From assembly GCF_025787225.1 (NCBI RefSeq), contig NZ_CP090958.1:3830550-3894549 (forward strand): 64,000 nt of DNA. Reading direction: 5' to 3'. The notes under the pieces are model-generated. The model was given only the letters and a program-made list of their open reading frames with translations, did no database searches and had not been told where the DNA came from. The position numbers and the translations under genes were made by a program. Of this stretch, positions 1 to 64,000 are shown piece after piece. Within the stretch, counting starts at the first letter, position 1. The number at the start of each line of letters is the position of its first letter. The stretch is from Saxibacter everestensis. Its GTDB lineage: Bacteria; Actinomycetota; Actinomycetes; Actinomycetales; Brevibacteriaceae.

Positions 1-111
1 GGCCGTAACCCGCAGACCGGTGAAGAGATCGAGATCAAGGCCGGTTATTCGGTCAAGGTTTCAGCCGGCTCGAAGCTCAAGGCTGCTGCTGGCACCCCTA
101 AGGGCAAGTAA
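1..111 (+). CDS. hup: HU-family DNA-binding protein, C-terminal end (partial)
   Basis: The window opens inside this gene; the last 36 codons are present in frame 1 and end at TAA 109-111. The visible residues contain the R-N-P-x-T-G-E motif and the I-x-I-x-A beta strand typical of the arm and C-terminus of HU/IHF proteins, followed by a short Ala/Lys/Gly tail. HU is a small dimeric nucleoid protein that bends DNA without strong sequence preference. The long Lys/Ala-rich tail of mycobacterial HupB is not present in the visible end. A strong hairpin follows directly. Confidence 0.85.
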   Translation, partial: GRNPQTGEEIEIKAGYSVKVSAGSKLKAAAGTPKGK

Positions 112-124
112 GAGCGTTCTAAGG

Positions 125-159
125 AAAGGGCGGTCACTCGTAGCGAGTGACCGCCCTTT
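125..159 (+). terminator. Hairpin terminator after the HU gene
   Basis: There is a perfect 16-bp inverted repeat (125-140 with 144-159) and a 3-nt loop (TAG). The right arm ends in CCCTTT. It starts 13 nt after the HU stop codon. The T-run is short, but the stem is long and GC-rich, as in many actinobacterial terminators. Confidence 0.8.
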
Positions 160-206
160 CTGGTGTCCGGGGAACCATGATGTCGCTGGCACCGGACGGG
201 ACCGCT

Positions 207-236
207 TTCGACTGGGCGTAGAAGAAGATTTAGGCT
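207..236 (+). promoter_or_regulatory. Candidate promoter for a leaderless nitrilase transcript
   Basis: TTCGAC at 207-212 and TAGGCT at 231-236 are separated by 18 bp. The ATG at 243 is 6 nt after the -10 hexamer, so transcription would start at the start codon. No Shine-Dalgarno sequence is visible before this ATG, which fits a leaderless mRNA. Confidence 0.5.
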
Positions 237-242
237 GTAACT

Positions 243-1082
243 ATGCGCGTTCACTCAATCCAGCTCGGCTACGGCGACGATGAGTCGATGCCGGACCGCA
301 TCGCGCGAGCCGCCGCACTGGTGCGACAACAGGCCGGGGCCGACCTGATAGTCCTGCCTGAGCTATGGGCGCCGGGAGGATTCAGCTATCGCAGCTGGCT
401 CGAACGCGCTCAGACCACCGCCGGCGAAATCGTAGCGGCAATAGCGGAATCGGCAAGGGCTGTCGGCGCGTACGTGCACGCCGGCTCGATTATCGAGTAC
501 CCAGAGGACGCCGAGAGCCCAAACGGATATCCGTCCGACGGCCAGCCAGTGCCCGATGGTGAGCGCCGGCTGTGGAACACTTCGATCCTGCTGGACCCGA
601 GCGGCAAGGTAGTTGCTCGATATCGCAAGATCCATCGATTCGGTTTCGGAGCCGGAGAGCCCAAACTGCTCGACGCCGGAACCGACATCGTCACCGTGCC
701 GATCGCCGTCGACGGCCGTGAGGTCATGCTCGGCCTCGCCACCTGTTATGACCTGCGATTCCCTGAATTGTTCCGCGCCCTGCTGGACAAGGGGGCGGAG
801 GTCGTCATCATTCCCGCAGCCTGGCCGGCGGCGAGGGTTGACCACTGGAGCCTGTTGGCACGGGCGCGCGCTATCGAAGACTTTGTGGCCGTTGTGGCTG
901 TCAATACCGCAGGCACCCACTCGGGGGTCGAGATGGGCGGCCACAGCGTTACGGTGGCCGCCGATGGCACAATCCTTGCCGAGGCCGGACCGGACGAAGC
1001 GATACTCGAGGCCAGCATCGATATCGCCGCGATCCACGCCCGGCGGGAGAACTTCCCCGCGTTGTCAGACCGGCGACTGTGA
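243..1082 (+). CDS. Carbon-nitrogen hydrolase (nitrilase superfamily)
   Basis: A 279-residue cytosolic enzyme of the nitrilase/omega-amidase superfamily, which hydrolyses carboxamide or related C-N bonds through a Glu-Lys-Cys triad. All three residues are visible: Glu40 in L-P-E-L-W, Lys129 in Y-R-K-I-H and Cys168 in A-T-C-Y-D-L-R-F-P. The length is usual for the YafV/Nit2-like branch. The ATG at 243 was chosen because it begins the first beta strand and has a -10 element at leaderless spacing. The stop overlaps the GTG of the downstream CopD-CtaG gene (GTGA), so the two are translationally coupled. The physiological substrate cannot be read from sequence; omega-amidase or an amide repair role are possible. 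Confidence 0.85.
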   Translation: MRVHSIQLGYGDDESMPDRIARAAALVRQQAGADLIVLPELWAPGGFSYRSWLERAQTTAGEIVAAIAESARAVGAYVHAGSIIEYPEDAESPNGYPSDGQPVPDGERRLWNTSILLDPSGKVVARYRKIHRFGFGAGEPKLLDAGTDIVTVPIAVDGREVMLGLATCYDLRFPELFRALLDKGAEVVIIPAAWPAARVDHWSLLARARAIEDFVAVVAVNTAGTHSGVEMGGHSVTVAADGTILAEAGPDEAILEASIDIAAIHARRENFPALSDRRL

Positions 1083-3145
1083 CAACATCGCGGGAAGTCG
1101 CGCAACGGCCCTTGGCGGCGGATGTCGGGCTGGCGCTGGCAGCGATCGCCGCCGTGATAACCCTGGTCGGCGGGCTGGCGTTCTCCGGCGCCGCCGCGGC
1201 CAGCCTGATCAACGACCCAGGAGTGTTCGTCCGCTGGGGACTGCCGGCCGCAGAACTCGTCTACAACGTCTCGCTGGCGGTGACCGCCGGGGTGCTCGCC
1301 CTGGCCGCGGTCGCCATCCCGCGCACTGCGTCATCGAATCGGCAGCGCAAGGGAACTGAAAGTCAGCCGCTGAACCCGGCGTGGGAACGCGCGCTCGGTA
1401 TCGCCTCGGCGTCATCGGTGGTCTGGACTCTGTCGTCCGTCGCGGTCTTGGTGCTCAGCTACATCGACACGGCGGGTGAACAGGCGCTTCGCTCGGGAAA
1501 TTTCTCGGCGCAGCTCGGCCTGTTCGTTACCCAGCTCGACACCGGCCGGGCCTGGCTGGTGATCGCGCTGACCGCCGCCGTCGTCTCCACGCTGATCTTC
1601 GGAGTTCGTTCGCTGACCGGCATCGGCCTGCTCACGCTCGCCACGATTTTCGCTCTGATACCTCAGGCGCTTATCGGGCACGCCGCGGGCAGCGACAACC
1701 ACGAACTGGCAGTCGGCTCGATCGGCCTGCACATCTTCGGCGTCGTGCTCTGGTTCGGCGGCCTCCTAGGCCTATGCCTGCTCTCCGGCATTCTCACCTC
1801 GCGTGCAACCGCCAGCAAAGTCGTCCCGGGTGGTCTGGCCGATGTCGTCAGCCGCTTCTCGAATGTGGCGCTGTTCGCCTACCTGCTGGTCGTCTTCTCT
1901 GGCGTGGTGAACGCCAGTATCCGGCTAGGTGGCTGGGACGGCCTGCTGAGCGGCTACGGCGCCCTCGTGGTGCTCAAGTCGCTGGCGGCACTCGCCCTGG
2001 GCGGGGTGGGCTGGTGGCACCGGCGCTACATCGTCCGGCGGCTTGGCGACGCGGCTGCTGCGGCGAAGGTGCTGTTCTGGCGGCTCATCGCTGGAGAGAT
2101 GCTGCTGTTCGGCATCGCGAGCGGCGCGGCAGTGGCACTTTCCCGTACCGCGCCGCCCGTTCCACAGGAACCACCGGTAGAGCAGACGCCGGCACGCTTC
2201 CTGACCGGCTACGACCTGCCGCCTGAGCTGACGCCTTCACGTTGGTTCACCGAATGGGCGCCGGATCCGATTTGGATAGCCATCGCAGGCTTCGCGATCA
2301 TCGCCTACTGCCGCGGCGTCTGGGTCGTGCGCAAGCGCGGCGACCACTGGCCGATTCACCGAATGGTGCTGTGGATCTTCGGCATGCTGGCGCTGATCTA
2401 CATCACTTCCGGCGGCGGAGTCGTCTACGGCCGGGTGCTGTTCAGCGCGCACATGGTGCAGCACATGACCCTGGCGATGGCGATACCGCTGCCCATGGTG
2501 CTCGGCGCGCCCGTCACGCTGCTGATGCGCGCCGTCCCGGCCCGGCGGGACGATTCGCGTGGACCGCGCGAGTGGGTGCTTGCTGCCGTGCATTCGCGAT
2601 TCGCCCGGTTCATGGCACACCCGCTGATTGCGGCGATCAATTTCGCCGGCAGCATCATAGTCTTCTATTACTCGCCGCTGTTCGGGCTGGCGCTGCGCAC
2701 CCACGTCGGGCACGAACTGATGATCGTGCACTTCCTGATCGCGGGCTATCTCTTCGCTCAGGCACTTGTCGGCATCGATCCGGGACCCACCCGGTTCAGC
2801 TACCCGCTGCGATTGGTCCTGTTGCTTGCGACCATGGCGTTCCACGCGTTCTTCGGTGTCACGCTAATGGGGTCCACGGTGCTGCTTGAGGCAAGCTGGT
2901 TCGGCAACATGGGCCGTGACTGGGGCGGCTCTGCCCTTGCCGACCAGCAGGAAGGCGGTGGAATCGCCTGGGGCATCGGCGAGTTCCCGACCTTCCTGCT
3001 CGCCGTCATTGTTGCGGTGCAGTGGGCCCGGAGCTCGGATCGCGAAGCGAAGCGCAGCGACCGGAAGGAGGCGCGCACGGGGGATGCCGAACTGCGCGCC
3101 TATAACGAGATGTTGGCCAAGCTCGCCGATTCCGATAAGAAGTAG
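1079..3145 (+). CDS. CopD-CtaG fusion membrane protein (copper / cytochrome oxidase assembly)
   Basis: A 688-residue polytopic membrane protein. The N-terminal half, about residues 1-355, is CopD-like with repeated hydrophobic spans and an inner H-x-F-G-V-V-L-W-F-G-G segment. A Pro-rich linker around 355-385 leads into a caa3-type CtaG domain (about 385-650) with conserved His-rich spans (H-M-V-Q-H-M, H-E-L-M-I-V-H). The end is a charged cytosolic tail of about 40 residues. CopD is linked to copper uptake and CtaG to delivering copper to cytochrome c oxidase; the fusion is well known in actinobacteria. The GTG start overlaps the upstream hydrolase stop. It converges on the YggS gene 10 bp away. 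Confidence 0.88.
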   Translation: MTTSREVAQRPLAADVGLALAAIAAVITLVGGLAFSGAAAASLINDPGVFVRWGLPAAELVYNVSLAVTAGVLALAAVAIPRTASSNRQRKGTESQPLNPAWERALGIASASSVVWTLSSVAVLVLSYIDTAGEQALRSGNFSAQLGLFVTQLDTGRAWLVIALTAAVVSTLIFGVRSLTGIGLLTLATIFALIPQALIGHAAGSDNHELAVGSIGLHIFGVVLWFGGLLGLCLLSGILTSRATASKVVPGGLADVVSRFSNVALFAYLLVVFSGVVNASIRLGGWDGLLSGYGALVVLKSLAALALGGVGWWHRRYIVRRLGDAAAAAKVLFWRLIAGEMLLFGIASGAAVALSRTAPPVPQEPPVEQTPARFLTGYDLPPELTPSRWFTEWAPDPIWIAIAGFAIIAYCRGVWVVRKRGDHWPIHRMVLWIFGMLALIYITSGGGVVYGRVLFSAHMVQHMTLAMAIPLPMVLGAPVTLLMRAVPARRDDSRGPREWVLAAVHSRFARFMAHPLIAAINFAGSIIVFYYSPLFGLALRTHVGHELMIVHFLIAGYLFAQALVGIDPGPTRFSYPLRLVLLLATMAFHAFFGVTLMGSTVLLEASWFGNMGRDWGGSALADQQEGGGIAWGIGEFPTFLLAVIVAVQWARSSDREAKRSDRKEARTGDAELRAYNEMLAKLADSDKK

Positions 3146-3155
3146 GCGTGCGCCC

Positions 3156-3863
3156 TCAGCGCGGCTTTGGCCGTTCGCCGAAAATACTGCTGCCCACCCG
3201 CACCATAGTGGCGCCCTCTTCGATGGCCAGTTCGAAGTCGTGGCTCATCCCCATCGAGAGCTCATCGACCCCCTCGAAGCCGGCCCCGCGCAGCGACTCC
3301 TGAACCGCAATCAGGTTCCGATAGCTCGGCCTGATCTCCTCGTGGTCCTCGGACGGGAGACCGATCGTCATCAGCCCTTTGAGCTTCAGCCGATCGAATT
3401 GGGCCAGGGAACGCACGAAGTGCACGGCGCCGGCCGGCTCGATTCCGGACTTGGAGTCCTCCCGTGAGGTATTGACCTGGACATAGACATCCACAACTGC
3501 GTCCTGCGCCTCGAGCCGACGCTGGATCTTCTCGGCGATATCCAGCCGGTCGATCGACTGAATACAACTCACATGCCGCAGGGCATGGTTGATCTTGTTG
3601 GACTGCAGTGGACCGATCAGGTGTGTTTCATGCGGGACGGCGGAGAGCTCGTCCGCCTTGGCGACCACCTCCTGCACCCGGTTCTCGCCGATAAGCGTGA
3701 AGCCATGTTTCAGCGCGGTAAGAATCAGTTCGGCAGGCTGGGTCTTGGTGGCCAACATGACGCGCACGTCCGAACCCGAACGTCCGGACCGCTCGGCGGC
3801 GGCATCCGCACGCCGGCGGACCTTATCCAATCGGGCGGGGATCAGATCGGTGTCGGCGGACAT
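3156..3863 (-). CDS. yggS: YggS-family PLP-binding protein
   Basis: A 235-residue single-domain TIM-barrel protein of the YggS/PLPBP family, which binds pyridoxal phosphate and helps B6 and amino-acid homeostasis without known catalysis. Lys40 in L-A-T-K-T-Q is the expected PLP lysine. The family motifs H-L-I-G-P-L-Q-S-N-K, L-K-G-L-M-T-I-G and L-S-M-G-M-S-x-D with V-R-V-G-S-x-I-F-G are all present. The ATG at 3863 was chosen over an upstream TTG at 3890 because AAGGAG lies 6 nt before it. It is divergent from the thioredoxin-NHL gene. The neighbours are not the usual cell-division genes. Confidence 0.9.
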   Translation of the reverse strand: MSADTDLIPARLDKVRRRADAAAERSGRSGSDVRVMLATKTQPAELILTALKHGFTLIGENRVQEVVAKADELSAVPHETHLIGPLQSNKINHALRHVSCIQSIDRLDIAEKIQRRLEAQDAVVDVYVQVNTSREDSKSGIEPAGAVHFVRSLAQFDRLKLKGLMTIGLPSEDHEEIRPSYRNLIAVQESLRGAGFEGVDELSMGMSHDFELAIEEGATMVRVGSSIFGERPKPR

Positions 3864-4004
3864 CGCACTCCTTGCAACTGAATAGGGCAATTATCGGGAA
3901 CTCTCTACGCCACCCTATCGCCGCAGCTGGCTGCGCCGAGGAGCGGAACGCCCTTGTGAAACGGGACACGTAGATGACGTCCGATGTAGTCCGGGGAAGC
4001 AATA

Positions 4005-6047
4005 GTGCCGTATATGTTGTTGACTAGGGATGTGACGACAAAAACCCGTGTGCGCGCCCCTGAGCTGGTCGGACGCCGCTGGCTGAACACCGGCGGCAAA
4101 GATGTGACCCTGCAGGAACTGCGCGGAAAAATCGTGCTGCTCGACTTCTGGACGTTTTGCTGTATCAACTGTCTGCATGTCCTGGATGAGCTGCGCCCGC
4201 TCGAAGAGAAGTACTCCGACATCCTGGTGATCATCGGCGTGCATTCTCCGAAGTTCGAGTTCGAACGCAGCGAATCTGCCGTGGAGACCGCGGTCAGCCG
4301 CTACGAGGTGCAGCACCCTGTGCTGGATGACCCCAACTTGGATACCTGGCAGGCCTACGCCGCTCGGGCATGGCCGACTCTTGCCGTGGTTGACCCGGAA
4401 GGGTACGTCGTCGCAAATATGTCCGGCGAGGGCCACGCCGCCGGTTTGGCGGTGCTGATCGAAGAATTGATCGCCGAGCACGAAGAGAAGGGCACACTGC
4501 ACCGGGGCGACGGACCCTACGTTCCGCCGGCAGCGCCAGAAACGGAGCTGTACTTCCCGGGCAAGGTTCTGAGGCTTCCAGACGGCGGCTTCCTGGTTTC
4601 GGATTCGGGACACCACAGGCTGCTTGAACTGGCGCCGGACGCCGAGACAGTGCGCCGCCGATTCGGTGACGGCGAACGCGGCCTGGTCGATGGCGATGCC
4701 GCTGTGGCTCGGTTCAGCGAACCCCAGGGGCTCACCCTGCTGCCGGCTGCCGTTTCGAAGCGCGTCGGCTATCACGTTGTCGTCGCTGACACCGTGAATC
4801 ACGTACTGCGCGGCCTGAACCTGGATGACGGCAGCGTCATCACCATCGCGGGGACCGGCGAGCAGTACATGGTCGGCGCCGTCGACAACGTCGCGATAGA
4901 GCCAGGTGAGCCTCGGCGCGCGGACCGAGGCGCCTACGACGGTCCAGCGGCGACGATCAAGCTGTCGTCGCCCTGGGATGTGCTGTGGTCTGAGTCCACT
5001 CGCACCGTCGTCGTCGCGATGGCCGGCAATCACACGGTGTGGAGCTTTGACCCGCTGGAAGGCACTATCGCCAATCTGGCCGGCACAATGAACGAGGGGC
5101 TGCTCGACGGCTCGGCAGGCGAGGCCTGGTTCGCGCAAACATCCGGTCTGGCCGCCGACGCATCCGGCCGGATCTGGACGGCCGATTCGGAAACCTCGGC
5201 GCTGCGTTACATCGAGTTCGAGGACGCAGACGTTTACTTGGACGAGCTGGGCGAGGACCCGGAGGCAGGTCGGACGATCTCGCCGGACGCCGCCGAGATT
5301 GCCCGTCCGCGCGACTTCGGATCCATTTCAGTCCGGACAGCCGTCGGCGAAGGACTCTTCGACTTCGGCTTCCGGGATGGGCCCGCAGAAGCGGCACGCT
5401 TGCAGCATCCGCTCGGCGTCACAGTCTTGCCGGACGGCTCGATTGCCATTGCGGACACGTACAACGGCGCCATCCGGCGTTACGACCCTGCCAGGGCAGA
5501 GGTCGGGACGCTGGCACGCGACCTTGCGGAGCCGAGCGATGCTGTGGTCGTGGGCGAAGGCACCGACAATGACCCGTTCCACCTTCTCGTGGTGGAGTCC
5601 GCTGCGCACCGGCTGACCCGGGTCGCAATTCCGGCGCATGCTCAAACCGTGGACGACGGCGCGAAGAGCACGTCACGTCCCTCCACCGATGTAGCGGCCG
5701 GCACCTTGGCACTCGACATCGGATTCGTCGCGCCGACCGGCCAGAAACTCGATGACCGCTACGGCGACCCAACCTGGCTCCAGGTGTCCTCGACCCCGCC
5801 GGAACTGCTCGGCGAGGGAAGTGGCGGAGCAGAAGGGCTCACCCGAAAGCTCTCGATTTCGGACGGCTTCACCGAGGGCATTCTGCATATCACCGCGCGC
5901 GCGGCGGCCTGCGATGGCGACCCGGTGACCGGCGAGGTTCCGGAGCACGCCGCGTGCCACCTGTATCAGCAGGACTGGGGGATTCCGGTGCGCGTCGTCG
6001 AAGGCGGAGCCACCGAACTCGCACTGGACCTGCGCGGGGCCTCCTAG
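4005..6047 (+). CDS. Thioredoxin-like / NHL-repeat protein
   Basis: A 680-residue protein with an N-terminal thioredoxin-like domain (about residues 15-165) and an NHL-type beta-propeller (about 180-530), followed by a beta-rich C-terminal module. The redox motif is F-C-C-I-N-C (residues 51-56), a CxxC preceded by one more Cys. No signal peptide is seen, so it is probably cytosolic. Proteins of this architecture (NHLRC2-like) are widespread in actinobacteria, with a proposed thiol-redox role but no firm substrate. The GTG at 4005 was chosen because GGGGAAG lies just upstream; an in-frame ATG at 4014 is the alternative. Confidence 0.85.
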   Translation: MPYMLLTRDVTTKTRVRAPELVGRRWLNTGGKDVTLQELRGKIVLLDFWTFCCINCLHVLDELRPLEEKYSDILVIIGVHSPKFEFERSESAVETAVSRYEVQHPVLDDPNLDTWQAYAARAWPTLAVVDPEGYVVANMSGEGHAAGLAVLIEELIAEHEEKGTLHRGDGPYVPPAAPETELYFPGKVLRLPDGGFLVSDSGHHRLLELAPDAETVRRRFGDGERGLVDGDAAVARFSEPQGLTLLPAAVSKRVGYHVVVADTVNHVLRGLNLDDGSVITIAGTGEQYMVGAVDNVAIEPGEPRRADRGAYDGPAATIKLSSPWDVLWSESTRTVVVAMAGNHTVWSFDPLEGTIANLAGTMNEGLLDGSAGEAWFAQTSGLAADASGRIWTADSETSALRYIEFEDADVYLDELGEDPEAGRTISPDAAEIARPRDFGSISVRTAVGEGLFDFGFRDGPAEAARLQHPLGVTVLPDGSIAIADTYNGAIRRYDPARAEVGTLARDLAEPSDAVVVGEGTDNDPFHLLVVESAAHRLTRVAIPAHAQTVDDGAKSTSRPSTDVAAGTLALDIGFVAPTGQKLDDRYGDPTWLQVSSTPPELLGEGSGGAEGLTRKLSISDGFTEGILHITARAAACDGDPVTGEVPEHAACHLYQQDWGIPVRVVEGGATELALDLRGAS

Positions 6048-6067
6048 GTAGTCACACCGGCTTCCGG

Positions 6068-6109
6068 GCGCCGTTACGCTTCGGCTTTCGGTGCCGTTAC
6101 GCCTCGGCT
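6068..6109. repeat. Imperfect 19-bp direct repeat at the end of the VOC gene
   Basis: Two near-identical 19-bp units (6068-6086 and 6091-6109, two differences) lie between the convergent NHL and VOC genes. The second covers the VOC stop codon and last residues (ARAEA). It looks like a local duplication; no function can be inferred. Confidence 0.6.
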
Positions 6110-6555
6110 CGGGCGAACAACGCAAAGGCGGTGCCCTGGTCGTCGGTGCACTCCACCCAGCGTCCGTAGTCGCCACCCTCACCGGTATCCTGCGCGGTGC
6201 CGCCCAGCTCGCGGACCTTTGCGATCGCCGCGTCAAGGTCGTCGGCCTGGAACGCAAGACCATTGTTCCGTCGGGTAGTTGCGGTCTCGGCAGTTCCTGG
6301 CGACGAGGACGGGGCCGACCGATCGTCCTCTTCGTCGACGGTGCCGTCGACTCCCACCGCAAAGAGGTGGTGCTCCTCGCTGTCGCGCGGCGGCAGGGCT
6401 GGGGCCAGGCCGCCCCAGGGATCGGACTCCAGCACGTGCCGCCCTCCGGCCGAGCCGGGCTCGCTGAACGTCCAACCCATCACGGCGCCGAAGAATTCGA
6501 CCGCCCTGTCGACATCGGTAACGGCGAGGGTCCAGTAACTGAGCTGAGCGGGCAT
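6097..6555 (-). CDS. VOC-family (glyoxalase/dioxygenase fold) protein
   Basis: A 152-residue protein with paired beta-alpha-beta-beta-beta modules: an opening Y-W-T-L-A-V-T-D-V-D-R-A-V-E-F-F motif, a second module with D-D-L-D-A-A-I-A-K-V-R-E-L-G-G-T, and D-D-Q-G-T-A-F-A-L-F at the end. This is the GloA/CFP32-like type found in many actinobacteria. A hydrophilic Asp/Glu/Ser/Thr-rich insert of about 30 residues separates the modules, which is longer than usual. AAGGAAGG lies about 9 nt before the ATG. Ligand unknown; the VOC fold also serves antibiotic resistance and metal-dependent isomerases. Confidence 0.8.
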   Translation of the reverse strand: MPAQLSYWTLAVTDVDRAVEFFGAVMGWTFSEPGSAGGRHVLESDPWGGLAPALPPRDSEEHHLFAVGVDGTVDEEDDRSAPSSSPGTAETATTRRNNGLAFQADDLDAAIAKVRELGGTAQDTGEGGDYGRWVECTDDQGTAFALFARAEA

Positions 6556-6668
6556 CGCTGACCACCTTCCTTTCAGCTGCGCTGTGCGCCGCCGGGAAGC
6601 GGACGCTAACTCAACCGTCCCGCCGAATCAGCGATACGTCAACGCCCCGAGGCCCTGCCAGCAGAGCG

Positions 6669-7505
6669 CTATGGGGCGGTGATGCCGAAGGCGTGTGCCA
6701 GCTTCTGGATCTTCTCGGCGCGGCCGAGCCGAGGCAGGTCGCTGCCGTCACGGACGACGCTGCCGTTGGCGACGAAGTCGTCGAGGAACTCCTTTGCCCA
6801 GGCGACGTCACTCTGGGTAGGGCTGATCACCTCGTTGATCACAGGCAACTGGTCTGTCTGCAGGCACAGCTTGCCGGTCATACCCATCGAAACAGTGACA
6901 GCTGACTGTTCACGCAGGATCGGGTGGCTGGTGCCGACTGTAGGGCCATCGATCGGTCCGGGCAGTCCGCCGATCCGGCTGGCGTTCACGAGTCGCGCCC
7001 GCGGGTAGGCCATGGCAAGCGCGTCACTGCTCATGCCGGTATCCCGACGGTAATCTCCGCTGCCGAATGCGAGGCGGAAGGCGCCCTTCGCCCGGGCGAT
7101 GTTGACTGCCTCTTCGATTCCGATTGCTGACTCGACGAGTGCCACGATCGGGGTGTCGTCGCCGAGAAGCTCGGCGGTCTTCTCGACCTGCTCGGCGGAC
7201 TCGGTCTTCGCGAGCATGATTCCGCGCAGGCCCTTCTTTCCGCGCAACTCGGCGATGTCGTCGGCCCAGAATGCGGTGGATGCGTCGTTGATCCTGACCC
7301 AGCCTTCGCTTCCGTTGGAAAGCCACTGGGCAACATCGGTCCGGGCGCGCGGTTTGAGCTTGGGATCCACCGCATCTTCGATGTCGAGAATGATTTGATC
7401 GGCAGCGGAATCCATCGCCGGGCTGAACAGTTCGGGCTTCGTTCCGGGAACCAGCAGCCAGGAGCGGGAGATATCTGCGGGAACGGAAATTTTACGTGGC
7501 GACAT
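6669..7505 (-). CDS. CoA ester lyase (CitE / HpcH-HpaI superfamily)
   Basis: A 278-residue TIM-barrel enzyme of the citrate-lyase-beta-like family. The opening S-W-L-L-V-P-G-T-K-P is the classic CitE start. The D-I-E-D-A-V metal/phosphate motif is at residues 41-46, and V-E-S-A-I-G-I-E-E-A carries the Mg-binding Glu region. Family members cleave or form malyl-, citramalyl- or related CoA esters. No CitD/CitF partners are nearby, so it is a stand-alone lyase rather than citrate lyase. A TAATAT hexamer ends 8 nt before the ATG, suggesting a very short leader. Confidence 0.85.
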   Translation of the reverse strand: MSPRKISVPADISRSWLLVPGTKPELFSPAMDSAADQIILDIEDAVDPKLKPRARTDVAQWLSNGSEGWVRINDASTAFWADDIAELRGKKGLRGIMLAKTESAEQVEKTAELLGDDTPIVALVESAIGIEEAVNIARAKGAFRLAFGSGDYRRDTGMSSDALAMAYPRARLVNASRIGGLPGPIDGPTVGTSHPILREQSAVTVSMGMTGKLCLQTDQLPVINEVISPTQSDVAWAKEFLDDFVANGSVVRDGSDLPRLGRAEKIQKLAHAFGITAP

Positions 7506-7563
7506 GGCGACTGATATTACGCGATCTGGCCATGCAGACTAACCTTGGGGTCCGAAAAGTGAC

Positions 7564-8655
7564 CTAGAACTCAGGGCTGACGATAACTCTCTCACCCGAC
7601 ACACGCACCGTCGCCGAGTACTCGAAATCGCTGCCGAGCGAGAACCTGCCGACCTTCGCCGTCACGATATCCGTCTCGGAACCGGTCGCCTCCGCACGTC
7701 CTCTGGCCGACTGCATCGTCCAACCATTGTCTGTCCTGCGCAGCGTCACCTCGGGGTACTTGATGATCTTCCAACTGACATCGCCGTTGATCTGATTGAC
7801 GTTCTCCACCGCGAACGGACAGTCCGCCGGCGCCAGCACTGTCTGCTGTGCGCAGCCGTCAAGTGAGGCGTTGACCTGACGAGAAACTTCGCGGGCAAGC
7901 TCCGGCGTCGCCTTGAGGTTGAGTCGAACCACATTGTCCGGCTGGGAATCGTCAGTGACGTCGAGCTGTTCGCTGTCCGCCGTCATGTACGTGCCGCGGT
8001 AGCCGAATGAGTACGTGGCCGGATAAAGCAGTGGAAGCGTGTTGCTGTGCCGCAGATCGACGTCCGAGCCGTTGATCTGCACGGACTCGGCCCCCGTCAC
8101 CTCGACATCGACGGTCGGCAAGGCGGTATCAGTCAATCGCCAGGTATGGAACAGCAGCCAGTAGGGTCCACTGTCCTGCAGGAGAAATGTCGTCTGTTGC
8201 TGGTTGCTGCCGATCCGATACGAGTACCTCGCCTCGACGGTTCCATCTGCCCTCCGTTCGGAGGACACCAACTGGATATCGACGGGTAGATTGGCCGCGT
8301 TCTTCAGCACGGAATCGCTCAGCCCTTCGAGGTTGTTGTCCTCGATGTCGTCCGGGTTGAGCAGATTGAGTGCCGTTTCAGCGTCACCGCGTGCCACGGC
8401 TTCCAGGTAGCTCCCGGCGACGCTTTCGGGACTGTAAACGTATCGATTGAGCAGCAGAATCGTCGCGACGCCGAGCACTACAAGGATCAGTGCGCTGATG
8501 AATGTGGCTTGAATAATCCTGCGATCCGGACGCGCGACTGGTTCGGGCGTTTCCAGGTCCTCAGGGATGCCGTAGCCAGTGGTCGGCCTGCGGAGCGGAG
8601 GATGCGGCCGATCACCTTCTCCTGCCGAATCACCGGCTGGCTCGCCCTGTGGCAT
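7564..8655 (-). CDS. Membrane-anchored protein of unknown function
   Basis: A 363-residue protein with a Pro/Glu-rich cytosolic N-terminus, one transmembrane helix (about residues 47-70) and a large extracytoplasmic part. Just after the helix, S-P-E-S-V-A-G-S-Y-L-E-A-V-A-R-G-D-A-E-T-A resembles the start of DUF4878/NTF2-like lipoprotein-type domains, which suggests an NTF2-like module; the rest is beta-rich and contains two Cys (C-A-Q-Q-T-V-L-A-P-A-D-C) that could form a disulphide outside the cell. GGAGG lies 6 nt before the ATG. I do not recognise a specific family; a cell-envelope role is only inferred. Confidence 0.75.
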   Translation of the reverse strand: MPQGEPAGDSAGEGDRPHPPLRRPTTGYGIPEDLETPEPVARPDRRIIQATFISALILVVLGVATILLLNRYVYSPESVAGSYLEAVARGDAETALNLLNPDDIEDNNLEGLSDSVLKNAANLPVDIQLVSSERRADGTVEARYSYRIGSNQQQTTFLLQDSGPYWLLFHTWRLTDTALPTVDVEVTGAESVQINGSDVDLRHSNTLPLLYPATYSFGYRGTYMTADSEQLDVTDDSQPDNVVRLNLKATPELAREVSRQVNASLDGCAQQTVLAPADCPFAVENVNQINGDVSWKIIKYPEVTLRRTDNGWTMQSARGRAEATGSETDIVTAKVGRFSLGSDFEYSATVRVSGERVIVSPEF

Positions 8656-8722
8656 CGTGTACCTCCTGGGCCGGTCGGGTTCTGAATCGAACCCTACATC
8701 TAGAAGGCCGCTTCCGGCAGTT

Positions 8723-10591
8723 CTAAAACGCGGCCTCCGGCAGTTCCATCAGCTCATTGTCGGTCGCCTCCGCGATTTTGCGCTCCGCTGTCAGCTTTGG
8801 CAGAACCTGACGGGCGAAGAATCGTGCGGCCGCAACCTTGCCAAGGTAGAAGTCGCGATCCGCACCGGATACATCGCCGGCCAGCGCCTCATTGGCAACA
8901 ACGGCCTGGCGAAGCAGCAGCCAGGCGATCGCCACATCGCCGACGGCGAGCAGCAGCCGCGAGGTGTTCTGTCCGACGCGGTAGATGTTGTTGATGTCGC
9001 CGCCCTCGACCCGGGGATCGGCCGATTGCAGGAAGCCGGTCAGTGTGGCGACCAGGCCGCCGACATCGCCGAGCGCACGGCCCAGCAGCGCCCGCTCTGC
9101 GGCAAGCGCGGCACCGCCCGCCTGGCTCTCGGCGAACGCCTGGATTTCGGCCGAGAGAGCGCCGAGCGCCGCGCCCTTGTTCTTCACTATCTTGCGGAAG
9201 AAGAAGTCCATGCCCTGGATGGCGGTGGTGCCCTCGTACAAGGTGTCGATCTTCGCGTCGCGTACATACTGTTCGACCGGGTAGTCCTGCAGGAAGCCCG
9301 AGCCGCCGAACGTCTGCAGCGATTCCGTGCCGAGCAGCACCCAGGACCGCTCGGAGCCGTAACCTTTCACGATCGGCAGCAGCAGGTCGTTCGTTGAAAC
9401 GTCCAGCGGATCGGGCTCGGCACCGGCGCGTTCGGCCAGCTCGATCCGGTCCTGGACCGTGGCCGTGAGCGCCACGAGAGCGCGCAGCCCCTCGGCGTAG
9501 GCTTTCTGCGTCATCAGCGACCGCCGGACGTCGGGGTGGTGCGTTATGGTGACCCGTGGCGACGCCTTGTCCGACTGCTTCGCGAGGTCGGGGCCCTGCA
9601 CGCGCTCCTTGGCGTACTCGAGCGCATTGAGGTAGCCGGTGGACAGGGTTGCGATCGCCTTCGAGCCGACCATCATCCGCGCGTACTCGATCACGTGGAA
9701 CATCTGGCGGATGCCGTCGTGCACGTCGCCGAGCAGCGTGCCGACCGCAGGGACGCCGTCGACCTCTCCGAAGCGCACCTCGGTTGTGGTCGATACCTTG
9801 AGCCCCATTTTGTGTTCAACGTTGGTGACATAGGCTCCATTGCGCTCGCCGAGTTCGCCGGTCTCAAGGTCGACGTGGAACTTCGGCACGATGAAGAGGC
9901 TCAGCCCCTTGGTTCCCGGGCCGCCCGCGCCCTCGGTCCCCTCCGGACGGGCGAGAACGAAATGGATGATGTTGTCTGAGAGGTCATGTTCGCCGGACGT
10001 GATGAAGCGCTTCACGCCGGTGAGATGCCAGCTGCCGTCGGCTTGCTGCACTGCCTTGGTGCGGCCGGCGCCAACATCGGACCCGGCGTCCGGTTCGGTG
10101 AGCACCATGGTGGCGCCCCACTTGTTCTCGACCATATGTGCGGCAAGCCGACGCTGATCCTCAGTGCCGAGGTTGAGCAGGATTTTCGAGAACGAGGCGA
10201 ACGAGGCGTACATATGGATCGCGGGATTCGCGCCGAGGATCAGTTCGGCCGCGGCCCAGCGCAGCGATGGCGGGACGGCGGTGCCACCGAACTCCTCCGG
10301 CGCCTCGAGCTGCCACCAGCCGGAGTCCACAAATGTCTTATAGCTGTTCTTGAATGATTCAGGGAGCGTGACGGAGTAGTCTTCCGGATTGAAAACCGGC
10401 GGGTTCCGGTCGGAGTCCAGCAGCGAATCGGATAGTTCAGCACCGGCCAGCCGATTGATCTCGGACAAAATCTCCTTCGCGGTTGCCGGATCGACGTCCT
10501 CGTATGGGCCGCTGCCGAGGATTTCCTGCCGGTTGAATACCTCGAAGAGGTTGAAGTAGATATCGCGGAGGTTCGACTTGTAGTGGCTCAC
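8723..10591 (-). CDS. Acyl-CoA dehydrogenase, long C-terminally extended type
   Basis: A 622-residue flavoenzyme. It has the N-terminal helical domain, the middle beta domain with [11 protein letters not shown] (FAD contact) and K-R-F-I-T-S-G-E, and the C-terminal helical domain with [15 protein letters not shown] and [10 protein letters not shown] near residue 450. An extra region of about 130 residues follows, as in the FadE5/AidB-adjacent long family. It oxidises acyl-CoA to enoyl-CoA using FAD; chain-length preference is not readable. The GTG start has AAGGAAG upstream. It stands alone without an ETF or thiolase partner. Confidence 0.9.
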
Positions 10592-10742
10592 TGTGGCTTC
10601 CTTCTTCGGTCGCTGGTCGGCGCGCTGGCGATGGTGAGGGCGTGTGGCACCTCAGGCACGCCTATAGCTCAAGGATGCTACTGGCGAGTAACTTATGCAA
10701 GACGAATTAAGCCAGCCGGTGACGCCGGCCCAATGGATCGGG

Positions 10743-11798
10743 TCAGAACGGGTATGCGTGCAGCTGAGTTTGGTCCACTTCGACCCAGACCCTGGCACCC
10801 AGCTCGGCAACGCCATCAATTAACTCGGTGATTGGGACATCGGCAAACAACTCAAGTCCCTGATCGGGGTCGATGGGGGAGACCCGAAGCCGGACGGCCT
10901 CATAGTGTTCCTCCAGGCCGACGACGCGGGCGGGGTAGATGTTGTGCGCCGGGATCTCCGGAGCGTCTCGCCGGACCTGTGCCGCGGTCGGTGGCAGCGT
11001 GATGAGCGTCCTGCCGTCCAGATCGGTGCGCGCCGTCACCTTGGAGTGGCCGATCGACAGCCGGCCCTTCCGGGCGAGACCGGTAAAGATGTTCACCCCG
11101 ACCAGGCTTGCCATATAGGGTGACCGCGGCTCCGTGGTTACCTGCCGCGGCGATCCGCTTTGCACGGTTTCACCGTTCTCGAGCACGATAATCCGATCCG
11201 CCAGCACCATCGCGTCGGCGAGGTCGTGCGTTATCAGCACGGCCGGTCCGGCAAAGCTCCGCAGTTGCGCGCGCAGGTCGGATCGCAGCCGCAGCCGGGT
11301 CCCGGCATCGACGGCGGCGAGTGGTTCGTCGAGCAACAAGAGGTCCGGTTCCGAGGCGAGAGCCCGGGCAAGGGCGACCCGCTGCGCCTGACCGCCGGAT
11401 ACCTCGCTCGGCCTGGCCTGCGCTCGCGATCCGAGCCCGACCCGTCGAAGCCAGTCGGCCGCTCTCCGGCGGGCAGCTGTTTTCGTGCTGCCGCGCGCCC
11501 GCAATCCGAAGGCGACGTTCTCCAGCAGGCTCAGGTGTGGAAAGAGCAGATAGTCCTGGAAGACCACACCCACCCGGCGCTGATCGGGACTTCGGCGCCG
11601 CGTGCCGTCGTCGAGGGTTTCGGTGCCGAGCCGGATACTGCCGGTGGCCAATGGAAGCAGGCCGGCCAGCGTGTGCAGCGCTGTTGACTTACCGGCGCCG
11701 TTCGGGCCGAGTAGGGCGACGGTCTCTCCTGCCGCTACCTCAAGATCGAGGTTGAGGGTGAAGCTGCCTCGCTTCACCGTGCCCACCGCCCTAAGCAT
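10743..11798 (-). CDS. modC: Molybdate ABC transporter ATP-binding protein
   Basis: A 351-residue cytosolic ATPase of the molybdate/tungstate importer. Walker A G-P-N-G-A-G-K-S-T is at residues 31-39, the signature V-S-G-G-Q-A-Q-R-V-A-L near 133, and Walker B L-L-L-L-D-E-P after it. A C-terminal TOBE/Mop-like domain (about 285-350) senses or binds oxyanion. It is the last gene of the operon; its ATG lies within the last codons of modB (8-bp overlap ATGCTTAG). The assignment as ModC rests on the adjacent modA and modB and on the TOBE domain. Confidence 0.92.
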   Translation of the reverse strand: MLRAVGTVKRGSFTLNLDLEVAAGETVALLGPNGAGKSTALHTLAGLLPLATGSIRLGTETLDDGTRRRSPDQRRVGVVFQDYLLFPHLSLLENVAFGLRARGSTKTAARRRAADWLRRVGLGSRAQARPSEVSGGQAQRVALARALASEPDLLLLDEPLAAVDAGTRLRLRSDLRAQLRSFAGPAVLITHDLADAMVLADRIIVLENGETVQSGSPRQVTTEPRSPYMASLVGVNIFTGLARKGRLSIGHSKVTARTDLDGRTLITLPPTAAQVRRDAPEIPAHNIYPARVVGLEEHYEAVRLRVSPIDPDQGLELFADVPITELIDGVAELGARVWVEVDQTQLHAYPF

Positions 11799-12591
11799 TG
11801 GCGTTCACCCGACGGGTCCAGCGATCGCCGAGCACGGCGAGGATGGCGACTGAGACCAGCAGAAGCAGCAGGGCGAGGACGATTGCCGCCTCCGGGTCGT
11901 TTTCCATCGCGAGATAGACGGCCAACGGCATGGTCTGGGTTGTACCGGGAAAGTTCCCGGCGAATGTGATGGTGGCGCCGAACTCGCCAAGCGCGCGAGC
12001 CCACGCAAGAACCGATCCGGCGAGCACGCCCGGCCAAATCAGCGGCAGTGTCACCCGGCGGAATGTGTACCAGCGTGAGGCGCCGAGCGTCGCGGCGGCG
12101 GCATCGAAGCGGTTGTCCAGGCCGCGTAGCGCGCCTTCCACCGTTACCACCAGGAATGGCATTGCCACGAAGGTCTCCGCCATGATCACGCCGAGTGTTG
12201 TGAACGGAAGAGAAACGCCGAACGCGTCGTCCAGCAGGCGGCCGATGAACCCGTTGCGACCGAAAACCAGCAGTAGTGCGACGCCGCCAACGACCGGCGG
12301 CATCACGAGCGGCACGGTGACGAGCGCGCGGATCAGGCCCCGCCCGCGGAAGCGCGCCTTGGCCAGCAGCCAGGCCAGCGGGACGCCGAGCACAATCGAG
12401 ATCAGCGTCGCCGCGCTCGCGCAGATCAGTGAAAGTCGCATTGCATCGGCGACCGTCGGGGTGCCGAGTATTTCGATGAGTCGGGTCCAGGGTGTCCCAA
12501 CCACCAAGCCGATCGCAGGCAGGACAAGAAACAGCAGTCCGATGGCGGCCGGAATTGCCAGCGGCCACGGCAGCCGCCAACTAGAGCGCAT
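11791..12591 (-). CDS. modB: Molybdate ABC transporter permease
   Basis: A 266-residue integral membrane protein with five to six transmembrane helices. The EAA loop that contacts ModC is visible (A-A-A-A-T-L-G-A-S-R-W-Y-T-F-R-R-V-T-L-P-L), followed by the G-E-F-G-A-T segment characteristic of ModB/CysT permeases. It forms the homodimeric channel of the ModABC importer. modA ends 14 nt upstream and modC overlaps its 3' end by 8 nt, so the three are one transcription and translation unit. Confidence 0.93.
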   Translation of the reverse strand: MRSSWRLPWPLAIPAAIGLLFLVLPAIGLVVGTPWTRLIEILGTPTVADAMRLSLICASAATLISIVLGVPLAWLLAKARFRGRGLIRALVTVPLVMPPVVGGVALLLVFGRNGFIGRLLDDAFGVSLPFTTLGVIMAETFVAMPFLVVTVEGALRGLDNRFDAAAATLGASRWYTFRRVTLPLIWPGVLAGSVLAWARALGEFGATITFAGNFPGTTQTMPLAVYLAMENDPEAAIVLALLLLLVSVAILAVLGDRWTRRVNANA

Positions 12592-12605
12592 TGATCCGCA
12601 CCTGC

Positions 12606-13382
12606 CTAGCTTGGCGGCTGGAATCCGGCGTCGTCGAAGACTTCTCGGGCAGCGGGGGACATGATGTATTCAACGAAGGCCTTCGCGGCGTCAGGGTTCT
12701 GGGACTCCGGCAGTGCCGCGATCGGATACTTGTTCACGGCAGCCGAAGACTGCGGGAACTCCAGCATATCGACGCTGTCCTTTGCGGCCAGCGCGTCGGT
12801 CCGGTAGACAAGCGCGGCGTCGACCTCGTTGAGCTTCACCTTGGCCAGTGCGGCCTTGACGTCCTTTTCAAGGGTGTCCGGTTGTGGTGTCACGCCGGCC
12901 CTGTCAAGGACCGTCTGTGCCGCCGCCCCGCATGGCACCTCGGCGGCGCAGAGCGCAATCTTCTTCTGCTCGTCGGCAAAGTCGCGGAGGTCGGTGACCC
13001 CGGCGCGGTTACCTTTGGGCACGGCGATTACCAGCACGTTCGTGACGAAGACTTCTGGATCGAGGGGGGAATCGGAGGCGTCGGACACAGTCTTCATCGT
13101 CTTCTCGTCTGCAGAGGCAAAGACATCGACGGGCGCCTGGTCGGTGATCTGCTGTGCTAGGGCCGAGGATGCGCCGAAGTTGAACTTCAGATCGACTCCC
13201 GGGTTATCGGCCATGAAGCTGTCGCCGAGTGCGGTGAATGTTTCGGTCAGTGACGCCGCGGCCGACACCGTCAGTGTGCCGCTCAGCCCGGACTTCCCCG
13301 GGGCGGCCTCGCTGGCACTGCCGCATCCGGTTGCAGCGAGCAATGATGCCGCTGCCAGCAGGGCAACCAGGCGCCTAAGCAT
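12606..13382 (-). CDS. modA: Molybdate-binding lipoprotein
   Basis: A 258-residue substrate-binding lipoprotein. The signal peptide ends in a lipobox L-L-A-A-T-G-C with Cys20 as the lipidated residue. The T-V-S-A-A-A-S-L-T-E-T-F start of mature ModA supplies oxyanion-binding Ser residues, with N-F-G-A-S-S-A-L-A-Q-Q-I further on and D-A-A-L-V-Y-R-T-D near the C-terminus. The ATG at 13382 is preferred over upstream starts because it begins the signal peptide and has GGGAG upstream. It overlaps the regulator stop by 8 nt (ATGCTTAG, the same string as at modB-modC). Confidence 0.93.
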   Translation of the reverse strand: MLRRLVALLAAASLLAATGCGSASEAAPGKSGLSGTLTVSAAASLTETFTALGDSFMADNPGVDLKFNFGASSALAQQITDQAPVDVFASADEKTMKTVSDASDSPLDPEVFVTNVLVIAVPKGNRAGVTDLRDFADEQKKIALCAAEVPCGAAAQTVLDRAGVTPQPDTLEKDVKAALAKVKLNEVDAALVYRTDALAAKDSVDMLEFPQSSAAVNKYPIAALPESQNPDAAKAFVEYIMSPAAREVFDDAGFQPPS

Positions 13383-13794
13383 CGCGAGCTCCCGGTCGGT
13401 CGAGCACGACATTTGTCGCTTTGATGCTGGCAACTGCTGCCACCCCGACCTCGAGGCCGAGTTCCTCGGCCGCCTCTGCGCTGATCAGTGAGACCACCCG
13501 GAATGGACCGGCCTGGATGTCGACCTGGGCCATCACGGAATCCTTTTTCACGGCAGTCACGATGCCGGGAAAGTGATTGCGAGCAGTGGATGGCGTTCTG
13601 CTGCCCGGGGTTTCCGGTGCCGATTCGCCGAGTTCCAGGGCGAGTCGGGCAAGATCCGCGCCATCAATCATCTGGCGTCCGGAGGAGCCGGCGCGGTCCG
13701 CCGCCCTCAGTCGTCCCTGGTCGATCCACCGCCGCACGGTGTCGTCGCTGACGGCGAGCAGCCGCGCAGCTTCGGAAATCCTAAATCGCGTCAT
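13375..13794 (-). CDS. Helix-turn-helix / TOBE (molbindin) regulator of the mod operon
   Basis: A 139-residue protein. The N-terminal MerR/excisionase-like helix-turn-helix (F-R-I-S-E-A-A-R-L-L-A-V-S-D-D-T-V-R-R-W-I) occupies about residues 3-45. A linker leads to a single TOBE/Mop domain (about 70-130), the module that binds molybdate. This domain pair is known in actinobacterial mod loci and is the likely molybdate-responsive regulator or molybdenum-binding partner. It is first in the operon and overlaps modA. The ATG at 13794 is chosen as the start of the HTH; an in-frame ATG at 13806 is possible, and neither has a clear Shine-Dalgarno sequence. Confidence 0.85.
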   Translation of the reverse strand: MTRFRISEAARLLAVSDDTVRRWIDQGRLRAADRAGSSGRQMIDGADLARLALELGESAPETPGSRTPSTARNHFPGIVTAVKKDSVMAQVDIQAGPFRVVSLISAEAAEELGLEVGVAAVASIKATNVVLDRPGARDA

Positions 13795-13827
13795 GAAGCT
13801 GAGCATACAGCCGCAAATGCGGCTTTG

Positions 13828-14325
13828 TCAGTCGATTTTGTCGGCTTTTGATTCCTTTGAGGTTTCCGGGGCTGGTTCTGCCGCTGTCCCGGGGGCCGGT
13901 GGTGCTGTCCCGAGTGTCGTCCTGGGATCGGCGGCGGGACCTGTCTCCGGATCTGCCCCGGGACCTGTTTCCGGTTCTGCGGCGAACTCGGTGCGGTACG
14001 ACTCGCCCCAACGCTCGATGTCGCTCACCAGTGGTGCGAGCGTCCGGGCGAAGCCGCTGACCGAGTATTCGACCTTAGGTGGCACCTGGTGATAGACCTT
14101 TCGCACCACGATGCCGTCTTCCTCGAGCTCGCGTAGCTGCCGACTGAGCATCCGGGGCGTTATGTTCGGCATCAACCTGCCGAGTTCGCCGAACCGCCGG
14201 GTTTCGGCGAGCAGATGCTTCAGAATTGTCAGCTTCCAGATGCCCCCGAGCACGGCCATGGCCACCTCAAGGGTGCAGCTGTCGATGGTTTTCGCAACGG
14301 CCTTTCGCATGGGCTCAGTATACAT
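13828..14325 (-). CDS. HxlR-family transcriptional regulator with low-complexity tail
   Basis: A 165-residue winged-helix regulator. The HxlR core (about residues 14-108) has the opening Cys of this family (S-C-T-L-E-V-A), L-G-G-I-W-K-L-T-I-L, F-G-E-L-G-R-L-M-P-N-I-T-P-R-M-L and V-E-Y-S-V-S-G-F. The last 50 or so residues are Pro/Glu/Thr/Gly-rich with imperfect repeats of G-x-x-P-E-T-G-P, unlike the usual compact HxlR of about 110-120 residues. The divergent gene across 176 bp encodes a quinone reductase, a common HxlR target, so redox or quinone-responsive control is inferred. Start could also be the ATG at 14310. Confidence 0.85.
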   Translation of the reverse strand: MYTEPMRKAVAKTIDSCTLEVAMAVLGGIWKLTILKHLLAETRRFGELGRLMPNITPRMLSRQLRELEEDGIVVRKVYHQVPPKVEYSVSGFARTLAPLVSDIERWGESYRTEFAAEPETGPGADPETGPAADPRTTLGTAPPAPGTAAEPAPETSKESKADKID

Positions 14326-14501
14326 TTTGGCACTACTAGACGAATAAGACAGTACTTGCGTCCAGGGAACTGTTCGCCGACGCTGGGATTGGCAGGGTTT
14401 ACTGACGAGCAGAGCTCAAGGCTGGTCGGCAGCAATGCCGGGCAGAGCTCATAGCCAGGCAAGGCTCCGGGTGCCGGGCGCGATACCGAGAAGGAGATCA
14501 G

Positions 14502-15275
14502 ATGAAGGTGCTATGGCTCTTCGCGCATCCCGAACACCGCTCATTGAACGGCGCGCTTCGCGACGTCGGGCTTCGCAGTCTGAAGGCCCACGGGCACCAG
14601 TATCGCGAGTCCGACCTGTATGCGATGGGATGGAATCCGGTGGTCACCGGAGCCGACTTCGGGCATGACGGCGTTGATCGACTTAGGGTAGCCGCGGCAT
14701 CCAAAGGAGCGTATCTTGACCAGACGCTGAGTGATGAGGTGTTGGTTGAGCAGGAAAAGCTGGCGTGGGCCGACACGGTGGTCTTGCAGTTTCCGCTGTG
14801 GTGGTACGGGATGCCGGCCATACTCAAAGGCTGGTTCGATCGAGTATTCGTCAAGGGCTTCGGATATGGAGTCATTGATCGGCGGACCGGCCGCACGCTT
14901 CGTTACGGCGAGGGCAAGCTCGCCGGTCGGCGCGCAATGATCATCGTTACTGCCGGTGCGCCTGAGGCAACGATCGGACCGCGAGGCGTCAATGGCGATA
15001 TCGATCAGTTGCTGTTCCCGCTGACCCACGGCACGCTCTGGTACAGCGGCATCACGGTGTTGCCGCCACTCGTCGTTTCCGGGGCGGACCGGCTCCCTGA
15101 TCTGGAGTTCACCAGGGTGTCCCAGGAACTGGAGCGGCGGCTGCTCTCCGTGCCGACGGCGGAGCCGGTTCCGTTCCGCTATCAGAATTGCGGCGACTAC
15201 GACGAAGACCTCGTGTTGCGCCCGGATGTGGCGCGATGTGAAACGGGTCTGGCGGCGCACATCGCGGGAAACTAA
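14502..15275 (+). CDS. NAD(P)H:quinone oxidoreductase (MdaB/KefF/NQO1-like)
   Basis: A 257-residue flavodoxin-fold enzyme. The opening M-K-V-L-W-L-F-A-H-P-E-H-R-S-L-N-G-A-L is the FMN/FAD phosphate loop, and F-P-L-W-W-Y-G-M-P-A-I-L-K-G-W-F-D-R-V-F is the family hallmark. It would reduce quinones by two electrons with NAD(P)H, limiting semiquinone formation. A clear AGGAGA sits before the ATG. It is divergent from an HxlR regulator, which probably controls it. Its TAA overlaps the TAG of the convergent MocR gene by 2 nt (15273-15274). Confidence 0.88.
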   Translation: MKVLWLFAHPEHRSLNGALRDVGLRSLKAHGHQYRESDLYAMGWNPVVTGADFGHDGVDRLRVAAASKGAYLDQTLSDEVLVEQEKLAWADTVVLQFPLWWYGMPAILKGWFDRVFVKGFGYGVIDRRTGRTLRYGEGKLAGRRAMIIVTAGAPEATIGPRGVNGDIDQLLFPLTHGTLWYSGITVLPPLVVSGADRLPDLEFTRVSQELERRLLSVPTAEPVPFRYQNCGDYDEDLVLRPDVARCETGLAAHIAGN

Positions 15276-16684
15276 GATCCGGCGCGGTCGATTGTCCGGC
15301 CGAGGATACGTGCTCCCTCTGGATATGCACCCGGATTCGGCCCCGAGTAGTTGAGCCGGATGAATGGGCCTGCTGGTTCGGCTGGGAACCACTCGGTGCC
15401 GGCGGCGATGATGACGCCGGCCCTCTCGCAGCCGCGGGTCAGCTGTTCGAGGTCGGTGCCATCGGGCAGACGTGCCCAGAGGTTCAGCCCTCCCTTCGGA
15501 ACGTGCTCGATGTGGGCCTGCGGTGCATGCTCGCGCATGCTGCTGACGAGGAGGTCGCGCCGCGATTGGAGCTGGTGCCGGAGGCTTCGTCGATGGGTCG
15601 TCCAGGCGGGCTGTGTGACGACATCGAGGGAGGCCGCCTGGAGGAGGCCGCTGACATACATCGACTCCGCGCCACGGTCTGCAAGGATGCGTTCCCGTGC
15701 CGGTCCTCTAGCGATGACGGCGGCAATGCGGATTGCTGGGGAGACGCTCTTCGTCAAAGATCGAAGGTAGACGACGTGGCCGGAATCGTCGCGGGTGGCG
15801 ACGGGTACGGGATTGCTGGTGATGCCGAAGTCGTGTGCCCAGTCGTCCTCGATGAGGAACGCGCTGTTCGCGCGCACCACATCCAGGATCTGTTCACTCC
15901 GCCCGGTTGCCCATTGCGCTCCGGTGGGGTTCGCGTAGTTGGGTTGCGCGTAGAACAGCCGTGCGCCAGTTTTCTCGAATGCCCGGTCCAGCTGTTCCGG
16001 GTCGGGGCCGTCTGGTCCGCTGGGTATCGGGATGACGCGGGCGTCGGCTTGGGCGGCGGCCAGGATCGCGCCCCAGTAGGTCGGAGACTCCATCAGTAGC
16101 GGTTGCCCGCTGCCGGCCAGTGCGCTGAAGATGGAGCTGAGTCCGCTCTGGCTTCCGGGCAGCACGATGACGTCGCTCGGCGTCGGCGGGCTAATACCCG
16201 CCGGGGTGGAGCCGCCGAGTTCGTGCGCGAACCAGGATTGCAGCTCCGGGAGTCCGGCAACGGGTGGGCGGGAAAGGGCTGCGTCGCCCCGGGCCGCCCG
16301 GGCCAGTGCCGCCCTGACCAGACGCTCCGGCAGAAGTTCCCGATCCGGATAGCCCGAGTGGAAGGCAATGGCATCATTCGGTGCGCTACGCAGCGCGGCG
16401 GAGGTCGTTGGAAGTTGCGTCTGCCGGGAACCGAGGGCCGCGCTCTGCCAGCCGTAATCAGATGGGCGGGCGGCCCGAGCTGCCCGGACGAAGGTCCCCA
16501 CGCCAGGGCGGCTCTCGATCAGGCCCTGCGCTGTGAGCATCTGCAATGCCTTCTGCACTGTCACCGGACTGGCTTGATACTCGGCAACCAGGCGCCGTGT
16601 GGATGGGAGTCGGGATCCCGGTGCGGCGCCGCCGAGCCATTCCCTTAGCCCCGCGGCAATTCGAGAACTGCTATCGTTGGTCAT
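15272..16684 (-). CDS. MocR-type GntR regulator with aminotransferase domain
   Basis: A 470-residue regulator. The N-terminal GntR winged helix (about residues 1-70) has L-P-S-T-R-R-L-V-A-E-Y-x-x-S-P-V-T-V-Q-K-A-L and G-L-I-E-S-R-P-G-V-G-T-F. A fold-type-I aminotransferase domain follows; the PLP Lys lies in Y-L-R-S-L-T-K-S-V-S-P. MocR proteins usually sense PLP or an amino-acid adduct and control a divergent gene. Here the divergent gene is a DMT-family exporter. A 14-bp perfect palindrome lies 9 nt before the chosen ATG. An in-frame start at 16693 would place the gene start closer to the palindrome. Confidence 0.88.
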   Translation of the reverse strand: MTNDSSSRIAAGLREWLGGAAPGSRLPSTRRLVAEYQASPVTVQKALQMLTAQGLIESRPGVGTFVRAARAARPSDYGWQSAALGSRQTQLPTTSAALRSAPNDAIAFHSGYPDRELLPERLVRAALARAARGDAALSRPPVAGLPELQSWFAHELGGSTPAGISPPTPSDVIVLPGSQSGLSSIFSALAGSGQPLLMESPTYWGAILAAAQADARVIPIPSGPDGPDPEQLDRAFEKTGARLFYAQPNYANPTGAQWATGRSEQILDVVRANSAFLIEDDWAHDFGITSNPVPVATRDDSGHVVYLRSLTKSVSPAIRIAAVIARGPARERILADRGAESMYVSGLLQAASLDVVTQPAWTTHRRSLRHQLQSRRDLLVSSMREHAPQAHIEHVPKGGLNLWARLPDGTDLEQLTRGCERAGVIIAAGTEWFPAEPAGPFIRLNYSGPNPGAYPEGARILGRTIDRAGS

Positions 16685-16693
16685 GAGAAGCAA

Positions 16694-16707
16694 TAGTAGC
16701 GCTACTA
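16694..16707. promoter_or_regulatory. Palindromic operator between the MocR and DMT genes
   Basis: A perfect 14-bp palindrome TAGTAGCGCTACTA lies between the divergent start codons. TACGAT at 16706-16711 overlaps its right edge and could be the -10 of the rightward DMT promoter. The position and symmetry fit an operator for the MocR-type regulator; binding is inferred. Confidence 0.6.
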
Positions 16708-16742
16708 CGATTTTTCGGCCGCCGATACTCTCTAATCAGCGT

Positions 16743-17672
16743 GTGGGGCTGTGGTGGGGCCTTCTCGGAGTAGCGGCTTTCTCCTTTACCGTTCCCTTCA
16801 CCCGAGTCGCCGTCGCTGGGCTGTCGCCGCTGTTCATCGGGTCCGCGCGCGCAGTCGTGGCCGCTATTCTGGCCGTGCTGGCGCTTGCGCTGACCCGGCA
16901 GCGGTTCCCTCGTGGCATGCAGTGGGCGCGGCTCACGGTAGTCGCTGGCGGGATAGTCGTGGGATTCCCGCTGCTCACATCGTTTGCGCTCACAACCGTG
17001 CCGGCCGGCCATGGCGCCGTCGTTATTGCGCTGCTTCCCGCTGCGACTGCGACGGCCGCGGTTATTCGGGGCCGGGAACGTCCACCGGTAGCGTTCTGGG
17101 CCGTTACGGCCGCGGGATCAATCGCGGCGATAGTTTTCGCCTTCGCGCAGCCCGGCGGTTTCGGGCAATTGCACTGGGCGGACCTGCTGCTCTTCTGCGC
17201 CGTGCTGGCCGCCGCCATCGGATACGCCGAAGGCGGATTGCTCGCCCGAGAGATCGGCGCGTGGCAGACAGTATCCTGGGCACTTGTCCTCGCATCGCCG
17301 CTGATGGTGTTCCTGACCGGGGTTTCAGTCGCCCAGCAGCTGCCCACGGGGACCTCGCTGCAGTGGGCGGCTTTTGGCTATCTCGGCGTGGTCAGCATGT
17401 TCCTTGGCTTTTTCGCCTGGTACCGCGGCCTTGCCATCGGGCCGATCGCTCAAGTGGGTCAGATCCAGCTCGTGCAGCCGGTACTGAGCATTTGCTGGGC
17501 AGCGCTCCTGCTGGGCGAGGCGCTGAGCTGGCAAACCATTGTCGGCGGAGTCGCCGTCATCCTCTGTGCAGGTATCGCCGTCCGTGTCCGGCTCAGGCCG
17601 CAGCTCCAGCCGCGGCTCCAGACCGAAATCGCGGCTCCAGCCGCAGCCACAGCTCCAGACCGAAATCGTTGA
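16743..17672 (+). CDS. DMT-superfamily exporter (EamA domains)
   Basis: About 309 residues from a GTG at 16743, with ten predicted transmembrane helices in two EamA repeats. F-S-F-T-V-P-F-T-R is in the first helix, and the second repeat carries F-A-W-Y-R-G-L-A-I-G-P-I-A-Q-V. EamA proteins export amino acids and metabolites. The frame is open upstream to an ATG at 16683, but that would put the operator palindrome inside the gene, so I prefer GTG 16743. The C-terminal tail (Q-L-Q-P-R-L-Q-T-E-I-A-A-P) is encoded by short duplicated DNA. The divergent MocR gene suggests regulation by amino-acid or PLP signals. Confidence 0.82.
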   Translation: MGLWWGLLGVAAFSFTVPFTRVAVAGLSPLFIGSARAVVAAILAVLALALTRQRFPRGMQWARLTVVAGGIVVGFPLLTSFALTTVPAGHGAVVIALLPAATATAAVIRGRERPPVAFWAVTAAGSIAAIVFAFAQPGGFGQLHWADLLLFCAVLAAAIGYAEGGLLAREIGAWQTVSWALVLASPLMVFLTGVSVAQQLPTGTSLQWAAFGYLGVVSMFLGFFAWYRGLAIGPIAQVGQIQLVQPVLSICWAALLLGEALSWQTIVGGVAVILCAGIAVRVRLRPQLQPRLQTEIAAPAAATAPDRNR

Positions 17673-17738
17673 CGTCCCGCGGACCAGTCGCAATCATCCA
17701 GGGTGACCGCCTGTGCCTCGCCCTCGTGGTTAGCGAGA

Positions 17739-18170
17739 TTAGCCGCGCGGGGCCCCATCGCGGGCGCGCAGGGCATTTGTGCCGCTGGTCATTGCGCGGT
17801 ATGACTCGGTGATGATGGCTTCGAGTAGGCCGAGATCGATAGTTTGCAGGTCTTTGATGTAGACGCAGCCAACGCCGGTCGTATGGGGACCGAGTTGCTG
17901 CAGCTGGCTGCTGTACGGACCGACGCCATCCGGTAGGTAGATCGTTGTTGCTGCCTTACGGGGCGAGAATCCGGCGGCGGGCGCATCGCCCTCTCGCCCG
18001 CTCTTGTACTTGTAGTGGTACTGCCCGAAGCCGATCACAGTTCCCCATAGCTGCGGTGCCTCGCCGGTCACCGTGGACATCAGCGCGATCAGCTGTTCGG
18101 CGTCTGTCTGACGCTTCTTTGGCGTTACGCCAGCCAGGAAGACTGGAACGTCCCCAGGGGTCCTGTCCAT
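17739..18170 (-). CDS. DUF1801-like protein
   Basis: A 143-residue cytosolic protein with V-F-L-A-G-V-T-P-K-K-R-Q-T-D-A, L-W-G-T-V-I-G-F-G-Q-Y-H-Y-K-Y-K-S-G-R-E-G-D and a C-terminal Y-I-K-D-L region, matching my recall of the DUF1801 (YdhG/YjhX-like) family. Its function is not established. The ATG at 18170 is chosen because GGAGAA lies just upstream; the frame is open well beyond it. A strong hairpin separates it from the LPXTG gene upstream, so it probably has its own promoter. Confidence 0.78.
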   Translation of the reverse strand: MDRTPGDVPVFLAGVTPKKRQTDAEQLIALMSTVTGEAPQLWGTVIGFGQYHYKYKSGREGDAPAAGFSPRKAATTIYLPDGVGPYSSQLQQLGPHTTGVGCVYIKDLQTIDLGLLEAIITESYRAMTSGTNALRARDGAPRG

Positions 18171-18270
18171 CGGATTCTCCTCATTCCGCTGGGCCTTATG
18201 TTGCTGGACCGGCAAGTTCATGAAGCGGTCCGCTCGTTGTACTCGGCGAACCGGGTGCAACGGGCAAAGC

Positions 18271-18304
18271 TGAGGGCCGTGGCGATCGTTCGCCACGGCC
18301 CTCA
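18271..18304 (-). terminator. Terminator hairpin downstream of the LPXTG gene
   Basis: A perfect 15-bp stem (18271-18285 with 18290-18304) and a 4-nt loop lie just after the LPXTG stop codon in the leftward direction. The stem is GC-rich with no long T-run. Confidence 0.75.
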
Positions 18305-18332
18305 ATTCTACCGCTGACGCGGCATGCAGAGC

Positions 18333-19937
18333 TTAGATCTCGCCCGCATCGGTCGAGCTCTTCGTGCTGCGACGGCGAGTCAACAGGACGCTGGCTGCAC
18401 CAACTGCGAGCAGCACGACTCCTGCGCCGAGGCCGCCGAGTTCGGCACCCGTGCGTGGCAGCTGGTCGTCGTTGTCGTCGGCGTTGTTATCGCCGTCGCC
18501 ACCGCCGTTGCCCTCGTCATCGCCATTGTCATCGGCCACAACTTCGAAGCCGGTCGACAGTGATCCGTCGGTCTCGTCGCCATTGAGTTCAACGGTGTAA
18601 TTTCCGAGAACTGCATCACCGATGGCGTAGAGCTTGAAGGACACATTGCCCTCTTCGTCCGCCGTGGCGTTGAGGGTGAATTCCTCGGTCTTGCCGTCTT
18701 CGTGGTTGACGGTCGCCTTGACGGTTTCGCCTTCCTGGTACCCGGTGGCCTCGATCGTGACGCCCTTGTCTTCGTTCTCGAAGTCAGAGGCGGAGATCTT
18801 TTCCGGTGTCGCGGTGATCGACGGTTCGACCTTCTTCTCGACGACGGTCAGCTCTACTGACTCCGCGTAGACGCCATTGGCACCCGCAACGAGGGACATG
18901 CGCTCGTCGTCCTCAAGCAGCCGTGGTGCCTCTTCCGGCGTGAAGTTCTTCAGGGTGAAGTTACCGTTTTCGTCGGTCTTCACATTTGCGCTGGCGATGC
19001 TGCTGCCCGACTGCCCGTTGCCGATTCCGATTTGGACGGTGACCTCGGTGTTAGGCTCCCAGCCTTCGCCGGTGACGTCGATGCCGCCACCCCAGGTCTT
19101 GTCGCCCGCGGTGAACTCGGTCCTGTTGGTCTTGATGCTGCCGGCCTCGACAGCTTCGGTGATCTCGTAGCTGGTGGTGGCTGTCTTGCCGCTGGTTGCA
19201 CCGGTGACCACGACCTCGTGCGTGCCGACGCTCGTCGGAGCGCCGTCTTCGGCCGTGACGTAAATTACGCCTTCGCCGTTCTCGAACGACTTATCGAAGC
19301 TGAGCTTCTTGCCGTCGATCGTGACGGTCACTTCTTCGTCAGCATCGAAGCCGCTGACATCGACATTGAACGTGTTGCCATCTTCGAAGGCGTTCTGCGG
19401 CAGTGACTTAGGGTCTACCGATGCCTTGGGGGCGGCCGGAGCGTCCTCGACGACCGTGAGGCCGATGGTGCCCGCTGCGCCTTCCTGGCCTTCGATGAAG
19501 AGTTCGATCGTTGCGGCACCAGGCGCAAGCTTGCCGTTAGCCTTGATTGTTCCCGAGTACTTGCCTTCGGAGTCCAAGGTGAAGGAAGTACCTTCGAACT
19601 GACCTTCCTTGCTGTCAACGAACTTCGTCGTGACCTTTTTGCCGGCCGGGTCGCCCGTGGTCGGCTTGATCGAAACGGGGAGGCCCTTTTCCTGCAGGTC
19701 CGTCTGCGAGATGGACTTCTCATCCGCGACAGGGGCGAGTGCTGCAGGAGCAGGTGCTGTCGGAGCGGCCTCCTGCGACTTTGTCTTTGGTGCGGACTTC
19801 TCAGTCGATGGGCTGGCCGGCGCCGGGTCTGCTGCCTTGTCGGTAGCGAATGCTGGGGATGCGACAAGGCCGGACAGCGCCAGCGCTGTTACGGCCGGGG
19901 CAAGCATTAGCTTGCGCTGGGTTTTGCTGAGCGTCAT
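18333..19937 (-). CDS. LPXTG-anchored surface protein with repeated beta-sandwich domains
   Basis: A 534-residue exported protein. It starts with a signal peptide (cleavage near A-F-A-T, residue 31) and an Ala/Pro/Thr-rich spacer, followed by three to four Ig-like modules with recurring V-x-V-x-x-x-G-F/Y-x-x-x-E-x-V-x-V-x-V/I patterns and G-x-Y-T/S-G-x-I or G-N-Y-T-V-E-L ends. An Asp/Asn/Gly-rich stretch leads to L-P-R-T-G (residues 493-497), a hydrophobic helix and R-R-R, a sortase signal. It would be covalently linked to the cell wall. No sortase gene is in the window. The composition is acidic. A role in adhesion or surface structure is inferred only from architecture. Confidence 0.85.
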   Translation of the reverse strand: MTLSKTQRKLMLAPAVTALALSGLVASPAFATDKAADPAPASPSTEKSAPKTKSQEAAPTAPAPAALAPVADEKSISQTDLQEKGLPVSIKPTTGDPAGKKVTTKFVDSKEGQFEGTSFTLDSEGKYSGTIKANGKLAPGAATIELFIEGQEGAAGTIGLTVVEDAPAAPKASVDPKSLPQNAFEDGNTFNVDVSGFDADEEVTVTIDGKKLSFDKSFENGEGVIYVTAEDGAPTSVGTHEVVVTGATSGKTATTSYEITEAVEAGSIKTNRTEFTAGDKTWGGGIDVTGEGWEPNTEVTVQIGIGNGQSGSSIASANVKTDENGNFTLKNFTPEEAPRLLEDDERMSLVAGANGVYAESVELTVVEKKVEPSITATPEKISASDFENEDKGVTIEATGYQEGETVKATVNHEDGKTEEFTLNATADEEGNVSFKLYAIGDAVLGNYTVELNGDETDGSLSTGFEVVADDNGDDEGNGGGDGDNNADDNDDQLPRTGAELGGLGAGVVLLAVGAASVLLTRRRSTKSSTDAGEI

Positions 19938-20122
19938 GGGGACGTAGTACCTTTCGGTGCTCGAGGTAAAAACCGCGTAACGGGTAAGTCACAACCTGAT
20001 CAGTATTATCCCCAGCGGTAGACAAGCGCTAATGAAAAGTCGATTTGTCCATATTGTTCACGGTAATTCAATATTCAACTATGTGAGCTGTTGCACAAAT
20101 TATTGCCGTTATGGCTGTTTTG

Positions 20123-20136
20123 GTGCAAAAATGCAC
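20123..20136. promoter_or_regulatory. Inverted repeat at the TetR gene start
   Basis: GTGCA and TGCAC arms of 5 bp flank AAAA. It overlaps the upstream candidate ATG (20131) and lies 3 nt before the preferred ATG (20140). A further G-G-C-A-C-C / T-G-C-A pair follows downstream. It may be an autoregulatory site in the 200-bp gap that also holds the LPXTG promoter. Confidence 0.4.
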
Positions 20137-20139
20137 TCT

Positions 20140-20760
20140 ATGGCACCTAGTGCAAAAATTCTGGACGAAACGTTAGGTCTCCGCGAGCGGAAGAAGCTCG
20201 CTACCACTCGCTCACTGACGTCTACGGCCCGACGGCTGGCGGCGGAGCGCGGGATAGATCGCTTCACCATCGAAGACCTTGCCGACGAGGCAGGTATCTC
20301 CCGACGCACCTTCTTCAACTACTTCTCCTCGAAGGAAGAAGCATTGCTGGGAGTGCATCACAAGAGCAAAGTCACCGCCGCCGCGCAGGAGGTGTTTCTG
20401 ACTGACGGGCCCACCGGGCATTTACTGCAGGATCTGTTGACTGTCGTTGCGGCGGGATTCGATGATCCGCAGCCAGATCCTAAAGAGCTGAGAAACCTCA
20501 AGGCGGCGCTGCAGCAGTCGCCGCGGCTCTTGGAGCTGCACCTGCGAAAGCACATCGAGCGCAGTAGCGAAATCAAGGCTCTTATCGCTCAACGTGAAGG
20601 CCTCGCGCCGGACCATCCGAGCTGCATCCTGGCAGCGAACCTGCTGAGCGCCATTCTGCAGTCCAGCTCCGAGATCTTCCTGGCCGAGGGCAATACCAGC
20701 CCGTTCGACGAGATTGTCTCTGCGCGCCTGAAGGATGCGCCGAGACTCTTTGCGAAGTGA
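20140..20760 (+). CDS. TetR/AcrR-family regulator
   Basis: A 206-residue regulator. The N-terminal helix-turn-helix (about residues 15-62) reads L-R-E-R-K-K-L-A-T-T-R then F-T-I-E-D-L-A-D-E-A-G-I-S-R-R-T-F-F-N-Y-F-S-S-K-E-E, typical of TetR proteins that control efflux pumps. The C-terminal helical part is variable and would bind the ligand. Start codons at 20131 and 20140 are both plausible; the frame extends further upstream, but that AT-rich leader encodes unlikely protein sequence. No transporter lies beside it, and rraA converges on it. The target is therefore either itself, the divergent LPXTG gene, or a distant locus. Confidence 0.85.
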   Translation: MAPSAKILDETLGLRERKKLATTRSLTSTARRLAAERGIDRFTIEDLADEAGISRRTFFNYFSSKEEALLGVHHKSKVTAAAQEVFLTDGPTGHLLQDLLTVVAAGFDDPQPDPKELRNLKAALQQSPRLLELHLRKHIERSSEIKALIAQREGLAPDHPSCILAANLLSAILQSSSEIFLAEGNTSPFDEIVSARLKDAPRLFAK

Positions 20761-20777
20761 GCCTTGACGAGAAATCC

Positions 20778-21245
20778 TCAGTGCTCGACGAGGATCCCAT
20801 CTTCGTCGCTGTAAAGCTTGGCGCCGGGACGGAATGCGACGCCGCCGAACTCCAGTACGACGTCGGACTCGCCATCGCCGGTCTTGGTGCTCTTACGGGG
20901 ATTCGTTCCAAGAGCTTTTACGCCGATCTGGATTTCGGAGATCGCGACACGATCGCGAATCGCACCGTTGATGACGACGCCCGCCCAGCCGTTGTCAGCA
21001 GCGATCTGCGCGATCATGTCACCCATTAGCGCTCGCTCGACAGACCCGGCGCCATCGATGACGAGCACAGCGCCGTTACCGGGCGTGGAAACGACAGACT
21101 TGAGCAACGCGTTGTCCTCAAAGCACTTGACTGTTCGGATTGAACCCTCGAACTTGGACACGCCGCCGAACAGCTGCAGTTGCAGTGACAGGGACTGAAT
21201 CTTCTCACCGAGTTCGTCGTAGAGATCCGCGGTGTTAGTAGCCAT
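20778..21245 (-). CDS. rraA: RraA-family protein (RNase E inhibitor-like / HMG aldolase-like)
   Basis: A 155-residue protein of the RraA family. Visible motifs are T-A-D-L-Y-D-E-L-G near the start, F-G-G-V-S-K-F-E-G, and the core [24 protein letters not shown]. RraA trimers bind RNase E, and the same fold with the G-D-x20-R-D motif gives 4-hydroxy-4-methyl-2-oxoglutarate or oxaloacetate lyase activity; sequence alone does not decide. The ATG at 21245 has GAGAGGA upstream and is preferred to the longer frame starting at 21272. Confidence 0.9.
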
Positions 21246-21300
21246 TGTCGTCCTCTCGTTCCGCCCGAGCATAGCGCGGTGGCCAGGGCGCCCGCTTGGC

Positions 21301-21314
21301 GCGGGTGACGAGAA
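21301..21314. repeat. Partial duplicate of the tRNA-Gly 3' end
   Basis: Fourteen bases identical to 21356-21369, the 3' acceptor and T-stem end of the tRNA-Gly, lie 55 bp downstream in the tRNA's orientation. This resembles the short direct repeat left by tRNA-targeting integration, but no integrase is nearby. Confidence 0.6.
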
Positions 21315-21354
21315 GCCCTACCTCGCTGGCGCTCGGGGACCCTGTTTTCATCAG

Positions 21355-21425
21355 AGCGGGTGACGAGAATCGAACTCGCGCTATCAGCTTGGGAAGCTGA
21401 AGTTCTGCCACTGAACTACACCCGC
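21355..21425 (-). tRNA. tRNA-Gly (CCC anticodon)
   Basis: A 71-nt cloverleaf on the minus strand: acceptor GCGGGTG pairing with CACCCGC, D-stem GTTC/GAAC, anticodon stem TCAGC/GCTGA with loop TTCCCAA (anticodon CCC), and T-arm with TTCGATT. No CCA is encoded at the 3' end. A tRNA-Gly beside dcd is a known actinobacterial arrangement. Confidence 0.95.
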
Positions 21426-21527
21426 GGACGCCGTCTGAGGCGCTCGACGCCAGTCTAACCGACGCTACCGGATGGCGGGACGACGGCTAGGTCGGTGACG
21501 CGCCGAAAAGTTCGCTACGGTGAACTC

Positions 21528-22106
21528 GTGACTTTGCTTTCAGATCGCGACATCCGCGCCGAAATCCAGAACGGACGCGTCAAGCTCGAACCCTTTGACG
21601 CCAGTCTTGTCCAGCCGTCGAGCGTTGACGTTTGCCTCGATCGGTTCTTCCGGCTATTCGACAACCACAAGTATCCGGTGATCGATCCCGCTCGGGAACA
21701 GCCAGACCTCACCCGGCTGGTGGAGGCGAAGCCGGGAGAGCCGTTCGTGCTGCACCCGGGCGAGTTCGTGCTCGGGTCAACCGTTGAAACTGTGTCGCTG
21801 CCCGACGACATCGCGGCGCGCCTCGAAGGAAAGTCGAGCCTCGGCCGGCTCGGGCTGCTTACGCACTCCACCGCGGGATTCATCGACCCGGGATTCTCCG
21901 GGCACGTCACGCTTGAGCTATCGAACGTCGCAACCCTGCCGATCACGCTGTGGCCGGGGATGAAAATCGGGCAACTGTGCTTCTTCCGACTGTCGTCCGC
22001 GGCAGAGCACCCCTACGGTTCAAGCGAATACGGTTCCCGCTACCAGGGGCAGCGCGGGCCGACGGCCTCTCGCTCGCACCAGAACTTCTACCGGGCCGCC
22101 ACCTAG
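21528..22106 (+). CDS. dcd: dCTP deaminase (possibly dUMP-forming)
   Basis: A 192-residue trimeric enzyme that deaminates dCTP; many actinobacterial forms also hydrolyse the product to dUMP. Motifs seen are L-L-S-D-R-D-I at the start, Q-P-S-S-V-D-V, the phosphate-binding [10 protein letters not shown], and the catalytic [15 protein letters not shown]. The GTG at 21528 gives the standard family length. TACGGT ends 6 nt before it, which fits leaderless transcription. The next gene begins immediately at the base after the stop. Confidence 0.93.
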
Positions 22107-23168
22107 ATGCAGCTGGATCAGATGCAGCTTCAATCGACCCACCTGCTTCTCCTCGATGGCGAGGTTGAACCAAGTGACGTCGTCATCCTGCTGCAGACCC
22201 GGCTTCCAACGCTCACCAGGATTGACGGCGAACACTGGCGGCTCAGTCGACATGGCAGCGTGGTCGGCCCGGTTGAGCTGACCGCCGCGGATCGCGTCGC
22301 GCTTGGGATCGACGAAACCATCGAGGCAGTCTTCGGCCTCGAGATTCCCCGGGAACGCGAGGCCAGTCCGCCACCTAGCTGGCTTGCCGATCGTGAGGGC
22401 TTGCACCTTGCCTTCCCTGAGGGCCTGCCCACCCGCGGCGAAGGCCGTGCGCTTGAGCTGCTTATCGACGTCGCACGACGCCTGCATTTGTCGATCCGGC
22501 TGGCTGACGAGCCCTCCACCGGAGCGCGGCCGGATGAGCCCTCCACCGGCGCGCGGCCGGATGAGCACTCGGGGTCCGGAGCGCCGGCGCCGCGAATCAT
22601 CACTCCGGACCCCGGTGACGCCGTCGACCTGTGCGTGTTCTCCGCCTACTGGCTATCGCCTGAGACGCTCGAGCCGTTAGCCCGGCGGGTTGCGCCGACC
22701 GCAGAGTTGGCCATTGCCACCCAGGAATGGCATGGACCACCGCCCGGTCTGGTGAACGAGCCCGGTGACGGTGCCGATGCGGATTTGACGGAGGAGCAGC
22801 GGGTCGCGCTGCATGCCCGGTCCGATCAGTTTGACGCCGAGGCCCTGGCCGGTGAAGAGGTGCTGGACGGTTATGCCATCGTCTGCCCGTTGCCCGGCGG
22901 GGCGATCGAGTTACGTGTTCACGTTGCCGAAGAGCTGCCAGCCGCGCTCGGTGGCATCGACTGGGGCGATATCGACGTAACTGAATACGAGGTCCGCTGG
23001 ACCGATGCCGGCGAGGAACGCTACACGGCCGACCCGTCGGAGGAGTTCATCGAGGCCCGCGAATCCGCGCGGCCGATTGTCGAGCGCCTTTCCCGCGCGC
23101 TTGCCGAAGCCGTGAACGGCGAAATCGTCGATGAGTTCGGCTTCCTGGTCAACCGCCACCAGCTGTAG
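22107..23168 (+). CDS. Conserved-looking hypothetical protein coupled to dcd
   Basis: A 353-residue acidic protein with no signal peptide or transmembrane helix. I do not recognise a family. The N-terminal part (H-L-L-L-L-D-G-E-V-E-P-S-D-V-V) and the C-terminal part (Y-E-V-R-W-T-D-A-G-E-E-R-Y, D-E-F-G-F-L-V-N-R-H) are separated by an internal tandem repeat of 9 residues (D-E-P-S-T-G-A-R-P). The ATG directly follows the dcd stop, so translation is probably coupled. GC-rich third codon positions over the whole length support a real gene. Start could also be ATG 22122. Confidence 0.75.
   Translation: MQLDQMQLQSTHLLLLDGEVEPSDVVILLQTRLPTLTRIDGEHWRLSRHGSVVGPVELTAADRVALGIDETIEAVFGLEIPREREASPPPSWLADREGLHLAFPEGLPTRGEGRALELLIDVARRLHLSIRLADEPSTGARPDEPSTGARPDEHSGSGAPAPRIITPDPGDAVDLCVFSAYWLSPETLEPLARRVAPTAELAIATQEWHGPPPGLVNEPGDGADADLTEEQRVALHARSDQFDAEALAGEEVLDGYAIVCPLPGGAIELRVHVAEELPAALGGIDWGDIDVTEYEVRWTDAGEERYTADPSEEFIEARESARPIVERLSRALAEAVNGEIVDEFGFLVNRHQL
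22506..22568. repeat. 27-bp tandem repeat inside the gene after dcd
   Basis: Two 27-bp units (22506-22532, 22533-22559) and a partial third are nearly identical and in frame, encoding the repeated 9-mer D-E-P-S-T-G-A-R-P. It is a likely site of replication slippage that would change protein length by multiples of 9 residues. Confidence 0.85.
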
Positions 23169-23253
23169 AGCATTTTTGGTGTGGCGACCCTAACCGATAG
23201 GCTGGGAGCCAAAGCCAACCGCCCGGAATAGGGTAGACCCGCGAGGAGGGCAT

Positions 23254-26200
23254 GTGCTCGTAGTGCTCTCGGTTTTCGGGGTGGCCTCGCTCGTAGCGCC
23301 GGTCCTGTTCCGGAAATTGGGACGACGGGCATTCCTGATCGTTCCGATCGTTCCGGCCGTCGCGTTCCTGCACACCCTGGGCTACTACAAACAGGTCCAG
23401 GGCGACGGCGACGTCACAGAAACCTACGACTGGATACCCGGGCTCTCGCTGCAGCTCACATTCCGGATGGACATGCTCGCGTGGGTGCTTGCCCTGCTCG
23501 TGACGGGAGTGGGCGCCCTCGTCCTGTTGTACTGCTCGCGATACTTCCGCCCGAACGATGGCGGCCTGAGCCAATTCGGTGCCGTCCTCCTGGCATTCGC
23601 CGGCGTGATGTACGGCCTGGTAATCGCCGACGACCTGATTGTGCTTTTCATTTTCTGGGAAGCGACCACGATCTTCTCCTACCTGCTGATCGGGTACAAC
23701 ACGGCCCGGAAGCAGGCCAGAAGGGCCGCCCTGCAGGCGCTGATCGTCACGACTGCGGGTGGTCTCGCGATGCTTGTCGGCCTGGTGATGCTTGGTCGCG
23801 CTGCCGGAACCCAGCTGCTGTCCGAGATCCTTGCCGCCCCGCCGTCGGGCCCCGTGGTGACTTGCGCGATAACGCTGATCCTGGTCGGTGCTGTCTCGAA
23901 GTCGGCACTGGTTCCGTTCCACTTCTGGCTCCCCGCGGCGATGGCGGCGCCGACGCCGGTCAGCGCCTACCTGCACGCTGCCGCGATGGTCAAGGCAGGT
24001 ATCTATCTGATCGCCCGGTTAGCGCCTGGGTTTTCCGATACACCAGGCTGGCAACCGCTGCTGATCAGCCTGGGCGTGATCACAATGCTGGTCGGCGGCT
24101 GGCGCGCCCTGCGGCAGACCGACCTTAAGCTCCTGCTTGCCTACGGCACCGTGAGCCAGCTCGGCTTCCTGACCGTGATGGTGGGTTTCGGAACCCGAAA
24201 CGCCGCACTCGCCGGACTGGCGCTGCTGCTGGCGCACGGCTTGTTCAAGGCAGCCCTTTTCCTTGTGGTCGGCATAATCGACCACCGCGCCGGCACCCGC
24301 GACCTGCGGAAACTATGTGGCCTCGGCAGGAAGGCGCCCCTGCTCGCGACGATCGGCGTAATTGCCGCCGCTTCGATGGCGGGCATCCCACCGCTCGCCG
24401 GATTTGTCGCCAAGGAGGCGGTGTATTCGGCACTGCTGGAAGCGCACTCGCCCTGGGGCTGGATCGCATTCGGTGGTGTCTTCCTCGGTTCGACCCTGAC
24501 CGTGGCCTACAGTGCGCGCTTCGTCTGGGGCGCTTTCGGCAGGAAGCCCGGGGTCAGGGAAGCCCGATACGTCCAGGAGCACGTCGACTTCCTGGCCGCG
24601 CCGGCGATTTTGGCCGCGCTCACCATTGCCGGCGGCTTCGTTGCCGCGCTCGCCGATCCGGTACTCGCCGGATACGCCGACACGTTTCCGGCAGACGCCG
24701 GCTCGGCTCCGTATCACCTTGCGCTGTGGCACGGACTGGAGCCCGCCCTCGGCGTCAGCGCGCTGAACATTGCTCTCGGCCTGTTGATGTTTTACCGTCG
24801 CGCCGCCGTCGCCAGGCTTCAGCAGTCCGTCTATCCGCTGGTGGACGCCAACAAGGCTTACCGCCGGGTGATGACTGGCATCGACCACTTCGCTGTCGTC
24901 CTGACCTCGAAGACCCAGCGCGGTTCCTTGCCGATCTACCTGGGCGTCATTCTTGTCGTGCTCGTGGCCGCCTTGACTGCTGGCCTGGTCGCCAACCGCA
25001 CCTGGCCGGACGACATCAGGCTGTGGGACTATCCCGCGCAGCTGCCGATCGCCGTAATCATGGGCGGCGCCGCCCTGGTCGCAACCCGCGCGAATAAGCG
25101 ATTCATGGCGGTCGTCGTGGTCGGCGTGACCGGTTACGGCATGGCCGTGCTCTTCGCGATGCAGGGTGCGCCTGACCTGGCGCTGACCCAGGTGCTGGTG
25201 GAGACCATTACGCTGGTCGCCTTCGTTCTCGTGCTTCGGCGATTGCCGATTCGGATCGGCCAGGCGCACGGGTCGGTGCATCGGAAGTTGCGGGCCGTGA
25301 TCGCCGTCGTCGTCGGAACACTGATGGCGGTCGTGGCAGTCGTCACCCTGGGCGCCCGCACCGATACCCCGATCAGCGTCAGCTTCCCGCAGCTCGCCTA
25401 CGAGGTCGGCCACGGCAAGAACACTGTCAACGTGACCCTTGTCGACATCAGGGCCTGGGACACTCTTGGCGAGATTTCGGTTCTGGTGATTGCCGCGACG
25501 GGTGTGGCCAGCCTGATCTTCATTCGTCAGCGTGAAGTCAGGCTTCAGCGCCTTGGCGAGGGTGTCCCGCGTAAGTCCTTCCTCGATCGGCACAAGCCGA
25601 TCACCGATACCTACGATTCGCACCACATCGACGAACATCCGTCGATCGGCGATGCCGAGGCTGAAGGTGACGCCAGGAACGCCTGGCTGCTCGCCGGACG
25701 CAGCCTCGCGCCGGAGAACCGCTCGATCATGCTCGAGGTGGTGGTGCGGCTGCTGTTCCACTCGGTGATCGTGCTGTCGCTCTTCTTCCTCTTCTCCGGC
25801 CATAATCTGCCCGGCGGTGGATTCGCCGGTGGCCTGGTGGCGGGGCTGGCGCTGGTGGCGCGCTACCTGGCCGGCGGACGCTTCGAGCTTGCCGAAGCTG
25901 CCCCCATCGATGCCGGCAAGCTGCTCGGTGCGGGACTGTTCATCGCGGGCGGCACGGGCGCCGTCGGCCTGCTGGTCGGCGCGAACGTGCTCGAATCGAC
26001 CTGGTGGGAGTGGGAACTTCCGCTCTTCGGCCCGATGGAATTCGTCTCGACGACCTTTTTCGACATCGGCGTGTACCTCGTCGTGATCGGACTCATGCTG
26101 GACGTGCTCCGCAGCCTCGGCGCGGAGGTTGACCGCCAGGAAGAAGAGGACAAGGAAGCGGGCGAGGCCGAGCACCGGGACAGCGAGCACCTCGTGGCGG

Positions 26201-26268
26201 AACGCGTCGGGGCGACAGATGCCGATGCGACATCCGTCGACGGCCCGATGGGAGGACACACGCTATGA
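23254..26268 (+). CDS. mrpA: Mrp Na+/H+ antiporter subunit A fused to subunit B
   Basis: A 1004-residue membrane protein. The N-terminal half is the NuoL-like proton-translocating module, with V-L-F-I-F-W-E-A-T-T-I-F-S-Y-L-L-I-G (conserved Glu) and K-S-A-L-V-P-F-H-F-W-L-P-A-A-M. The middle has the MrpA-specific R-A-N-K-R-F-type and A-P-D-L-A-L-T-Q-V-L-V-E segment, and the last 200 residues are an MrpB domain (S-G-H-N-L-P-G-G-G-F-A-G-G-L). It is the large subunit of the Mrp complex that exchanges cytosolic Na+ (or K+, Ca2+) for protons. The GTG start follows GAGGAGGG. It ends in a charged tail and overlaps mrpC (ATGA). Confidence 0.95.
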   Translation: MLVVLSVFGVASLVAPVLFRKLGRRAFLIVPIVPAVAFLHTLGYYKQVQGDGDVTETYDWIPGLSLQLTFRMDMLAWVLALLVTGVGALVLLYCSRYFRPNDGGLSQFGAVLLAFAGVMYGLVIADDLIVLFIFWEATTIFSYLLIGYNTARKQARRAALQALIVTTAGGLAMLVGLVMLGRAAGTQLLSEILAAPPSGPVVTCAITLILVGAVSKSALVPFHFWLPAAMAAPTPVSAYLHAAAMVKAGIYLIARLAPGFSDTPGWQPLLISLGVITMLVGGWRALRQTDLKLLLAYGTVSQLGFLTVMVGFGTRNAALAGLALLLAHGLFKAALFLVVGIIDHRAGTRDLRKLCGLGRKAPLLATIGVIAAASMAGIPPLAGFVAKEAVYSALLEAHSPWGWIAFGGVFLGSTLTVAYSARFVWGAFGRKPGVREARYVQEHVDFLAAPAILAALTIAGGFVAALADPVLAGYADTFPADAGSAPYHLALWHGLEPALGVSALNIALGLLMFYRRAAVARLQQSVYPLVDANKAYRRVMTGIDHFAVVLTSKTQRGSLPIYLGVILVVLVAALTAGLVANRTWPDDIRLWDYPAQLPIAVIMGGAALVATRANKRFMAVVVVGVTGYGMAVLFAMQGAPDLALTQVLVETITLVAFVLVLRRLPIRIGQAHGSVHRKLRAVIAVVVGTLMAVVAVVTLGARTDTPISVSFPQLAYEVGHGKNTVNVTLVDIRAWDTLGEISVLVIAATGVASLIFIRQREVRLQRLGEGVPRKSFLDRHKPITDTYDSHHIDEHPSIGDAEAEGDARNAWLLAGRSLAPENRSIMLEVVVRLLFHSVIVLSLFFLFSGHNLPGGGFAGGLVAGLALVARYLAGGRFELAEAAPIDAGKLLGAGLFIAGGTGAVGLLVGANVLESTWWEWELPLFGPMEFVSTTFFDIGVYLVVIGLMLDVLRSLGAEVDRQEEEDKEAGEAEHRDSEHLVAERVGATDADATSVDGPMGGHTL

Positions 26269-26795
26269 CCGTTCCCCTTATCCTCGTGGTCCTGATCGCC
26301 GTGATGTACTCCTGTGGGATCTTCCTGCTGCTGGAGCGTTCGCTGACCCGGGTACTGCTTGGCTTCCTGCTGCTCGGGAATGCCACCAACATCCTGCTGC
26401 TGATGGCCGGGGGTCCCTCGGGACGGGCGCCGGTGACCGACGGGAAGAACTTCAGCACCGAGGGGATGAATGACCCGCTGCCGCAGGCACTGATCCTGAC
26501 CGCGATCGTGATCACTTTCGGCATCAGCGCATTCCTGCTCGCGATGATCTATCGCTCCTGGCGGCTGGCCCGGGCCGACGAGATCCAGGACGACACCGAC
26601 GACGTCCTGCTTGCCGAGAGCGCCGCGTCTGAGGCGGAACTGGATGTCGAGTTCGGCGAGGCTGCGGGCGACGACGACACCGAGTTCGGCGACGAGGCCG
26701 AGGACGCCGTCGAGGGCGCTCCCGATATCGACGACGACGGCACTCCCGCCCAGCGGGCAAGAAACGCCCGGAAGAAAGAGACGGGTGCCAGGTGA
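26265..26795 (+). CDS. mrpC: Mrp antiporter subunit C with acidic tail
   Basis: A 176-residue membrane protein, NuoK-like, with three helices. G-I-F-L-L-L-E-R-S-L-T-R and G-N-A-T-N-I-L-L-L-M-A-G are MrpC signatures, followed by D-P-L-P-Q-A-L-I-L-T-A-I-V-I. The usual length is about 110-125 residues; here a cytosolic tail of about 65 residues follows, very rich in Asp/Glu and ending in a basic patch. ATGA overlap with mrpA and GTGA overlap with mrpD show tight coupling. Confidence 0.95.
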   Translation: MTVPLILVVLIAVMYSCGIFLLLERSLTRVLLGFLLLGNATNILLLMAGGPSGRAPVTDGKNFSTEGMNDPLPQALILTAIVITFGISAFLLAMIYRSWRLARADEIQDDTDDVLLAESAASEAELDVEFGEAAGDDDTEFGDEAEDAVEGAPDIDDDGTPAQRARNARKKETGAR

Positions 26796-28513
26796 CCTTC
26801 CTGATCCCACTGCCCGTTCTGCTGCCGTTGCTCGGCGCCGCGGTGACCCTGATGCTGTCGAGGCATCCGCGAGTGCAGGCTGCGGTGAGTATTTCGACCC
26901 TTGCGATCGTGCTGGCCGTGTCGCTGACAATGTTGTTCATCGTGGACATCGTCGGTCCCCAAGTCATGCATGTGGGTGGCTGGCAGGCTCCGATTGGAAT
27001 CGTCCTGGTCCAGGACCGGCTGGCCGCGCTGATGCTGGTCATCTCGGCCATCGTCACGCTCAGCGTTCTGATCTACTCGGTGGGCCAGGGCATGGCCGAC
27101 GGCGACGAGGAAACGCCCGTTTCGATCTTTCACCCTACCTACCTCATCCTCGCCGCCGGAGTGGCGAACGCTTTTGTGTCCGGTGACTTGTTCAATCTCT
27201 ACGTGGGGTTCGAAATCCTGTTGGCGGCGAGCTACGTTCTGCTGACGCTCGGCGGCACGGCATCGCGGGTGCGCGCGGGTATGACCTATGTCGTTGTCAG
27301 CCTGCTTTCGTCGCTGATCTTCCTCGCCGCCATCGGGATGATCTACGGTGCTACCGGAACCGTCAATCTGGCGCAGCTGTCGATGCGGATCGCCGAACTT
27401 CCGCTGGACACCCAGCACCTGCTGCACATCATGTTGCTGCTGGCATTCGGCATCAAGGCGGCCATCTTCCCGCTGTCGTTCTGGCTGCCCGATTCGTATC
27501 CGACCGCTCCCGCGCCGGTCACCGCGGTGTTTGCCGGCCTGCTCACCAAGGTGGGCATCTACGCCATCATCCGCACCGAGACGGTGCTGTTCCCGGACAG
27601 CGACTTCGGTATGCCGCTGATGATTCTCTCGCTGCTGACGATGCTGGTCGGAATTCTCGGTGCGATAGCGCAGTTCGACCTGAAGCGCCTGCTTTCGTTC
27701 ACCCTGGTGTCGCACATCGGGTACATGTTGTTCGGCATCGCGCTGGGCACGCAGATCGGCCTGAACGCAGCGATCTACTACGTCATCCACCACATCACCG
27801 TGCAGACCACGCTGTTCCTGGGCACCGGCCTCGTGGAGCGACTTGGCGGATCGGCATCGCTACGCAGACTGGGCGGCTTGGCGAAATTCTCACCGGTGCT
27901 CGCCATCCTGTTCTTCATCCCGGCAATGAACCTGGCCGGAATTCCGCCATTCTCAGGATTCCTCGGCAAGCTCGGCCTGTTCCAGGCGGGCGTGGACGTG
28001 GGGACGCCGCTCGCGTACCTGCTGGTTGCCGGCGGCGCATTGACGTCCCTGCTGACGCTCTACGCTATCGGCAGGGTGTGGAACTTCGCGTTCTGGCGAT
28101 CGCCAGCGGATGCAGAAGAGCCGGAAGACGGCCTGGTAGAGCTGATGAAGGAACACGAGGCGGCGAAGCGGCCGGACGGCGCCAAACCCTCATCCCGTAC
28201 CGAGGTGGTTGCTTCAGAAGCCGGCGTGGGCGTTGAAGCCGTGAAGCGGTTCCGCGCTGCCGAAGCGGCGGAGAATATTCCGTCGTCGCTCGCGGTAGCC
28301 GAAGGGGTTGGATCAGACTCGCCGGTCAGCAATCCCGACACGATAGGGCAGCGGTTGCCGAAGACCATGGTCGGCAGCACGGCCGCGATGGTTGTGGTGA
28401 GCATTCTGCTGACCGTGTTCGCCGGGCCGCTCTACGGCGTCAGTGAGCGCGCCGCTGCCGGGCTGGATGGAGCGGCCGCATATGTGGAAGCCGTATTCGG
28501 AGGGCCGACATGA
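26792..28513 (+). CDS. mrpD: Mrp antiporter subunit D
   Basis: A 573-residue NuoM/N-like membrane subunit. Y-V-G-F-E-I-L-L-A-A-S-Y-V-L-L has the key Glu, and K-A-A-I-F-P-L-S-F-W-L-P-D-S-Y-P-T-A has the Lys and substrate-channel residues. D-L-K-R-L-L-S-F-T-L-V-S-H-I-G is also conserved. An unusual hydrophilic insert of about 80-90 residues (E-E-P-E-D-G to R-L-P-K-T-M) separates the core from the last helix, making it longer than the typical 490-500 residues. GTGA overlap upstream, ATGA overlap downstream. Confidence 0.95.
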   Translation: MTFLIPLPVLLPLLGAAVTLMLSRHPRVQAAVSISTLAIVLAVSLTMLFIVDIVGPQVMHVGGWQAPIGIVLVQDRLAALMLVISAIVTLSVLIYSVGQGMADGDEETPVSIFHPTYLILAAGVANAFVSGDLFNLYVGFEILLAASYVLLTLGGTASRVRAGMTYVVVSLLSSLIFLAAIGMIYGATGTVNLAQLSMRIAELPLDTQHLLHIMLLLAFGIKAAIFPLSFWLPDSYPTAPAPVTAVFAGLLTKVGIYAIIRTETVLFPDSDFGMPLMILSLLTMLVGILGAIAQFDLKRLLSFTLVSHIGYMLFGIALGTQIGLNAAIYYVIHHITVQTTLFLGTGLVERLGGSASLRRLGGLAKFSPVLAILFFIPAMNLAGIPPFSGFLGKLGLFQAGVDVGTPLAYLLVAGGALTSLLTLYAIGRVWNFAFWRSPADAEEPEDGLVELMKEHEAAKRPDGAKPSSRTEVVASEAGVGVEAVKRFRAAEAAENIPSSLAVAEGVGSDSPVSNPDTIGQRLPKTMVGSTAAMVVVSILLTVFAGPLYGVSERAAAGLDGAAAYVEAVFGGPT

Positions 28514-29142
28514 TGAGCCCGGGGGCCACGCGCGTAAAGATCCGGCGCTCACTGCTTAAGCAGCTTCCGTTGCTGGTGTGGCTCGTCTTCCTGTGGGTGA
28601 TGCTCTGGGATCACTTTTCGCTACTGAGCGTGACCACCGGCATCATCGTTGCCGTGTTGGTGACCCGGGTGCTTTACTTGCCTCCGGTTGAGCTTTCGGG
28701 GCGCTTCAATCTCTATTGGTTCCTGGTTTTCGCCGGCCACTTCATCGTGGACGTCTGCCGGGCGTCGGTGCAGGTGGCCGCGCAGGCCTTCGATCCGCGC
28801 CGGCTGCCGGTGAACTCGGTGATTGCCGCCTCCCTGCACACGAACTCCGACTTTCTGATGACTCTCGTCTCGCAGGCAGTTTCTCTGGTGCCAGGCAGCC
28901 TGGTCGTGGAAGTCGATCGCGGGAACTCGGTGCTGTACCTGCACGTGCTCGGCGCGTCATCAGACTATGACGTGGAAAAATTCCGCCGAAACGTGCTGAC
29001 CACCGAAGAGCGCCTGGTCCGGGCCCTCGGCACCCGGGACGACATCTGGCGGGTCAACCAGTTTCGCACCGCCACCGGGCGCAAGCCGATGGGCATGAGC
29101 AGAGCGCAGCTGACCTACGAGAAGGAACGGGGGTTGTCCTGA
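28510..29142 (+). CDS. mrpE: Mrp antiporter subunit E
   Basis: A 210-residue subunit with two or three N-terminal helices and a cytosolic domain. F-V-V-D-V-C-R-A-S-V-Q-V-A-type, N-S-D-F-L-M-T-L-V-S-Q-A-V-S-L-V-P-G-S-L-V-V-E-V and L-Y-L-H-V-L are typical of MrpE. The family is needed for full complex assembly rather than ion translocation. Somewhat longer than the usual 160 residues because of the C-terminal part. Start overlaps mrpD; the stop shares one base with mrpF. Confidence 0.93.
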   Translation: MMSPGATRVKIRRSLLKQLPLLVWLVFLWVMLWDHFSLLSVTTGIIVAVLVTRVLYLPPVELSGRFNLYWFLVFAGHFIVDVCRASVQVAAQAFDPRRLPVNSVIAASLHTNSDFLMTLVSQAVSLVPGSLVVEVDRGNSVLYLHVLGASSDYDVEKFRRNVLTTEERLVRALGTRDDIWRVNQFRTATGRKPMGMSRAQLTYEKERGLS

Positions 29143-29411
29143 TGTTTCTGACCGTCGCGATGTACACGGTCGGCATCTGCGTTGCCGCCACGGCGGCGAT
29201 GGCGGTAATCCGGATTGTCCGGGGGCCGTCGATCCTTGACCGGATGATTGCCTCCGATGTGCTGCTGGCGACCATCATCTGCGGACTTGCCGCGGACATG
29301 ATCCACCGCGAGCACACATATAACGTCCCGGTCATCCTGGTGCTCGCGATAATGGGCATGGTCGGCTCGATCAGCGTTGCCCGATACGTGTCGAAGCAGG
29401 ACCCGCAATGA
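29142..29411 (+). CDS. mrpF: Mrp antiporter subunit F
   Basis: An 89-residue subunit with three transmembrane helices. R-I-V-R-G-P-S-I-L-D-R-M-I-A-S-D-V-L is the MrpF signature; the Asp is conserved. Length is normal. TGATG overlap with mrpE and ATGA overlap with mrpG. Confidence 0.94.
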   Translation: MFLTVAMYTVGICVAATAAMAVIRIVRGPSILDRMIASDVLLATIICGLAADMIHREHTYNVPVILVLAIMGMVGSISVARYVSKQDPQ

Positions 29412-29821
29412 GCCTGGATGTGATTCGGGAAGCCGTGATCGGAACCCTGCTCATCGCGGGCGGCATCCTGTCGGTTTCGGCCGGAGTTGGATTGCTGCGG
29501 TTCCGCGAGGTGCTCTCCCGGATGCATTCCGCGACCAAGCCCCAGGTGCTCGGGCTGATCTGCATCCTGACCGCGATGGCAGTCAAGTTCCCGAACTGGG
29601 GCACAATTACATCGGTCATGCTGGTGGCGCTGTTCCAGATGATGACCGCGCCGGTGTCGGCCCATATGGTCGGGCGTGCTGCCTACCGTACGAAACACAT
29701 GCGGGGTGACCTGCTGTACACAGACCAGTTGAAGCGGATGATCGACCAGGCTGAACGCAAGAAAGAAGCTGAACGGGAAAAGGAACGTGCACGAGCGGCG
29801 GAGGAGAACGGTGCAGATTAA
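29408..29821 (+). CDS. mrpG: Mrp antiporter subunit G
   Basis: A 137-residue subunit with three helices. G-V-G-L-L-R-F-R-E-V-L-S-R-M-H-S-A-T-K-P-Q-V-L-G is the MrpG hallmark. The C-terminus is a highly charged coil (about residues 105-137, Lys/Arg/Glu-rich). The response-regulator GTG lies inside its last four codons, so the antiporter operon continues into signalling genes without a gap. Confidence 0.94.
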   Translation: MSLDVIREAVIGTLLIAGGILSVSAGVGLLRFREVLSRMHSATKPQVLGLICILTAMAVKFPNWGTITSVMLVALFQMMTAPVSAHMVGRAAYRTKHMRGDLLYTDQLKRMIDQAERKKEAEREKERARAAEENGAD

Positions 29822-30563
29822 GCGACCGGTGGCGTACCAGGCGGCCAAGCCGAAGGTTCTGGTGGCCGATGATGAGCCGGAGGTTCTGGCCGCCGTCGTG
29901 CCGTTTCTGCGGCGCAGTGGTTTCGACGTGATACCTGCGGCCGATGGATCCCTTGCGCTTGATGAGATTGCCCGGCACAAACCGGACGTGTGCGTTCTCG
30001 ACGTGCTGATGCCGGGCGCCGACGGCCGTGAGGTGCTTCGTCGGCTCCGCCAGGATGAAAACTGGGTGCCGGTACTGCTGCTCACCCAGGTCGGCGAGGC
30101 TGTCGAGCGTGCGATGGCGTTGGAAGAAGGCGCCGACGACTACTTGAACAAGCCCTTCGATCCGCACGAATTGGTCGCCCGGATCCGCGCCGTGCTGCGC
30201 CGGGTGAAGAATGACGGCCCACCGATCGCGAATGCGCCGGAGTTGGTGTCGAACGGCGGGCTCAAGGTAGACAGGGTCGGACGTCGCGCCTGGCTGGGCC
30301 ACAAGGAACTGGTGATAACGCCGAAGGGTTTCACCCTGCTCGAGTACCTGATGGTGCACCAGGACGAGTTGATCGAACGATCCCGGTTGCTTGAGGTTCT
30401 TTGGGGATTTGACGATGCGGTCGGCACCCGCGCGGTAGACAGCCGGGTCGCCGAATTGCGCCGGGTTCTTGGCGAGGACGCCGGCGATCCGCAGTGGATT
30501 TCGACCGTCCAGGGCCGCGGCTACCGGTTCGTCGGCGACGTGCGCGCTGCGGGAAGCCGCTAG
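29811..30563 (+). CDS. OmpR-family response regulator, coupled to the mrp operon
   Basis: A 250-residue response regulator. Receiver domain (about residues 14-130) with acidic D-D (20-21), phosphoacceptor Asp64 in C-V-L-D-V-L-M-P-G and the Lys of L-N-K-P-F. The C-terminal winged helix (about 155-245) has L-V-I-T-P-K-G-F-T-L-L-E-Y-L, V-D-S-R-V-A-E-L-R-R-V-L-G and I-S-T-V-Q-G-R-G-Y-R-F. The GTG at 29811 is chosen because GGAGGAGAAC precedes it; it overlaps mrpG by 11 nt. The partner kinase starts 2 nt after its stop. Control of the mrp operon itself is the simplest inference. Confidence 0.92.
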   Translation: MQIKRPVAYQAAKPKVLVADDEPEVLAAVVPFLRRSGFDVIPAADGSLALDEIARHKPDVCVLDVLMPGADGREVLRRLRQDENWVPVLLLTQVGEAVERAMALEEGADDYLNKPFDPHELVARIRAVLRRVKNDGPPIANAPELVSNGGLKVDRVGRRAWLGHKELVITPKGFTLLEYLMVHQDELIERSRLLEVLWGFDDAVGTRAVDSRVAELRRVLGEDAGDPQWISTVQGRGYRFVGDVRAAGSR

Positions 30564-30565
30564 AG

Positions 30566-31504
30566 GTGACGAACACCGTCATCGTCGTCCGGATCGAGGT
30601 GTGGCTCTTCGTCATCCTCGCCCTCGTCGTGCTGCTCGCAGCGGCCGCTCTGGTGTGGTGGTTGATCCGGCGCGGACGGAACCAGGCGCAGAAGGCTGCC
30701 ATCCAGGCCGCCGCTGCCGAGCAGCATGAAGCCACCGTCAGGCGTAACCGGATGCTGATCAGGCTTGACCACGAGCTGAAGAATCCGCTGACGGTACTCA
30801 GGACCTCGGCGGTGACGCTGCGCGACATGCTGGCGGACGGTTCGGCGACAGCGGAAGATCTGGACATGTCCCTGACGGCGATCAGCTCGTCATCGAACCG
30901 GGTGGCGCGGTTGCTGGCTGACCTACGCAAGCTTGCGGACGTCGAGACCCGGCAGATCGACTACCTCCGGGTGGATATGGCCACGCTGGTCGAACAGGCA
31001 GTCGAGGATGCGCGGACAGCACCGGGAGCGGAAGGCCGCAGGCTGGTTGCCTCGGTTGCAAGGGCACCGTGGAAGCTGCCGGACGTGATCGGCGAGGAAG
31101 ACCTCATTCTGAGCGCGATCCTCAACCTGATCGGCAACGCGCTGAAGTACTCGTCCGCTGACGATGTGGTGGAGATCCGCGCCAGCGAGCAGGTCGTCGA
31201 CGACGTTCGCTGGGTGGTCATCGAGGTCGCCGACACCGGGATGGGGATTCCGGCCGGCGAGCAGATGGCCGTGTGGGAGGAACTGGCTCGGGGTCAAAGT
31301 GTGCGGGCCGTACCAGGGTCAGGCATGGGCCTTGCGCTGGTCCGCTCGATCGTGCTGCGTCACGGCGGCAAGGTCGAACTGCGAAGCCAGCAGGGTGACG
31401 GGACCGCGGTTCGGATGCTGTTGCCAGCGCTGATCGAAGCCGAGGCGCAGCCCGGTGCCGGCCCGACCTACCCGAATTCAGCTGGAGCGGCGCGCTCCCG
31501 CTGA
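30566..31504 (+). CDS. Sensor histidine kinase with a single N-terminal helix
   Basis: A 312-residue kinase. One transmembrane helix (about residues 12-34) is followed by a short linker, the HisKA dimerisation domain with phospho-acceptor His69 in L-D-H-E-L-K-N-P-L, then the ATPase domain with N-box N-L-I-G-N-A-L-K-Y-S-S, G1 D-T-G-M-G-I-P and G2 G-S-G-M-G-L-A-L. There is no extracytoplasmic domain, HAMP or PAS. Only about 11 residues precede the helix. The signal must come from the membrane, the cytosol or a partner protein; the adjacent Mrp complex is an obvious candidate. The GTG at 30566 is 2 nt after the regulator stop. Confidence 0.9.
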   Translation: MTNTVIVVRIEVWLFVILALVVLLAAAALVWWLIRRGRNQAQKAAIQAAAAEQHEATVRRNRMLIRLDHELKNPLTVLRTSAVTLRDMLADGSATAEDLDMSLTAISSSSNRVARLLADLRKLADVETRQIDYLRVDMATLVEQAVEDARTAPGAEGRRLVASVARAPWKLPDVIGEEDLILSAILNLIGNALKYSSADDVVEIRASEQVVDDVRWVVIEVADTGMGIPAGEQMAVWEELARGQSVRAVPGSGMGLALVRSIVLRHGGKVELRSQQGDGTAVRMLLPALIEAEAQPGAGPTYPNSAGAARSR

Positions 31505-31633
31505 GTTTGGCGCTCGCGGCGGGGCGAAAGGCACCGCGCCATCGAACGTTCGGCCCGGGCGGCACACGCGGCCTTCGCAGACTTGTACTAGTTCACCTTG
31601 GTGGTCTTCGTCTCGTCCAAGGTGGCGCGTCGC

Positions 31634-32053
31634 TCAGTAGTCGGGGAGCGTGCCGTGGCTGTTGTTGTATACCTTGCCTTTCTTCGGGTGAGTGAACTTC
31701 AGACCCGCCCATGTGTCGTCGATCCGGAGACAGGTGCTCTCGACGAGCCCATGGTTGTAGCCGATCTCGATCACTATGGGCAGGGAGAGGTCGGAGCCTA
31801 GCTTCCTGCTCTTGGGCCACGACAGCCACAACATGCCCGACGGTTTCAGATAAAGCTTGAGCAGTGGGAAGGTTTGGTTCATCTCGGCTCGGGTCATGCT
31901 GAACAGGTGGATGTAGTCGAAGTCGCCGACGAGGTTTTCGCTGATTTCCAGCTCCGGTAGCTCGATGGCATCCAAGGCCAGTGCGGGGGCGTTGACGAAA
32001 AAGGTGCGTACCCCTTCCTTGACGCCCATCTTCTGCGCTACAGACCGTGTCAC
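31634..32053 (-). CDS. DUF3052-like hypothetical protein
   Basis: A 139-residue cytosolic protein. The opening V-A-Q-K-M-G-V-K-E-G-V-R-T-F-F-V-N-A-P and D-F-D-Y-I-H-L-F, then Y-L-K-P-S-G-M-L-W-L-S-W-P-K-S-R-K-L, recall DUF3052-type proteins, whose function is unknown. The GTG start overlaps the stop of the upstream VOC gene (GTGA), so they form a two-gene operon. Confidence 0.75.
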   Translation of the reverse strand: MTRSVAQKMGVKEGVRTFFVNAPALALDAIELPELEISENLVGDFDYIHLFSMTRAEMNQTFPLLKLYLKPSGMLWLSWPKSRKLGSDLSLPIVIEIGYNHGLVESTCLRIDDTWAGLKFTHPKKGKVYNNSHGTLPDY

Positions 32054-32517
32054 GGCAGCTCCTCAGTCCGCATCGACGGGCCGTCGTGCGTCGCGATGGC
32101 TCGAAGAACGTCCAGGTAGTGCGGGTTGTGCATAATGCCGAGGATGTTATCGAAGGGGTCAATGACCGCGGCGGTGACGAAGCCTTCTCCCCGATCGGTG
32201 GGCGGCTGGTACTCGGTTGCGCCCATCGCCAGTAGCTTCTCGTAGGTGCCGGTGAGGTCGTCCACGTGCCAGTACGCCACCGCGCCGCCCTGCGTGGCTC
32301 CGACGCCGGATGGAGCGTAGCTGCTGTCGATGATGCCGAGCTCATGCTGGTAGTCGCCGATGCGGAACTCTATGTAGGCGGCCGGCGCGGGAGCCGGTGG
32401 CCGGATGAAGTACGGTTCGATACCCAGCAGCCGGGTGTACCAGTCCTTCGCTGCTTCCACGTCGGCGGCCCAGAAACTGATCGTAGTAAGCCCTCGCAGG
32501 AGTGGTGCCTCGCTCAT
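32050..32517 (-). CDS. VOC-family protein (glyoxalase-like)
   Basis: A 155-residue protein with two VOC modules: T-I-S-F-W-A-A-D-V-E-A-A-K-D-W-Y-T-R-L-L-G-I-E-P-Y-F in the first, and V-A-Y-W-H-V-D-D-L-T-G-T-Y-E-K-L-L-A-M-G-A and I-D-P-F-D-N-I-L-G-I-M in the second. Potential metal ligands include His and Glu residues in E-F-R-I-G-D-Y-Q-H-E-L-G. The ATG at 32517 starts the conserved sequence; the frame extends upstream across the promoter but does not look coding. The divergent WYL regulator 97 bp away probably controls it, a frequent pairing. Confidence 0.82.
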   Translation of the reverse strand: MSEAPLLRGLTTISFWAADVEAAKDWYTRLLGIEPYFIRPPAPAPAAYIEFRIGDYQHELGIIDSSYAPSGVGATQGGAVAYWHVDDLTGTYEKLLAMGATEYQPPTDRGEGFVTAAVIDPFDNILGIMHNPHYLDVLRAIATHDGPSMRTEELP

Positions 32518-32614
32518 TTTCGCATTCCTTCGTCTCGTTGTGTGATCTGTGATGGCTACGCTAGGAGGTGTTGTGGAATGTGTGGTTCCTAAATGAAAGA
32601 AGCGGGTCTCGGCA

Positions 32615-33625
32615 ATGTTGGAAACCTCGGTACGGCTTTTGCGGCTTCTCTCGCTGATGCAGTCTGGCCGCCAATGGTCCGGTGAGGAGCTCGCCCGCCG
32701 ACTGGATGTGACCACTCGGACCGTGCGAAACGACATCGAGCGGCTACGCATCCTGGGCTACGAAGTACACGCCACCACCGGGACGACCGGCGGGTACCGC
32801 CTCGCCGCCGGATCCGCGCTCCCGCCGCTGCTGCTCGATGACGATGAAGCCGTCGCTGTCGCGGTCGGGCTTCGCGCCGCGGCCGCCGGCACGATCACCG
32901 GAATCGAGGAGACCTCGCTGCGAGCGTTGGCAAAGCTGGAACAAACGTTGCCCTCACGGTTGCGTCACCGCATCGACGCCCTGCGCACGGCGACGCTGTC
33001 TGCTCCGCGGCGCGGCCCCACCGTCAGCGCCGACACGCTTACTGCGATCGCAACGACTATCAAGCGTCAGGAACGACTCAGATTCGATTATGTCGGACAC
33101 AATGGCCAGGCCACCGTCCGCGACGTCGAGCCGCACCGGCTCGTCTTCACCGGCCACCGCTGGTACTTGGTGGCCTGGGACACTCAACGCGCGGATTGGC
33201 GAACCTTCCGGGCCGACCGGATCAGCCCCCGTGTTCCTACCGGTCCGCGTTTCGCTCCACGCCCACCCCCTGATCCGGACGTCGCCACCCACACCGTTCG
33301 GGGAATCAGTTCACAGGCCTGGCCTTATCCGGCCCGGATACGGTTGCACGCGCCCGCCACCGTCATCGCCGAGCTGATATCTCCTGCTGGTGGCGTGCTG
33401 ACCGCGCTTGATGAGACCACGTGCCTGCTGGAAACCGGCGGCAACTCGCTGCTCGACCTCGCCGGCTATCTCGCCAGCCTTGACACGGCGTTCGACGTCC
33501 TCGACCCGCCGGAACTGCGTGACCTGCTGAGCCGCTTGGCCAAACGCTACGCCGCCGCAACCATTGCCGACGACTACGACGTGAATGGTTCCGACCAGGC
33601 CAAGGATCCGCGCAGCCAACAGTGA
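32615..33625 (+). CDS. WYL-domain transcriptional regulator (YafY type)
   Basis: A 336-residue regulator. The N-terminal HTH_11 domain reads S-V-R-L-L-R-L-L-S-L-M-Q-S-G-R-Q-W-S-G-E-E-L-A-R-R-L, then V-T-T-R-T-V-R-N-D-I-E-R-L. The WYL domain (about residues 135-230) has R-L-R-F-D-Y and H-R-W-Y-L-V-A-W-D, and the WCX region lies after it. WYL proteins bind nucleic acid or other ligands and regulate stress or metabolic genes. It faces the VOC-DUF3052 pair, its likely target. It has no defence-island neighbours. Confidence 0.88.
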   Translation: MLETSVRLLRLLSLMQSGRQWSGEELARRLDVTTRTVRNDIERLRILGYEVHATTGTTGGYRLAAGSALPPLLLDDDEAVAVAVGLRAAAAGTITGIEETSLRALAKLEQTLPSRLRHRIDALRTATLSAPRRGPTVSADTLTAIATTIKRQERLRFDYVGHNGQATVRDVEPHRLVFTGHRWYLVAWDTQRADWRTFRADRISPRVPTGPRFAPRPPPDPDVATHTVRGISSQAWPYPARIRLHAPATVIAELISPAGGVLTALDETTCLLETGGNSLLDLAGYLASLDTAFDVLDPPELRDLLSRLAKRYAAATIADDYDVNGSDQAKDPRSQQ

Positions 33626-33841
33626 TCTCCACCGCTGACTTCAGGGTGGCGTGTCGTTCGTCGAGCCACAAGAGGAAGGCGATATTCCTTTGTCGCTGCT
33701 TCTGCTAAAGGTTGCCTCGTCGAGCGGGGCCTCTCCGAGCGCGATCGAGCGCAATAGGTCAGCGTGTGGGCCGCGGTACAGCCACTTGATGGTCTGCGCA
33801 CGGCGCGGCTTGGCGAGCAGGTAGGAACGCAGTGCTTCCAT
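33620..33841 (-). pseudogene. Decayed fragment resembling an integrase N-terminal region
   Basis: A leftward 66-codon reading frame (33641-33841) starts L-R-S-Y-L-L-A-K-P-R-R-A-Q-T-I-K-W-L-Y-R and loses frame after D-E-A-T-F; a second frame then reads F-L-L-W-L-D-E-R-H-A-T-L-K before a stop. The two pieces together recall the N-terminal helical part of actinobacterial integrase-like proteins, from memory only. It looks like a frameshifted, truncated remnant rather than a live gene. It lies downstream of the left half of the 19-bp-arm palindrome, so it may still be transcribed. Confidence 0.35.
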
Positions 33842-33857
33842 CGGCTCGGAGAGTATT

Positions 33858-33899
33858 CCTCTAGTATACCTACCATACAGATGGTAGGTATACTAGAGG
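33858..33899. promoter_or_regulatory. Large perfect palindrome: operator and promoter of the TetR-SMR operon
   Basis: Two perfectly complementary 19-nt arms (33858-33876 and 33881-33899) flank ACAG. TATACT at 33889-33894 lies 6 nt before the TetR ATG at 33901, the spacing of a leaderless -10 element. The mirror arm gives the same hexamer on the minus strand. The size recalls QacR-type operators bound by two TetR dimers. Autorepression by the adjacent TetR protein is inferred. Confidence 0.8.
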
Positions 33900-33900
33900 T

Positions 33901-34413
33901 ATGACATCCAAGACGAACATTCTCGACGCGGCGATCAAGGTCCTGCGGCACGGTCAGACCCTCACCATCGATTCGGTGGCGCGGGAAGCCGGTCTGACTA
34001 AGCCAGGGGTGGTGCATCACTTCGCAACGAAAGCAACGCTGACTCTCGCCGTGGTGGACCACGTGATGGACATCTGGGAGAACGATCTGCTCGCCCGGGC
34101 GAGCAGCGAGGCCGATGCCCCGACAAAACTGCGCGCGTATGTGGAATTCGCTCTCACGAGCCCGATGGACCCCAGCGACCTGGCGTTGTTCGCCGACGCC
34201 CGACTGCGAGACGAACTCTCTGAGCAGTGGGTGCGCCGCCTCGATCCGTGGTTCGGCACATCAATCGATCATCCCGCCGCACGCGCCGCGCGCTTCATTG
34301 CGGACGGTGCGTGGTTTGACCGGTCGCTCGGCATCGTCGACCTGACCGAAGCACAACTTGAGGACATTCTCGCCGTCGCGATGCGATTGATCAACGAAGG
34401 AGTGCAGAAGTGA
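33901..34413 (+). CDS. TetR-family regulator of an SMR efflux operon
   Basis: A 170-residue regulator, shorter than the usual 190-210. Its helix-turn-helix reads L-T-I-D-S-V-A-R-E-A-G-L-T-K-P-G-V-V-H-H-F-A-T-K. The region after about residue 60 is a compact helical ligand domain. The ATG directly follows the palindrome; the AGAGG in its right arm is only 1 nt from the ATG, too close for a normal Shine-Dalgarno, which supports a leaderless start. Its stop overlaps the GTG of the first SMR gene, so regulator and pumps are co-expressed. Confidence 0.9.
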   Translation: MTSKTNILDAAIKVLRHGQTLTIDSVAREAGLTKPGVVHHFATKATLTLAVVDHVMDIWENDLLARASSEADAPTKLRAYVEFALTSPMDPSDLALFADARLRDELSEQWVRRLDPWFGTSIDHPAARAARFIADGAWFDRSLGIVDLTEAQLEDILAVAMRLINEGVQK

Positions 34414-34760
34414 AGAAGTGGCTGTTCCTGGTCGGCGCGATCCTGCTGGAGGTGACGGGTTCACTCTCACTCAAGGGCGCCCTCGACGCGCCGGGGCTCT
34501 ACGCGCCGGTCGTCATCGGCTACATCAGTTCGTTCCTGGCGCTGTTCATGTCGCTGCGCAACGGGATGGCCCTCGGCGTCGGATACGGCATCTGGGGTGC
34601 CAGCGGTGTGGCGCTCACCGCGATCATGTCGATGGTGATCTATGGCGAGCCCATCACACTTCTGATGGGAATCGGGATCATCGTTGTCATGGCCGGCGTC
34701 CTGTTGGTCGAACTCGGCTCGCAAGCCGCGCAGAAGAAGGAAGAGGAGGCTTCCGCATGA
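34410..34760 (+). CDS. Small multidrug resistance (SMR) efflux protein, first of a pair
   Basis: A 116-residue four-helix membrane protein. The conserved Glu of the SMR transport site is in I-L-L-E-V-T-G-S-L-S-L-K. G-V-G-Y-G-I-W-G-A-S-G-V and G-E-P-I-T-L-L-M-G-I-G-I-I are SMR hallmarks. SMR dimers export cationic drugs, guanidinium or polyamines by proton exchange. The charged tail Q-K-K-E-E-E suggests the cytosolic C-terminus. GTG start overlaps TetR; stop overlaps the next SMR gene (ATGA). The pair probably forms a heterodimer. Confidence 0.92.
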   Translation: MKKWLFLVGAILLEVTGSLSLKGALDAPGLYAPVVIGYISSFLALFMSLRNGMALGVGYGIWGASGVALTAIMSMVIYGEPITLLMGIGIIVVMAGVLLVELGSQAAQKKEEEASA

Positions 34761-35086
34761 ACATGTTTGCACTCATTGCACTCATCGGCGCAATCGCTGG
34801 TGAAGTCGTCGGCACCGTCTCGCTGCGTATGGCCAGCGGCGGGAAGAAGCTCTGGTGGAGCGGAGTCGGACTCGGGTACGTCTTCGCATTCGGCATGCTC
34901 GTTGTTGTCCTGGATCAAGGCGTCCCCCTCGGCGTCGCGTACGGAATCTGGGCCGCCGCGGGTGTGGCCATCATGGCTATCCTCAGCCGCATCTTCTTCA
35001 ACGAACCCCTCACCTGGGTGATGAGCCTGGGCATCGTCCTCATCGCCGGGGGAGTGCTCCTGATCGAAATCGGAGCCGCACACTGA
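34757..35086 (+). CDS. Small multidrug resistance (SMR) efflux protein, second of a pair
   Basis: A 109-residue four-helix protein. The transport Glu is in I-A-G-E-V-V-G-T-V-S-L-R-M-A, followed by G-V-A-Y-G-I-W-A-A-A-G-V and N-E-P-L-T-W-V-M-S-L-G-I. Different loop charges from its partner fit an antiparallel heterodimer such as EbrAB or YkkCD. The ATG at 34757 overlaps the previous stop. Confidence 0.92.
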   Translation: MNMFALIALIGAIAGEVVGTVSLRMASGGKKLWWSGVGLGYVFAFGMLVVVLDQGVPLGVAYGIWAAAGVAIMAILSRIFFNEPLTWVMSLGIVLIAGGVLLIEIGAAH

Positions 35087-35282
35087 ATTTCCACCGGCAG
35101 GTGGCTTCGATGCTCGATTACCGGCAGGTGTTTAGCGGCGGTAGCGAGGTGATCGGCTCATCGAGTGGCGAGCACGCCCACGGCGCCGTCGTGTCGAATC
35201 TGGAACATCGCTGCCACCACCGAAATGGCGTCGGGTTCGAGAGTAGGAGGAGAAAGAGAAACCGTGACTCGAAAGGCCCGCC

Positions 35283-36086
35283 ATGAAGACCAGAGCAGCA
35301 ATCAAAAGCCGCGCAGTATTGAAGAGCAGAGCAGTCGTTCTTCCGGCCCTCGCGCTCAGCCTCGCCGTCACGCTGAGCGGTTGCTCGTTGGCCTTCGAGC
35401 CTTCGGGCAATAAGGAGCAGCAGGGGGAGCAGGCGCCGACGACCGATCAGCCCCAGGACGAGCAGCAATCCAAGCCTGAATTTGGCACCGGGGTGGAGCC
35501 CGAACCGGAGCAGACGCCAGAAACCCCGGGCAACCCGGATCAGGACAGCAGTGCGGATGCCGGAACCGGCAGCGGCATCGAGCAGATGCTGTCCGACTAC
35601 GGCATCAGCGCTACGCAGGTGTCGCCCGGCGAGCTTGGCTCGCCAATTGTCACGGTGCCTACACCGGTCGGCTGGACCCGAGATGACTCCAAGGGCCCGG
35701 CGGGAAACTGGGGAACGTATGTGAACCCCGCGCCGGAGGTGGCTGGCTTCACGCCGAATGCGATGCTCTGGACGCTAAAGGTGCCTGCCGGAACCGAGAC
35801 TTCGGCAATTACGGCAGCAGCAGGGGACGAGATCGAGTCGCTACCCGGTTTCGTGATGACCGTTGACGACTTCGGGCCGGTAGGGTCGAGCGACGCGTTC
35901 GGCATCGCGGGAACATATAACCATCCCAGTGGAAAGAGCCTGGCCATTGCTTCACGCACCGTGGTAGTCGAGAAGACGGACGCCACCTACGTCGTCCAGC
36001 TTGTCACCACGAACAGCCAGGACCAGAATGAAAGCGAGAAGGCTGCGATCGAAGAGATTCACAACGGAATCGCCGTCACACCGTAA
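35283..36086 (+). CDS. LpqN/LpqT-family lipoprotein
   Basis: A 267-residue lipoprotein. The signal peptide carries a basic start and lipobox V-T-L-S-G-C with Cys34. A Glu/Gln/Pro-rich disordered linker spans about residues 38-95. The folded domain has P-T-P-V-G-W-T-R-D, N-A-M-L-W-T-L-K-V and T-Y-V-V-Q-L-V-T-T, the LpqN pattern. LpqN-type proteins work at the cell envelope in mycobacteria and relatives; the precise role is uncertain. A weak AAAGG precedes the ATG. The 196 bp upstream hold no gene; two copies of the 11-mer ACCGGCAGGTG are there. Confidence 0.82.
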   Translation: MKTRAAIKSRAVLKSRAVVLPALALSLAVTLSGCSLAFEPSGNKEQQGEQAPTTDQPQDEQQSKPEFGTGVEPEPEQTPETPGNPDQDSSADAGTGSGIEQMLSDYGISATQVSPGELGSPIVTVPTPVGWTRDDSKGPAGNWGTYVNPAPEVAGFTPNAMLWTLKVPAGTETSAITAAAGDEIESLPGFVMTVDDFGPVGSSDAFGIAGTYNHPSGKSLAIASRTVVVEKTDATYVVQLVTTNSQDQNESEKAAIEEIHNGIAVTP

Positions 36087-36118
36087 GCGAGTCATCGCCA
36101 GTGCGAAAGGAAGCCACC

Positions 36119-36805
36119 GTGAGCCGTGCCGCAGCGACGCGCACCCTCGGGGTGGCTTCCGCCGCGTTCGGCGCCGTCCTGGTGCTGAGCGCTTGCGGGC
36201 TGAGCGTGGAAGTATCGAAAACCGAGAATCCCGACCCGCTGAGCATCTCGTTCGGCGATGGAGCGGCCGAACCTACCGCCAAACCGACGGCCGCGCCGAT
36301 CCCCAACGCCACCAGCATTTCAGCCCCACACAGCGCAGGGAGCCCGGCGGTCACTTTCGATGCGCCAAGGGAATGGGCGGATTCCTTCGATAAGTCGTCG
36401 TATTCTGACACGTCGTACGTCTCGTACTTCGCCCCAGAGATCGGAGAATTCAGCACGACGCCGGTAATCTCGGTCCGCCAGGCCGAAGATGAGTACGCTC
36501 TCGATGCCGCTGCCGCAATCCAGAACCACCGGCAGTCGACACACGGCCTCGAAGGCTTCGACCTGATCAGTGAGGGCGAGCTGCCGACCAGGAACGGCAT
36601 TGCCATTTACCGAATGAACGCAAGCTATCAATCACTTGCTGAGCCGATCTGGTTCTCCAGTCTTTTTGCCGTGATCGACGCCGGTGACACCCTGCAGACA
36701 ATCGAGATCGAAGTGCGCGCACACGCGGGCGACACCGAGAATCGAAAGTTGCTCGAAGCGATGGTCGGTTCTGCGGCAGTCAACGGGACGAATCTGGCTG
36801 AGTAA
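36119..36805 (+). CDS. LpqN-like lipoprotein, second copy
   Basis: A 228-residue lipoprotein with lipobox V-L-S-A-C (Cys26). It lacks the long acidic linker of its neighbour but shares the D-A-P-R-E-W start, Y-V-S-Y-F-A-P and I-E-I-E-V-R-A-H-A end expected of the LpqN/LpqT fold. The GTG at 36119 was chosen over GTG 36101 because AGGAAG lies just upstream. It follows the first lipoprotein by 32 bp, so they are one operon, probably an old duplication. Confidence 0.8.
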   Translation: MSRAAATRTLGVASAAFGAVLVLSACGLSVEVSKTENPDPLSISFGDGAAEPTAKPTAAPIPNATSISAPHSAGSPAVTFDAPREWADSFDKSSYSDTSYVSYFAPEIGEFSTTPVISVRQAEDEYALDAAAAIQNHRQSTHGLEGFDLISEGELPTRNGIAIYRMNASYQSLAEPIWFSSLFAVIDAGDTLQTIEIEVRAHAGDTENRKLLEAMVGSAAVNGTNLAE

Positions 36806-36858
36806 GCGGGCAGGGGGGCCCGGCAAGTTCCGCCTGACGCCCGGGACGTCGCGGCCGC

Positions 36859-37269
36859 CTACCTCGCGAACAGTTCCCGATCACGCAGCGCCGGCAACAC
36901 CTTCTCCCGGAGCAGTGGCGCGTACTCATCATCGAACTCGGTGTCCATGCTGACCAGTCGGAGCTCCTCAATCTCCGCCGCGGCAAACACCTGATGAGGC
37001 AACCGGCCGGAGTAGACGGTGGCTTCAACTCTGGTGTCCGCTTCGTTCGCCGCCGCAGCATTGAACCTGCCCAGCAGTCGGAGCGAACCTGCGTCCAGAG
37101 ACAGCCCGACTTCTTCTTCGACCTCGCGCAGCGTCGCGCTGAGCGCGTCCTCGCCGGCTTCCCGCTTGCCGCCGGGCAGCATGAACTTGGTCGTGCCGCG
37201 TTTCCGCACGGTGAGTAGCTCGCCATCGTCGGTCAGCAGGCATGCGGCGGCTATCGAAAGTGTCGTCAT
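36859..37269 (-). CDS. Nudix hydrolase
   Basis: A 136-residue enzyme. The Nudix box is complete: G-K-R-E-A-G-E-D-A-L-S-A-T-L-R-E-V-E-E-E-V-G-L (23 positions, G-x5-E-x7-R-E-x2-E-E-x-G). It cleaves nucleoside diphosphate-linked substrates with Mg2+. An N-terminal A-A-A-C-L-L-T and A-T-V-Y-S-G region is typical of MutT/NudF-like members. The substrate is not readable. It is convergent with the lipoprotein pair. Confidence 0.9.
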   Translation of the reverse strand: MTTLSIAAACLLTDDGELLTVRKRGTTKFMLPGGKREAGEDALSATLREVEEEVGLSLDAGSLRLLGRFNAAAANEADTRVEATVYSGRLPHQVFAAAEIEELRLVSMDTEFDDEYAPLLREKVLPALRDRELFAR

Positions 37270-37294
37270 GGCCGAAATCCTATCGTTGCCAGCA

Positions 37295-37329
37295 CGAAGG
37301 GCGGGTGGAAAATCTCCACCCGCCCTTCG
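37295..37329 (-). terminator. Terminator hairpin after the aminotransferase gene
   Basis: A perfect 15-bp stem (37295-37309 with 37315-37329) has a 5-nt loop. Flanking AGCA/TGCT extend it beyond a bulge. It lies 17 nt after the aminotransferase stop, separating it from the Nudix gene. Confidence 0.8.
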
Positions 37330-37345
37330 ATGCTCGCTGGGGAAC

Positions 37346-38773
37346 CTAGAGCCGGTTCGATGCTTCGGTGAGCACTCCCCGAAGGATCTGCTCGTACTGA
37401 TCGAACTCGGCCTGGCCGACGATCAGCGGCGGCGCCAACTGGATAACGGGGTCTCCCCGGTCATCCGCGCGGCAGTACAGGCCGGCCTCGAACAGGGCCT
37501 GGGAGAGGAAGCCGCGCAGCAGGTGCTCGGATTCCTGATCGTTGAACGTCTCGCGCGTTGCCTTGTCCTTCACGAGCTCGATGCCGTAGAAGTAGCCCTC
37601 GCCGCGCACATCGCCGACGATCGGCAGGTCGAGCAACTTCTCCAGCGTGCTGCGGAACTTCGGCGCGTTCTCGTGGACGTGCTGATTAAGTCCCTCACGC
37701 TCGAAGATGTCGAGGTTCGCCATCGCGACCGCGGCTGACACCGGGTGTCCGCCGAAGGTGTAGCCGTGGTAGAACGTCGTGTCGCCGTGCTTGAACGGCT
37801 CGAAGAGTCGATCGGAGGCGATCATCGCGCCGATGGGCGAGTAACCCGAGGTCAGGCCCTTCGCGCAGGTGATGATGTCCGGAACGTAGTCGAAGTCGTT
37901 GCAGGCGAACATTTCGCCGATCCGGCCGAAGGCGCAAATGACCTCGTCGGAGACCAGCAGCACGTCGTACTCATCGCAGATCTCGCGAACCCGCTCGAAG
38001 TAGCCGGGAGGCGGTGGGAAACATCCGCCGGAGTTCTGCACCGGCTCAAGGAAGACGGCGGCAACTGTGTCCGGGCCTTCGAACTCAATGGCTTCGGCGA
38101 TCCGGTCGGCGGCCCAGCGGCCGAAGGCCTTCGGGTCTTCGCGCAGGCCTTCCGGCGCCCGGTACTGGTTGGTGTTTGGAACCCGGAACGCTCCGGGAAC
38201 CAAAGGCTCGAACGGGGCCTTCATATCCGGGATGCCGGTAATCGACAACGCGCCCTGCGGGGTGCCGTGGTAGGCAACCGCACGAGAAATGACCTTTGTC
38301 TTGCTGTGCTTTCCCTGCAATTTGAAGTACTGCTTCGCCAGCTTCCAGGCCGTTTCGACGGCCTCGCCGCCGCCCGTGGTGAAGAACACCCGGTTCAGGT
38401 CGCCTGGGGCGTAGTGGGCAAGCCGTTCGGCAAGCTCGATGGCGGGCGGATGGGCGTAGGACCAAATCGGCATGAACGACAGTTCCTTGGCCTGCTTGGC
38501 CGCGGCTTCGGCGAGTTCCTCGCGCCCGTGGCCTACCTGGACAACGAAGAGTCCGGCAAGGCCGTCAAGGTATTCCTTGCCCTGGTCGTCGTAGATCTTT
38601 GCACCCTCGCCGCGGGTGATCACGGGGACGTTGCCGCCCTCGACAAGCGGCGAGTGGCGGGCAAAGTGCATCCACAAGTGATCCCGCGCTGCCTGCTGCC
38701 GGTCCGTTCCTCGCGGTGTGGTGAAAGTCTTTCGGTTGTTAACGCCAGCCGGCGCGGTAATTGGTTCGGTCAT
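37346..38773 (-). CDS. Class III aminotransferase, probably diamine/putrescine aminotransferase
   Basis: A 475-residue PLP enzyme. V-F-F-T-T-G-G-G-E-A-V-E-T-A-W-K-L-A, the D-E-V-I-C-A-F-G-R cofactor Asp motif and the PLP Lys in I-T-C-A-K-G-L-T-S-G-Y-S-P are all present. S-F-M-P-I-W-S-Y-A-H and H-G-Y-T-F-G-G-H-P-V are typical of the SpuC/omega-amine transaminase group, which converts putrescine plus pyruvate to 4-aminobutanal. Context supports this: an Lrp regulator overlaps upstream (ATGA), and a putrescine oxidase cluster is divergent. Beta-alanine or another amine substrate is the alternative. Confidence 0.88.
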   Translation of the reverse strand: MTEPITAPAGVNNRKTFTTPRGTDRQQAARDHLWMHFARHSPLVEGGNVPVITRGEGAKIYDDQGKEYLDGLAGLFVVQVGHGREELAEAAAKQAKELSFMPIWSYAHPPAIELAERLAHYAPGDLNRVFFTTGGGEAVETAWKLAKQYFKLQGKHSKTKVISRAVAYHGTPQGALSITGIPDMKAPFEPLVPGAFRVPNTNQYRAPEGLREDPKAFGRWAADRIAEAIEFEGPDTVAAVFLEPVQNSGGCFPPPPGYFERVREICDEYDVLLVSDEVICAFGRIGEMFACNDFDYVPDIITCAKGLTSGYSPIGAMIASDRLFEPFKHGDTTFYHGYTFGGHPVSAAVAMANLDIFEREGLNQHVHENAPKFRSTLEKLLDLPIVGDVRGEGYFYGIELVKDKATRETFNDQESEHLLRGFLSQALFEAGLYCRADDRGDPVIQLAPPLIVGQAEFDQYEQILRGVLTEASNRL

Positions 38774-39240
38774 CTGGTCCCCCAGTCGTATTGTTGCTTG
38801 CGCAAGGAAAGGTATACAAAAGCTTCTGTCGCCAAGACCCCGGGAAGTGCCCGAATGCGATTGTTGATGACGTTCAAGAGGTCGTCATCGTTCTCGCAGA
38901 TGATCTCGGCCATGATGTCGAATGAACCGGCGGTGACCACGACGTAGTCCACTTCCGCCATGGCGGCAAGTGCGTCGGAAACGACGAGAGTGTCGCCCTG
39001 CACTTTGATGCCGACCATCGCCTGCCTGGCGAATCCGAGTTGCATAGGGTCGGTAACGGCCACGATCTGCATGACACCGCTGTCGACCAGTCGCTGCACC
39101 CGCTGTCGGACCGCTGCCTCGGAGAGCCCAACCGCCTTGCCGATAGCCGCATATGAGCGGCGTCCGTCTTCCTGCAATTGTTCGATGATTGCCTTTGACA
39201 GCGCATCTATGGGCTGCGTGACAGCGGATGACGTGGTCAA
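38770..39240 (-). CDS. Lrp/AsnC-family regulator
   Basis: A 156-residue regulator. N-terminal helix-turn-helix with I-I-E-Q-L-Q-E-D-G-R-R-S-Y-A-A-I-G-K-A-V-G-L-S-E-A-A-V-R-Q-R-V-Q-R-L and a C-terminal RAM effector domain with D-Y-V-V-V-T-A-G-S-F-D-I-M-A-E-I-I-C and V-L-A-T-E-A-F-V-Y-L. The TTG at 39240 gives the usual family length and has GGGAGGTG 7 nt upstream; an upstream in-frame start is non-coding in character. It is translationally coupled to the aminotransferase and faces the putrescine-oxidase cluster. Confidence 0.88.
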   Translation of the reverse strand: MTTSSAVTQPIDALSKAIIEQLQEDGRRSYAAIGKAVGLSEAAVRQRVQRLVDSGVMQIVAVTDPMQLGFARQAMVGIKVQGDTLVVSDALAAMAEVDYVVVTAGSFDIMAEIICENDDDLLNVINNRIRALPGVLATEAFVYLSLRKQQYDWGTR

Positions 39241-39608
39241 ACGTATGCACCTCCCTAAGTCCTGACGATAGCCGGTCAGACAACCGTCCGGCCGGTCAAG
39301 AACCATTGAATCGGTAGTTTCAGGATAGCGCAAGGTGCGATTTCAGTGGAGGAACGAAGGAATCGCTATCGATTTAGTCCCTGCAGGATTATTGCCGAAT
39401 GTGCTGACTCGACGATGAGCCGCCGGCCCCGATGTCGAAAGGGGTGACCGCGCGGACCGCTTAGCCACGCAGTGTAGCTACGAAATACGTAGCAAAACGT
39501 CGGATCGACAACTGAATACATTGCTAGATTCCTGAAACTCTGTCAGAATCGATACTTGTGCCGTCGTCGGATGGCGTCGGAGCACAGTTCTCTACAAGGG
39601 AGTAGGCA
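39241..39608. other. Regulatory gap between the Lrp and putrescine-oxidase genes
   Basis: About 370 bp hold no convincing gene. The region contains an AT-richer section before the oxidase gene, one 17-bp inverted repeat, and a repeated TGACCGG element near the Lrp start. No well-spaced -35/-10 pair can be assigned with confidence. Both divergent promoters must be here. Confidence 0.6.
39477..39493. promoter_or_regulatory. 17-bp inverted repeat, candidate Lrp site
   Basis: GCTACG and CGTAGC arms flank AAATA. The 17-bp size and AT-rich centre fit Lrp/AsnC recognition sites. It is about 115 bp upstream of the oxidase start and 240 bp from the Lrp start. Binding is inferred. Confidence 0.45.
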
Positions 39609-41015
39609 GTGGAAAAGTTAGAGCGCGATGTCGTCGTGATCGGAGCCGGAGCAGCCGGGTTGAGCGCGGCGTACGAGCTGAAGAAGGCCGGGCTCAGCGT
39701 TGCGGTTCTCGAAGCCAGGGATCGGGTTGGCGGCCGGCTGTGGACCGACGATATCGACGGTGCCATGCTCGAGATCGGCGGACAGTGGGTATCGCCCGAC
39801 CAGGACGTCCTGCTGGGCATGCTCGACGAGCTCGGCCTGGAGACCTACTCGCGCTACCGTGAAGGCGATTCCATCTACGTGAACGCCGATGGACGGGCCA
39901 CCCGGTTTACCGGCGAGGACTTCCCGCTTGCCGAGTCCACGCAGCAGGAAATGGACAAACTCGTTGAAGCCCTGGATGAGCTGTCCAAGGAAGTAGACCC
40001 CGCCGACCCCTGGCGGCATCCGCGCGCCAAGGAACTCGACCGGATCTCTCTGGCCGGCTGGCTTGAGTCCCTCAGCGAGGACAAGGAAGCCCGCGACAAC
40101 GTTGCCATGTTCATTGCCGGCGCGATGCTCACCAAGCCGGCGCACGCGTTCTCCGTACTGCAGGCCGCCCAGATGGCGGCAAGCGCCGGTAGCTTCCGTC
40201 ACCTCGTCGACGCCGACTTCATCCTGGACAAGCGAGTGATCGGCGGCCTCCAGCAGGTTCCGCTGCGGTTGTCCGCCCGCCTGGACGGCGATGTCCACCT
40301 GAATCAGCCGGTGCGCAGTCTGCGCAGCGGAGAGTCGGTGCCGAGCGGCATGGGGGTTGTCGTGACGAGCGACGACGTCGAAGTCAGTGCGCGGCACGCC
40401 ATTGTCGCTATGCCGCCGAACCTGATCAGCAGGATCTCTTTCGACCCGCCGCTGCCCCGGCGACAGCAGCAAATGCACCAGCATCTTTCGCTCGGTCTCG
40501 TTATCAAGGTGCATGCCGTATACGACCGGCCGTTCTGGCGTGAGCAGGGACTGTCCGGCACCGCGTTCGGCCCCTACCAGATCGTGCACGAGTCGTATGA
40601 CAACACGAACTACGGCGATGAGCGCGGAACCCTTGTCGGTTTCGTGTCGGATGAGACCGCGGACCAGATGTTTCGGCTGCCCGCCGAGCAGCGCAGGGAA
40701 CAGATCCTGGATTCACTTGCCGCCTACTACGGTGACGAGGCCAGGCATCCGGAGGTTTACTACGAAAGTGACTGGGCCGCGGAGGAGTGGACCCGCGGGG
40801 CGTACGCCGCAAGCTTTGACCTCGGCGGGCTGTCCCGCTATGGCGCCGACCTCCGCTCGTCGGTCGGCTCGATCCACTTCGCCTGCAGCGATTTCGCTGG
40901 TGCCGGTTTCCAGCACGTCGATGGAGCGCTGCGGATGGGCAAGGCCGCGGCCACTGCTATTGTGGCGCAGCACAGCGAGCAACCCAGAATGCAAGGAGCG
41001 GGTATCAGTTCATGA
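39609..41015 (+). CDS. puo: Putrescine oxidase (flavin monoamine-oxidase family)
   Basis: A 468-residue FAD enzyme. The N-terminal dinucleotide motif V-V-I-G-A-G-A-A-G-L-S-A-A and G-G-R bind FAD. G-G-Q-W-V-S-P-D-Q, A-G-A-M-L-T-K-P-A-H, M-H-Q-H-L-S-L-G-L-V-I-K-V-H-A-V-Y and E-E-W-T-R-G-A-Y-A-A-S-F-D-L-G-G match closely what I recall of Rhodococcus and Kocuria putrescine oxidase. It oxidises putrescine to 4-aminobutanal with O2, giving H2O2 and NH3. The GTG start follows AGGGAG. It begins a cluster with USP, permease and aldehyde dehydrogenase, and overlaps the USP gene by 4 nt. Confidence 0.93.
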   Translation: MEKLERDVVVIGAGAAGLSAAYELKKAGLSVAVLEARDRVGGRLWTDDIDGAMLEIGGQWVSPDQDVLLGMLDELGLETYSRYREGDSIYVNADGRATRFTGEDFPLAESTQQEMDKLVEALDELSKEVDPADPWRHPRAKELDRISLAGWLESLSEDKEARDNVAMFIAGAMLTKPAHAFSVLQAAQMAASAGSFRHLVDADFILDKRVIGGLQQVPLRLSARLDGDVHLNQPVRSLRSGESVPSGMGVVVTSDDVEVSARHAIVAMPPNLISRISFDPPLPRRQQQMHQHLSLGLVIKVHAVYDRPFWREQGLSGTAFGPYQIVHESYDNTNYGDERGTLVGFVSDETADQMFRLPAEQRREQILDSLAAYYGDEARHPEVYYESDWAAEEWTRGAYAASFDLGGLSRYGADLRSSVGSIHFACSDFAGAGFQHVDGALRMGKAAATAIVAQHSEQPRMQGAGISS

Positions 41016-41899
41016 AGTATGTCGTCGGCTACTCGGCGGACGAACGGGGCAAGGAGGCTCTCGCGCTGGCGATCAGCCTGGCCAAAGTTCAGGGCGCCTC
41101 GCTCGACGTCGTCGTAGTGCTACCGAAGACCGAGCCGTTCAACGCTGCGTACCCTCCGGCGCCTGACTTTGACTCTGTGCTCACGGATCAGGCGAACACC
41201 TGGCTCGACACGGCGCTTGCCACAATCCCGGAAACCGTCAGCGCGCAGAAGCATGTCAGATTCTCTTCGTCCACTGCCGAAGGGCTGATCGAAGCGGCCG
41301 CCGAGCTGGACGCGGGACTTATCGTCATCGGCGCCGCGCGTGGCGGGATGCTGAGCCGCTATTCGGTCGGCAGCGTGGCGAACGCCCTGCTGCACGCTGC
41401 CTCCACGCCGATTGCCCTGGCGCCCCGCGGCTGGAAGGCTGACAAGTCGATCTCCCGGCTCACCTGCGCCATCGGTACCCGGGCTGGCGCCGAAGCCCTG
41501 TTGGATGTCGCCATCGACTCGGCGGCGCGTCGCCGGCTTCCGCTTCGACTGGTCTCGCTGGTCGCAGTCTCTCCAGACGGGGCGGCCGGTATCGACCGAC
41601 GCGAACAGGCAAAGCAGCACGCGGAGGCGGTTTTGGCTCAGGCGGTTTCCAGCCTGCCGGAAGGGGCGCAAGCGACCGCCACCGTCGGCGAAGGGAACAC
41701 GATCGAGGACGCCGTCGAGGCACTGGACTTCGACCCGGCCGAGATCGTGCTGATCGGATCAAGCCGGCTGGCCGAACGGCACAAGCTTTTCCTCGGCGTC
41801 GCCGCCAACAAGATGCTCCGGGTACTGCCGGTGCCGATAATTGTCGTGCCGCGAGATTATGGGCGTGCCATGCCCGGCCGTTCGGAGGAACAGGCATGA
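41012..41899 (+). CDS. Universal stress protein, tandem-domain
   Basis: A 295-residue protein with two Usp domains (about residues 1-140 and 150-285). G-A-A-R-G-G-M-L-S-R-Y-S-V-G-S-V-A-N-A-L-L-H-A-A-S-T-P-I-A-L-A-P and G-S-S-R-L-A-E-R-H-K-L-F-L-G-V-A-A-N-K-M-L are the nucleotide-binding loops. The first domain keeps a G-x2-G-x9-G-like pattern, so ATP binding is plausible. It sits between putrescine oxidase and the permease with ATGA overlaps on both sides, which ties it to this pathway. Confidence 0.88.
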   Translation: MKYVVGYSADERGKEALALAISLAKVQGASLDVVVVLPKTEPFNAAYPPAPDFDSVLTDQANTWLDTALATIPETVSAQKHVRFSSSTAEGLIEAAAELDAGLIVIGAARGGMLSRYSVGSVANALLHAASTPIALAPRGWKADKSISRLTCAIGTRAGAEALLDVAIDSAARRRLPLRLVSLVAVSPDGAAGIDRREQAKQHAEAVLAQAVSSLPEGAQATATVGEGNTIEDAVEALDFDPAEIVLIGSSRLAERHKLFLGVAANKMLRVLPVPIIVVPRDYGRAMPGRSEEQA

Positions 41900-43443
41900 G
41901 TTCAAGCAACACAACCAAGAAGACTCCCAGCGCAGCCGGCGCGGACGGACTGTCGAAAAAGGGACTGGGTGAAAACTCGGTGGGCCTGCTCGGCGCGGTT
42001 GCCATCGGCCTGTCCTGTATTGCACCCGCCTACACGCTGACCGGCGCGCTCGGCCCGACCGTCCGTGAGGTCGGCGTGCAGTTACCGGCGATTTTCATTG
42101 TCGGGTTCCTGCCCATGCTGCTTGTCGCGCTGGGCTATCGCGAGCTGAACAATGCCATGCCTGACAGCGGCACCTCGTTCACCTGGGCGACGAAGGCTTT
42201 CGGGCCGTGGATCGGCTGGATGGGTGGCTGGGGCCTGATCGCGGCGACAGTGATTGTGCTGTCCAACCTTGCCGGGGTCGCGGTCGACTTCTTCTACCTG
42301 ATGATTTCGCAGCTGACCGGCGATGCTGCACTGGCCGACCTGACCCGCAATATTCCGCTCAATATCGCCACTTGCCTGGTTTTCATGGCACTTGCCGCCT
42401 GGGTTTCGTACCGGGGCATGCAGACCACGAAGATCGTGCAGTACGTCCTGGTCGGTTTTCAGCTCCTGGTGCTGCTTTGGTTCATCGTGGCCGCTTTCGT
42501 GCACGTTGGTAACGGGACCGCGTTCGACGCGACAGCATTCAGTCTGGACTGGTTCAATCCGTTCGCGGTCAGCGACTTCACCACTTTCGCCACTGGGATC
42601 TCGCTGTCGATCTTCATTTTCTGGGGCTGGGACGTCACCCTGACGATGAACGAGGAAACCAAAGGGTCGAAAACCACGCCGGGCAAGGCCGCAACACTGA
42701 CCGTCGTCACCATCCTCGTGGTGTACCTGCTGGTGGCAGTCGGCGCGATCTCATATGCTGGCGTCGGTGAGAACGCGCTGGGGCTGGGCAACGCCGAAAC
42801 TCAGGACAACGTCTTCGCCGTCCTGGCAGGCCCGGTGCTCGGCCCATTTGCAATCCTGATGTCGATCGCCGTGCTTTCCAGCTCGGCGGCGTCGCTGCAG
42901 TCAACCTTCGTGAGCCCCGCCCGCACTCTGCTGGCGATGGGACACTACTCCGCGCTGCCGGCAAGCTTTGCCCGGGTCAGCCCGCGCTTCAAATCGCCTG
43001 GCTACGCCACAGTGGCTGCCGGGATCGCCGGTTGGGTCTTCTACGCCGTTATGCGGGTGGTGTCGGAGAACGTGCTCTCCGACACCATCACGGCACTCGG
43101 CATGATGGTCTGCTTCTATTACGGTCTGACGGCTCTGGCCTGTGTCTGGTACTTCCGCCATGAGGCATTTCGCAGCGTGCGCGGATTCATACTCAAGTTC
43201 CTGGCTCCCCTGCTCGGCGGGATCGTGCTGGCCGTGACCTTCGTGACGACATCGATAGAAAGCATGGATCCCGAATTCGGCAGTGGCTCGAACATCGGCG
43301 GAATCGGTCTGGTGTTCCTGATCGGCGTCGCCGTGCTCGGCATCGGTCTGGTCCTGATGATCGCCATGTACTTCAGGAATCCAGGCTTCTTCCGTGGCGA
43401 AACGCTGCGCAGAGGCACACCGGCGCTCGAGGTCGAGGAGTAG
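41896..43443 (+). CDS. APC-family permease, probable amine/putrescine transporter
   Basis: A 515-residue membrane protein with about 12 transmembrane helices. S-C-I-A-P-A-Y-T-L-T-G-A-L-G-P, G-Y-R-E-L-N-N-A-M-P-D-S-G-T-S-F-T-W, and W-G-W-D-V-T-L-T-M-N-E-E-T are typical of APC amino-acid/amine transporters. Position in a putrescine-catabolic operon makes putrescine or GABA the likely substrate. It overlaps the USP gene (ATGA). Confidence 0.88.
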   Translation: MSSSNTTKKTPSAAGADGLSKKGLGENSVGLLGAVAIGLSCIAPAYTLTGALGPTVREVGVQLPAIFIVGFLPMLLVALGYRELNNAMPDSGTSFTWATKAFGPWIGWMGGWGLIAATVIVLSNLAGVAVDFFYLMISQLTGDAALADLTRNIPLNIATCLVFMALAAWVSYRGMQTTKIVQYVLVGFQLLVLLWFIVAAFVHVGNGTAFDATAFSLDWFNPFAVSDFTTFATGISLSIFIFWGWDVTLTMNEETKGSKTTPGKAATLTVVTILVVYLLVAVGAISYAGVGENALGLGNAETQDNVFAVLAGPVLGPFAILMSIAVLSSSAASLQSTFVSPARTLLAMGHYSALPASFARVSPRFKSPGYATVAAGIAGWVFYAVMRVVSENVLSDTITALGMMVCFYYGLTALACVWYFRHEAFRSVRGFILKFLAPLLGGIVLAVTFVTTSIESMDPEFGSGSNIGGIGLVFLIGVAVLGIGLVLMIAMYFRNPGFFRGETLRRGTPALEVEE

Positions 43444-43477
43444 CGGCTCGACGCCCAGTCCGGTCCTGGCACCCAGG

Positions 43478-43508
43478 ATTGCGGTTTCGACGGGTGAAAC
43501 CGGGCAAT
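43478..43508 (+). promoter_or_regulatory. Hairpin in the permease-ALDH gap
   Basis: ATTGCGGTTTC can pair with GAAACC-GG-GCAAT across a 7-nt loop, leaving a GG bulge. No T-run follows. It could be a weak terminator after the permease or a regulatory site ahead of the dehydrogenase; both are inferred. Confidence 0.4.
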
Positions 43509-43613
43509 AAGTAACGATTTCGTTGTCTTGGGTGCAAATTTAAGCGAAAAGGCTTGTTCAGCAGACCAATAGTCTGCAATTATCGCCGTCAGTAGAGTCA
43601 CTATGGAGGATTT

Positions 43614-45095
43614 GTGCACCAGTTCATCAACGGCAGCTACCGCGAGGGTAACGGCGGGCAGCATCAGTTGATCAACCCCGCCACCGGCAAGTCAGTGGAA
43701 ACGCTGAACGTAGCCGACAGTGCGGATGTAGACGATGCGGTCGCCGCGGCAAAGGCCGCCTTCCCGGGCTGGTCCCGGGCCACTCCGGCAGAACGTTCCG
43801 AGGCGCTGCATTCATTGGCAGCCGAATTGGGCAAGCGGGCAGAGGAGCTCGCGCGGATCGAAACCGAGCAGACCGGGAAGACCCTGCGGATGTCGACCGA
43901 GTTCGACGTGCCGGGAAGCATCGACAACGCCCAGTTCTTTGCCGGCGCCGCGCGGCACCTGCAGGGACAGGCCGCTGGCGAGTACTCGGCGGAGCACACC
44001 TCGATGGTCCGCAGGGAAGCGGTCGGAGTGATCGGCTCCATCTCGCCCTGGAACTACCCGCTGCAGATGGCTGCCTGGAAGATCCTGCCAGCCATCGCAG
44101 CCGGAAACACCATCGTGCTCAAGCCCTCGGAACTCACGCCGGGCACCACATTGCTGATGGCCGAGGCAGCGCGGGATGCAGGCATCCCGGACGGCGTGAT
44201 CAATGTCGTCGTCGGCGCCGGCCGCGTTGTCGGCGAGGCGCTGGTCACCCACCGCGACGTCGCGATGTCCTCGTTCACGGGATCGACGGCGGTCGGCCGT
44301 CGGATCATGGAGCTTGCATCGCGGCGAGGGAACCGGGTGCATCTCGAACTCGGTGGTAAGGCGCCGTTCCTGGTCTTTGATGACGCGGATGTCGAGGCCG
44401 CCGCCCGAGGTGCCGTGGCGGCCTCACTGATCAACGGCGGCCAGGATTGCACCGCCGCCACCCGGGCGTACATCCAGCGGCCGCTCTTCGATGCTTTCGT
44501 CGAGCGGGTCGCCGAACTGATGTCACAGGTGACGGTCGGCGATCCGACTGACCCGGAAACCGACATGGGTTCGCTGATCTCTACCACGCATCGCGACCGG
44601 GTCGCGGGATTCATCGACCGGGCACGAGCCGGAGGGGCGAATATCGTCACCGGCGGCGTCATCCCGGAGGGGTTGCCCGCCGAGGCCGCGTTCTACTCAC
44701 CGACCCTGATCACCGGCCTGGCCCAGGACGCCGAGGCGGTGCAGGACGAAATCTTCGGGCCGGTGCTCACCGCGCTGCCGTTCGACTCCGACGATGAAGG
44801 CCTAATGCTCGCCAACGACACGCCTTACGGACTCGCAGCATCTGCTTGGACGACGGACCTGGCCCGCGGGATGCGAGCCAGCTCCGATATCCAGGCCGGC
44901 TGCGTGTGGATCAATGACCACATTCCGATGCTGTCGGAGATGCCGCACGGCGGGTACAAGGCGTCCGGCTTCGGCAAGGACATGTCCTCCTATTCGCTCG
45001 AGGACTATACAAATATCAAGCACGTCATGATCGACCGCGTCGGCCAGCCCGACAAGGACTGGCACGGCACTGTCTTCCGCACCAGGAAGCAGTAG
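43614..45095 (+). CDS. Aminobutyraldehyde dehydrogenase
   Basis: A 493-residue NAD-dependent aldehyde dehydrogenase. Catalytic Glu in L-E-L-G-G-K-A-P, catalytic Cys in G-G-Q-D-C-T-A-A-T-R, and S-P-W-N-Y-P-L-Q-M-A-A-W-K-I-L-P-A are present. The Q-D-C-T-A-A-T-R context matches the PatD/gamma-aminobutyraldehyde group, which oxidises 4-aminobutanal to GABA, the expected next step after putrescine oxidase or the aminotransferase. The GTG start has GGAGGA upstream. A copy of its last 30 codons exists 1.4 kb downstream. Confidence 0.92.
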   Translation: MHQFINGSYREGNGGQHQLINPATGKSVETLNVADSADVDDAVAAAKAAFPGWSRATPAERSEALHSLAAELGKRAEELARIETEQTGKTLRMSTEFDVPGSIDNAQFFAGAARHLQGQAAGEYSAEHTSMVRREAVGVIGSISPWNYPLQMAAWKILPAIAAGNTIVLKPSELTPGTTLLMAEAARDAGIPDGVINVVVGAGRVVGEALVTHRDVAMSSFTGSTAVGRRIMELASRRGNRVHLELGGKAPFLVFDDADVEAAARGAVAASLINGGQDCTAATRAYIQRPLFDAFVERVAELMSQVTVGDPTDPETDMGSLISTTHRDRVAGFIDRARAGGANIVTGGVIPEGLPAEAAFYSPTLITGLAQDAEAVQDEIFGPVLTALPFDSDDEGLMLANDTPYGLAASAWTTDLARGMRASSDIQAGCVWINDHIPMLSEMPHGGYKASGFGKDMSSYSLEDYTNIKHVMIDRVGQPDKDWHGTVFRTRKQ

Positions 45096-45156
45096 CCTAA
45101 CCGCGATCTTGAGCTAAGTCACCTTCCATGTTCGGTTCACTCAACGAGGAGTACCA

Positions 45157-46371
45157 ATGGCCAGGCAACTACCGAAAGATCCAAAGGTCAGGCAGCTGAT
45201 TGCCGCGCATCTGTCCCGGCGTCAGCTGCTGGCAGGGACTGGCGGATTGGGACTACTGGGGGCGCTTGCCGCTTGTGGCACCGGGGGCGCTCCCGGTGCC
45301 AACAGTGATGACAAGCCCACTGCCGCCAAGGACCTCTCTGCCGAACAAAAGGAAGTGAACTGGGCGAACTGGACCCTGTACCTCGATTACGACGATAAGA
45401 CCGGCAAGTACCCGACCCTTGAGGAGTTCAGCAAGAAGACCGGGATCAAGGCCAGCTACGCCGAGGACATCGATGGGAACGACACATACTTCGGTAAGGT
45501 CCAAGGCCAGCTTGCCTCCGGGCAGGACATCGGCAAGGACGTCATCACGCTGACCGACTGGATGGCAGGCCGGCTGATCCGGCTCGGCTACACCCAGGAG
45601 CTGGATGCTGCCAACATTCCGAACAAGAAGAATTTGTTGTCCAACCTGGTCGATGTCGACTTCGACCCCGGGCGGAAGCACTCGCTGACCTGGCAGTCCG
45701 GATTCGCCGGAATCGCCTGGAACAAGGACGAGATTCCGGGTGGGCTGAAGAGCGTGTCAGATCTTTGGAAGCCGGAAATCAAGGGCCGGGTCGAGGTGCT
45801 CGACGAAATGCGGGACACCATGGGGATCCTGATGCTGGAAGAGGGCGTCGACATTTCGGGGGACTTCAGCGACGACGACTTCGCCAAGGCGATTGAGGTG
45901 CTGGAAAAGCAGATCGGCTCCGGCCAGATCCGTCAGGTCAAGGGGAACTCCTATAAGGAAGACCTGATCTCCGGTGACGCCGTGGCCGTGATCGGCTGGT
46001 CCGGCGACATCACCCAGCTCAACTTCGAGGAGGGCGACAAGTGGGAGTTCGCGCTTCCCGAGGCAGGTGGCACGCTGTGGAGCGACAATCTGATGGTTCC
46101 GATCGGCTCGCCGCACAAGGCAAATGCCGAAGCGTTGATGGACTACTACTTCGATCCGGCTGTCGCGGCCGAGGTCGCGGCTTATGTCAACTACATCTGC
46201 CCGGTTCAGGGTGCCAAGGAAGCCATGGAGAAGATCGATCCGGAACTGGTCGATAATCCGCTGATCTTCCCAAGTGAGACTGACCTGGCAAACGCACATG
46301 TGTTCCGCAGCCTTACCGCCGAGCAGGAGACCAACTACGGCGACCAATTCCAGAAGGCGATCGGCAATTGA
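45157..46371 (+). CDS. Polyamine-type ABC transporter binding lipoprotein, copy 1
   Basis: A 404-residue PotD/PotF-like binding protein. The N-terminus has a twin-arginine-like R-R-Q-L-L and a lipobox L-A-A-C (Cys40), so it is probably a Tat-exported lipoprotein. The mature chain has N-W-A-N-W-T-L-Y-L-D-Y, G-F-A-G-I-A-W-N-K-D and V-I-G-W-S-G-D, typical of polyamine-binding proteins, and keeps Trp308 in G-T-L-W-S-D-N-L. GAGGAG precedes the ATG. It differs from the downstream copy at 17 positions by my count. Confidence 0.9.
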   Translation: MARQLPKDPKVRQLIAAHLSRRQLLAGTGGLGLLGALAACGTGGAPGANSDDKPTAAKDLSAEQKEVNWANWTLYLDYDDKTGKYPTLEEFSKKTGIKASYAEDIDGNDTYFGKVQGQLASGQDIGKDVITLTDWMAGRLIRLGYTQELDAANIPNKKNLLSNLVDVDFDPGRKHSLTWQSGFAGIAWNKDEIPGGLKSVSDLWKPEIKGRVEVLDEMRDTMGILMLEEGVDISGDFSDDDFAKAIEVLEKQIGSGQIRQVKGNSYKEDLISGDAVAVIGWSGDITQLNFEEGDKWEFALPEAGGTLWSDNLMVPIGSPHKANAEALMDYYFDPAVAAEVAAYVNYICPVQGAKEAMEKIDPELVDNPLIFPSETDLANAHVFRSLTAEQETNYGDQFQKAIGN

Positions 46372-46420
46372 CAACTGAAAACGCGGTCACTCAGCAGCCA
46401 GGCGGAGCCCGTAGCGCGAT
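46368..46420 (+). pseudogene. Remnant of the potA 5' end
   Basis: Directly after copy 1, the sequence repeats the TTG start and first codons of potA (T-T-E-N-A) as at 47795 and then decays after about 50 bp. It marks the right end of the duplicated unit. Confidence 0.75.
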
Positions 46421-46427
46421 TACTACG

Positions 46428-46523
46428 GTGACTATTCGAGTATCAAGCATGTCATGATCGACCGCGTTGGCCGGCCCGACAAGGACTGGTACGGCACCCG
46501 TCTTCCGTACCAGGGAGCAGTAG
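46428..46523 (+). pseudogene. Remnant of the aldehyde dehydrogenase 3' end
   Basis: It matches the last about 30 codons of the dehydrogenase gene (I-K-H-V-M-I-D-R-V-G-x-P-D-K-D-W) but has a 1-nt insertion, so the frame is lost before the TAG. It marks the left end of the duplicated unit; the following leader carries a compensating 1-nt deletion. Confidence 0.8.
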
Positions 46524-46583
46524 CCTAACTGCGGTCTTGAGCGAAGTCACCTCCATGTTCGGTTCACTCAACGAGGAGTACCA

Positions 46584-47798
46584 ATGGCCAGGCAACTACC
46601 GAAAGATCCAAAGGTCAGGCAGCTGATTGCCGCGCATCTGTCCCGGCGTCAGCTGCTGGCAGGAACTGGCGGGCTGGGCTTGCTGGGCGGCCTTGCCGCT
46701 TGTGGCACCGGGGGCGCTCCCGGTGCCAACAGTGATGACAAGCCGACCCCCGCCAAGGACCTCTCTGCCGAACAGAAGGAAGTGAACTGGGCGAACTGGA
46801 CCCTGTACCTCGACTACGACGATAAGACAGGCAAGTACCCGACGCTCGAGGGGTTCAGCAAGAAGACCGGGATCAAGGCCAATTACGCCGAGGACATCGA
46901 TGGGAACGACACCTACTTCGGCAAGATCCAGGGCCAGCTCGCGTCCGGGCAGGACATCGGCAAGGACGTCATCACGCTGACCGACTGGATGACTGGCCGG
47001 CTGATCCGGCTGGGCTATACCCAGGAGCTGGATGCGGCCAACATTCCGAATAAGAAGAATCTGTTGTCCAACCTGGTCGATGTCGATTTTGACCCGGGAC
47101 GGAAACATTCGCTGACCTGGCAGTCTGGGTTCGCCGGAATCGCCTGGAACAAGGACGAGGTTCCGGGTGGGCTGAAGAGCGTGTCTGATCTTTGGAAGCC
47201 GGGGCTCAAGGGCCGGGTCGAGGTGGTCGACGAAATGCGGGACACCATGGGGATCCTGATGCTGGAAGAGGGCGTCGACATTTCGGGAGACTTCAGCGAC
47301 GACGATTTCGCCAAGGCGATTGAAATGCTGGAAAAGCAGATCGATTCCGGCCAGATCCGCCAGGTCAAGGGGAACTCCTATAAGGAAGACCTGATCTCCG
47401 GTGACGCCGTGGCCGTGATTTGCTGGTCCGGCGATATCACCCAGCTCAACTTCGAGGAGGGCGACAAGTGGGAGTTTGCGCTGCCTGAGGCAGGCGGCAC
47501 ACTGTTGACCGACAATCTGATGGTTCCGATCGGCTCACCGCACAAGGCAAACGCCGAAGCGTTGATGAACTACTACTACGATCCGGCTGTCGCGGCCGAG
47601 GTTGCGGCTTATGTCAACTATATCTGCCCGGTTCAGGGTGCCAAGGAAGCCATGGAGAAGATCGATCCGGAACTGGTCGATAATCCGCTGATCTTCCCAA
47701 GTGAGACTGACCTGGCCAACGCACATGTGTTCCGCAGCCTCACCGCCGAGCAGGAGACTAACTATGGCGACCAATTCCAGAAGGCGATCGGCAATTGA
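46584..47798 (+). CDS. Polyamine-type ABC transporter binding lipoprotein, copy 2
   Basis: A 404-residue paralogue about 96% identical to copy 1, with the same signal peptide and lipobox. Among the 17 changes are Trp308 to Leu, Ser309 to Thr, Gly280 to Cys, Asp329 to Asn and Phe332 to Tyr. The Trp lies in a motif that, as I recall, is conserved in PotD (F-W-M-D-S). The reading frame is intact and the ribosome site is conserved, so it should be expressed. Its stop overlaps the TTG of potA (TTGA). It may have altered ligand preference or affinity. Confidence 0.9.
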   Translation: MARQLPKDPKVRQLIAAHLSRRQLLAGTGGLGLLGGLAACGTGGAPGANSDDKPTPAKDLSAEQKEVNWANWTLYLDYDDKTGKYPTLEGFSKKTGIKANYAEDIDGNDTYFGKIQGQLASGQDIGKDVITLTDWMTGRLIRLGYTQELDAANIPNKKNLLSNLVDVDFDPGRKHSLTWQSGFAGIAWNKDEVPGGLKSVSDLWKPGLKGRVEVVDEMRDTMGILMLEEGVDISGDFSDDDFAKAIEMLEKQIDSGQIRQVKGNSYKEDLISGDAVAVICWSGDITQLNFEEGDKWEFALPEAGGTLLTDNLMVPIGSPHKANAEALMNYYYDPAVAAEVAAYVNYICPVQGAKEAMEKIDPELVDNPLIFPSETDLANAHVFRSLTAEQETNYGDQFQKAIGN

Positions 47799-48988
47799 CA
47801 ACTGAAAACGCGACCACAGAGCAATCCGGCGAATCCCGCAGCCTGAACACCGGCGACGGTCCGGCATCGGATTCAGGTGCCGACCTGGTGCTGCAGTCAA
47901 TCTCGAAGCGATTCGGCGACTACCTGGCCGTCGACGAGCTGGACCTCACGATTCCGGCCGGCTCGTTCTTCGCCCTGCTTGGGCCCTCAGGCTGCGGCAA
48001 GACCACGACCTTAAGGATGGTCGCGGGACTGGAACAGCCCACCGGCGGCAGGATCATGATCGGCGGGAAAGACGTCACCTCGACCAAGGCTTTCCAGCGT
48101 CCGGTCAATACCGTGTTCCAGAATTATGCGCTGTTCCCACACCTCAGCGTGCTCGAAAACGTCGCGTTCGGGCTGAAGCGCCGCAAGGTGCGCGACGCCG
48201 AGGCGCAGGCAAAGGATGCGCTGACGCTGGTCGAACTGAGCCATCTGTCTGCCCGCCGGCCGGCACAGCTTTCCGGTGGCCAGCAACAGCGGGTCGCGCT
48301 TGCACGCGCCATCGTCAATCGTCCCGCCGTGCTGCTGCTTGACGAGCCACTCGGCGCGCTCGACATGAAGTTGCGCCGCCAGATGCAGGTCGAGCTCAAG
48401 AACATCCAGGCCGATGTCGGCCTGACCTTCGTCCATGTCACGCACGACCAGGAAGAGGCCATGACAATGGCCGACTGCGTCGCGGTGATGAACGCCGGCA
48501 AGGTCGAGCAGATGGGCGCTCCCGCCGAGCTGTACGAACTGCCGAAGACGACGTTCGTGGCGAACTTCCTCGGCAAGTCCAATCTGATGCCGGGCGCGGT
48601 GACGGAGGATCTGGGTAGCGATATCGCGGTCAACGTCCAGGGCAACAGGCTCGTTGTGCCGAAGAACCGGACGACGCAGCAGACCGGTGAAGTCATCGTA
48701 GGGGTACGACCGGAGAAGATCGTCGTACTGGATTCCTCGCATGAAGCCTCGCCCCGGTCGAACGCCATCACGGGGGCGAAGGTGATCGACGTGTCGTTCA
48801 CCGGAGTCAGCACCGAATATTTGGTCGAGGTTCCCGGAATCGGAAGGCTTGGCGTCTTCCGGCAGAATCTCGGCGGCGCAGAGGTCCGGCTCGGTGACCA
48901 GGTCACCCTGGCTTGGCAGCCGGAGCACTCGTTCGGCCTGGACGGCGAACAGGATACCTCGGCCGGAGCCGACGAGGAAGCGGTCTGA
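47795..48988 (+). CDS. potA: Polyamine ABC transporter ATP-binding protein
   Basis: A 397-residue ATPase. Walker A G-P-S-G-C-G-K-T-T, signature L-S-G-G-Q-Q-Q-R-V-A-L, Walker B L-L-L-D-E-P and H-loop H-V-T-H-D are present, plus a C-terminal TOBE-type regulatory domain. An acidic, low-complexity N-terminal stretch of about 30 residues precedes the core. The TTG start overlaps the upstream gene. It powers the PotBC permease. Confidence 0.92.
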   Translation: MTTENATTEQSGESRSLNTGDGPASDSGADLVLQSISKRFGDYLAVDELDLTIPAGSFFALLGPSGCGKTTTLRMVAGLEQPTGGRIMIGGKDVTSTKAFQRPVNTVFQNYALFPHLSVLENVAFGLKRRKVRDAEAQAKDALTLVELSHLSARRPAQLSGGQQQRVALARAIVNRPAVLLLDEPLGALDMKLRRQMQVELKNIQADVGLTFVHVTHDQEEAMTMADCVAVMNAGKVEQMGAPAELYELPKTTFVANFLGKSNLMPGAVTEDLGSDIAVNVQGNRLVVPKNRTTQQTGEVIVGVRPEKIVVLDSSHEASPRSNAITGAKVIDVSFTGVSTEYLVEVPGIGRLGVFRQNLGGAEVRLGDQVTLAWQPEHSFGLDGEQDTSAGADEEAV

Positions 48989-49911
48989 TGAGCGTCGGGG
49001 AGCTCGCCAAGAGCCCGTCGGCCCCGAGCGCTTCGGAGCTGAAAGCGACCCGGCGAAAGAACCGGGTCGGTTATCTGCTGCTTCTTCCCGGCGCCATCTT
49101 CATGCTGCTGTTCTTTGTGCTGCCGGTGTTCTCGCTGCTGGCCACCTCGCTCTACACCAAGGTGCCCGGCGGCGAAATCGGCCAGTACCAGCCGGCGCTC
49201 GAGTTCGGCAATTACGTCGAAGCACTGAGTTCCTACTGGCAAACCTTGCTGCGCTCGTTTGGTTTCGCGCTGATCGCCACGATTTCCGCGCTGCTGATCG
49301 GTTACCCGATGGCGTATCTGGTCGCGGTTCGGCTGCGCGGCCGCAAACTGCTGCAGGGCATGCTGCTTGTGCTGGTCATCGCGCCGTTCTTCGCCAGCTT
49401 CATCCTGCGCACCCAGGCCTGGAAGCAGATTCTTTCCGATGACGGCCCAGTGGTCGCTGTCTTCCACGCGTTGCACATCTTGCCGCCGGATGGTCGGCTC
49501 ACCGCAACCGCCTTCGCAGTTGTTGCCGGTCTTACCTATAACTTCCTGCCGTTCATGATGCTGCCGATCTATGCCAACCTTGATCGGCTGGACACCCGGC
49601 TGCTCGAAGCTAGCGACGACCTCTACTCGTCCGGTTTCACCACCTTCCGGAAGGTCACGGTGCCGCTGTCGATGCCCGGGATACTCGCCGGCACGCTGCT
49701 GACATTTATTCCGGCGTCCGGCGACTACGTCAACGCGGCGCTGCTCGGCAATAATCAGACCACCACCATGATCGGCCAGGTCATCGATTCCCGGTTCTTC
49801 CGGATAGTTGACTATCCTGGCGCGTCCGCGCTGTCCTTCGTGCTGATGGTCGCCATTTTGATCCTCGTGCTGATATATATCCGCCGCTTCGGAACGGATG
49901 AGCTGGTATGA
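48988..49911 (+). CDS. potB: Polyamine ABC transporter permease
   Basis: A 307-residue six-helix membrane protein with the EAA loop E-A-S-D-D-L-Y-S-S-G-F-T-T-F-R-K-V-T-V-P-L. The ATG at 48988 shares its A with the potA stop (TGATG). Typical of the PotB/PotH type. Confidence 0.92.
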   Translation: MSVGELAKSPSAPSASELKATRRKNRVGYLLLLPGAIFMLLFFVLPVFSLLATSLYTKVPGGEIGQYQPALEFGNYVEALSSYWQTLLRSFGFALIATISALLIGYPMAYLVAVRLRGRKLLQGMLLVLVIAPFFASFILRTQAWKQILSDDGPVVAVFHALHILPPDGRLTATAFAVVAGLTYNFLPFMMLPIYANLDRLDTRLLEASDDLYSSGFTTFRKVTVPLSMPGILAGTLLTFIPASGDYVNAALLGNNQTTTMIGQVIDSRFFRIVDYPGASALSFVLMVAILILVLIYIRRFGTDELV

Positions 49912-50705
49912 AACTGAATTTCGGCCGCCTGTTCGTTCCCGTCATCGGGGGATTGGCGTTCATCTACCTGCTGGTTCCGATCTTCTACATTTTCGTGTTC
50001 TCTTTCAATGACGCCGGTCGGACCAACCTGACCTGGCGGGGCTTCACGCTGGACAACTGGCAGAACCCGTGCGGGGCTCCCGCGGTGTGCCAATCGCTGG
50101 CGAACAGCCTGCAGATCGGTTTGGCAGCCACGGTCGGCGCGACGATCCTGGGCACCGGCATCGCCATTGCCCTGGTGCGCTACCGGTTCCGGTTCAACGG
50201 CGTGATGAACCTGCTGATCTTCCTGCCACTGGCCACCCCCGAGGTCGTGCTGGGTGCTGCGCTGCTCGCGCAGTTCCTGAACCTGCGGATGGACCTCGGC
50301 ATGCCGACGATCATCATCGCGCACATCATGTTCTGCACATCGTTTGTCGTGGTGACCGTCAAGGCTAGGGTGGCCAGCCTCGATCCCAACCTCGAACAGG
50401 CGGCCGCAGACCTGTACGCCTCAGGTATGCAGGCGTTCTGGCGGGTCACCTTCCCGCTGCTGGTTCCTGGCATCGTGGCCGCCGCCTTGCTGTCGTTCGC
50501 GATCAGTTTCGACGATTTCATCATCACCAACTTCAACTCCGGGAACGTGGCGACCTTCCCGAAGTTCATTTACGTGGCCGCAACCCGGGGCATTCCGGCG
50601 CAGGCCAATGTGATCGGCTCGGCAATGTTCATCGTGGCGCTGTTGTTCGTGATCGGCGGTCAGCTGCTGTCGAATCGACGGGCGAAGATGCTGGCCGCAC
50701 GCTGA
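49908..50705 (+). CDS. potC: Polyamine ABC transporter permease
   Basis: A 265-residue six-helix permease with the EAA loop E-Q-A-A-A-D-L-Y-A-S-G-M-Q-A-F-W-R-V-T-F-P-L. F-S-F-N-D-A and the D-D-F-I-I-T-N-F segment are typical of PotC/PotI. ATGA overlap with potB. It closes the transporter operon. Confidence 0.92.
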   Translation: MKLNFGRLFVPVIGGLAFIYLLVPIFYIFVFSFNDAGRTNLTWRGFTLDNWQNPCGAPAVCQSLANSLQIGLAATVGATILGTGIAIALVRYRFRFNGVMNLLIFLPLATPEVVLGAALLAQFLNLRMDLGMPTIIIAHIMFCTSFVVVTVKARVASLDPNLEQAAADLYASGMQAFWRVTFPLLVPGIVAAALLSFAISFDDFIITNFNSGNVATFPKFIYVAATRGIPAQANVIGSAMFIVALLFVIGGQLLSNRRAKMLAAR

Positions 50706-50799
50706 GGCGGAGGCCTGAGTCAACCAACGGCGCCAGGGCTGGGAGTGCGCAGGTGATTCATCATGGGCGAAGATGCCGCTGTTGCGGGATCTGTATGGT

Positions 50800-50831
50800 C
50801 ATCGGGATTGACCGGCATCGGGATTGACCGG
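50800..50831. repeat. Tandem pair of 16-bp repeats
   Basis: CATCGGGATTGACCGG occurs twice in tandem (50800-50815, 50816-50831) with a partial third. It lies between potC and the convergent HNH gene; no function is evident. Confidence 0.8.
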
Positions 50832-50846
50832 GATCGGCATAGTGCG

Positions 50847-52334
50847 TCAGCCCCGGTAATGGCCGAGGATTTCGAGGCTGTGCCGCTGGGGTGGGCTCCG
50901 GCCCGGCTCGTCGGAGCGCTCTGGGCAGGCGCGAGATGCGACGACATGCTGCGATATGACGGTACGGTTCGGTCGCCTGCCGCAACCGAGCGATTTGGGT
51001 TTGAGATGGTCCTGCTCCGGCCGATTGACATCCTCCGTGTTCGGCAGGACGTCGCCGCTCTGCGCTGGGCCGCTTGCGACGGCGATGCGCTGGCCCCGTT
51101 CGACGCAGCGCTGGCGGTAGTCGGTGCGGCCGATGAACTTTCCGTTGTTTGACCAGAAACTCAGGCCGCGCGCATCGTGGGCGATGGCGATGTTGTTCCG
51201 GTGGATCCAGTGGTGGTGGAAGATGCAGAATAGGGCGCCTTCATCGATGTTGGTGTTGCCGTTGGCTGCTGCCCATTCGTTGATGTGGTGTCCCTCGCAG
51301 TATTCCGGCGGGATTCCGCAGCCGGGGCTCATGCATCCGCCGTCGCGGACCATCATGCTTTTACGTTGGCGGCCGGTGAACGTCCGCTTCTCTCTACCGA
51401 AGTCCACGACTTGACTGTCGGCGTCGAAGACCACACGCATCAGCTGCGCGTCGCACAGCAAGGTAGCCGGGTCCGATTCGGCCAGTGGGGTGCCGTCCGT
51501 GTAGGTGGCGCCGGGAAACTCCCCGCGGGTGCGCCACGCGGCCCATTGCTCAGCGCTGAGTGTGACCATCACGTGCGGGCGCACCTGCCCGCCGACGCGC
51601 AGTGTTCCGCGATCCAAGGCGTGCCCGGCCACTGTGGTCAGGGCGTCGGCAGTTCGTTGCACGATCGTGCGGTCGTCGTCGGCTGCGGGCTTGCCTGCGG
51701 CGGCCTTTAGCGCGGTCCGCAGCATCTGCCCGGATGCTTCGTCCAGGAACGCCTCCAGCCGGAAGCCGCCGTATGCCCTGGTCAGTCGGGTGAACCGGCG
51801 CGCCTTGGCGTCATCGGCACCGCGCTGGTGCGCCGCCTTGTCTATGTCAGCCAGCTTGTGCTTCAGGGCGGTCTTGAAGTCGTTCGCGTTGGTCTTGCCC
51901 GCAGACCGCAGTAGGTCGTCCTGGATTTCCGGGGTCTGCAGCGCTTCGCGTTGTGCCTCGGAGGCCGTCTGCATCCCCCGGGCAAGGACGGTGGCGTGTT
52001 CTGCGGTGATGTCCCCGTTCTGCACGGCGTCGCCAAGTCGTGGCGCTTCCTCGACGGTGCGGGCGAGGTGCAGCTCATCTCGGGCTTTGCCATAACCCTC
52101 TCGGGTAGTCCGCGCCCGCCAAGCTTCGATGCTGGGATCGCCGCGCAACGCCCAGTCACCACTTTCCTCTTCCACGGTCAGAATTCGCGCTTTTGTCAAT
52201 GCCGCAATCCTGGTCAAATCATCCAGCGCGGAGAGCGCTTGGCGCCGCTCGTCCATCGTCCAGGCACGGACCTGGTTTGAGGTCAGGGCCTTGGCGGTGG
52301 CAACGGTCGCGCGCACTTCCTCCACGATCTCCAC
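50847..52334 (-). CDS. DUF222-HNH endonuclease-like protein
   Basis: A 495-residue protein of the REP13E12/DUF222-HNH family common in actinobacteria. The N-terminal helical DUF222 region (about residues 1-310) precedes an HNH domain with C-M-S-P-G-C and E-G-H-H-I-N-E-W, then F-H-H-H-W-I-H-R-N. Metal-binding Cys pairs and His residues look intact, so nuclease activity is possible. The C-terminal 70 residues are low-complexity and diverged. GTG start with AGGAGG upstream. Function in the host is unknown; members often sit in variable regions. Confidence 0.88.
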   Translation of the reverse strand: MEIVEEVRATVATAKALTSNQVRAWTMDERRQALSALDDLTRIAALTKARILTVEEESGDWALRGDPSIEAWRARTTREGYGKARDELHLARTVEEAPRLGDAVQNGDITAEHATVLARGMQTASEAQREALQTPEIQDDLLRSAGKTNANDFKTALKHKLADIDKAAHQRGADDAKARRFTRLTRAYGGFRLEAFLDEASGQMLRTALKAAAGKPAADDDRTIVQRTADALTTVAGHALDRGTLRVGGQVRPHVMVTLSAEQWAAWRTRGEFPGATYTDGTPLAESDPATLLCDAQLMRVVFDADSQVVDFGREKRTFTGRQRKSMMVRDGGCMSPGCGIPPEYCEGHHINEWAAANGNTNIDEGALFCIFHHHWIHRNNIAIAHDARGLSFWSNNGKFIGRTDYRQRCVERGQRIAVASGPAQSGDVLPNTEDVNRPEQDHLKPKSLGCGRRPNRTVISQHVVASRACPERSDEPGRSPPQRHSLEILGHYRG

Positions 52335-52640
52335 TGCCAGCCTCCTGCCAATTAACGAATCGAAAGTGCTATATGTTCGATTTTAGTACGATTACGCGCC
52401 AGTGTGCAATAGAAACTGAAAAGCTTTTGTCGTGGGTTGATGTCCCGTGACACGGGCATGAGACGCCTCCAACTCCACCGCGCTAACTTGCGAAGCGCTT
52501 TGAAGAGTATGCTCCGTCTGCAGCACGATCCGCACGTGTTCACTGAACTACGCCGAGCAACCGTGCAGTCGATGACGAGATTGGCACCCGTCCGCGGCTT
52601 GCTCATAGTTGGTGCCGCCGTTCCAGGCGGCATAAGACTA
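52335..52640. other. Gap upstream of the HNH gene
   Basis: This holds the HNH promoter area (AT-rich around 52340-52400, with a 7-bp inverted repeat) and then about 250 bp with short open frames but no convincing gene. The composition is lower in GC than the rest of the window. Confidence 0.5.
52358..52382. promoter_or_regulatory. Inverted repeat in the HNH promoter region
   Basis: AATCGAA and TTCGATT are separated by 11 bp within the AT-rich leader of the HNH gene. It may be an operator; no regulator is adjacent. Confidence 0.4.
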
Positions 52641-52649
52641 CTACTCGCA

Positions 52650-52876
52650 ATGGATCTCTACTCCCGCTCTTTTTCGGCGTTGCCCACGGCGGTTGACGCC
52701 GTCCCGGGCAAGGTCTTCGAGCGGCTGTGTCGGCTGGCAGCCGCGGACGGCGAGCCGCGGTGGCCCAGATTGCACACCACCTCGACCTGATCGGCACCGG
52801 ACGCCGTACACCGACCGACGCGGAGAAGGCCGGGCTGGACGATTTCGCGGCGAAGCTCCCGCTCATCCTCGGCTGA
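52650..52876 (+). pseudogene. Decayed coding remnant, unknown family
   Basis: One frame gives A-V-P-G-K-V-F-E-R-L-C-R-L-A-A-A-D-G-E-P; after a +1 shift a second gives V-A-Q-I-A-H-H-L-D-L-I-G-T-G-R-R and ends at TGA 52874-52876. The two pieces look like one protein broken by a frameshift. I do not recognise it. No ribosome site is seen. Confidence 0.3.
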
Positions 52877-52921
52877 GCGGTCGGGCTCGCTTGCCTAGTT
52901 CGTCACGCACATGGGGGGGAC

Positions 52922-52959
52922 CTGCAGGGTGGGACCCCGAGCGAAGCACCACCCTGCAG
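52922..52959 (-). terminator. Hairpin after the small membrane-protein gene
   Basis: An 11-bp perfect stem (CTGCAGGGTGG with CCACCCTGCAG) has a 16-nt loop; leftward it is followed by a run of C. It lies 15 nt past the stop of the leftward gene and is terminator-like. Confidence 0.5.
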
Positions 52960-52973
52960 CCCAGATGCTCCGG

Positions 52974-53225
52974 TTAACTTGCGACGTTATCGCCGGTGCC
53001 GCACGCCCACTTGGTAACGAGCGACACCAATGCCAGCAAACACACGGCCCCAAACACGGCCAGCCCCAGGATGGTCAATGGGGCCATGCTGCCTACTGAG
53101 TGACTGGCATCTGCAGCAGTGCCCGCGGAGTACATCTGTAACCCGAGGAGCACTGTCGCGGCGCCGCTGATCAGCAACCAGGAGAGGTGAAAGGCGTACG
53201 AGTTTGACGACAACCGGTCAAGCAT
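52974..53225 (-). CDS. Small two-helix membrane protein
   Basis: An 83-residue protein with two hydrophobic helices (about residues 14-34 and 48-70) and a short Ala/Thr/Asp linker between them. No family is recognised. A strong AGGAGGA lies 7-8 nt before the ATG, and a hairpin follows the stop, so it is a real gene. The small size and lack of partners give no clear role. Confidence 0.7.
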   Translation of the reverse strand: MLDRLSSNSYAFHLSWLLISGAATVLLGLQMYSAGTAADASHSVGSMAPLTILGLAVFGAVCLLALVSLVTKWACGTGDNVAS

Positions 53226-53279
53226 GGAATCCTCCTCCTAGGGTTACCCGAAGCTAGCACGGTGCCCGGATAGCTCTCG

Positions 53280-54089
53280 CTACGCGCCACGCATCGATGC
53301 TGCGGCGTCTGCTGCAACCGTGAGAGCGTCGGTTGCCGGCGTCCCAAGTAAGTTGGCAAGGTCGGGGCTGTGGTTGTCGAGGAATCCGTGGCGGATGCCT
53401 GTGGCGATCGAGGCAAGCATCGGCGGTTGGAACGGCTGCAGAGTGTTGTCGGCTAGAAGGCGGCTGCGGTACTCGCTCAGGCTGATGGTGCGGTGCGAAA
53501 CACCGAGCTGGGCAGCGACGTCGTCTGCGCTCATCGGGTCACCGACGAGTTCGTAAGTCCTTCCGGCATGAGAGGCGGGCGTTGCGGCGACGACTGCCGC
53601 GGCAGCAGCGAGATCCGCACGAGCAACCGCAGACAACGCGCCGGTGCCGAACGCTGATGCCAAACCGTCTGGGGTCCAGGAGAGGAGCGCGCCAAATAGC
53701 TCGGCATACAGTCCGTTGCGGAGAATCGTCCACTCAAGCCCACTGGCCTGTATTAGCCGCTCGGTGGCCCGATGAGCGAGAGCGAACCCAACATGGTCCC
53801 CGGCGCCGGTCAGGCTGGTGTAGATGATGTGAATCACTCCGTCGCGAACCGCGGCGTCAACAACCGCTCGGTGACGGGCGATGACCTGGTCGTCCTCGGC
53901 GTACCCGGCCGAAATCAGTACCAAGGTCGAAATGCCCTGGAAGTTCAGACTGGCGTGGTCGTCGAAGTCGAGATGACGGAGACCGCCTTCAGGGGCGCGG
54001 CTACCCCCGACGACTGCTACTCCTCGTGAGTTCAGCTCTTCCAGCGTGAGCGACGCCAGCTGCCCATTTGCCCCGGTCACCATGATCAT
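53280..54089 (-). CDS. NmrA-like NAD(P)-binding reductase
   Basis: A 269-residue protein with an N-terminal Rossmann motif V-T-G-A-N-G-Q-L and S-G-L-E-W-T-I-L-R-N-G-L-Y-A-E near residue 120, which is the NmrA/QOR2-type signature. E-L-V-G-D-P-M-S-A-D-D-V-A is also typical. QOR2-type enzymes reduce quinones or sense redox. AAGGAG precedes the start. The divergent HxlR gene across 48 bp is a usual regulator for this family. Confidence 0.87.
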   Translation of the reverse strand: MIMVTGANGQLASLTLEELNSRGVAVVGGSRAPEGGLRHLDFDDHASLNFQGISTLVLISAGYAEDDQVIARHRAVVDAAVRDGVIHIIYTSLTGAGDHVGFALAHRATERLIQASGLEWTILRNGLYAELFGALLSWTPDGLASAFGTGALSAVARADLAAAAAVVAATPASHAGRTYELVGDPMSADDVAAQLGVSHRTISLSEYRSRLLADNTLQPFQPPMLASIATGIRHGFLDNHSPDLANLLGTPATDALTVAADAAASMRGA

Positions 54090-54137
54090 TTGATCGAGTC
54101 TCCTTTGTGGTTCTCTTCAGTAACTATCATTGAGATC

Positions 54138-54599
54138 ATGGACCAGCTGCAGACCCAGCCACAAGGAGGCAGTTTCGTGTTACCGACGCACGCCGATGTA
54201 ACCGCTGGGGTAGCCGACCTGGACCCGTGCGGACAGCCGGGCCACCCTGACTGCGGGATCCGCGACGTTCTCGACCGGGTCGGAGACAAGTGGTCGGTCC
54301 TGGTCATCGTCGAACTTTCAAATGGTGCGCGCCGGTTCCGGGAACTCCAACGCGCCATCGACGGGATATCCCAACGAATGCTGACCCTGACGGTCCGACG
54401 ACTCGAACGGGACGGACTGGTGATTCGGACCGTCTATCCGACCGTGCCGGCCCAGGTCGACTACCGACTTACCGAGACCGGGGCAAGCCTCACCCATCTC
54501 GTTAAGGCGCTGGCCGACTGGTCCCTCGTACACCGTGACGCCATCGCCGAGGCTCGTCACGCCTACGACACCGAGCATCCCGACAACGAGATCCGATGA
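54138..54599 (+). CDS. HxlR-family regulator
   Basis: A 153-residue winged-helix regulator. D-P-C-G-Q-P-G-H-P-D-C-G-I-R-D-V-L-D-R-V-G-D-K-W-S-V-L has the family's Cys and W-S-V-L; R-F-R-E-L-Q-R-A-I-D-G-I-S-Q-R-M-L is the recognition part. TATCAT ends 7 nt before the ATG at 54138, which fits leaderless transcription. It faces the NmrA-like reductase, its likely target, and its stop overlaps an exported-protein gene (ATGA). Confidence 0.88.
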   Translation: MDQLQTQPQGGSFVLPTHADVTAGVADLDPCGQPGHPDCGIRDVLDRVGDKWSVLVIVELSNGARRFRELQRAIDGISQRMLTLTVRRLERDGLVIRTVYPTVPAQVDYRLTETGASLTHLVKALADWSLVHRDAIAEARHAYDTEHPDNEIR

Positions 54600-55225
54600 T
54601 CAAGGGCACTCAGATGACCCTGGTTGTCGCGGCGGCTTGTCTGGCACTGACGATGTCAGGCACGCAAGCAATGGACTCGGCGATCGGGAAGTCGTCCGGG
54701 CAGGAGACGCATGAATCAGAGTTGTCCCCAGAGCAAGAGTCAGCCGCAGAGAAAGCGGTAGCTGAATTCTTCGAGGCACAGAATGACTTTTGGACCGCCG
54801 ACTACGACCTGCCCAAGACGCGGGCAAGGTCCACGTCTGTCTCACCAGCACCGGCACCGCCGGGCACCGAAGGACTGGACGACATCAAAAACTCATTCGC
54901 TGAAGAAGGGTTGCAGATACTGTCGGCCGCAACGACGACCAAATCAAATTTCTTTACTAATAGATCCGGTCAATGCGTGGTTGTCTCGGACGTCACAACA
55001 ACCTGGCAAACCAAGGATGAAAGTTCCGGACTCCTGGAAGAATCCTCAGCGACAGAGACTCACGAGTCAGCTATCAGCCTTACCGGGGGAAGCGCTGAAT
55101 CTCCCAAGGCAACTGTTATTTCCGATGAAGTAATCGATCCTGTCGGGGGCTTAGAAGACCCGGCCGAACAGGAAGAGTTGCCAGCTGATGAAGCACCATC
55201 TGATGATGACCGCAGAGGTAATTGA
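54596..55225 (+). CDS. Exported acidic protein of unknown function
   Basis: A 209-residue protein with a probable type I signal peptide (cleavage near M-S-G-T-Q-A, about residue 25). No lipobox Cys is present. The chain is very rich in Glu, Ser and Thr, with one Cys (Q-C-V-V-V), W-T-A-D-Y-D-L and a C-terminal Asp/Glu-rich tail. I do not recognise a family. Start overlaps the HxlR stop, so a cytosolic regulator and a secreted protein are translated together, which is unusual. The DNA is less GC-rich than its neighbours. Confidence 0.7.
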   Translation: MIKGTQMTLVVAAACLALTMSGTQAMDSAIGKSSGQETHESELSPEQESAAEKAVAEFFEAQNDFWTADYDLPKTRARSTSVSPAPAPPGTEGLDDIKNSFAEEGLQILSAATTTKSNFFTNRSGQCVVVSDVTTTWQTKDESSGLLEESSATETHESAISLTGGSAESPKATVISDEVIDPVGGLEDPAEQEELPADEAPSDDDRRGN

Positions 55226-55303
55226 CCCCTGTACAAGCTCAGTTCAAGCCGGGGCGGCCCGGAATGGAGATGGTGGCCGGCGGGACGAGATGCCAGGCAC
55301 ACG

Positions 55304-56059
55304 TCATCGGGAGGCGCGGGGCAGCGTGACCGCGGCGAGTGACAGGGCGACGACGGCGCAGCCGGCGACAATGCCGAGGTCGCGCCACATGGTGCCGGTC
55401 GGGTCGGCATGCCGACTTATTTCGCTCAACGCCTCCACCGAGTACGTCATCGGCAGGGCGTTCGCTATAGCCTCCAGCCAGTCGGCCATCTGATCGCGAG
55501 CGACCAATAAACCGCAGAGCAGGAACTGCGGCACAACGACGACCGGCATGAACTGAACGGCCTGGAATTCGGTGTGCGCGAATGCCGAACAGAGTAGGCC
55601 GAGCGACACACCGAGGACCGCGTTCACAACGGCGACCAGCACCACCAGCCACGGGCTTCCCTCCGTCGTCATGCCCAGCAGCCAATATGCGACGCCGCAG
55701 GTGAACGCTGCCTGCAGCACTGCCATCAGCGAGAATGCCAGCCCGTAGCCGAACAGCAGGTCGCCCTTGCCGAGCGGGGAGGCCAATAGTCGTTCCAGCG
55801 TGCCCGAGGTGCGCTCCCGGAGCATGGTGATCGAGGTGATCAGGAACATCACCACGAAGGGGAAGATACCGAGCAGGATCGGGCCGACCCGATCGAAAGT
55901 CGCCGGCTGGCCGGGCTGAAGCGTTTCGTTGTCGTAAAGGAAGCGGACGACGACCAGGAGGAATGACGGAACCACGACGATCATCGCTATGCTCCGGGGA
56001 TCGTTGCGCAGCTGGGTCAGCACCCGGCGTGCCACGGCCAGCAGAATCCGGACGTGCAT
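55304..56059 (-). CDS. ABC-2 type transporter permease
   Basis: A 251-residue six-helix membrane protein. R-T-S-G-T-L-E-R-L-L-A-S-P-L is the ABC-2 (DrrB/YhgE type) signature, and P-M-T-Y-S-V-E-A-L lies near the end. It would export a lipid, polymer or drug. The ATG overlaps the stop of the ATPase gene (TGATG). Substrate not readable. Confidence 0.88.
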   Translation of the reverse strand: MHVRILLAVARRVLTQLRNDPRSIAMIVVVPSFLLVVVRFLYDNETLQPGQPATFDRVGPILLGIFPFVVMFLITSITMLRERTSGTLERLLASPLGKGDLLFGYGLAFSLMAVLQAAFTCGVAYWLLGMTTEGSPWLVVLVAVVNAVLGVSLGLLCSAFAHTEFQAVQFMPVVVVPQFLLCGLLVARDQMADWLEAIANALPMTYSVEALSEISRHADPTGTMWRDLGIVAGCAVVALSLAAVTLPRASR

Positions 56060-56793
56060 CAGCGGGCCTCCCTCTGGTCAGATCTACCGCTACCGGAAAC
56101 CAACCGGAGGAATGCCTCGTCCATGTCGACAGTTCCGGTTCGGTCGGCCAGCTCCTCGGGACTCAGATTTGCCAACAGGGCGCCGTCGCGCAGCAGCAGC
56201 AGCGATTGGCAACGTTTGGCCTCGTCCATGACGTGGGAGGAGACCAGCAGTGCCATTCCGTCAGCCGCCAGCCGCTCGAATTCGTTCCAGAGCTCGAGTC
56301 GCAGCAGCGGATCGAGGCCAACGGTCGGCTCATCGAGAATCAGCACCTCCGGCTGTGCGACCAGCGCGCAGGCAAGCGAGACTCTGCTGCGTTGTCCTTC
56401 GGATAGCAGCGAGGTGCGCCGTGCCGCGTAATCCTGCAGTCCGACGGTGTTCAGCACATCGTCAACCGCCGACTTTCCGCATCCATAGATGGCGGCAAAG
56501 AACTCAACGTTCGAGCGGATGCTTAGGTCGCCGTACACGCTGGGAGCTTGCGATACATAGCCGACCCGATGCCGCAGTGGTGGACTGCCGGCGCTCTGCC
56601 CTAACACCAGGATGCGACCGGAACGAATCTTCTGCACCCCGATCACCGCACGCATCAGGGTTGTCTTGCCGCTGCCGGAGGGACCCAGTAGGCCGGTGAT
56701 ACTGCCGGCTGTGATCTCTGCGGTGACACCGGCCAGCACCGTCTTGTTGCCTCGGGTGACGACGAGGTCCAGAAGTTCGATTGCCGCGGTCAT
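56059..56793 (-). CDS. ABC transporter ATP-binding protein (ABC-2 exporter)
   Basis: A 244-residue ATPase. Walker A G-P-S-G-S-G-K-T-T, signature L-S-E-G-Q-R-S-R-V (a variant of L-S-G-G-Q), Walker B L-I-L-D-E-P-T-V-G-L-D-P and H-loop S-S-H-V. It partners the permease downstream. Proteins of this type drive daunorubicin-like or lipid export. No antibiotic biosynthesis genes are near. Confidence 0.9.
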   Translation of the reverse strand: MTAAIELLDLVVTRGNKTVLAGVTAEITAGSITGLLGPSGSGKTTLMRAVIGVQKIRSGRILVLGQSAGSPPLRHRVGYVSQAPSVYGDLSIRSNVEFFAAIYGCGKSAVDDVLNTVGLQDYAARRTSLLSEGQRSRVSLACALVAQPEVLILDEPTVGLDPLLRLELWNEFERLAADGMALLVSSHVMDEAKRCQSLLLLRDGALLANLSPEELADRTGTVDMDEAFLRLVSGSGRSDQREAR

Positions 56794-56898
56794 TGCTGCC
56801 CCAGGCTTTTCGTCAGCTCGATAATTCGACCGATTACTGATCAGGATAGACCGCGATCGCAGCCTTGGGGCCGGCGGCGGCGGCAGTCTTTTGAGCGT

Positions 56899-57720
56899 TC
56901 AGCCAGCCGTGCTGCCCCGGGAAGCGACCGTCGCATGCAATTCGCGAAGCCGCTCGAGGCTGTTCCGCAGCGCGGATTGGTAAATCCAGAGGTCTGCGCT
57001 GTGCGCTATCACCCGGTAGCCGAGACCGAGTGCCGTCTCGGCCATCCGGGTGGACGTGGTCAGGATGCCGAGGCCCTTGCCCTGGCCGAGCGCTGCATGG
57101 GCCACGGTGGTCAGCGCCTGGATGAATCTCTCGTCGTCGAACTGGCCGGGAATACCCAGACTGATGCTGAGATCCAGCGGGCCGACGAAAAGCACGTCGA
57201 CGCCGTCAACCGCGGCGATTCCGGCGGCGTTGTGCACGCCCTGCTCGGATTCAATCTGGGCGATCAACAAACCGTCACGGTTCGCGGTCGAGATCTTGTC
57301 GTCGATGGCGCCCGCGATGTAGTCGTCATGCGCAATGCCGAACGCGGCCCCACGGGTACCTACTGGCGGATACTTGGCTGCCGACGCCAGCCGGGTTGCC
57401 TGCTCGGGGGTATTGACGAACGGCACCATCACGCCCTGCGCGCCGATGTCGAGTGCCCGGCTGATGAAACTCGGGTCGTGCCCCGGTACCCGGACCCAGC
57501 TTGCCAGCCCGGTATGCCGGGTTGTTGCGAGCAGGCCGGCAAGCGTCTCCCAGCTCCAGCCGGTGTGCTCGCCGTCGTAAAGCACGAAGTCCGCGCCGGC
57601 CCCATCGGTGAGCCGGCCGATGCCGTTGGTGGCGAACTCCATCACAAATGTGCCAAGGATGGGCTCGCCGGCCGCCAGCTTTTCGCGCACGGAGCGCCGT
57701 GCCTGTGGAGGTTCCGACAT
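56899..57720 (-). CDS. HpcH/HpaI-type aldolase
   Basis: A 273-residue TIM-barrel class II aldolase. G-T-F-V-M-E-F-A-T, D-F-V-L-Y-D-G-E-H, the G-A-Q-G-V-M-V-P-F-V-N-T metal/pyruvate segment, I-A-Q-I-E-S and V-D-V-L-F-V-G-P-L-D-L are the expected motifs, including Glu and Asp metal ligands. It would cleave a 4-hydroxy-2-oxo acid to pyruvate or glyoxylate products. No homoprotocatechuate genes are adjacent, so the pathway is open. AAAGG precedes the ATG. Confidence 0.88.
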   Translation of the reverse strand: MSEPPQARRSVREKLAAGEPILGTFVMEFATNGIGRLTDGAGADFVLYDGEHTGWSWETLAGLLATTRHTGLASWVRVPGHDPSFISRALDIGAQGVMVPFVNTPEQATRLASAAKYPPVGTRGAAFGIAHDDYIAGAIDDKISTANRDGLLIAQIESEQGVHNAAGIAAVDGVDVLFVGPLDLSISLGIPGQFDDERFIQALTTVAHAALGQGKGLGILTTSTRMAETALGLGYRVIAHSADLWIYQSALRNSLERLRELHATVASRGSTAG

Positions 57721-57748
57721 AACGGGCCTTTCGACGTCTAGTTGTATT

Positions 57749-57800
57749 TGGGCAGGCTAACTACCAGCGGCGCGCTTCTTGAAACTGGCGAACAGCACGT
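57749..57800 (-). pseudogene. Remnant of a corA 3' end
   Basis: About 50 bp are similar (roughly three quarters identical) to the end of corA at 59521-59572, covering the region that encodes F-K-K-R and the stop. In the leftward frame it reads N-V-L-F-A-S-F-K-K-R-A-A-G-S then stop. The two-gene membrane cassette lies between this and the intact corA. Confidence 0.5.
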
Positions 57801-57927
57801 TCATGCTACGTGGCGTCGGTCATGAAGGGGAGCCGGGTGCGCCCCGTCTCCGGCGTGCGCTGGCCTCATGACGGTACCGCCGGAGGAGTCAGTGATGTGC
57901 CCTGCTCACCTCATCGGCGGATCGAGG

Positions 57928-58656
57928 TTAAAGCCGGTTCCCCTCGATATCCGACGCCGACTCCTCGGTCCGGCCACGCAGGATCCAGGCCAGCACCACG
58001 GTGATGACGACGACGATGAAGGTGCCCGCGGGGCTCAGGACGGGCAGCACCAGCAGCAGGCCGAAGGTGACGAACACCGCGGCCGCGACGGCGATGATGG
58101 TGATTCGCGGCTTCCGCAGCGACATCGAGATCTGCACCATCACCGCGCCGAGAATTGCCGGAAGGATGTAGAGCTTGGCGACGTCCACGATCGGTGTGGG
58201 AACCACGCTCACGATCCAGGTGCCGAGGATCCCGACAAACAGCAGGAGCGAGGTGATGTGTACGACGACGGCTCCGCAGATCGCCATCGTGGCCGCCAGT
58301 TCCCCTTTGCGGGTTCCTGGCATGACGTTGACCCTGGGATGACTTTGCGCGCCGATCGCAGCCGGAAGCAGCTTGTTGGAGATGTTGCCGATCAGGAATG
58401 CCTGGTACATGCCCGCCTGTCCGAGTACGGGGTAGTAGGTGATCGGCTCGACGAACCAGAACACGCCGTAGGCGCTGGCGACTGCGAGGAATGCCACCAG
58501 CAGCTCGCCGGTCGAAATGTTCAGACCGCCGAACAGCGCCAGATAGAGCGGACCGCCCACGGTCAGGACCAGGACGATGATCATGGTCAGCCTGCCCCAG
58601 CGGGCGGTGGTTCGGTCGAAGGCGGCCAGGCCGGGCGCCTCGGTAAGGTTGCTCAT
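57928..58656 (-). CDS. Integral membrane protein, partner of the DUF5058-like protein
   Basis: A 242-residue protein with about seven helices. Distinctive segments are G-Q-A-G-M-Y-Q-A-F-L-I-G-N-I-S-N-K-L-L-P-A and K-G-E-L-A-A-T-M-A-I-C-G-A-V-V-V-H-I. I do not recognise a characterised family. It starts 15 nt after the DUF5058-like gene, so the two are an operon. GGGGGA precedes the ATG. A two-subunit transporter is an inference. Confidence 0.75.
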   Translation of the reverse strand: MSNLTEAPGLAAFDRTTARWGRLTMIIVLVLTVGGPLYLALFGGLNISTGELLVAFLAVASAYGVFWFVEPITYYPVLGQAGMYQAFLIGNISNKLLPAAIGAQSHPRVNVMPGTRKGELAATMAICGAVVVHITSLLLFVGILGTWIVSVVPTPIVDVAKLYILPAILGAVMVQISMSLRKPRITIIAVAAAVFVTFGLLLVLPVLSPAGTFIVVVITVVLAWILRGRTEESASDIEGNRL

Positions 58657-58671
58657 GTCAGTCCCCCTGAC

Positions 58672-59421
58672 CTAGGCGCCGAGTCCGGCCGCGTGGGCGA
58701 AGTATGCGACGACGAGCCCGATCACGATGGAGAATCCCAGCGCCCATTCGTTCAGCCAGGGCTGGCCGAGCTTCTTTGCAACGAACAGCAGGATTGACAT
58801 TGCGATGGCCGAGGCGATCACAGTGATGATGTGAACCGGCGTCTTCGCCAGCTCTCCGACCGTGAGGCTCGCGAAAGCGGCGAGGAGCGCTGCGGCGGGA
58901 ACGATCGCCATCACCTGCGGATTGACCCGGCGAAGCTTGGAATCACCACGCTTGAGTAGCGGGGTGAGGATCAGAGTCGCAAGCATCCACATGGCACCGG
59001 AGAGGCCCATCGCGAAGAAGGCGATGACGAAGACTTTACTGGTGTAGCCCTCGCCGCCGAGTTCGGCGCCCTGAGTGCCGGCGGCGAGAGTGGCCGAGGC
59101 AACTTCGGTTGCCGCCGAGCCGATCACGCCGATCCGTACCAGGACTGGCGGTGTGCCGAACAGAGGCAGCAGGGCGACCGCGACCAGGACGATAGACAGC
59201 GACGGCCCGATCGCTGCGACGGCGCCCGACCGGAACGAGGTTCGCATTTGTTCTGGTGTCATGCCGGCGTCCGGTGCCGCCTTCTTAGCTGCCCGGAGGT
59301 AGATCACCGACTGGCCGGCGATCACAGCGAAGACAGCAAGTGCGATGAACCAGAGAAATGGGGTATTGGCTATCGCCGACACGTCGGCGGAGCCTTGCTG
59401 AGCCGATAGCGATGTCATCAT
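58672..59421 (-). CDS. DUF5058-like integral membrane protein
   Basis: A 249-residue protein with about seven helices. I-G-P-S-L-S-I-V-L-V-A-V-A-L-L-P-L-F-G-T-P and I-G-V-I-G-S-A-A-T-E-V recall DUF5058 proteins, whose function is unknown. Asp/Ser/Glu residues within helices (S-A-A-T-E) could bind a cation or solute. First gene of the pair; GGAG is just upstream of two adjacent ATGs. Its divergent side faces corA in the same direction. Confidence 0.72.
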   Translation of the reverse strand: MMTSLSAQQGSADVSAIANTPFLWFIALAVFAVIAGQSVIYLRAAKKAAPDAGMTPEQMRTSFRSGAVAAIGPSLSIVLVAVALLPLFGTPPVLVRIGVIGSAATEVASATLAAGTQGAELGGEGYTSKVFVIAFFAMGLSGAMWMLATLILTPLLKRGDSKLRRVNPQVMAIVPAAALLAAFASLTVGELAKTPVHIITVIASAIAMSILLFVAKKLGQPWLNEWALGFSIVIGLVVAYFAHAAGLGA

Positions 59422-59528
59422 TGACTCCGGTCGCGCGCTCGGGATCCGTTCCGAGTGAAGCTAACACACACTCCGCTCGGTGCACCAGAGCCGTGACGAA
59501 ATTGCCGCCTACCGAATGGCCGGCAGCC

Positions 59529-60572
59529 TTACAACCAGCGGCGTTTTTTGAAACCGGCGTACAACAGCGCGCTACCGGTGATCATCAATCCGAGGGCCGC
59601 CGGGTAGCCCCACGGAAAGTCCAGCTCGGGCATGTGGGTGAAATTCATTCCGTAGATCGAGCCGACCAGCGATGGCGCGAACAGGATCGCTGCCCAGGCC
59701 GATATCTTCTTCATCTGCTCGTTCTGGTCCAGGCTCACCTCGTTCTGTCGTTGCCCGACCAGGGTCGCGTTCACTGTGAGCACGTCGGCCAGCAGATGGC
59801 GCAGACTGTCGATCCGCTCATTGACATGAGTCACATGGTCGTCGACGTCGCGCAGGTATCGCTGCAGTTCCTGATCGACCTGGTATTTCCGGAAGCCGGA
59901 GGACAGGTTGTCGAGCGTCGCACTCAACGGATTGGTGGCGCGTTGAAACTGGATCGCCTCACGGGAAAGCTCATAGATCCGCCGGGACACCGCAGGGTCC
60001 CCGTCGAAAACCTGAGTTTCGATTTCATCGACGTCGTTCTCCAGCCCGGCGATGACTGGCATATAGCCGTCGACCACGGCATCGAGGATGGCATACAGCA
60101 CGGCCTCGGTGCCCAACGCCAGCAGCTTGGGATCCTGGTCTTCCATCCGGTGGCGCACGGTGGAAAGGTCCGGCGACGTACTGTGCCTGACAGTGATGAC
60201 GAAGTTTCGGCCGACGAAGATGTGCAGCTCGCCGAACTCGACGGTTTCGGCATCGTCCAGATAGGTAGCGGCGCGAAGTACCAGGAACAGGGTGTCGCCG
60301 TAGCGCTCGATCTTCGGCCGCTGATGGGCGGCGACCGCGTCTTCGATGGCGAGCTGATGCAGGTCGAACTCCGCCGCGAGCGAGTTCAGCTCTGCGTGCG
60401 TCGGACGAAAGAGACCGATCCAGGCGAGTGCCCCTGGGCGGTCGTTGAGTTCGCGATACGTTTCGGCGAGGGAAACCGGCGAGCTCACCCGTTTCCCGTC
60501 GACGTAAATCGCGTTGTCGACGATGCTGCTTCCCTTGGACACGCGCCGGTTCGGGAACTCAGGCTCACTCAT
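59529..60572 (-). CDS. corA: CorA-type magnesium/cobalt transporter
   Basis: A 347-residue protein. Large cytosolic alpha/beta domain, then two helices at the end with the selectivity motif Y-G-M-N-F before the loop M-P-E-L-D. The C-terminus is F-K-K-R-R-W-L. It forms a pentameric Mg2+ (Co2+) channel. The ATG at 60572 is chosen because GGAG lies 5 nt upstream; the frame extends beyond it but is divergent-promoter DNA. It faces the amidase gene across 181 bp. Confidence 0.92.
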   Translation of the reverse strand: MSEPEFPNRRVSKGSSIVDNAIYVDGKRVSSPVSLAETYRELNDRPGALAWIGLFRPTHAELNSLAAEFDLHQLAIEDAVAAHQRPKIERYGDTLFLVLRAATYLDDAETVEFGELHIFVGRNFVITVRHSTSPDLSTVRHRMEDQDPKLLALGTEAVLYAILDAVVDGYMPVIAGLENDVDEIETQVFDGDPAVSRRIYELSREAIQFQRATNPLSATLDNLSSGFRKYQVDQELQRYLRDVDDHVTHVNERIDSLRHLLADVLTVNATLVGQRQNEVSLDQNEQMKKISAWAAILFAPSLVGSIYGMNFTHMPELDFPWGYPAALGLMITGSALLYAGFKKRRWL

Positions 60573-60753
60573 AGCTACTCCGATGCCTTTGCGAGGGTTT
60601 TGCCGCCCTGAGATTACCACCGGGATGGGACCGGCCGGGTCCAAGCAGCTTGCGCCAGATTCGGGGAGGCGGATTTGTCGTGTTCAGCTCCTGCCAGCCG
60701 ATCTGATTCGGGGCATAATCGGTGGGAAGGCACGCAACTCGAGGATGAGAACT

Positions 60754-62169
60754 ATGACTATTGACGTATTCAGTTCCGCGCGGGACATGCTGGACGCAGT
60801 GCGATCGCGCGACATCTCCGCCGTCGAGCTGCTTGAGCTGCACCGGCGGCAGATTGAATACGTCAATCCTAAGGTCAATGCGCTAGTGAGCATTGATTTC
60901 GAGCGAGCGCACGAGCAGGCGACGGCGGCCGATGCGGCTACCGAGCGTGGCGCGGCCGTCGGCAGACTGCACGGCTTGCCCTTTGGCTTCAAGGACACTC
61001 ATGCCGTCGGGGGATGGCTCACCACATCGGGTTCGCCGATCTTTGCCGACCTGGTGCCCACCCGCAGCGACCTGCACGTTCAGCGGGTGCAGGATGCCGG
61101 TGCCATCACGGTCGCGAAAACGAACGTTCCGGAGTTCGCCGCCGGCTCGCACACTTTCAATCCGGTTTTCGGGCTGACCCGCAATCCCTATGACCCCGAC
61201 AGGTCAGCCGGCGGCTCGAGCGGTGGTTCTGCCGTCGCGCTCGCCACCGGAATGCTGCCGCTGGCTGACGGAAGTGACATGGGCGGTTCGCTGCGCAATC
61301 CCGCGTCGTTCAACAACGTCGTCGGCTTCCGGCCCTCGCCGGGCCGGGTTCCCGTCTGGCCGAACCCGACCCCGTGGGACACACTGGCGGTTGCCGGCCC
61401 GATGGCGCGCACCGTGGATGATCTGTGCCTGTTACTTTCGGTTCTGGCCGGGCCGACATCGAAGACCGAGCTGGCTCGCGAGCTTCCGGGTGACACCTTT
61501 TCCCCGCTGCTGCCCCGGACACTGGCCGGCGCGCGCGTTGCCTTCGACATCGATCTTGGTGGTTCTTTTGCCGTCGACAACGATGTGCGCGCGGTAATTG
61601 AGGCACAGCGGTCCGTCTTCTCCGACGCCGGCGCCGTCGTCGAGGAAGCACATCCCCGGCTGGACGGCGCCGACGAGGTGTTCCGCGTCCTGCGTGCCTG
61701 GCTGTTCCAGCTGCGGCTCGGCGACCTGCTGGCGCGCCACCCGGGAAGAATGAAGGACTCGCTGGTGCAGAACATTCAGGCCGGCGTCGGTCTGACCGGG
61801 GAGCAGCTGGGCCGGGCGCTGACCAGCAAGGCCCGGATCTACCAGGTGATGGACCAGTTCTTCGAGAAGTTCGACCTGCTCGCCCTGCCGGTGTCACAGG
61901 TTCCGCCGTTCGACGCCGAGCTGGAGTTCCCGACCGAGATCAATGGACAGCAGATGGAAAGCTATCTGGACTGGATGCGCTCGGCGTACTTCATCACGGT
62001 GACCGGATGTCCCGCCATCTCGCTGCCCGCCGGTTTCACCGCGCAGGGTTGGCCGGTCGGCATCCAACTCGTCGCCGCTCCCGGGCAGGATCTGAAGCTG
62101 CTGCAACTAGCCCGCAGCTTCGAGCAAGCCAACCCGGCCGGGCAGCGACGTCCCCTGCTGGCTGTCTGA
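60754..62169 (+). CDS. Amidase (amidase-signature family)
   Basis: A 471-residue enzyme. The Ser-cisSer-Lys triad is visible: Lys80 in G-F-K-D-T, Ser155 in G-G-S-S-G-G-S and nucleophile Ser179 in D-M-G-G-S-L-R. It hydrolyses amides to acid and ammonia; substrate unknown. The ATG at 60754 has GAGGATGAG upstream; an ATG at 60745 is possible. Followed by the XRE-cupin regulator in the same direction, 113 bp on. Confidence 0.9.
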   Translation: MTIDVFSSARDMLDAVRSRDISAVELLELHRRQIEYVNPKVNALVSIDFERAHEQATAADAATERGAAVGRLHGLPFGFKDTHAVGGWLTTSGSPIFADLVPTRSDLHVQRVQDAGAITVAKTNVPEFAAGSHTFNPVFGLTRNPYDPDRSAGGSSGGSAVALATGMLPLADGSDMGGSLRNPASFNNVVGFRPSPGRVPVWPNPTPWDTLAVAGPMARTVDDLCLLLSVLAGPTSKTELARELPGDTFSPLLPRTLAGARVAFDIDLGGSFAVDNDVRAVIEAQRSVFSDAGAVVEEAHPRLDGADEVFRVLRAWLFQLRLGDLLARHPGRMKDSLVQNIQAGVGLTGEQLGRALTSKARIYQVMDQFFEKFDLLALPVSQVPPFDAELEFPTEINGQQMESYLDWMRSAYFITVTGCPAISLPAGFTAQGWPVGIQLVAAPGQDLKLLQLARSFEQANPAGQRRPLLAV

Positions 62170-62282
62170 GTCAGGTTTCTTTTTCGAAACTCATTGTGTT
62201 CCGGGTCACATCGGTCTAGAGTCCACTTAACAAAGTGTTCAGTATTACTCAACCGAACGATCAGCCACGATGAACAGGACGT

Positions 62283-62846
62283 ATGAGCGTGGATCTGTTG
62301 GATGACACGCTGGGTCAGCGGGTTCGAGCTGCACGACTGCTTCGAGACATGCCGCTCAGGAAGCTCGCCGCCAGCGCCGGCGTCAGTTCGAGCTTTCTCA
62401 GTCAGCTCGAGAACGATCTGTCCAGCGCGAGCATCTCCTCACTGAAGAAGATCGCTGAGTCGCTGGGAGTGACGACGGCGGAACTGATCGATGGCAGCAC
62501 AAGCCACAGCAGGGGAGTGCTGCGCAGCATTGACCGGCCGCACTACCAGGCAGGCGATGGGGTTAACAAGTACCTGCTGACCCCACCGCCGTTGCGAAAC
62601 CTCGAAGTGTATTTCGGCACCATCGATGCCGACGGTTCCACCGGTGACGAGCCGTATACCCACGGTAATTCCCAGGAGTTGTTCGTCTGCCTCAAAGGAT
62701 CGGTATTGCTGCACCTCGGCCACGAACAGCACACGCTGTTGACCGGCGACAGCATCGAGTTCCTCAGCTCAAGTCCACACAAGGTCGTCAACGTCGGCAG
62801 TGACGTCGCCGAAGTGCTCTGGGTGTGCAGCCCACCAACCGACTAG
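62283..62846 (+). CDS. XRE-cupin regulator (PuuR-like)
   Basis: A 187-residue regulator. N-terminal XRE helix-turn-helix (about residues 11-66: L-R-K-L-A-A-S-A-G-V-S-S-S-F-L-S-Q-L-E-N-D) and a C-terminal cupin (about 110-180: H-G-N-S-Q-E-L-F-V-C-L-K-G-S-V, G-D-S-I-E-F). This is the domain order and length of PuuR, the putrescine-responsive repressor of E. coli. The next gene is a polyamine-type binding protein, which fits. CACTT/AAGTG arms (62224-62237) lie upstream. Its stop codon is the start of a repeat array. Confidence 0.88.
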   Translation: MSVDLLDDTLGQRVRAARLLRDMPLRKLAASAGVSSSFLSQLENDLSSASISSLKKIAESLGVTTAELIDGSTSHSRGVLRSIDRPHYQAGDGVNKYLLTPPPLRNLEVYFGTIDADGSTGDEPYTHGNSQELFVCLKGSVLLHLGHEQHTLLTGDSIEFLSSSPHKVVNVGSDVAEVLWVCSPPTD

Positions 62847-62929
62847 TCCCGTTAATAGCCTAGTCCCGTTAGTAATCCAGTCCCGTTAATAACCCAGTCC
62901 CGTTAATAACCCAGTCCGGTTCAAAGTCC
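62844..62929. repeat. Array of five 17-18-bp repeats before the binding-protein gene
   Basis: Units at 62844-62860, 62861-62878, 62879-62895, 62896-62912 and 62913-62929. Units 3 and 4 are identical (AGTCCCGTTAATAACCC); the core GTTAATAAC has inverted GTTA/TAAC halves. Unit 5 is decayed. It occupies nearly the whole gap between regulator and binding-protein genes, so it may be an operator array. Confidence 0.85.
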
Positions 62930-62941
62930 AATGGAGGAAGA

Positions 62942-64000
62942 ATGTTGAGTCTCAATCTGCCACGGCGGGGACGCTCTGTCCGGTTGGCGCTGTTGGGCGC
63001 CGGGTCAGCAGTGCTGCTGGCCGCCTGCGGAGGCGGCGGTCCCGCCGAAATCGACCTTGGCGAAGGGCCCGCGAAAGCCGGCACGGTCAAGGCCGGAGCC
63101 CTGGACGGCGTCAATCTCACCTTTGTGTCCTATGGAGGCATCTATCAGGACGGGCAGATGGCGGCAGCTGGCACGCCGTTCGCCGAGGAGTCCGGTGCGA
63201 AAATTTTGCAGGACGGGCCTACTGAGTACGCCAAGATCAAGGCGCAGGTCGATTCCAATAACGTCACCTGGGACGTTGTGGACACCGACTCCAACTGGGC
63301 AGCCGGCCAATGCGGGAAGCTGCTCCAGAAGCTTGACTACTCGATCATCGACAAGTCAAAGGTGACCGAGGGGCTGGCAAGTGACTGCTACGTGCCGGCG
63401 ATGCAGTATGCGAGTGTCGTGGTCGCCAACACTGAGAAGTTCGGTGACTCGGTCAAAACCTGGAAAGACTTCTTCGACACCGAGAAGTACCCCGGCAAGC
63501 GGGGCGTTCAGAGCGGAGACATCGGCGGCGGCATCCTGGAAGGCGCCCTGATTGCCGACGGTGTGGCGCCGGACGAGCTCTACCCACTCGATGTTGACCG
63601 GGCGCTGAAGAAACTCGAAACGATCAGGGACAGCATCGTCTACTGGACGACCGGAGCCCAGGCCCAGCAGATGCTGGAGTCGGGTGAGATCGATATGGGC
63701 GTGGTCTGGTCCGGTCGCGCGTACGGTGCGGTAGAAAACGGTGCTCCATACGCGCCGGCCTGGGAAACCGGTGTCGTGGTGATGGATGTGCTCACAGTGC
63801 CGACGAATGCGAAGAACCCTAAGGCGTCGATGGCATTCATCAACTACTACCTCGGCCAGAAACAACAGGAGAAGCTCACTGAGGAAACCTCGTATTCCCC
63901 GATCCACGTCGATGCGAAGCCCCAGGTCAACGCGGAAGGCCAGAAGTTCCTGCTGACCAATCCCGAGGTCGCAGACAAGGTCCTGACCTCGGACTTCACC
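62942..64000 (+). CDS. Polyamine-type ABC binding lipoprotein (3' end outside the window)
   Basis: 353 codons are visible with no stop before the window end. The signal peptide has a lipobox L-L-A-A-C (Cys28). The mature part opens G-V-N-L-T-F-V-S-Y-G-G-I-Y-Q-D and has V-W-S-G-R-A-Y and W-E-T-G-V-V-V-M-D-V-L-T-V-P, PotD/PotF-like. It is less similar to the pair at 45-47 kb than they are to each other. GGAGGAAG precedes the ATG. It probably starts a second Pot-type importer that continues beyond the window, under the XRE-cupin regulator. Confidence 0.88.
   Translation, partial: MLSLNLPRRGRSVRLALLGAGSAVLLAACGGGGPAEIDLGEGPAKAGTVKAGALDGVNLTFVSYGGIYQDGQMAAAGTPFAEESGAKILQDGPTEYAKIKAQVDSNNVTWDVVDTDSNWAAGQCGKLLQKLDYSIIDKSKVTEGLASDCYVPAMQYASVVVANTEKFGDSVKTWKDFFDTEKYPGKRGVQSGDIGGGILEGALIADGVAPDELYPLDVDRALKKLETIRDSIVYWTTGAQAQQMLESGEIDMGVVWSGRAYGAVENGAPYAPAWETGVVVMDVLTVPTNAKNPKASMAFINYYLGQKQQEKLTEETSYSPIHVDAKPQVNAEGQKFLLTNPEVADKVLTSDFT

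Follow-up and report, generated by a model that had tools for sequence, protein, structure and literature searches.

DUF5058 and its partner family form an inseparable pair of membrane proteins: a candidate two-gene carrier

The two genes

The window, i.e. the whole 64,000-nucleotide stretch of the Saxibacter everestensis chromosome that was analysed, contains two open reading frames for membrane proteins lying side by side on the minus strand. The original prediction had treated this pair as a possible new two-part transporter, and its account of the arrangement holds in full, with the frames adjacent and 15 nucleotides apart. DUF5058 is the upstream gene and the protein termed 'partner' here is the downstream one:

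58672..59421, minus strand: DUF5058 protein, 249 amino acids, proposed first inverted repeat (open reading frame, PF16481 match, AF2 helices)
57928..58656, minus strand: partner protein, 242 amino acids, proposed second inverted repeat (open reading frame, AF2 helices)
58657..58671, minus strand: 15-nucleotide gap with a ribosome-binding-like AGGGGG stretch

The AGGGGG stretch precedes the partner's ATG, and the two frames are in register, the DUF5058 gene ending with a TAG codon at 58672-58674. The DUF5058 protein scores 212 bits against PF16481, over model positions 1-222 of 222 (Pfam; cut-off 28.2), and all 22 aligned homologues match the same model. The partner encoded in the window has no match above any Pfam or NCBIfam cut-off; when 20 members of its family were compared with Pfam, the best E-value was 0.014 and the hits were scattered over families. 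No similarity between the two subunits could be detected. Among the sequences of solved structures, neither DUF5058 alone nor the partner profile found a match, and the DUF5058 profile found nothing except one chance row at E 2.8. Riboswitch control of the pair was considered and rejected, as an Rfam scan of the window and nine loci from outside the haloarchaea gave no match near the pair, the glycine riboswitch included.

Co-occurrence and distribution of the two families

The co-occurrence of the families was studied in an even draw of 396 genomes from the window's order. DUF5058 was found above the cut-off in 42 of these, and the partner profile identified the identical 42. Each of the 45 DUF5058 places in this draw is followed immediately, on the same strand, by the partner, and zero partner places are left over; two sub-threshold DUF5058 rows (G999 and G695) and one partner row of E 9.7e-4 (G705) were dropped from this count. 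Stops occur inside three of the matches, namely the DUF5058 of the second copy in G685, which is broken by one TGA, and the partners of G890:C16 and G869. The latter two frames end normally at 230-231 amino acids, so that the partner match extends beyond the stop. In G901 the DUF5058 match is fragmentary.

Wider surveys gave the same picture. In a draw of 296 genomes from the class, both families are carried by the same five genomes, not counting one weak row for DUF5058 and four for the partner (E about 1e-4 to 1e-3). At the level of the phylum, where the search was for DUF5058 only, 3 of 396 genomes exceeded the cut-off. Both proteins match the same 12 of 72,556 plasmid records, the carriers being Arthrobacter, Paenarthrobacter, Paracoccus, Vibrio and haloarchaea. 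A scan for close relatives of the partner, taking one genome per species, returned 33 loci, mostly from Brevibacterium; a DUF5058 match stands beside the partner in 32 of them, one being partial (L025), and in the remaining locus (L033) the contig ends just before the expected DUF5058 position. No fused gene was seen in any of 99 pairs, some places being counted twice, as a frame change or an in-frame stop separates the two proteins in every case. These surveys covered Actinomycetota genomes, the one scan for close partner relatives and the plasmid records, with Bacillota outside their scope; the DUF5058 query found no relative in viral contigs or in phage records.

The pairing is far beyond chance. 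The outcome against which the original prediction had been set, that the families would mostly occur apart, was not observed, since no separate occurrence was found. Taken across genomes, plasmids and the scan, the paired counts describe a family that is patchy in its distribution, spans bacteria to archaea and was never found split. The two proteins almost certainly constitute an obligate two-subunit membrane assembly.

Several individual loci deserve comment. Degenerate pairs, with stops or frameshifts, are present at L040, L041, L042 (Vibrio diabolicus plasmid) and L106, so that broken pairs make up three of the eight plasmid loci that were fetched (L040-L042). The Vibrio copy of the pair is surrounded by transposases. 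At L102 (8766-9392) and L103 (7380-7985) the DUF5058 gene is complete and the partner is 202-209 amino acids long, without its last two helices; these short partners (L037/L102 and L038/L103) represent two genomes of one genus. The contig of L033, titled Acidobacteria bacterium, bears a partner and an amidase of actinobacterial type, and may be a misassigned bin.

A joint structural model

As the frames are in register, the pair was modelled as one chain, with the natural TAG read as a residue. An AF2 model of the window pair (model 1, 43 aligned rows) reached a pTM of 0.81 and a mean pLDDT of 83.8, and one of the L101 pair (model 2), whose chain is 47% identical to that of the window, reached 0.83 and 86.6; the two models are not independent, because their alignments consist of the same 43 rows reordered. 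The structure prediction of the heterodimer that had been proposed as a check therefore yields confident joint models. A pTM of 0.8 over 497 residues suggests that the placement of the halves relative to one another can be taken with confidence, and a pLDDT below 50 is listed for residues 246-263, which link the two halves, and for the extreme C-terminus.

As read from the AF2 helices, each subunit has seven segments, of which the third is broken. In DUF5058 this segment is formed by helices 90-97 and 103-115, with the break at 98-102. The partner's second helix extends over 41 residues (304-344 of the joint chain), and its final stretch is taken to form the first half of the third segment; after it come a break at 345-346 (partner residues 90-91) and a half-helix at 347-359. 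Spacer helices are found between segments 4 and 5, at 160-163 and 400-406 in model 1 and at 161-166 and 398-404 in model 2. Each is followed by a proline: P168 in 16 of 22 DUF5058 sequences (missing in four haloarchaeal rows and two others) and P153 in 19 of 20 partners. The most conserved polar positions are located as follows:

59104..59118, minus strand: SAATE, DUF5058 residues 102-106, at the start of half-helix 103-115
59134..59136, minus strand: R96 of DUF5058, just before the helix break
58372..58389, minus strand: GNISNK, partner residues 90-95, at the break between the half-helices
58444..58449, minus strand: E70-P71 of the partner, about 20 residues before the break

Both R96 and S102 are invariant in the 22 aligned DUF5058 sequences, and residue 106 is glutamate in 18 and aspartate in four. 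G90, N91, E70 and P71 are invariant in all 20 partners and N94 is present in 19; Q104, likewise invariant, is at some distance from the break, as is E70. The S-A-A-T-E and G-N-I-S-N-K motifs had been picked out beforehand as likely to be functional, and they prove to be conserved and to sit at the helix breaks of the models; a functional role for them is proposed below.

The original count of seven helices in each protein agrees with the segments of the AF2 models, but less well with the charges of the loops. With helix bounds set by hand, the ratio of lysine plus arginine inside to outside is 8.5:1.0 for DUF5058 and 6.2:0.1 for the partner if the third segment is re-entrant, compared with 4.8:4.7 and 4.3:2.0 if there are seven crossings. 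By this measure a re-entrant third segment, which makes the number of crossings even, fits better than seven crossings. Two readings of the topology are retained: a plain 7+7 split, or an extra N-terminal helix in each subunit, such that the broken segment stands for TM2-3.

Comparison with known folds

Comparison of the models with the PDB using Foldseek retrieved one class of carriers in particular. For model 2, ranks 1-17 are all of the SLC4/SLC23/SLC26 type, with probabilities of 0.72-0.99, and rank 18 is a MATE protein with a probability of 0.21; the top rows comprise Band 3, UraA, SLC26Dg, SLC26A3, BTR1, SVCT1, UapA, AtSULTR4;1, AE2, a NAT transporter and SPDT. For model 1, every row with a probability of at least 0.30 among the 50 listed is of this type, and a pyrophosphatase stands fourth by E-value with a probability of 0.23. 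No row reaches E 0.001 with either model, and the 7TMIR rows have a TM of about 0.3 and a whole-chain rmsd of 13-20 Å.

VIA-align gave a similar result, the SLC4/SLC23/SLC26 type accounting for 47 of the 50 listed rows with model 1 and 46 of 50 with model 2. The best Z values, 8.9 (rmsd 5.5 over 280) for model 1 and 9.0 (rmsd 6.0 over 320) for model 2, are to be read as moderate, given that helical models may score Z 13-14 without kinship. The aligned ranges of the rows of this class start at model residue 33-69 and end at 432-493, which implies that both subunits are used, each range being defined by its first and last residue only. In these counts AZG1, Bor1 and SPDT are assumed to be members of the SLC4/SLC23/SLC26 class, and ankyrin-complex chains were counted as Band 3 by residue range. 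The class assignment of the named fold entries follows excerpts of PMC6497670 and PMC11362169.

Sequence comparison does not place the pair within any of these families. When DUF5058 was aligned with a UraA-type profile (hhalign), the probability was 27-29%, with seven decoys at 1.7% or less, in a register that sets GxP...R...GS against G...R...GtS. With deeper alignments the same comparison gave 6.6% (best of 15 decoys 0.9%), while true relatives scored 79-98%, and 93-98% with the deeper alignments. As the probability fell from 29% to 6.6%, sequence homology between DUF5058 and UraA is not claimed. Profile comparisons with the SLC23 and SLC26/SulP families were not significant, and the pair has no PF00860 or PF00916 match in Pfam. 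The earlier remark that neither protein resembles a characterised carrier is thus upheld as far as membership by sequence is concerned, but not for structure, as the nearest fold is that of the SLC4/SLC23/SLC26 class. Assignment to a known fold with a known substrate had been named as an outcome that would count against a new transporter; what was found is a nearest fold class, with no known substrate attached. Judging by the models, the pair probably has a 7TMIR-like fold.

Carriers of the SLC4/SLC23/SLC26 shape are normally one protein with a 7+7 inverted repeat, and UraA (SLC23/NAT), which is of the PF00860 kind, has its 14 segments in one chain. Like the pair as modelled, UraA has seven segments per repeat, a broken third segment, and, in each repeat, a spacer helix plus proline separating segment 4 from segment 5; unlike the pair, it is a single chain rather than two genes. 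Characteristic of the 7TMIR class are half-helices of segments 3 and 10 that face one another at the substrate site; the corresponding helix breaks of the models are at 98-102 and 345-346. In UraA, as PMC11362169 describes, a conserved proline flanks the spacer helices that lie between TM4 and TM5 and between TM11 and TM12, and TM7 is loosely tethered to TM8. The position of this tether is that of the gene boundary in the pair. Similarity to SLC26/SulP and SLC4 proteins is seen in the best VIA-align rows (AtSULTR4;1, SiSulT and prestin) and in the Foldseek rows for Band 3 and SLC26Dg, but these too are single chains, and the pair lacks both a STAS domain and significant similarity to the SulP alignment. 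Inverted repeats split between two genes are known from other folds, in the antiparallel hetero-dimers and DUF606, where, according to PMC3962082, oppositely oriented paired genes give rise to one membrane protein. The hetero-dimers tabulated in that review have four to six segments, and none of their families is matched by the pair in Pfam. In a literature search of titles and the starts of abstracts, no split or half-size 7TMIR carrier was recognised.

The strongest competitor to this assignment is a two-subunit carrier with a hairpin-type elevator fold, whose resemblance to SLC4/SLC23/SLC26 proteins would be superficial. Each subunit would then comprise two helices, a re-entrant hairpin and four further helices, with both ends of DUF5058 outside and both ends of the partner inside. 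In both families the positive loop charges agree almost perfectly with such a topology, the whole-chain rmsd to 7TMIR chains is poor, and GltPh and CitS are found among the weaker Foldseek rows. However, those two have probabilities of 0.13-0.28 and all the high-probability rows are 7TMIR proteins, while spacer helices and prolines occur at the places equivalent to those of UraA. Furthermore, the variant with an extra N-terminal helix, in which the split segment 3 corresponds to TM2-3 of UraA, would reconcile the charges with the 7TMIR fold; the VIA alignments to UraA start at model residue 55-59, the beginning of segment 2, which suits that variant. A hairpin-type fold therefore seems unlikely. 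For the preferred reading, a two-subunit carrier of 7TMIR-like arrangement, the chances on the basis of the models are about even; the pair is proposed to work like a 7TMIR carrier yet to stand outside SLC4, SLC23 and SLC26 by sequence.

Conserved neighbours of the pair

The genes flanking the pair were compared across 61 loci, consisting of the 33 scan loci, eight plasmid loci and 20 stretches from genomes chosen for diversity. Of all neighbours, an M20-cluster hydrolase recurs most consistently, lying within 3 kb of the pair at 56 of the 61 loci, in keeping with the expectation that an amidase or peptidase would be a constant neighbour. The five loci without one are L028, which has two pairs and an M20 gene adjoining the other; L033, where the absence coincides with the cut contig; L041 and L042, which are broken pairs; and L091, which is a second pair in its genome. 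At L040 and L106 the hydrolase is present beside a broken pair. All ten copies tested, nine beside the pair and one displaced (that of the window's genome), exceed the cut-off for the M20D amidohydrolases (TIGR01891) and fall short of the CpsA and DoeB2 equivalog cut-offs. There are five TIGR01891 matches above the cut-off in the 4.05 Mb genome of the window, from which the probability of chance linkage is estimated at about 1%.

An aldolase, an amidase and a polyamine-type importer had been remarked on near the pair, and all are present in S. everestensis:

56899..57720, minus strand: HpcH/HpaI aldolase, downstream of the pair (family match)
60514..62169, plus strand: amidase, PF01425, PRK07486-like (family match)
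62283..62846, plus strand: XRE-cupin regulator, PuuR-like (below the PuuR cut-off), beside the amidase

A CorA gene separates the pair from the amidase. A PotD-like ABC importer, named from its reading frames, begins near 62942 and extends past the end of the window. The amidase is partly kept elsewhere, a similar gene being found within 8 kb at 43 of the 61 loci (33 of 33 scan, 2 of 8 plasmid and 8 of 20 diverse loci), and the window copy is 46-50% identical to the cluster amidases of the scan loci. Its listed TTG start is probably 60-70 codons too early, to judge from the start of the family match. The aldolase and CorA were rejected as functional partners, as each is a neighbour at 0 of 61 loci and so looks local to the window's genome. 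The XRE-cupin regulator recurs at one of the 61.

Regulators of the AsnC type occur within 8 kb at 18 of the 61 loci, 16 of these being among the 20 diverse ones; one such Lrp/AsnC-type copy is AsnC_trans_reg in Pfam. Matches to APC-type permeases are present at 15 of the 61. At nine loci (L028, L044-L047, L089 and L095-L097) there is a glycine-related match within 8 kb, i.e. gcvP, gcvT, gcvH or the Gly_transporter family PF03458, of which UPF0126 is presumably the older name. PF03458 was tested on the copy at L097, and the link at L028 and L095 is a gcvT-like match alone. Genes for glycine cleavage adjoin the pair in both bacteria and haloarchaea (L089, L096, L044 and L046).

A proposed carrier and its substrate

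From the helix breaks and the alignment ranges of the models, we infer that each subunit would supply one seven-segment repeat, the two being oppositely oriented, and that the broken third segments would meet inside the membrane. There, the S-A-x-x-E/D end of DUF5058, with R96 before it, and the G-N-I-x-N end of the partner would make up a shared binding site, in which R96, S102, E/D106, N91 and N94 could jointly accommodate a carboxylate-bearing substrate. The glutamate E70 of the partner is a candidate for proton or ion coupling, as is Q104. Segments 1-4 of both subunits may form the transport unit, moving against segments 5-7 in the manner of an elevator. The suggestion of a two-part transporter has accordingly gained an inseparable pair, a confident joint model and carriers as the nearest folds, while transport itself is a deduction from these.

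The constant presence of the hydrolase suggests what might be carried. The substrate may be a small carboxylate amide-bonded to an amino acid, such as an N-acyl amino acid or a glycine conjugate; after import, the M20-type amidohydrolase, in some lineages together with the amidase, would cleave it in the cytoplasm. Glycine would be a likely product of this hydrolysis where genes for glycine cleavage and glycine transport lie near. Import is the more probable direction. An amide-linked amino acid as the substrate could equally well prove right or wrong, and glycine conjugates in particular are doubtful. The combined proposal, in which the architecture of UraA, Band 3 and prestin is encoded in bacteria and archaea by two genes whose repeats are still separate, and serves an amide-linked amino acid and, in certain lineages, a glycine conjugate, is accordingly put forward as tentative. 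Points that speak against it are the short partners of two genomes, which have lost two helices, the APC-type permeases as alternative importers, and the distance of the related M20 gene from the pair in S. everestensis.

The pair might instead export the product of hydrolysis, glycine or another amino acid, with the amide not being imported by it. The PF03458 glycine transporter and glycine-cleavage genes adjoining several copies imply that an overflow of glycine may need an outlet; Lrp/AsnC-type regulators are near a number of loci, and the APC-type permeases could be the importers. Yet it is the hydrolase that is the constant neighbour, and no other membrane protein is as frequent among the clusters listed. 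Moreover, a separate protein may already move glycine, since excerpts of PMC12173739 report the UPF0126 family to be important for glycine utilisation in 11 bacteria and predict it to be a glycine transporter. Export by the pair is for these reasons considered quite unlikely. It is more improbable still that the pair is not a carrier but a channel, or a membrane complex serving to anchor or regulate the M20 hydrolase: transport is a prediction, and no mention of DUF5058 or PF16481 was found in the literature searched (mostly outside the subscription journals), but carrier folds dominate the structural matches, and conserved polar residues (R96, S102, E/D106, N91 and N94) lie at the helix breaks or beside them.

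That inverted-repeat carriers arose when half-size genes were duplicated and fused is a long-standing idea. Were the two-subunit 7TMIR-like carrier confirmed, it would represent a present-day two-gene form of this fold, making the idea directly testable. It would also provide a function for DUF5058, define a new partner family, and indicate how N-acyl amino acids or glycine conjugates are taken up, beside a hydrolase that can be assayed.

The neighbourhood in Saxibacter everestensis

The operon of the pair lacks M20D in the window's own genome. A displaced copy is located past the end of the window, about 9 kb from the pair (G000:C1:3899154-3900152), and is the best match for 19 of 27 cluster hydrolases compared, at 42-46% identity, the next-best copy showing 32-38%; the other eight (L043-L047, L096, L105 and L106) are closer to other copies in this genome. 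By the reading of their frames, its neighbours are the PotD-like ABC genes, an FAD oxidoreductase, a class III aminotransferase and two aldehyde dehydrogenases. The same reading places a PucR-like gene in this island (L113:3492-16774, from about 62942 of the window onward). Taken with the amidase, these genes resemble a catabolic island for nitrogen compounds of the amide or amine type.

Two further observations concern this genome more generally. A minus-strand frame at 50847-52334 reads like a DUF222/HNH-endonuclease repeat protein. The genome also has ten matches to the PF00860 xanthine/uracil permeases, compared with four to five in three other genomes searched; the excess was noted at G000, L115, L120, L123 and others, and suggests a nucleobase-catabolising lifestyle.
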